DNA from: Ichthyophthirius multifiliis
Lineage: Eukaryota; Ciliophora; Oligohymenophorea; Hymenostomatida
Assembly: GCF_000220395.1 (NCBI RefSeq)
Contig: NW_004086358.1
Span: 1 to 28,362 of the forward strand
Length of the DNA stretch: 28,362 nucleotides
Reading direction: 5' to 3'
The notes below the pieces were generated by a model. The model had not been told where the DNA came from. It did not search any database and worked only from the letters and a program-made list of their open reading frames with translations. Shown in pieces: positions 1-28,362 of this stretch; the stretch's first letter is position 1; each line of letters starts with the position of its first letter. A program made the translations under genes and the position numbers.

Positions 1-356
1 AAATATCAAAAATAATAAAATCTTTTAAAATTAAATATCTTATAAAAAAAAGATATAATATTATTATATTTAAGAAAAAACAATAAAAATTAATGTAAAA
101 TATCAACAAAAGAAATAATAAAATAATTTAATATAATTAAAAACAAATAAATTAAAAATATATTTTATTCTATAAATTTAATATACATTTTTATTTTTTA
201 ATTATATTTTTGAAATAAATTAAAAAATATATAAAAAAAATCAAAATAATATAAATTAATAAAATACTTGATGAATTAAAAAATATATCTTGAAATTATT
301 AATATGAAATGGTCAAAGAACAACAAAAAATATATTATATATTTTTATAAATATAA

Positions 357-357
357 A

Positions 358-395
<38 letters not shown>
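357..395. repeat. TA dinucleotide microsatellite
   Basis: Nearly uninterrupted TA dinucleotides with a single C interruption (tatacatata). It lies in gene-free spacer. Confidence 0.8.
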
Positions 396-555
396 TATAA
401 TTATTTTATATTTTTATTTTATTAATTTAAAATTTTATAAATTATTTAATGAATAAAAAATATTTAATATATTCAAGTGTATAACATTTTAATACTTCTA
501 TAAAATATTACATTAAATCATCATTTTCAAATTTAATCAAGTAATCTGAGATTTA

Positions 556-828
556 TCACACTTATCTTTAACTTATATTAGTAATTTATAAATCCAAGTA
601 ATAAATTTAAATAATTTTGTATATACCTATATTAATCTTAATTCTAAAAGTGGCGTCTTATTAAATCTATTTTTCATAAAACATGCACTAGGATTGAAAA
701 AATTATTTTCCTGCATATGATGTTAACGTTTAAAGAAAATTGCATATACGTTAAACAGATATGTTTTTAAGGTTATTTATTTCTTGCAGCATCTTAAAAA
801 TACCCTTGTCTAAGTACTATTTCGCCAT
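556..828 (-). CDS. Unassigned 90-aa ORF in GC-elevated island
   Basis: Read with the ciliate code, an ATG at 828 opens 90 codons ending at TGA 556-558, with an in-frame TGA just upstream of the ATG (835-837). The product begins MAKQYLDKGIFKMLQEI and contains a segment with one Cys (SQCMFYEKQ). The stretch has visibly more G and C than its surroundings, including GGCG and CCCTTG, which are rare in this window, and this is the main reason to list it. I recognise no domain. It could be a small gene, one exon of a larger gene, a decayed fragment, or the template of a non-coding RNA, so the coding call is weak. Confidence 0.28.
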
Positions 829-2143
829 TTGTTCTCACATTATATAACTATAATTATATACTATTTATGTTTAAAATATTGAAATTATATATGATTTGTT
901 ATATTTTCTATAATCATTGATGATTATAGTTTTTATTTTTTTGCAGTTTATATAAAATCATTAGATTCATATATATTTAAATAATATATCATTATTTTTT
1001 TAATTTGTAAAAATTATATATAAAAAATAATATTTTATTATAAATGCTTATAGATAATTAATGAATTAATGGCATATTATGGATGAATTAATAATTAGTT
1101 TAATATAATTAATTTTTTAAAAAATGAAAACAATTGTTTAATGCGAAAGTTTAATTTTATTATAAATAAATAAAAATCGATTAGGCTTTATATTTTTTAA
1201 TAGTTTAGCAATAATTTTTATAACAAATTGTATTTATATATTTTTCCTAAATAATTATAATATTTATAATGAAATAATAAATTATTATAATATGCTTACA
1301 ATAATATTTTATTTTAATATAATTTATCATTTTTTCTTAAATTATTTTATTTTTATGTTTTTTTAAATACAATTTTAAATTCAATTTGTTTTATTGTTTA
1401 ATTTATTAATATACATTTTTTTTAATTTTTTCTTTTATTTTGATTAATACTAAATTAGATTAAATAAACAAAATATATTATATGAAAAATCAACTTTTTA
1501 AATAATCTATTTAAAAGTAATGCAAATTATTTTATATACTAAAAATTTTATTTATCTTAAAATATAAAATATTTATTTTTTTATATGAATTTATTAAAAA
1601 GAAAACTTCGTTTTAAGATTTTAATATTTATTTTTGATAAGATATTAAAATTTCATTTATTTTTTATAAATCAAGATTTTTTTTTCATTCAATAATTTGT
1701 TTGATATAATAAAAAATATAATTTTTAATTAGTTTATTGTTATAGTAGATATATAAATATTTTTATTTTATTTAATTAATATAATTTCTTCAATATATTA
1801 AATTCACATCATTTCTCCATCTTTTTTTGTAATTATATATATTTATTATTATTATATATATATATACTATTTGAAGATATTTTTTTTAATATATTTATAA
1901 ACAAAAATTAAAATTTTTTAAAAATTATTTATTAATGAATCGACTTTTTTTAAAAAAAATAAAGATATCAGAAAAAAAATATGAATTTATTATCAATTTA
2001 TAAATATTAAAGTAATTTATTTCTGAATATATAATTTATATATAAAATAAAATTTAAAATAAAAATATAATAGATATATAATTTTATAAATTAAAATCAT
2101 TATATTTTGTTTTTCTCATGATTTTTAATAAGTAATTTTATAC

Positions 2144-2585
2144 ATGAAAACATATAGGTATAATTTTTTAATATTGGGAGTTTTTCTGTAATAATAATAT
2201 TTATGGGAATCAGCAAATGAATTTGGTTTATTAATCTTTAAAAATTTACTTAAGGATATTTTATTTATCAATATACTTAATGCTTTAAATAAAATATCCT
2301 ATTTTATAGATTGAAATAATTTAATTCATTCAGTTTTAAAGTATTATTCATAATTTTGTATATTAAGAATCTATATCAAACATAACTCATAATAGGGCAA
2401 GAGAATAAATATTCTATTATTGTATTAAATTAATATTTATTTGTTTGCATAGTTTAACAGACAATCATTTTAATCTATAGTCCAAATATCTTGCTCAGAA
2501 TAATAATTTTATTAAAAACTATTTGAAGAATAAAATTAAAGCAGGAGAATTACAATAAAGTCTGTCTAACGACTTATTTATTTGA
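2144..2585 (+). other. Possible degraded or split gene
   Basis: Two overlapping open frames look more protein-like than the spacer. The first is 2144-2314 (56 codons, starting MKTYRYNFLILGVF). The second is 2280-2585 (101 codons, ending at TGA 2583-2585, with residues such as LTDNHFNLQSKYLAQNN). They are in different frames and would need an intron or a frameshift to join, and no clear GT-AG pair does this. Gly, Cys, His and Trp codons occur more often here than in the flanks. No family is recognised. The options are a decayed gene, a fast-evolving small gene, or chance open frames. Confidence 0.2.
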
Positions 2586-2680
2586 TATTAACAAAAATAT
2601 TAATCGTATTGTTTGTGTTTATCAATTTTTGATAAAGTCATTAATAAAATTATTTTAATAATAAGATGAATTTTGGATGT

Positions 2681-2759
2681 AATTAAAGATATTTCGGTTC
2701 TGGAATATATGCATATAATAATAAATAATTAAAGATATTTCGGTTCTGGAATAAATGCA
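2681..2759. repeat. 33-bp unit tandemly duplicated, 46-bp period
   Basis: A 33-base unit containing aaagatatttcggttctgga occurs at 2681-2713 and again at 2727-2759 with a single T/A difference. The 13 bases between the copies are plain A/T. The unit contains CGG and CTGG, unusual in this spacer. The period is not a multiple of three, so the copies are read in different frames and a protein-level repeat is unlikely. Confidence 0.9.
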
Positions 2760-3771
2760 ACTAATCACGAAGAATTTTTATGATTAATGTTAGTTTATCA
2801 ATATATTATTATAAAAGTTTTATAAAGAAAATTCTCATAAGTGTAAAATTCATTAATGTATATATAGGAATTTTTAAAATAATAAATGAAAAACAAGATA
2901 TTACTATGCTATTAGCAGAATTAATTTAAAGAAGTTATAAAAGTATATTAGAATTTTAAAAAATATATATAACGAAATATTAAAAAAAATAAAACAAAAA
3001 AAATTATTCATTTATTTTTTAATTTATAAAATTTATTTTAATAATATAAAAATATACAACAGTATGGATTATATGGATTTGAGACACGGAATTCATTATA
3101 TTTATTAATAAAATAAACTTTATTTAATTTAATTTTTACAAAAAAAACATTGATGCCATCCACTACAAAAATAAACTTTAAAAGTAATAAAAAATTTATG
3201 AAGAAATTATAAAAATAATTTTTCAATCATAAAATTTGTTTAAAATGTAACTGGTGAAAAAATTTCAAAATATTTTTATGAAAAAATAAATATTTATTTA
3301 TATTTTTTTTTTACTTGATTATGTTTTTTTACTTATTTGTAATTTTTTATTTGTTGTGTTTTTTCATTTGTATTTTTTTACTGTTTTTATATTTTTTTAA
3401 TATTTTTTATATTTCTATTTTATCATTTTATGTAATTCATTTGTTTTGACTAATTTAATATTATTAATTTTATTTATCTTATTCAATTTTGTTATAAATA
3501 TAATTTTTTATTTTAAAAGCCAACTAATAATATATATATAGATATTTAAGACGTAATTATAAATTAAAATATATATAAAATTATGTAAAAAAATTAGTTT
3601 TAAAATATTTAAATTATACCATAAAGTTAAAGAAATTAATATATTATCTTAATATTACTCAAAGAAATTAAAAAAAAATATTTATAAGTAATTAATTTAA
3701 ATTATATAATATAATAATTATAAAACCAAAGAAAATTAATTAAAAATAATTATAATAATAATAAAAAAAAA

Positions 3772-5433
3772 ATGTCTTAAAATAATAATTAAATAATCTA
3801 CATTGGTATTCGTCGTGAAGATAAAAGCCATTGGGAACGTAGAGTAGCTATTATACCAGATCACGTAAAATAAATTTAATCAATGAACCCCCATATAAGA
3901 TTTATAGTATAACCATGTAACAAGCGCATATTCTCTAACAAAGAATATGAAAAGAGTGGAGCAACAATAAGTGAAGATCTATCTCCATGTGTTTTAATAG
4001 TAGGAGTAAAAGAGGTACCTATTGAGAAATTACTAGATCATAAAACATATATGTTTTTTTCTCATACAATAAAAGCCTAACACTAAAACATGCCTACATT
4101 AGACAAGATTTTAGAAAAGCACATTCGTTTAATTGACTATGAAAAAATTACAGATGAGCATAATAATAGATTAATTGCTTTTGGAAGATTTGCAGGAATC
4201 GCAGGGGCCATAGATTTTTTAAGTGGGTTTGGCTAGTTTTTGATTACAAAATAACTTTCTACTGCTTTTTTAAATATAAGTCTTTCTTACAAATATTTTA
4301 ATCTAAAATAAGCTAACTTATAATTAAAAATGGTTGGAAAACAATTATAAGATTAAGAAATTCCTTATGATTTAAGACCTCTCATTTTTGCAGTCACTGG
4401 GACTGGCAGATGTGCAAAAGGAGCATGGGAAGTATTAGAAAATTTTCCAATAATAAAAGTAAATCCAGATGATTTGGAAGCTTTAGTATAAAATTAGGAC
4501 AATCCTTAACATGCTTGTCATATTTATGTGTGCCAAATAGAAGCTCAGCATATGGCAGAACATATTTATGAAAAAGAAAACTTTAATAAGAAAGATTATT
4601 ATGAAAACCCCCATAATTATGTGTAGAAATTCGCCCAGAAATATCTTCCCTATATATCTTGCATTTTCAATAATATGTACTGGGAAAGAAAATATCCTAG
4701 GCTTATATCGGACTAAGATATTAAAGAATTAGCTGAATAAGGATAGAGTAGATTGCTTGGAGTTTCAGATGTTTCATGCGATTTTGAAGGATCAATTGAA
4801 TTTTTAAAAAAATTTACTACACCTGATATGCCATTTTATGTTTATGAACCAATATCTAAGAAAATTCACGATGATCTATTTTATAGGAAAAATGGTATAT
4901 TATATCTAGCTCTTGACTTTTTGCCTTGCGAACTTCCGTATGATGCCAGTTGCCATTTTTCGAGTTAATTGCTAAATTGGATATAAAATATTGCCTAAAG
5001 TGATATTGATAAACCTTTAGAGTAAAGTGGACTCGAAGATTGCATAAAAAAAGCAGTTATTACTCATTAAGGTGAACTTACTTATAAATATAGATATATT
5101 CATAAATTAAGAAAAGCTAATGAAGAGGTTTTGAAATAAGAAAATCTTATGAAAAGCTAAAAGTTAGGAGAAAGAGTTATTAGTTTCTAATCTCTTAAAA
5201 TAGAAGGACATTTATTCGATACAAATGCAATTAATAAAATATTGGATATTTGTTAATAATATAAAATGAAATTCCATGTAGCTGAAATTAATGCTGGATA
5301 AACGGATGAATAAACTTCAAATTTTATTTTGTAATTATTTGGATCTAATAAAGAAAATATGATATTTGTCCTTGAAGAAATTGAAAATTTGGCTAAGCAG
5401 ATTAACCTTAAAATTGATTAAAGTAATTATTGA
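3772..5433 (+). CDS. Lysine-ketoglutarate reductase with LOR domain, no SDH half
   Basis: This enzyme family condenses L-lysine with 2-oxoglutarate using NADPH to give saccharopine, the first step of lysine breakdown. The 553-residue product is a single uninterrupted exon from the first ATG to TGA, with TAA/TAG as Gln. It opens IGIRREDKSHWERRVAI (about residues 11-27), the characteristic start of the AlaDh/PNT-like N-terminal domain of animal and plant AASS. The Rossmann glycine motif GTGRCAKGAWE is near residue 210. The YWERKYPRLIS and ALDFLPCELPYDAS stretches of the LKR half follow. From about 475, SLKIEGHLFDTNAINKILD and HVAEINAGQ match the LOR/SDH linker domain of plant LKR/SDH. The protein then stops, and the ~450-residue saccharopine dehydrogenase half is absent here and from the next gene. 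It has more G+C than its neighbours, as expected for a conserved protein. The family assignment is secure; the monofunctional state is read directly from the stop. Confidence 0.95.
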
Positions 5434-5741
5434 AAATGATCTTGAATATAATAAAAATAAATATTATATATATATATTAAATCAATAATTTTTTGATATT
5501 ATAGATTATGCTTTTTATTATTATAATAAATTTTTATTTTACTTTATTATATATTTATCAAATTATATATTTTAAAATAAAATAATATAAATAATCAAAT
5601 ATAAACAAAAATAATAATAAATTTAAACAAAATAAAAAATCAAAATCAAAATTCAATACAAAAAATTTTGAAAACAAAAAAAATATTAAAAGAATATAAA
5701 ATATTTAAATAAGTAAAAATATATTTTTTTTAAAAAAAGAA
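5434..5741. other. Intergenic spacer
   Basis: About 300 bases of A/T with no conserved frame and no continuation of the lysine-ketoglutarate reductase into a dehydrogenase domain in any frame. It would hold the 3' UTR of the upstream gene and the promoter of the next, but no specific element is identifiable. Confidence 0.7.
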
Positions 5742-8476
5742 ATGTTTTAAACATTAAAATAAGATTAAAAATGGATTTCCTTTAGTGCAAAAGCAAGTCT
5801 AAGTGCAATTGGAGCAGGATTAATAGGATTATCAATTTGGTATATAAAAATGAAATTACGATTAACACAAGAAAAAATAATATTGACATTATTTTAATAA
5901 ATGAGTGATTAATATGAAAATAATCTAATAATGAAAAATGAGACATATAAATTTGAATATTTTTAACAAAAATTTAATAATAACTGTAATAACTATTTAT
6001 ATTCAAATTACAGGAAAGATATATTTTTAACGAAATTATAAAATAATATTAATATTTAAAATGAATTTTTCAAAAGATATTAATATTTTTACCAATTTTA
6101 TGTCTAGAATTTAATAAAACTTATATAAGACAGAATAAAATTAAAAAATTTAAATTAATATCTTATTTAAATTGATTATATGTATTAAATCTTGTTTGAT
6201 TCTTTGCTTTTTTAGTTAAAAGAAAGCAATGAAAACGTAATAATGAAATAATTATCAAGCAAAATGTTAAGCAATATGATTATCAGTGATCTTTTTCATT
6301 TAAAAAATGATTATAAATACAATTTACCTTAATAATAGGTACAGTAATTCGAAACAAATTACTTTGAACTACTTATTAAATATGGAAAATTAACTTCAAT
6401 GTCTTCTTAATAAAAGTTGGCAGAAATACTAGAAATTTTAGTATAAAATGATAAAGACTTTTATCATTTCGTTTAAATTTGTTTAGCAAAGAATATATAC
6501 TTTATTTAAAATTGGGAAAATTAGAAAGAAGAAATTATATAAAATATATAAAATACTTCTAATATAAATAATAGCTTTAGCGGTATTATTAATGGAAGCT
6601 TTAGTAATAATTATTCAAATGAAGTTGTTTTCCCTACTCCTTTATATAAACAATTAAATAAAATTTCATATAAAGTCTGCTTATTAATGATTTAGGAAGG
6701 TTATATTTTTAGAATATTGGAAAATATGTGTGAAATAATACAGAAAAGTGAAAATTTAATAAAAATAGAAAAAATAATTAATTGCCTATTTGAAATAATA
6801 ATAGGAATATTATAAAGTTCGAATAATAATAATATATAATTTACTTTATAACATAATCTTCAATAATAATAAAAAGAAAATAATTAGATTTCTACAAAAC
6901 TTTTAACTTCCAATTTAGAAGAAATAATTGAAAGTTTATTAAAAACATTAACTTTTTGTGAAACTAAAAATACTGTTGTTTTAAATAATTAAAATATTGT
7001 CGATTTAGTATATTGGGTTACAAACAATTTAGATTAAATATACTTTAGATAAAAATATGCTAGTTAAATATAATAAGTTTTATGTATTTTGATTACCGAA
7101 AATCGAACTATAATAAAATATGTATGCGATAAATATATTTAAGAAATAAGATATTTACATAAAATAAAAAGAGATGATAAAATGAAAGGATTTTAATAAT
7201 TAGAAACTAATCTTTCTATTAGTAACCTATTTTAATTTTCCTAATTTTAAGTATTTAAGAAATTCCTCATCAAAAAAATTTAGAAAATCACTTTAAGGAA
7301 TTAATGTCTTTTTATGATGAACAAGAAAGAAAACTTGTTATAAAAAATTTCACTTCAATTCTTTATGAATATGTATTTATGAAAGAGCTTTTTTAATCAA
7401 TGTTAGAAAAAACTTCTTCCCAATCTAATTAAATGATATTTTCTTATAATAAATTAAAAAATTTCTTTTACACTCCTAAAGGAAAAGTTTATGATGAAAT
7501 GTTATTAGGTTTACAATTCATGATTCTTCTAGGAGGTGGTGATAGTTTATGTGATCAAATTTGTACTCGATGGAGAAAAGACTCACAAGATTATGATGAT
7601 TTTAAGATTTATATGAGTAGCGATTTAGCTTTTCTCTTATAAGTGTTAGAAAATGATCTTTGTTATTTAAATGTAAATGAAAATTGGTAAGTAAATTTAA
7701 AAAGTTATGAATCTAAATCAATATATAGATAATAAGCATTTTTCAAAACTCAATAATTGATAATTAATTTCTTACATTTACAACAAGGAGTTGATAAAAA
7801 TTATTTAAAGGAAAAAATAAAAGGTTTTATTTCAGAAAATATACTTGATTCGGATGAAATTTTCGAATGTGCAATACAAGAAGTATGCGAATTTTCTAGA
7901 AATGGAATACTTTTTTTAAAAGAAAATTTCCAAAACTTTTATTTTCATTCTCTTTTTAACAAAGATGTACATTTGCTTATTTAACTTCTAAATATTATTT
8001 AAAAAAATTCCCAAAATTAATAAATTGATTTATATATTGATTCTAAATTAAATGAGAAAGACTAAAGTTTGCTCTATTTAAAATAAGTTAGAAGAAATAT
8101 TATCGAAAATATTAATTTTCATACATGTTTTAAAGAAATTTTTGTTGAAAATGATGTTATTTTTATAGAAAAAATAAGAGTTATTTGTAGGATTCTCAAT
8201 TATATTTTTGATGTTATCGAAGAAGGAGTTATTGAATGTAGAAGTACCAAAAAAATTCAAAAAGATGCAATCAAAAGTTTACTTGTTATTTATATTTTCG
8301 ATCCTGTACTTTCTAATTAATTAAAAAAAATCTAAGAATATAATGATGAGGATGAAGAATAAACTTTTACCGAATTTATTCCTTCACTTAAACATATTGA
8401 ATATAGAAAAGATTCCATAAAAAAACTTATTAAAGTTGTTTTTTAAGGACTTTCTGCTTCTTAAATTATTTAATGA
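5742..8476 (+). CDS. Hypothetical 898-aa protein with N-terminal membrane anchor
   Basis: The gene has two exons, 5742-7221 and 7260-8476, joined across a 38-nt GT-AG intron (gtaacc...tttaag, 7222-7259). Splicing restores the frame, giving 898 residues ending at TGA 8474-8476. A single hydrophobic, Gly/Ala-rich helix lies at about residues 18-35 (ASLSAIGAGLIGLSIWYI) and is followed by basic residues, which looks like a signal anchor. The rest is a long, mostly helical, Gln/Asn/Ile-rich body. The C-terminal third is the best-conserved looking part, with FMILLGGGDSLCDQICTRW and FIPSLKHIEYRK. No Pfam-type motif is recognised. The anchor layout resembles organelle outer-membrane anchored proteins (PEX3 was considered, but length and motifs do not fit). 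The start is the first ATG after an AT-rich leader; no upstream in-frame ATG is attractive. Confidence 0.78.
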
Positions 8477-8493
8477 AAAAAAAAAAAAAAAAA
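8476..8493. repeat. A18 homopolymer at the stop codon
   Basis: A run of 18 A begins on the last base of the TGA stop of the membrane-anchored protein gene. A second run of about 16 A lies at 8547-8562. Both are homopolymers in 3' flanking spacer. Confidence 0.85.
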
Positions 8494-11107
8494 TATTAAT
8501 TAAAATATTTTTATTTTATTATATTTTTTTTATTTATAATTTTTTTAAAAAAAAAAAAAAAATTAAGTTTTAATTTTATTTTTTTAAAAGAAAAATAGTT
8601 TATTTAATATATAATATTTTAATAATATTTCTTTTAAATATAAAAATAAATTATTACTTTTTTTATATTAATAAATTTAAGAAACATAATTTTAATTTTT
8701 TTTAATGTAATTCACAGAATAGTTTCAAATCCAAAAAATAAAAAAAGTTATGATTTTTTTCAAATGTTAATATTTAATGAATCTAAAAAACATTTAAATT
8801 TTATATATTATATAATAAATTATTAGTTTTTAATTTTAACAATATCAATTTTAAAAATAATTAATATAATAATATTAATGGGTCTAATATTTTTTTTAAT
8901 CAAGATAATCAATTTAATTTTTAATAAATTGCTCCATTTTCAATTGAATAATAACAATAAAAAATATAGATTCTAATATTTCTTAAAAAAAGAAAACAAC
9001 AAAAAAATTCGAAATTTTAATGAATTTTCATAAATAAAGGGAGAAAATTAAAAAAATAAATATATGTGAAGCATGCTTCGAAATATTTTTAAAAATATTA
9101 TGAAAATTTTTTAAAATATTTTAAATTAATCACTTCTCATAATCATTTTTAATAAAAAATTATCTTTTTAATTTCAAATTTCAATAATTAAAAATAATTT
9201 ATTAAATTGATAAAAAATATCTTATATTAGAAATAAAAATGACATTATTGAAGATTGGTAAATATTTAATGATAATAATTTTAAAATAAGATAATATAAG
9301 ATTTTATTTAAAGTACTCTCTAAAGACTTATTTTAAGATTATATTCTTATATATCTATTAAATAGTAAAATAAAAGATTTATAAATTTTTTATTTGAACA
9401 GGCTTAAAATCAATAAATAACACTTAAAAATTGTAGAAATTTATATATATTTTATTATTTTTAATATTTAATTAAAGAATAAATATCAGACTTTAAAAAT
9501 TATTATCTTAAGCAAAGTAATAATATAAAAAAATAATTATATTAAAAAAAAAAATTAAATATAATATTTTATTTAAATAAGAAAAAATAATAATTTATAT
9601 TTTAATAATTTAATAAACGAAAAATTTTATACTTATAAGTCTATAGCTTTATTAATTTTTTTAAAAATTATGTTAAATTTGTTAAATTTAATAATATTTA
9701 TATTAATTATATATATTTTTTTATTAATTATTCAAAGAGTATTTTTTATTTTACTAAATATATATATAATAAAATTAAATAATTTAAAGTAATCATTATT
9801 TTATATATTAAACACATTTTATGTAAATTATATATAAATATATTGCTTGCTTTATAAAAATATAAGAATAAAAAGAAATAGATATCAGCTTTATTTTAGT
9901 TAATATAAATAAAAATTATATTTAAAATAATAAATAATTAATAAATTTAAAAAATATAGAAAATTTAGTTTATATTCATATCCTATAAACGTTACTTACT
10001 CATTCAATATTTTATTAAATTAAATATTAGTTTTATTATATTTATTTGTGATATAATATAATGGTAATTTTTTCAAATAAAACAAATAAAAATAAATTTA
10101 AAACAAACAAATAAATATAAATACAAAAAAAACTAAATAATCTAAAATATAAATAAAAATATTGAAGATAATAACTTTTTATACTATTAAAATAAATAGA
10201 ATTAATCAAAATTCGTAATAATTTATATATATTTTTTTGTTTTTTTAAACATAATATTGATTATTAAAATTTGGTAATTTAAAATATTAAATATAAAAAT
10301 TTATGTTTAAACAAAAATATTAGAGATAAAAATTAATATTTCGAATTTTTCTATAGATATTTCAAGTCCTTCAAAAAAAACTAAATATTTTTTTTTAAAG
10401 ATTTTAAATTAAATATGTTACAAATTAAAATTTATAAATATGAAAAACATGTTTATAATATAATATTATTAATTAGAATTATAATATATTTTTTACAAAA
10501 AAAATATTTTTTAATAATATAATAAAATAATTAATATTTACTCTAAACAGAAATTCTACTGTACAAAGTTAAAATGTTTTTTTTCAAAATAACGACTTTT
10601 TTTTGCAAGTTTTATACAATTTTATAAAAAAGTTGGATTCTTTTAAAAAATTTATTAGAAAAAAGTTCGAAATTAAAACAGTTTCGTTTTATCTTTAATA
10701 AGTATTATTAAAATAAATAGTGTAACATAACTAGTAGGCAGAATATATAACAACTTGAAAAATTGCACATTAATTCGAGTTCTAATATGTTTTAATTAGT
10801 AATCTTTCTCATTCATTCTTATATACATATAATTATATATACAAAAATTACATTATACTTTAATTGCTAATTATATAATTATATATTTGAAATAATACCA
10901 TATATTTAGGCGTAAATTATATTGAAAATTAGATAATATTCTAATTGATAAAAAATAACATAAAATATATTTAAAATTCAATAATATTTACTTTATAAAA
11001 ATAAAATATTATACATTTTTTCTAAACCATTCATATTATATAATAAATAAAAGAAATTAAAAATTAATTAATAATTTTCAATAAATAAAATAAAAGATAA
11101 TAAAAAA
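8477..11107. other. AT-rich intergenic spacer
   Basis: About 2.6 kb with homopolymers and no recognisable protein on either strand. An open stretch at about 9214-9540 includes IEDWQIFNDNNFK and FYLNRLKINKQH. It lacks a start codon and family resemblance, and at this base composition it is within chance expectation. A perfect 12-bp palindrome, gaagcatgcttc, lies at 9068-9079. No tRNA-like cloverleaf or other RNA gene was seen. Confidence 0.7.
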
Positions 11108-14100
11108 ATGACTTATTATCATTAGAAAGAAATAAACATAATACAAAAAATTTTAGAAGAAAACTAATAAGATCTTTCAATTAAGGAAAAGCTTTTTAAG
11201 CTATTAAGTCAATCTGAATAATTAATATATGAAATAAAATATTAAACATAAGAATTAATATTATTTTTTATATAAAATCAGTAAGAAATAGTTTCATAAT
11301 TAATAAGCTTAATAATAAAAGAATCAGAAAATCCTCAAAATTAGGAATTATCATATAAGTATCCATAAGTGGCCGCAAAAATATTTGAATTAAAATAATA
11401 TTATATATATGATTATTTCATATAAAACAACAGGAAAGGCTTGATATAATTATTTGATTTTTTAAAAGAAAAGTAATTAATTGATATTTTAGCAGGATAT
11501 TGGTAAATAGTCGTATAAAATTTATTAAATTTGCATTTTTTAGATACTATTGATTTCATATTTACTAATACAGAATAAATTTTAGATTTATTATTCGAGA
11601 AAATAGATAACTAATCAATATGTAAAAAAATAATAAATAAATAAATAATAAAATATAAAAAGATGATATAATCCAGCAAACATTTTTAATCGAAATAAAC
11701 AGAGTAAATTACTAAAACTAAGAGGCATTATTAAAATATACAGAGACAAAATAAAAATTTATTGAGAAAATAATAAAAAATTTCTACTATAATAAAAACG
11801 ATTAACAAATATACTATCAATGCTATTTTTTAAGCTAAATTGTGTAAAAATATTATTCAATAATTGATGGTACAGAAATGTTAGTTATCATATGCTCTGA
11901 ATCATCATAATCTGAGTTTTTTAAATAAATAATATCATCAAAAAATGAAAAAGTATAAAGAGGTTGTATATAAATAATATTAAGTATAAGTTAGTATTAT
12001 GCATAAAATGCAGAAAACTTTACAAATGGATATTCGGAAGAAGAAGAATACTATCAGGATATGCTAGAATAATACTAAAGTATGCCTTTTATAAAATAAT
12101 TGGTAAATAATATGAAAAGTTTAAAAACATTATTGGAAAATGATAATAATAGAAATTCTATTGGACAGCCTATACTTGGATTAAATAGACTAAATATCAT
12201 TGAAATAATAAGTTTTGTAATAAGAATATAATTCCCTATTGTACAAAAAGCTATTTTAGAAAGCTAAATATTATAAAGAATAATAAAGATGTTTTTTTAA
12301 TATTAATGGAATAACATAATGCATATAATTGTCTAGAATATTTTAATATATATATTCGAAAATTATGAAAAGAAAAGCTTTTGGAAATTTTGTTAGAGTT
12401 TATTATTTGAAAATGATAACTTTTTGATAAAAGAAATAACAGAAAATTGTGAAAACGTATTTTTTTATATATAAGATAAAGTAATTTCCACTAAAGGATT
12501 TTTAGGTTACATTATTAACATTTGTGATTTTATTAATATTATTTTAAAATCAAAAAATATTCATTTGGAAACTTGGAATATTGTTTTTTAAAAAATAGAC
12601 TAATTTAAAGAAAAGGCTTGCTATAATTTAGCAGGATTTAATGAATTCTTGAATGAAACTTAATAAAATATTGATGAATAAGAAAATAAGCTAGCACTTT
12701 ACAATGAATATATTAGAAGTCAAATTGCATAAAAAATGAAGGCAAATCCAAATTTTTAAAAATAGGTGGCTTTATAGCAATATTATTAGAATCTAAAAAA
12801 GAAAAGTTTTCGAGATTAAGATGATAATTTTTATTTAAATAATAATTTGAATTAATAATAATAATTACATATTAATGATTAATAATATAATCAAACCTAA
12901 GGGAAAGATAATATGGATTCTAAGTAATCTAAAGTATTATTGAATAATTAGAATATTGAAATTGATTAAAGTTGTAGAAAAAAATAAAAAGAAGAAAATC
13001 TATAAGAAAAGAATGCATCAGAATAACAAAAAATAAAGAAAAAATAAATTTAGAAGTATAATTAAAACAATAAGAAGAATAAATAAAAAAGTAAATATAA
13101 AACAAAAATGAAAATGAAAAAATATTAGACAGAATAGAAAATTAATGTGAATTTAATATTTATCAAACAGATTAATAAAATTAAAATTTAGATTATTAGC
13201 CTGAAAATCAAAAAGATGAAAAAAACGATAAATAATAATTATAAAAAAATTAAAATGAAGTAAATCAAATACAAAAAGTTTAAAAAGATGAAGAAGAAGA
13301 GAATATTTAAAAATAAGAAATAACATAATTAAAAGAAGGAATAATATAAGATAGAGAAAAAAATAAAATAGAATAAGAATAAAATGATAAAAAGTAAGAA
13401 TAAGAAGTAATAGTAGAAAAAGGAGTAAATTAAGAAATAGAAACAATATATTAAATATAAGAAAAATAAGACATATAACAAATAAAAGTTGAAAAAAATA
13501 TAAAATTTGAATAAGAATAAGAATAAGAATAAGAATAAGAATAAGAATAAGAATAAGAATAAGAATAAGAATAAGAATAAGAATAAGAATAAGAATAAGA
13601 AGCATCTTCTAGATAAATATAAAAAATAAAAAATTTATAAAGTGATTTAGAAAATATAAACTAAATATAAGAATAGAGAAGGGTAACACAAAGCTAAGAA
13701 GAATTAGATGAATATAAGAAAAATCTAGATTTATAAAAAGGATAAATATCACTTCAAATGTCTAAGGATTAATTAGAATAATAAGACATAAAAAATCGAA
13801 TTTCAGATTAAAAAGACGACCTTTCTGCAAAATAAGAAAAAGAGAATTAAATAAATAGCATAATCATACTATAGGAAGACGAAATAAAAAAATCAGAAAA
13901 TTAATTAAAATAATTATCTTCAATAACTAGCAATCAAGAATTATACTAAAACACATTAGAATGTGAAAAATTAAAAAATATATATTAGAATTTATATTAT
14001 GAAAATAGTTATAAAATAGAAGAAATATTAGATAATATAATTGACTAATATGAAAACTAATCGGTAAATTTTTTTCTTCAATAAGAATAAGATTATGTTT

Positions 14101-16754
14101 CAGAAAAAATATACTACATATAAGAATAATAAGAAAGAAACGAAAATCTTTTCGAGGAATTACAATAAAAACTTAAATTTGATTAAGAAAATGAAATTCA
14201 TGAATTATTAAATTAAACAGAATAATATGAATAATTACTTATATAATAGTATTAATTCGAACAAACTATGATTGATACAAATGAAAAACACAAAAATAAA
14301 CTTTTATAAAAATAGTAAATGCTATTATAAGAATATTAAAGGAAAAAAGAAGAAGAAAAGGATTTAATTCTTATAAATTATTAATATAAATATAAACAAC
14401 TTATTTTTAAATTCACGTCAGATTAGCAAAATCTAAAAAATATATTAACAAATGTTATTGAAATTTAATAATAATAACTCTAAAAATAAAACGAATAATA
14501 GTAATAATAATAAAATTAAGTACAATATAATAACGAAATAAATGAATAAAATTAAAAGAGATAAGAAAAATAAGAAGAGGCTTAAATATAAAATCTAGAA
14601 AAATAATCAAACCAATAAGAAACAATACAATAAAACATATATTAAATAAAATAGAAATAATAGTCATAATAATAAGAATAATAACAAGAAAAAATCTCAC
14701 CTAAAAAAGAGTAATAAGAAGAACAAAATCTTGTTTAAGTTTAATAAAATCTATAAAATTCAATTTCATAATAAACTAACTAAGAAAATAAAGAATTAAC
14801 AAAAAAACAATCAATAAAAAAATAATTAAGATCACACAGCAGACATAATTCAATAAAATATAACATATAATCAAATAATATTTCTAAATAATCTAAAATG
14901 TAAATTGGATTTAATTCTTACTAATAATAAAATTATATTGTTTCACCAATTCTAAGTAATTTAATATATTAAAGAATCCGAGATAGAAAATAATCATTAA
15001 CGGCTCCTAATTCTTTTTCCGAAATAGTTTAAATAAACTCAAAAAATAATTTTACAAGAACTTCTAATTCAGAAACATAAGTTAAAGAATTTAAAATTAA
15101 ATTTTAAAGTAGTAAATCTTCGTTTTAATATATTGATTCCTAATTAAATCCGTATGATTATTAAGCTTCTTCTTCTTAAAGAAACAAATCACCTACTCCT
15201 GCACATATTTCAATTTAAAATATTGAAAAGTAACAAAATCCAGAGCCTATGAAAGGTAGGAAATTTAGCAATATAATCATTCATAATTTATAATTTAATA
15301 ATTCAGAATATTAAATAGGAAGTAGAGTTTTATAATAAGACATAGAAACACCAATCTTAATATAAGAAAAAGAAACACCATCACAAATATAAGAAAAAAA
15401 TAATATCTAAATCTAAAATGATTCTACAAATTTCAATGATAATAATATTACTTAATATGCATATGGTACTTCAATTTAACTTGTAGAAAAAAATGTATAA
15501 ACCTAGAGATTTGATAATACAATTATTTATCAACATTTACCCGATGAATAGTAAAATTTGTAAAACTTTAAATTTTATCCAAACTAACCGATTTAGGAAA
15601 ACCATTTCGATTTATCAAAAATAAAATAAGAGATACCAATATAAAACTTTGCAATAAATTCGAATTTTAATTAAAATTCTTTTAATCAATAATCGTTAAA
15701 AACTTCAGAACTATAGCCTATAACAAATGAAGAAATTTACCCTTTTAATAATTAGTAAACACAATATTAATCCTTTAGAAATTAATCAATTACATTACAG
15801 ACTTTTAGCAATTAATTGAGTATGTAATAGCCTTCTAATGATTAATCAATATATTAATAAGTATATGATAATACTAACATATAAAAATAAAGCTTATAAT
15901 AAATGCATAACGATGATAATAGTAACATATAAAAATAAAGTTTATAATAAATAAATAATAATGATATTTCATATGATAAAAAAAATTTAGATTATAAATA
16001 ATATATGTCGTAATCTTTAGTTTTTTCTTTAGAAAATAATCTATATGAGTCAAATACCAAAACAAATTAATATTAAGTTAATTTTTAGTTATTGAATATT
16101 GAACCTTATTAGCCTATAACATTGAGTTAAGAATAAGAAAATAAATTTTAAACTGAAAATTAAATTAATAATGATTCTTATCATAATTATAACACTCCAC
16201 TAATAAAAATATAGAATAATTTTACAGATTCTACAGATTCTACATATTTTTCTGTTCCTAATAATAACTATCTAAATTAAAATTTAAGCTTTAGTGGCGA
16301 TACATAATATACGCTTAGTAAATCTCAAAGTTTTACTAATAAAAATGACTAAATAAATCAAAACTTAGAATAATATTCGAAAAGTTTTACACCGAAAGAT
16401 TAATATAATGATAACCTTAAATTTGGTTTCAATTATTAAAGTAATAATGATTATTAATTTAATCCATAATAATTATCATATTAATAGTAAAATATTTAAG
16501 ATTAAAAAAATGTTTTTATAAATAATTAATTATTATAAAAATAAAAAAAACTTGTAAAAGACCCTTAAATAGAGCTTCTTTTAAACAAATATTCTAAACA
16601 CAAATAAGATTAAGCAGAATAAATTTAAATAAATAACGATGCATTAAAAAGAATTGAAACACATAAAGTCATAAGTTAATAAATTATAAACGATAAATAA
16701 AATCCAATTTTATTATATGTTCCTCAAAATTATAAAAATATAGATTATGATTGA
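11108..16754 (+). CDS. SAPS-domain phosphatase regulatory protein, long Q/N-rich tail
   Basis: Exons 11108-11621, 11663-13090 and 13129-16754 give about 1,855 residues. Residues about 40-505 match the SAPS family, regulatory subunits of Sit4/PP6-type serine/threonine phosphatases. Visible blocks are YPQVAAKIFELKQYYIYDYF, IDILAGYWQIVVQNLL, ILGLNRLNIIEIISF, FFQYQWNNIMHIIVQNIL and FLGYIINICDFINI, all in family order. The first intron is 41 nt (gtaaaa...aaaaag) and restores the SAPS frame. The second (13091-13128, 38 nt, gtaaat...tattag) is the best-consensus choice for an obligatory frame change; 12974-13011 (38 nt) is an alternative that changes about 35 residues. After residue ~510 the protein becomes Gln/Asn/Glu/Lys-rich with coiled-coil character, including an (EQ)n tract at about 775-806. 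It ends at TGA 16752-16754, tail to tail with the next gene. Confidence 0.88.
13509..13602. repeat. GAATAA hexanucleotide microsatellite inside coding sequence
   Basis: About 15.5 perfect copies of GAATAA in the reading frame of the SAPS protein, encoding alternating Glu-Gln because TAA is Gln. In the standard code this would be a string of stops. On the opposite strand it reads Ile-Leu repeats, which produces a spurious 150-residue hydrophobic ORF at 13153-13605. Confidence 0.97.
15876..15953. repeat. Imperfect 30-bp direct repeat, 48-bp period, coding
   Basis: aacatataaaaataaagctt at 15876 recurs at 15924 with a C to T change, and similarity extends over 30 bases (15876-15905 and 15924-15953). 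The 48-bp period is in frame and encodes two copies of NIQKQSLQQ in the low-complexity tail of the SAPS protein. Confidence 0.9.
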
Positions 16755-16878
16755 AAAAAAATTATATATAAAAATATAAAATGATTAAATGTTTTAATTT
16801 ATTTTATTAATAAAATAAAAAAAAAATTAATATATTGTTTGTTTTAATTATTTTAAATATTTTTATTTAATATAGCTT
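16755..16878. other. Short convergent intergenic region
   Basis: Only 124 bases separate the stop codons of two convergent genes, so both 3' UTRs must fit or overlap here. It is A/T with no distinct terminator structure seen. Confidence 0.75.
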
Positions 16879-18788
16879 TCAATTTAAATCTTATATTTCT
16901 AGAGAATAATTATCATTATTAAAATTTGTACTTATATTGCTTTCATTAAAAGTTAATTTATTATTAAAACTTTAATTTTATTATTCTTTTAATTCATCCA
17001 AAGCCTTTTTTCTCATTTCTAGTTCCACTTCTTAATAAGAAATATCTTCTTAATTTATTTTTTTTAATGATAATCCGTCTTTTTGATTATTATCTTTATA
17101 ATATTTTGATTTTGTCCACGCATAAAATTTATTAATTTAAAACATAAAAACAATTAAAAGCATTCCAAAAATAAATACAAAGACAACAATTCTCAATAAA
17201 TATCTAATTAATAATACAATAATAATTTAATTAAAAATATAAATATAGGGCTAACTTAATAAATGAGGGAGTTTAATAAAACTCTTCTTTCCAAAAAGTA
17301 TTATCAGCAGCAGGTAAAAACCCAACTTATTTATTATCAGAATCAAAAATGGTGTAATGCTTTTTGAGGAATGGTTCGCCAAGTATAACATTATTAGTTT
17401 AAGATAATTAAACATTAAAAATGCAATCTTATAATTCAAAATTTTCATTTTCTGAAGTATCTAAACTGCATTCTTTTATTAATTCTAAAAAGTTTAATTT
17501 TAACTAAACATCATTATCAAAATTTATAGCAAGTATTCCTTTGTGTACTAGATTTATACTTATATAATATTTTTATTTTAAACAAAATATAAATAATAAA
17601 ATACTCAAATTATCTGCAATAAACCACATATAAATTTTAATCTACAACTTTGCAATTCGCCTTACTTATTCTGCTAAGAATCTTTACAAAGCTTATAAAT
17701 TCTTGTAAAGGAAGTGCAATTAAACTTGTACTTAAAGTAATAATAGCTTATTTTTTTGCAAAAAAGATGCTATTATTATTTACCTATTGATTATTCCAAT
17801 CACTCTCAGATTATATAATTTCCATACTTTTTAAAGGTAAAGCCCAATAATATTGAGATTCATCATTAAGAGGTACAAAATGTGCATTTTAAACTTTTTT
17901 ATGTGAATATTTGTAATTAATACCTCCAATTGTAAGTGCATAATCGGGGAAATAATATCCTATTTCATTAATATAAATTCCAAAGACTTTTTTATTTTTT
18001 TTCTCGAAAGAATTTTAATCTTCATCGTCATCTGTAACATTAATTAGTGCTTATAAAAAATCAGTATTCGGTTCTATTTTTTTCTATTCTTTTTAAACAT
18101 TAGACACGCCAAGCGCAATTGCCCCATCAGCAGTGAAATTTTAATAATTAACCATTTTAGAAACTGCAACTAATTTGAAATTTGGTAAAGTAGTAATATC
18201 CTAATATTTTTAATATTCGTCTTCTAATAAATATTCTTCAAAATATCTAAATAAACTCTTATTTTTTTCAGGTTCATAAGACATAAAAGAAAAGTTACTC
18301 TCTATATACTCTCCATATACAGACTAAATATTAGATGAAATTTATGCCTTCTTATTTTTCCTATATGCGTTTGTGACTACAAAATCAGTCTGACTTTAGT
18401 CAAATAAACAATTTTAAAAGCATTTTTATTCTTCTTTTTATTATATGCAATGAGTACATTAATGACTCTTTATCCATGTCCAAGGAGAATTAAGATCTAA
18501 TGCTAATGCAGCTATTTAGTAATTAAAATTTATATCACCAATTAATACTTCTATATTATATGAAAGGTCTTTAAAATAACAAAGTTAAGTTGATATGGTT
18601 GTATTATGTGAAAATTATAGAATATCTTGAGGACAAGGATTCTTTTTTATATATTCAGATAATTGCTTGTTAGATATTACTTAGTATATGTTTATTTTAT
18701 ATTGTTATTGATTTCTTATTAAAGATAATTCTTCATAACATAAAAATTATATAAGAAATACAAATAGAAAGAATATCTTAATTTACAT
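16879..18788 (-). CDS. Single-pass pepsin-like protein, catalytically defective
   Basis: Three exons (18788-17605, 17558-17256, 17203-16879) joined over GT-AG introns of 46 nt (17559-17604) and 52 nt (17204-17255) give 603 residues. The N-terminus MQIKIFFLFVFLIQFLCYE is a signal peptide. The pepsin (A1) fold is recognised by LALDLNSPWTWIKSHQC (first catalytic loop, Asp98), a Cys-rich insert CTHCIQQKEEQKCFQNC, FTADGAIALG (about 218-227), YALTIGG, AIITLSTSLIALP (about 348-360) and VILGEPFLKKHYTIFDSDN. The canonical DTG motifs read DLN and TLS, so the second catalytic Asp is Thr351 and proteolysis is unlikely. Residues about 497-517 form a transmembrane helix followed by a ~85-residue charged Gln/Asn-rich tail. 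This predicts a surface or endomembrane protein with a lumenal pseudoprotease domain. The intron that restores the pepsin C-terminus and the one that exposes the membrane helix both fit independently. Confidence 0.9.
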
Positions 18789-21528
18789 TTTCTTTTTTTT
18801 AAAAATTAATATATATTGTTTTTTTAATTTTGTATTTTAAAATTTTTTTTATTGAACTGTTTTTGAAAAAATATATTTTTTTAATAACAAAAGAAATGAA
18901 AGAAAAAAAATAGTTAAAGATGTCATTTAAGTGAAATTTAACTAATTTTTAATATATAAAGTTTTATTTATTTAATATAAAAACAAAAAAAATTAATAAT
19001 AAATAAAAACTTATTAAATATATTTTAAATTAGAAAAAAATTTAAAAAAATCAATTTTTTTTTTTAAAAATAAAATGATTAATTTTTTTTAAATTACTAT
19101 AATTATTATCATAAAAAATAATATATATATATAAATAATTAATTAAATTGATAAATAATATAATATTAGATACTTTAAAAATAAATTACTATATAAATAT
19201 TATAATACTTATAACTATAAATGATTTTAAAATAATAATAAATATTATATTATATCAAAGAAAGTAATAATAGCATACATTAGGTTTTTACTAAAGTAGT
19301 AAATAATTTTTTAAAATCATTTTGAAACTATTAAAAAAAAATTAGAAATGAAAATATTAGTTTTAATATATTAAAATGATTAATTATTTTTAGAAAATTA
19401 ATTTATAAAATATAATATAAAGGATATTTAAATAAGTAGTTACCAAACTTTAAATGAAGAAAAGATATTGAAAATTTGGATTGATTTATGATTTAAAATT
19501 ATAAAAGCTATTAAACTTAAATGTGTCAGAAATATAATAGTAAATTGACTAAAGATGCTAAAAATTGTCGAAAAATTAATTCTATTTAAAGAAAGTAAAT
19601 AATTAGTTAATAAAAATAAATAATTTATCAGCTTAATAATCACTAAATATAATAGATATAATAAAATCATACATTTGAAACTTTTCATATGAAAAAGCAT
19701 CAGTCAATTAGTATTAAATTTAAATAGATTTCAACATTTTAGAAATCACAGAAAAAGTTTAACATTTTCATAAGAATAAAAAATATATATATAAAATAGA
19801 AATTAAAAAAACTGAAGAAAAAAAAAACAATATATAAACATAAGTACTATTTTATTTTTTATAAATTTTCATGTCCTTTAATTTTTTATATTTTATAATA
19901 AATTAATTTGTAATTGTGTTTATTAAAATTATAATTAATTTTTAAATAAAAAAATAATAATAACTTATTATCTTATTAAAAAAATAACAAAAAATTAATA
20001 ATTTTAATAAATGTATTTAGAACATTAAAAATTATATATACTTTTAACCTTTTAAATATCGATTCTTTAAGCATATATTTATAATTATAAGCTTTTATTT
20101 GCAATTAAAAAATTAGAATAAAATAATTTATATAATTATTTTTTATTAAAATTAAAAATTTTAAAAATGTATATTAAAATAAATATTTATAATTTCGAAA
20201 AAATAAAAAGATAATAAAACTTTAGATAATTTAACTAATATAAGAAAAATAAAATCAAATAATATATATATTTACATAAATAATATCAAGAATAAAAAGA
20301 AATTCTGCAAAAGAAGAATATTTAAATTATATGATTATAACAAAAATAAAAATTTAAATAATTATAATATATTTATATCGAGAATAAATAAATATTTATT
20401 AATAAAATGGCAAAAAAATTATTATAGTATATAAAGTAAAAAGATTTAATAAATTTATAAATATTATCATTAAAAAATTAAATTATAAAAAATTGAATTG
20501 TAAAAAATTTATTAATAATTAATAATTTAAAATATAAACTTAACAAAAAAATTAAATTTGAAATAAATATAATTAAGATAAAAATATGATTAAGAAAGGT
20601 TTGAATTCGTATAAAAACATTAACAAAAATTAATGAATTAAATATAAAAAAGAAGATTTTTTAAGTTATTGTCATTAAAAAATAAAATTAAAGTTTTGAA
20701 AAATAAATATAAAAATATAAACTAAGAAATATGTTTAATTTATATTTATAGTTTGAAAAGTTAAAAATTGAATTTTAGAAGATTTTAAATAAAAATTATT
20801 ATAGCAAAAACTTTGATGTTTAAAATCTTATTAAAACTATAAAAACTAAATGTTTATACGAATATACTAAGTCTTAAAAATACTATTATACAATAAAATA
20901 AAGAATAAAAAAAAATATATTCGATTTTTTTAATATGATATTACACAAAATATTTAAAAAGTGAATATTAAAATTAAATTCTTATACTTAAAAATAATTA
21001 TAAAAAATCTTTATAAAGACATTAAAAATCTAATAAATAAAATATTACAATGATATTTTAAAAATATAAAATATCTTTTAACAAATTTTTATTTATAATT
21101 TGTATATTCATAGATTTAAATTATTAATTTTCATATTATATAAAATATTTTTTTTCATATATAAATTGACATTATTACATTCATTATTTTCAATAAATTT
21201 TTATTAAATCAATACTAAAAATTAGAATCATGATTTGTTAAAAAAAATTATTTATATTATATATATATAAAAAAAATTATTAAAAAATATATTTTATTAT
21301 TAGAAACCTTTAAAAATTAAATAATATTAATAAACATTCAAATATATTATTTTCTCATTTATTTAAAAGATTTTTATTTTATAAATCAATAAAATATAAT
21401 TTTATATAATATTATCAATTATATATTTTATTTTTAATTTTTAATTTTTATATAAAACCAAAATTAAAAAGGTAAATAAATAAAGCTTTTAGTTTTTCAA
21501 ATATGCTTAAATTTTAATTTATTGAAAT
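18789..21528. other. AT-rich intergenic spacer
   Basis: About 2.7 kb upstream of the pepsin-like gene, mostly homopolymers and A/T. Slightly more complex sequence lies at about 19430-19790. There, fragments such as YQTLNEEKILKIWIDL and LKLQKLLNLNVSEIQQQ appear in different frames without a start or joinable introns. No protein family or RNA gene is recognised elsewhere. Confidence 0.65.
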
Positions 21529-21691
21529 TCATTATATTTTATATTATAATATATAATATATATCAAAACTTAATTCGTAAAGTTCAAAATTATCCTATAA
21601 ATCTTATTTATCTTGTTCTAATATATATTTTATATTTTAATTTCTTATTTATATTTTTTATAAGTATTTACATAATTCTATAGCTAAAAAG

Positions 21692-22126
21692 TCAATAATT
21701 TAATTATAATAGATTTAATATTATTTTTATATCTAATTGCTTCTAATGTATTCGGTAACATTTTGCAATGATATCTACATTTAATATTTTTTATTTAATT
21801 TTTTTTATTATTTTATTTACATTTCCACTTTTATTTATAAAATCATTAACTAACATCTCAGAAAAAAATTGTATAAACAAATTGCTAGCCCATTTATAAT
21901 TATTCTTAAAAAATAGAAAAAAAATTAAATAAATATATTTCTTTTTTAATACATTTTCAAATTATTTTTTTAAAAATTGCTAAAATTAATTTTACAAGGA
22001 TTATTAATCATTTTGATTTTCCTCTAAAGCTATATCTATATTATTGGTGTCAATTATTATAAATTTAGGCATGCTTAAGATAAAGCTTATCAAACATACA
22101 AAAAAAATAAGTAATTTATTATTCAT
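21692..22126 (-). CDS. Probable small secreted protein, unknown function
   Basis: An ATG at 22126 opens 144 codons to TGA 21692-21694. The N-terminus MNNKLLIFFVCLISFILSMP is a good signal peptide (basic start, hydrophobic core). The mature part is Gln/Asn-rich, then contains WASNLFIQFFSEMLVNDF and a single Cys (IAKCYRIHQ). A 48-nt GT-AG segment at 21905-21952, in frame, may be an intron whose removal deletes a hydrophobic stretch from the middle of the protein. A further protein-like stretch (LEQDKQDLQDNFELYELSFD) follows at about 21550-21640 in another frame, so the true 3' end may lie near 21529 after another intron. No family is recognised. The signal peptide is the main support; the exon structure is uncertain. 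Confidence 0.45.
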
Positions 22127-22599
22127 ATTTATTTTTTATTTTAAGAAAAAAAAATCTAATTTTAATTATATATATATTTTTTATTTTCAAATTCAAATTT
22201 TACTTAAAAATTAAATATTTTGTTTTTAATATTTTTATAATATATGTAATTTTTAAATTTTAAATATAAAAATAAATATATAATTATACTATATACTAAT
22301 ATTATCATTTAAAAGTTCCATATATAAAAGATAATAAAAAACTTAAATGTATTATTTGTAAAATAATAAACATTATTTTAATAATTCATATATTTAAAAT
22401 CTAAAAATTATAACAAAAAATAATTTTTTTTGAGCTTAAATTTTGTAAATATAGAAAAATAATAAGTAAAATATATTTTTAAAATAATAATATATATTAA
22501 GAGAAATCTATTATTTAAATAATATATATATTTTTTAAAAAATGAATAAATAATTTTTTTCAATTTTTTTTTTAATTAATAAATATATTAATTTGCAAG

Positions 22600-22879
22600 A
22601 ATAAAAGCAGATATAGAATATTGTGCTGGTTGAGGTTATAGTTTTATGTTTAAGAATGTTAAAAATAATCTTCTTTAAAAATATAAAGAACAGCACTAAA
22701 TAGAAGTAAATGACTTATAATAAGATAAATATACATTAAATTTCTAAGTATTTCTATAAATTAATAATTAAACAAAAATTGAAATTTGGAATAAATAGAA
22801 AGGCGATGGAAAAGTAACTTCTGAAAATATCAAAATCTTAACTGATAGAATAGATTAGTTATTAAAAGAGTAAAAATGA
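22600..22879 (+). CDS. Selenoprotein W-type (Rdx family) thioredoxin-fold protein
   Basis: The reading frame encodes IKADIEYCAGUGYSFMF, where U is an in-frame TGA at 22631-22633 in the position of selenocysteine of the family CxxU motif. It continues for 82 codons, with Gln as TAA/TAG, through FQVFLQINNQ and the hallmark KGDGKVTSENIK, to a terminal TGA at 22877-22879. The size, about 92 codons here, matches SelW (about 85-100). SelW-type proteins are small cytosolic thioredoxin-fold oxidoreductases. The N-terminus is incomplete because no ATG lies in frame nearby. One candidate is a first exon at 22347-22357 (ATG TAT TAT TT) joined over a 242-nt GT-AG intron (22358-22599), giving MYYL before IKAD, with Sec at residue 15. 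A SECIS hairpin lies 50 bases past the stop. The family is secure; the start is inferred. Confidence 0.9.
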
Positions 22880-22929
22880 TCATTATTTTATAAAAGTATA
22901 TAATAATTTTAAGTAATAATTTTAAAAAA

Positions 22930-23005
22930 TTATAATTTTAAAATGAGAATTCAGTAGTAAAATACTTATTAAAGAGCTACTGATTTTGATAATCTTAAAT
23001 TGTAA
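22930..23005 (+). promoter_or_regulatory. SECIS element in selenoprotein W 3' UTR
   Basis: Read by eye as a eukaryotic SECIS. The basal helix 22930-22940 pairs with 22995-23005 (one mismatch). The non-Watson-Crick quartet is ATGA at 22943-22946 opposite TGAT at 22987-22990. The upper helix includes CAGTAG (22952-22957) paired with CTACTG (22977-22982). The apical loop (22958-22976) opens with the conserved run of A (taaaat), and CTT/AAG inside it could form the mini-helix of a type II element. It begins about 300 nt after the Sec TGA, within the range usual for such elements. This element would direct Sec insertion at 22631 instead of termination. Confidence 0.82.
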
Positions 23006-23694
23006 AAAAATTAATATTATAACTTAAATATTAAGGTACTAATTAAAATATTATTAAATATTTTAAATGAAAAAAAAATTTACATAAAATATTTATTTAT
23101 ATATATTAAAATTGTTTATTTACAATAATTAAAAATTAAAAAATTGAGAAAACTTCAAAATTTAATTATACATATAAAAATATTAACACCTTTAAAATAT
23201 TAAAGGATAAAAATGTAGTAAAAATTATTATAGATAAATAAAAAAATATATGTAAAAAAAAAAAAATTATGGAACATAAAATTATTTAAAATAAGATAAT
23301 AATAAATTAAATATAATTATAGTAATAATTATATTAATAATATAAAATTATAATATTTATTAAAAAAAAATGATAATGAATAAATTAAAATATTAATCTT
23401 TGATAAATATATTAAAAAAATAAATAAATAAAAAAATAAGATATTTAAAATCTAGAGAAAATAAATAGTATAGTTTGATACAATAAATATTCAAAAGAAA
23501 AATAATAAATTTTTAAATAAAATAAAATATAAGTAAAAAGCATTTATAAATTATATAATGATAAAATACTAAATAATATTATTTAAAAATATATTAATAA
23601 TATTAATATATAAAAAAGTTTTTATATAAAAAAATTAAGAATATATGAAAAAATAATAAAAATTTAATAATATATGATATATTTATATATATAT

Positions 23695-23700
<6 letters not shown>

Positions 23701-23737
<37 letters not shown>
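23701..23737. repeat. AT dinucleotide microsatellite upstream of TBC gene
   Basis: At least 18 pure AT repeats, preceded by imperfect TA-rich sequence from about 23680. It ends 17 bases before the ATG of the TBC gene, so it lies in its 5' UTR or core promoter. Confidence 0.9.
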
Positions 23738-23745
<8 letters not shown>

Positions 23746-23753
23746 TAAAAATT

Positions 23754-25819
23754 ATGTCAAGCAAATCCAAAATTACTGTTTTAGATCCTGAAATAAATTA
23801 AGATTCTGATAGAGAAGATGGAATAATTGAGAAATTTTGGAATTTAAAAGATCCTTATTTTCTTGCAAAAATAGTTTTAAATTAAAAAAAATCAAGAAAT
23901 TATTTCTAAATAGGAGAATTATACAAAGAAATTTTAAATAAAAAAATAAAAAAAATAAAGTTCGATTATAATAAAAAAGAATAAATAGCAAATTCATTAA
24001 AATAAATTGCACTAAAAACCACAATAGAGCAAGTTTAATTTTATTTTTTTTAATTGTTTATTTATTTATACATATATTATTATAGATTTTCGCAGAAAAA
24101 GACACCGGATTAATTACATTTAAAACTATGAGAAAATTAATTAGAAAAAAGCTTGAATTTAATTAATTAGGAAACGAAGATTAATTTAGACAAGTAAATT
24201 CATAATTTTAATAATTCTTATATGATTTTTTAATAATTATATATTTATTATTAAAACAAAAGATTTTAGTTTAATGTTCAAATAGTGTAGTCGAGATGAG
24301 CTAAAACTTAAATTATTATTAAATTATTTTAGCATAAGATTATTATGATTATTATTTACATTAAATTGAATAAGTTAATTATAATTTATATAATATTTAT
24401 AAATTTTTAATACAGATATATAAAGTTTATTAATCTATATGAGTATTTTAATAAAAATCTTATTAATTAGATTTTTTAAATAAAATTCATTATTATTATT
24501 AATTATTAAATTTATATTAAATAAATTTATTGCATTTTATATAATTAAATATAATAGATATATTTATAATAATTATTTTTTATGTATATATATTAATGTA
24601 AAAGGATATAAGTAGAAGTAGGATGCTTGTTAAATCAGATGAATAATTGTAGCAATTAAAACGTATATTGTTAGCATATTCACGAAGAAATGTTACAATA
24701 GGTTATTGCTAAGGATTTAATTTTATAGTTTCGAAATTCTTATAATATTAAATAACAGAAGAAGAATCATTTTGGCTTTTAGTATAAACCTTAGAATTTA
24801 TACTCCCTTTAGATTATTATCCAAATATGATGATGGGAGTTGTTTGTGATTAGAAAATTGTTGAATTATTTTTAAAGAAATACAATAAGAGTATTTATGA
24901 TAAATTACTGTCATTTGAAACAAATATTCTTAATATATTATTAACTTAATGGATAGTTTGTTTATTTTCTTAAGCATTAAATGATGTATTGCTTCCAATA
25001 GCTTAGGTAACATTTATTTAGCAAAGGATCAGTTGCAATATTTAAAATTTAGTTTAGTATTGTTAAAATATTGTTAAAAATGAGATAAAATAGGCAAAAG
25101 GAAGTAAATAATTTATTCATATTATTAAAATGTTAAAAATTATTATATAGTTGAAATCGTAAGAACAATAGAAGAGAAGATAAAAAATTGGAAAGATCCA
25201 GAGAAATTTAATAAAATGATAAATAAAAATATATATTCATAATCGAGGAGTTAACTTTTTAAGGGAATTATATAAAGAAATTTGTATCATTTAATTGAAA
25301 CATAGAATTTCTAAAAAATAGAAAGATGAAAAATATTAAAAAGCAAATGAAATAAATTTCAAAAAAATTAAATGTAATGCTAATCAACCTATTTGCTAGC
25401 ATATAGTTGCTATAGAAAATTCCAAAAATATAACTCCTCCTGAATATTTTATTCTAAAAACATAAAGATAATTTAAAATTATTAATTTTTATTTTAGTAA
25501 AAGTATGGTTAATGACGATAGAAATGTAGAACTTTTTCCTGAATAAATTTTATAAACTTTGTAAAATCATATTTGCATAAAATACGATGATATCGTTAAT
25601 TTATAAGATTTCGCACATTAGTCTATATTATAATAAAATGGAATTGTTAATATTGATAATAATCCTAACTTTAATAATGATAATAATTAATCTGAAGCTA
25701 TTAATTTTTATTAAAATGTATCTAATAATAACACTAAATTTAAATTTTTAATTAATAAAATAATTTAACAAAATTAATAAATCGAACCTAATATAATACA
25801 AAATGATAATATTATTTGA
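23754..25819 (+). CDS. TBC-domain Rab GTPase-activating protein, frame-disturbed 3' half
   Basis: TBC proteins stimulate GTP hydrolysis by Rab GTPases in membrane traffic. Introns 24033-24085 (53 nt), 24194-24262 (69 nt) and 24374-24604 (231 nt) join four exons. The domain shows LNYYQIIL, HQIEQDISRS (the IxxDxxR arginine-finger motif), LLAYSRRNVTIGYCQGFNF (the YxQ glutamine finger, with Gln as TAA at 24710) and ESFWLLVQTLEFILPLDYYP. After NDVLLPIAQ (about 25006) the homology moves to the next frame (FSKGSVAIFKIQFSIVKILL), then again near 25132-25150 (IEEKIKNWKDPEKFNK), then back near 25215-25240 (NRGVNFLRELYKE, KCNANQPIC), ending at TGA 25817-25819. Each step is +1. Candidate introns of 16 nt (24986-25001) and 19 nt (25132-25150) exist for two of the steps but are implausibly short. 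Sequencing indels or gene decay are alternatives. Confidence 0.85.
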
Positions 25820-28362
25820 ATTATATATTTTATATTTACTTTATATTTTTTTTATTAAGGCTTTTTGTTTTAGTATACATTTATTTTAAGTTTTTTCGTA
25901 ATTAAAACATTCAAATTATATTTTTTATCAATTGATATAATACAATCCATAGTTCTATATTTTTATTTTTTTTGATAATTATTTTATTTTTTGTATGTTA
26001 ATTTTATATATAAAAAAATTCATATTTTAAAATTAGAAAAAAGAATGTAGAATAGAATTCAAAGAATAAATGAAATAAAATATTTGAAAGAACATATAAC
26101 GTTTTTGCAAATAGGAGTTTAAGAATAAAAACAAAATAAGATTGTAATAAATTAATTAATAAAATAGAGAATAGGAAGAACAAATATTAAAGAATTTAAA
26201 TAAATTTCAAAATTATATGAAGAAAATTAAACTTTTGAATGAAAGCTTTTTTTAAGAAAATTTAGATTTTTTATTAAGATTGAAAAAGTTTAAATTAAAA
26301 TATAGTCAAATTAATAAATACTAAAATTATAATATAACTGCAATAAACTTAATATAATCAAAGATTTAAAAAATAATATTTTTTGTTTTAAAAATAATAA
26401 AAAATAAATAAAATCAATTACTAATATGGAATTTATAAGTATTTATATAAATAGATTGATTTTTATATTAAATAAATATCGCAAGTTATTATATAGAATA
26501 GAAAATAACAATAAAATACTACATAGAAGAAATAAAATTTACAAGAAGTGCTTTATAATATATATATGAATTCAATTTAATTTTAGGAAAATCTATTTTA
26601 GTAATAAAAAAGTAATATTTTATGATAAAATATAGAAAAATTCTTATTGCTTTAAAAGTTGTAGAAATAAAATTTACATAGCAAATAAGTTTTTTAAAAA
26701 TTTTATAATAAATCAGCTAAAATAAAGAACTATACATATAAGAAATTAATTATTTTAAAAAACGAGTTAAACAAAACACAAAAAAAAAATTAAATATGTA
26801 TAATTTTAAAAATCTCAAACTGAATAGAAATTTGCCCAAGAATTAATAAATACTAAAAAAGAACATAAAAATAAGCCTATTCTAACATAGAAACATGAAT
26901 AATTATTATTTTAATATTCATTTAATAAGAAAATAACAAATACATTAATAAATAAAAAAATAAGAATAAAAATATCATTGTAAATGAATCAACTATAAAA
27001 TAAATAAAAACAAATAACAAAATTAACATTATATTTTTAATACTAAATAATTTTATTTTTTTAAATAATATAAACTATTTATGAAAAAATAAAAATTTTA
27101 ATCTGAAATTATATTTAAGAAAAATTATAAAAATAAAACAAACTTATTTAAATTTGAGAAAAAAATAAAAAAAAATTTCAAAGCTATTAAAAATTGAAAA
27201 AAATAAATTAAAAAATTAAATAATTAATTATATTATGTGTTTCTTTAATAATTAGCCAAAAATAATTATTTTTATTTTGTATAAAAAGAAAAAATAAGAC
27301 TTAGACTTAAATTAAAATAAAATATAAATAACAAAAAGAAAAAGACAGAAAAATCGAATAGTAAAATTTAATTATAGAATCATAAATAAAGGAAATAACA
27401 AAAATTAAAAAAAAAAAAAAAACAATTCTGAAAAAATAAACTTCAAATATTAATATATAACAAACTCATAGAATTAAAAACATATATAGATATATATATA
27501 AAAAAAATATTTATAAATAAGAAAAAATAAAATACAAAATAATTAAATGAAAACTTTTTATAAAAATTAAATAAATAAATATAAAATTAAAATGAATATC
27601 TAAAATATTAATTAATATTATCATTAATGAGTTTTAATAATTTCTTTTATTAAATTTTATTAAACTCAAAATCTAAAAAAAAAAAAATTAAATAATAAAC
27701 AAATTAATCTATTGAAAATCCTAAAATTTTACGATTTTACAATTTATTATAACAAAGGCTAATACAGATTAATACAGATTATCTAAGGATTTTTATGTTT
27801 AACATTCTTATAATAATAAAGCCAATGTAAAAAAATTATAAGGTTTTAATAATTAAATAAATATAATGTTTAATTTCTCAAAATAAACGAAAATATTTTC
27901 ACTTCACATCAATAAAGAATATAAAATAATACTTCATTAAAAAAAATATAGTTTTTATTCAAATAATAAAAACAGTACTATTAAGCTTTAGCATTCATAA
28001 ACGACATAAAATACCATAAATTAATCTAAATTAAATACTAAATATAAGCTCATTAAATACAAAAAATTATATAAATTTAACTAAATATTTACTAATTCAT
28101 TATATATCATATAATTAAAAAATGAAATCAGAATAAAATAATTTTTATCAAAGTCGAAATCAAAATTAAAGTTCCAATTTATAGATATTATATTTAAAAA
28201 ACATTAAAAAACAGATTAAAATGTATTTATTAAAATTAAACATTCAAATTTAATCCAAAATATAATATTATTCCAGTAAATTTAAAAAAATTAATCTAAG
28301 TTAAATATATTTTATTTGAAAAAATATTCGAAATAAAGTAATAATTAAATGTTATTTATTAA
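25820..28362. other. AT-rich spacer, no supported gene
   Basis: About 2.5 kb of A/T with an A16 run at 27407-27422 and a 10-bp tandem duplication (aatacagatt twice, 27761-27780). A 65-codon frame at 26045-26242 (start MQNRIQRINEIKYLKEH, Glu/Gln-rich) is followed in another frame by 26239-26571. Neither has recognisable motifs, and both are within chance at this composition. Confidence 0.65.
26045..26242 (+). CDS. Doubtful 65-aa ORF
   Basis: ATG to TGA with TAA/TAG as Gln. The product is charged and helix-prone (IKYLKEHITFLQIGVQEQKQ), with slightly more G than the flanking spacer. It has no signal peptide, membrane segment or family motif. It could be the first exon of a small gene that continues in the overlapping frame beginning at 26239, but no GT-AG intron links them. 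Listed only because it is the most protein-like frame in the right-hand spacer. Confidence 0.15.

Follow-up and report, generated by a model that had tools for sequence, protein, structure and literature searches.

For the ciliate Tetrahymena thermophila, in which UGA is the sole stop codon, the literature describes a tRNA-Sec together with six putative selenoproteins whose genes have SECIS elements; the available text of that report gives the six as two GPx, three TrxR and SPS2, with no SelW among them (PMC2612030). In Condylostoma, according to the accessible part of another paper, UGA stands for Trp, stop and selenocysteine (Sec) alike (PMC4967479). Given these two precedents, the principle that UGA may serve both as Sec codon and as stop is not new. 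For Ichthyophthirius multifiliis, a parasite of fish whose published genome measures 47.9-49 Mb at 15.9% GC, Coyne et al. 2011 reported a tRNA-Sec, and the main text of their paper, as far as it is available, contains 'seleno' three times and names no selenoprotein gene (PMC3341644). Here we describe a small SelW-like gene of I. multifiliis that appears to read TGA, its sole stop codon, once as Sec and once as stop.

Results

A coding frame continues through an in-frame TGA

The window, by which we mean the whole 28,362-nucleotide stretch analysed (contig NW_004086358.1, C491 in our numbering of an assembly that totals 44,957,332 bases over 937 contigs), is AT-rich, with a GC content of 10.6-23.4% per 2 kb. 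Two published hsp90 primers for I. multifiliis (PMC10024447) have exact matches in the assembly, oriented towards one another and spanning 225 bp; the product length given for cDNA is 138 bp, and the other 87 bp would need to be intronic. Pfam searches placed an alanine dehydrogenase/PNT plus LOR/SDH-region protein at 3787-5430, a SAPS domain at 12100-13000 and a RabGAP-TBC domain at 24596-24985. With TAA and TAG read as Gln, a forward-strand frame at 22601-22879 that is interrupted by one internal TGA encodes an Rdx-family, SelW-like protein (Table 1). When the internal TGA is taken as Sec, the translation runs IKADIEYCAGUGYSFMFKNVKNN...NKQKGDGKVTSENIKILTDRIDQLLKEQK and includes the KGDG motif, and its core opens with the codons TAT TGT GCT GGT TGA. 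These readings agree with those of the first-pass annotation of this DNA, which had proposed a C-x-x-U motif, a frame running on through KGDG and a second TGA as terminator, so that two TGAs 246 bases apart would carry opposite meanings in one gene. Its further statement that the gene is absent from ordinary ORF lists was only partly true, as a 77-aa ORF beginning at the ATG at 22646 is listed under code 6. The 243 bases 3' of the internal TGA have a codon log-odds of +23.5 relative to a null with a mean of -27.3 and a maximum of 3.4 (5,294 overlapping windows; the training set was four stretches of the window taken as coding), indicating that they are coding.

Table 1. Positions of the SelW-like gene and its SECIS-like hairpin within the window
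Feature	Position	Strand	Basis
Putative first coding exon, ATG TAT TAT TT (MYY + part codon)	22347..22357	+	simplest of 16 combinations
Putative intron, GTAAAA ... TGCAAG, 242 nt	22358..22599	+	splice-combination scan; low GC
Main coding exon, SelW-like selenoprotein, stop included	22600..22879	+	family match, codon statistics, relatives' profile
CxxU redox motif, C-A-G-U	22622..22633	+	aligned with CGS(TGA) of L001 and L002
In-frame TGA, inferred selenocysteine codon	22631..22633	+	frame reading, alignment, relatives' profile
Terminating TGA	22877..22879	+	frame reading, ORF list
SECIS-like hairpin	22943..22990	+	pattern scan, folding, Markov control
Hairpin 5' core, ATGAG	22943-22947	+	
Hairpin helix arms	22948-22958 and 22976-22986	+	
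Hairpin apical loop, 17 nt, AAAA first	22959-22975	+	
Hairpin 3' core, TGAT	22987-22990	+	

The 5' end of the gene is less simple than first proposed. No in-frame ATG lies between 21230, the nearest one listed, and 22601, and a 5' exon is therefore needed; the first-pass annotation, which began the gene near 22600 and gave it no such exon, is to be corrected on this point. Sixteen combinations of ATG, GT and AG leave the frame open into YCAG, and we chose the ATG at 22347 as the simplest, from which the protein would start MYYLIKADIEYCAGU; the other start and splice combinations also stand as candidates. GC content is 8.7% in 22301-22600 versus 20.3% in 22601-22876. The start of a related gene described below (L001; MDNQIKVMVEYCGSU) supports a start just 5' of IKADIEY. 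Unlike that of the window gene, the L001 start codon lies, by our reading, inside the same exon as the motif.

The protein belongs to the Rdx family

The Pfam Rdx model (PF10262) matched the window protein with 34.2 bits (E 3e-8; curated cut-off 22.6) and, when the Sec residue was masked, with 27.3 bits (E 4.4e-6). The NCBIfam SelT/SelW/SelH model (TIGR02174) gave 31.3 bits, under its curated cut-off of 34.2, which L001 (62.6 bits) and a second relative, L002 (47.0 bits), both passed. The SelW assignment of the first-pass annotation thus stands as Rdx/SelW-like by the Pfam score and falls short by that of NCBIfam. A genome-wide search with Pfam Rdx returned six matches, and the window locus was not among them.

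Since Pfam Rdx gave no match at E up to 1 to the part after the internal TGA alone, we built a profile from relatives (L001, L002 and the database proteins P0002 and P0003) and left the window protein out of it. Against 948 overlapping six-frame pieces, this profile ranked the window piece first with 46.0 bits (E 2e-13), a score to be read with the fact that P0002 and P0003, found by profiles containing the window protein, are not fully independent of it. Two more pieces passed the inclusion line, both overlapping the SelW-like gene, and the best unrelated piece scored 6.5 bits. The score was 42.5 bits with Sec masked, and the post-TGA part alone matched with 29.8 bits (E 2.4e-8).

Among the six genome matches to Rdx, L001 (C60) and L002 (C757) carry CGS(TGA), and L003 (C679) is the C-terminal exon of a SelT-like gene whose upstream exon reads CIG(TGA)SY. 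In each of these three sister genes, as in the window gene, a TGA sits in the CxxU motif and a SECIS-like hairpin follows the stop. The remaining three (L004, L005 and L006) have no TGA in the match, contain a conserved CxNCxxHxWCTxHDxxKY stretch and gave no SECIS-like match at or above 18.9. A genome search with the window protein itself found its own locus and, weakly, L001 (22.5 bits, E 0.005). Its identity to L001 and L002 is only 27-28%; it has C-A-G-U where they have C-G-S-U, YTLNFQV where SelW/Rdx relatives have the TGCFEV stretch, and two to three additional residues mid-sequence. P0002 has Cys at the Sec position, and P0003 has W there (CGSWGY), which is probably a Sec codon rendered as Trp by a gene caller.

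Proteins of the SelW/Rdx family are built in the order strand-helix-strand-strand-strand-helix, and the same order is predicted for the window protein. Like Selenoprotein W/Rdx (PF10262; PDB 2npb), it has a CxxU/C motif near the N-terminus of about 95 aa of sequence and a KGDG-type motif ahead of the last helix. Instead of a SelW orthologue, it could be a true selenoprotein from a different Rdx subfamily, one resembling SelH or Rdx12. Low identity points that way, as do a PDB search with the window protein alone, which returned no SelW chain, and the 37.6-bit match of profile A2 to C17orf37. Profile A2 includes the window protein and consists largely of relatives; its best PDB match is nevertheless Selenoprotein W (44 bits), and the small size and N-terminal CxxU also argue for SelW. 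We regard membership of another subfamily as doubtful, while giving it appreciable weight.

A SECIS-like hairpin lies 3' of the terminating TGA

The first-pass annotation had also proposed a 3' hairpin with an ATGA/TGAT quartet, paired helices and an A-rich loop, and this structure is present: its arms (AATTCAGTAGT and GCTACTGATTT) pair at 10 of 11 steps. The hairpin has a UGA/GA non-Watson-Crick core, a helix of about 11 steps, an apical run of A and a 3' UTR location; its core begins 63 nt after the terminating TGA and 312 nt downstream of the first UGA.

We searched for such structures with a scanner that requires UGA in the 5' core, NGA in the 3' core, 9-13 helical steps and AA at the loop. 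It was devised after the window hairpin was known, and its 3' core was relaxed from TGA to NGA after L001 and L002 had been inspected by eye. This scanner puts the window hairpin ahead of every other match on either strand of the window (24.2; next 22.5, 21.5 and 20.2). The stricter first version also ranked it first (23.8 versus 17.2) and found the hairpin of L003 (25.6) and missed those of L001 and L002. A scan of both strands of 26 sequences (107,333 bases; of 31 loci, 6 were dropped for overlap), a non-random set chosen through Sec- and Rdx-related searches, gave 14 matches at or above 18.9. The best four, L003 (27.9), L001 (24.9), the window (24.2) and L002 (24.2), each follow the stop codon of a gene that belongs to the Rdx family and carries a TGA in frame, and the fifth scored 22.5. 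All six published T. thermophila SECIS elements scored between 18.9 and 25.9. Among 3,000 Markov-generated sequences of 200 nt, 3 reached 24.2 and 22 reached 18.9. The folding energy of the window hairpin is only moderately unusual (z -2.0; 7 of 200 shuffles equally good), and Rfam reported no SECIS family there or at L001, L002 or L003.

Other candidate selenoprotein genes were noted in the genome. A glutathione peroxidase (L033, C438) has an in-frame TGA at the catalytic position (VACKUGLT) and a SECIS-like match of 22.5 downstream; in the available part of PMC7409322, a ciliate GPx study that takes in I. multifiliis, ciliate Sec-GPx are said to be without a detectable SECIS. A thioredoxin-reductase-like gene (L036, C906) ends TSC-TGA-GCN-TGA, possibly Sec-Ala-stop, and lacks a strong SECIS match nearby (scores of 8.2 at 62 nt and of 17.2 at 1332 nt). 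Another (L034, C720) has a SECIS-like score of 23.9 at 450 nt past the match.

The genome encodes Sec machinery

A tRNA-Sec on C401 scored 62.9 bits, the sole one of 30 matches above the cut-off of 47, and its anticodon loop, UUUCAAG, has UCA at the centre; ARAGORN did not report it. Genome searches also recovered SepSecS (359.6 bits) and the fourth domain of eEFSec (68.5 bits). SelD/SPS2 was found on C838 (L015) as three pieces, exon by exon, of 86.1, 49.9 and 33.1 bits, each below the cut-off of 125, with an in-frame TGA at G-U-G-C (context K-G-U-G-C-K-V-P). This gene may already be included in a survey of SPS proteins in which, according to its accessible text, ciliate predictions were adjusted by hand (PMC4561486). 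In the roughly 740 nt after its stop the scanner found no SECIS-like hairpin (best 5.2, versus 18.9 for Tetrahymena SPS2). A genome search for PSTK with TIGR03575 gave no matches; PF08433, considered for the same role, matched a single locus, in three pieces, and this locus resembles KTI12. No SBP2 was recognised by eye among the seven genome matches to PF01248, which we take, from their motifs, to be SNU13-, NHP2-, RPL30-, RPL7a- and RPS12-like. Missing an SBP2 would be unsurprising because Tetrahymena SBP2 is, by the available text of PMC7409322, about 22-25% identical to other SBP2s. Of the machinery that the first-pass annotation proposed to look for, therefore, tRNA-Sec(UCA), eEFSec and SPS2 were found and SBP2 was not recognised.

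It is conceivable that Sec-UGA is decoded here without a recognisable SBP2 or PSTK, and in at least SPS2 without a canonical SECIS, and that another L7Ae protein (e.g. RPL30) or mRNA context separates Sec-UGA from stop. The Sec-insertion system of this ciliate would then depart from the textbook; we consider this improbable, and ordinary eukaryotic Sec insertion the most likely course.

Discussion

Computation establishes the family of the protein, shows that the frame is coding both before and after the internal TGA, places a hairpin with SECIS core features where one is expected, and finds tRNA-Sec and several pathway genes in the genome. Family similarity, the quartet and Sec machinery, on which the first-pass annotation had staked its reading, are all present. 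We consider it very probable that the locus is a functional eukaryotic Rdx-family selenoprotein gene, encoding a SelW-like thiol/selenol oxidoreductase. If, as we infer, the gene is expressed and its 5' exon spliced, Sec-tRNA(UCA), brought by eEFSec to a ribosome on mRNA with the 3' UTR SECIS, would read the UGA at 22631 as selenocysteine, and the UGA at 22877, near the SECIS on its 5' side, would terminate the protein. The C-A-G-U motif could then form a reversible selenenylsulfide, consistent with the presumed redox role.

The first TGA could alternatively be a plain stop, making the locus a decayed or truncated Rdx gene and the downstream frame a relic, as might be argued from the I. multifiliis code, in which TGA is the ordinary stop, from the lack of any transcript seen for this locus, and from the divergence from L001 and L002. 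Coding statistics and family similarity nevertheless continue past the internal TGA, which occupies the Sec/Cys position of the family as in L001 and L002, and the SECIS-like hairpin lies 3' of the gene, and we judge such decay very unlikely. Least probable of all, to the point of being barely credible, is that a Cys codon (TGT or TGC) was misassembled as TGA or that a tRNA reads TGA as Cys or Trp, for although Rdx relatives such as P0002 have Cys at this place, TGA recurs there in L001, L002 and the SelT-like L003, each with its own SECIS-like hairpin, and a Cys or Trp reading would leave those hairpins unexplained.

Under the preferred reading, a functional selenoprotein gene, the locus provides a protein-coding user for the tRNA-Sec described by Coyne et al. 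2011, and it exemplifies a type of gene that is cut short when standard annotation applies the ciliate code. Because UGA is the sole stop codon, each selenoprotein mRNA of I. multifiliis is a natural test of how the ribosome distinguishes Sec-UGA from stop-UGA inside a single message. There is also some practical interest in the dependence of a fish parasite on selenium. Searches of the open-licence PMC literature for SelW in I. multifiliis or in ciliates listed no publication announcing this gene.

The double meaning of one codon, to which the first-pass annotation drew attention, holds and is not special in itself, T. thermophila likewise having putative selenoproteins and UGA as its only stop. 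The SelW-like gene resembles the selenoprotein genes of that species in its use of UGA as both Sec and sole stop codon, in the presence of a tRNA-Sec, and in its ATGA-type 3' UTR SECIS with similar scanner scores. Unlike the described T. thermophila set, it is SelW-like, a kind with no counterpart among those six. Thus, Sec in ciliates with TGA as the only stop was known from Tetrahymena, and it is the SelW-like gene itself that is new.
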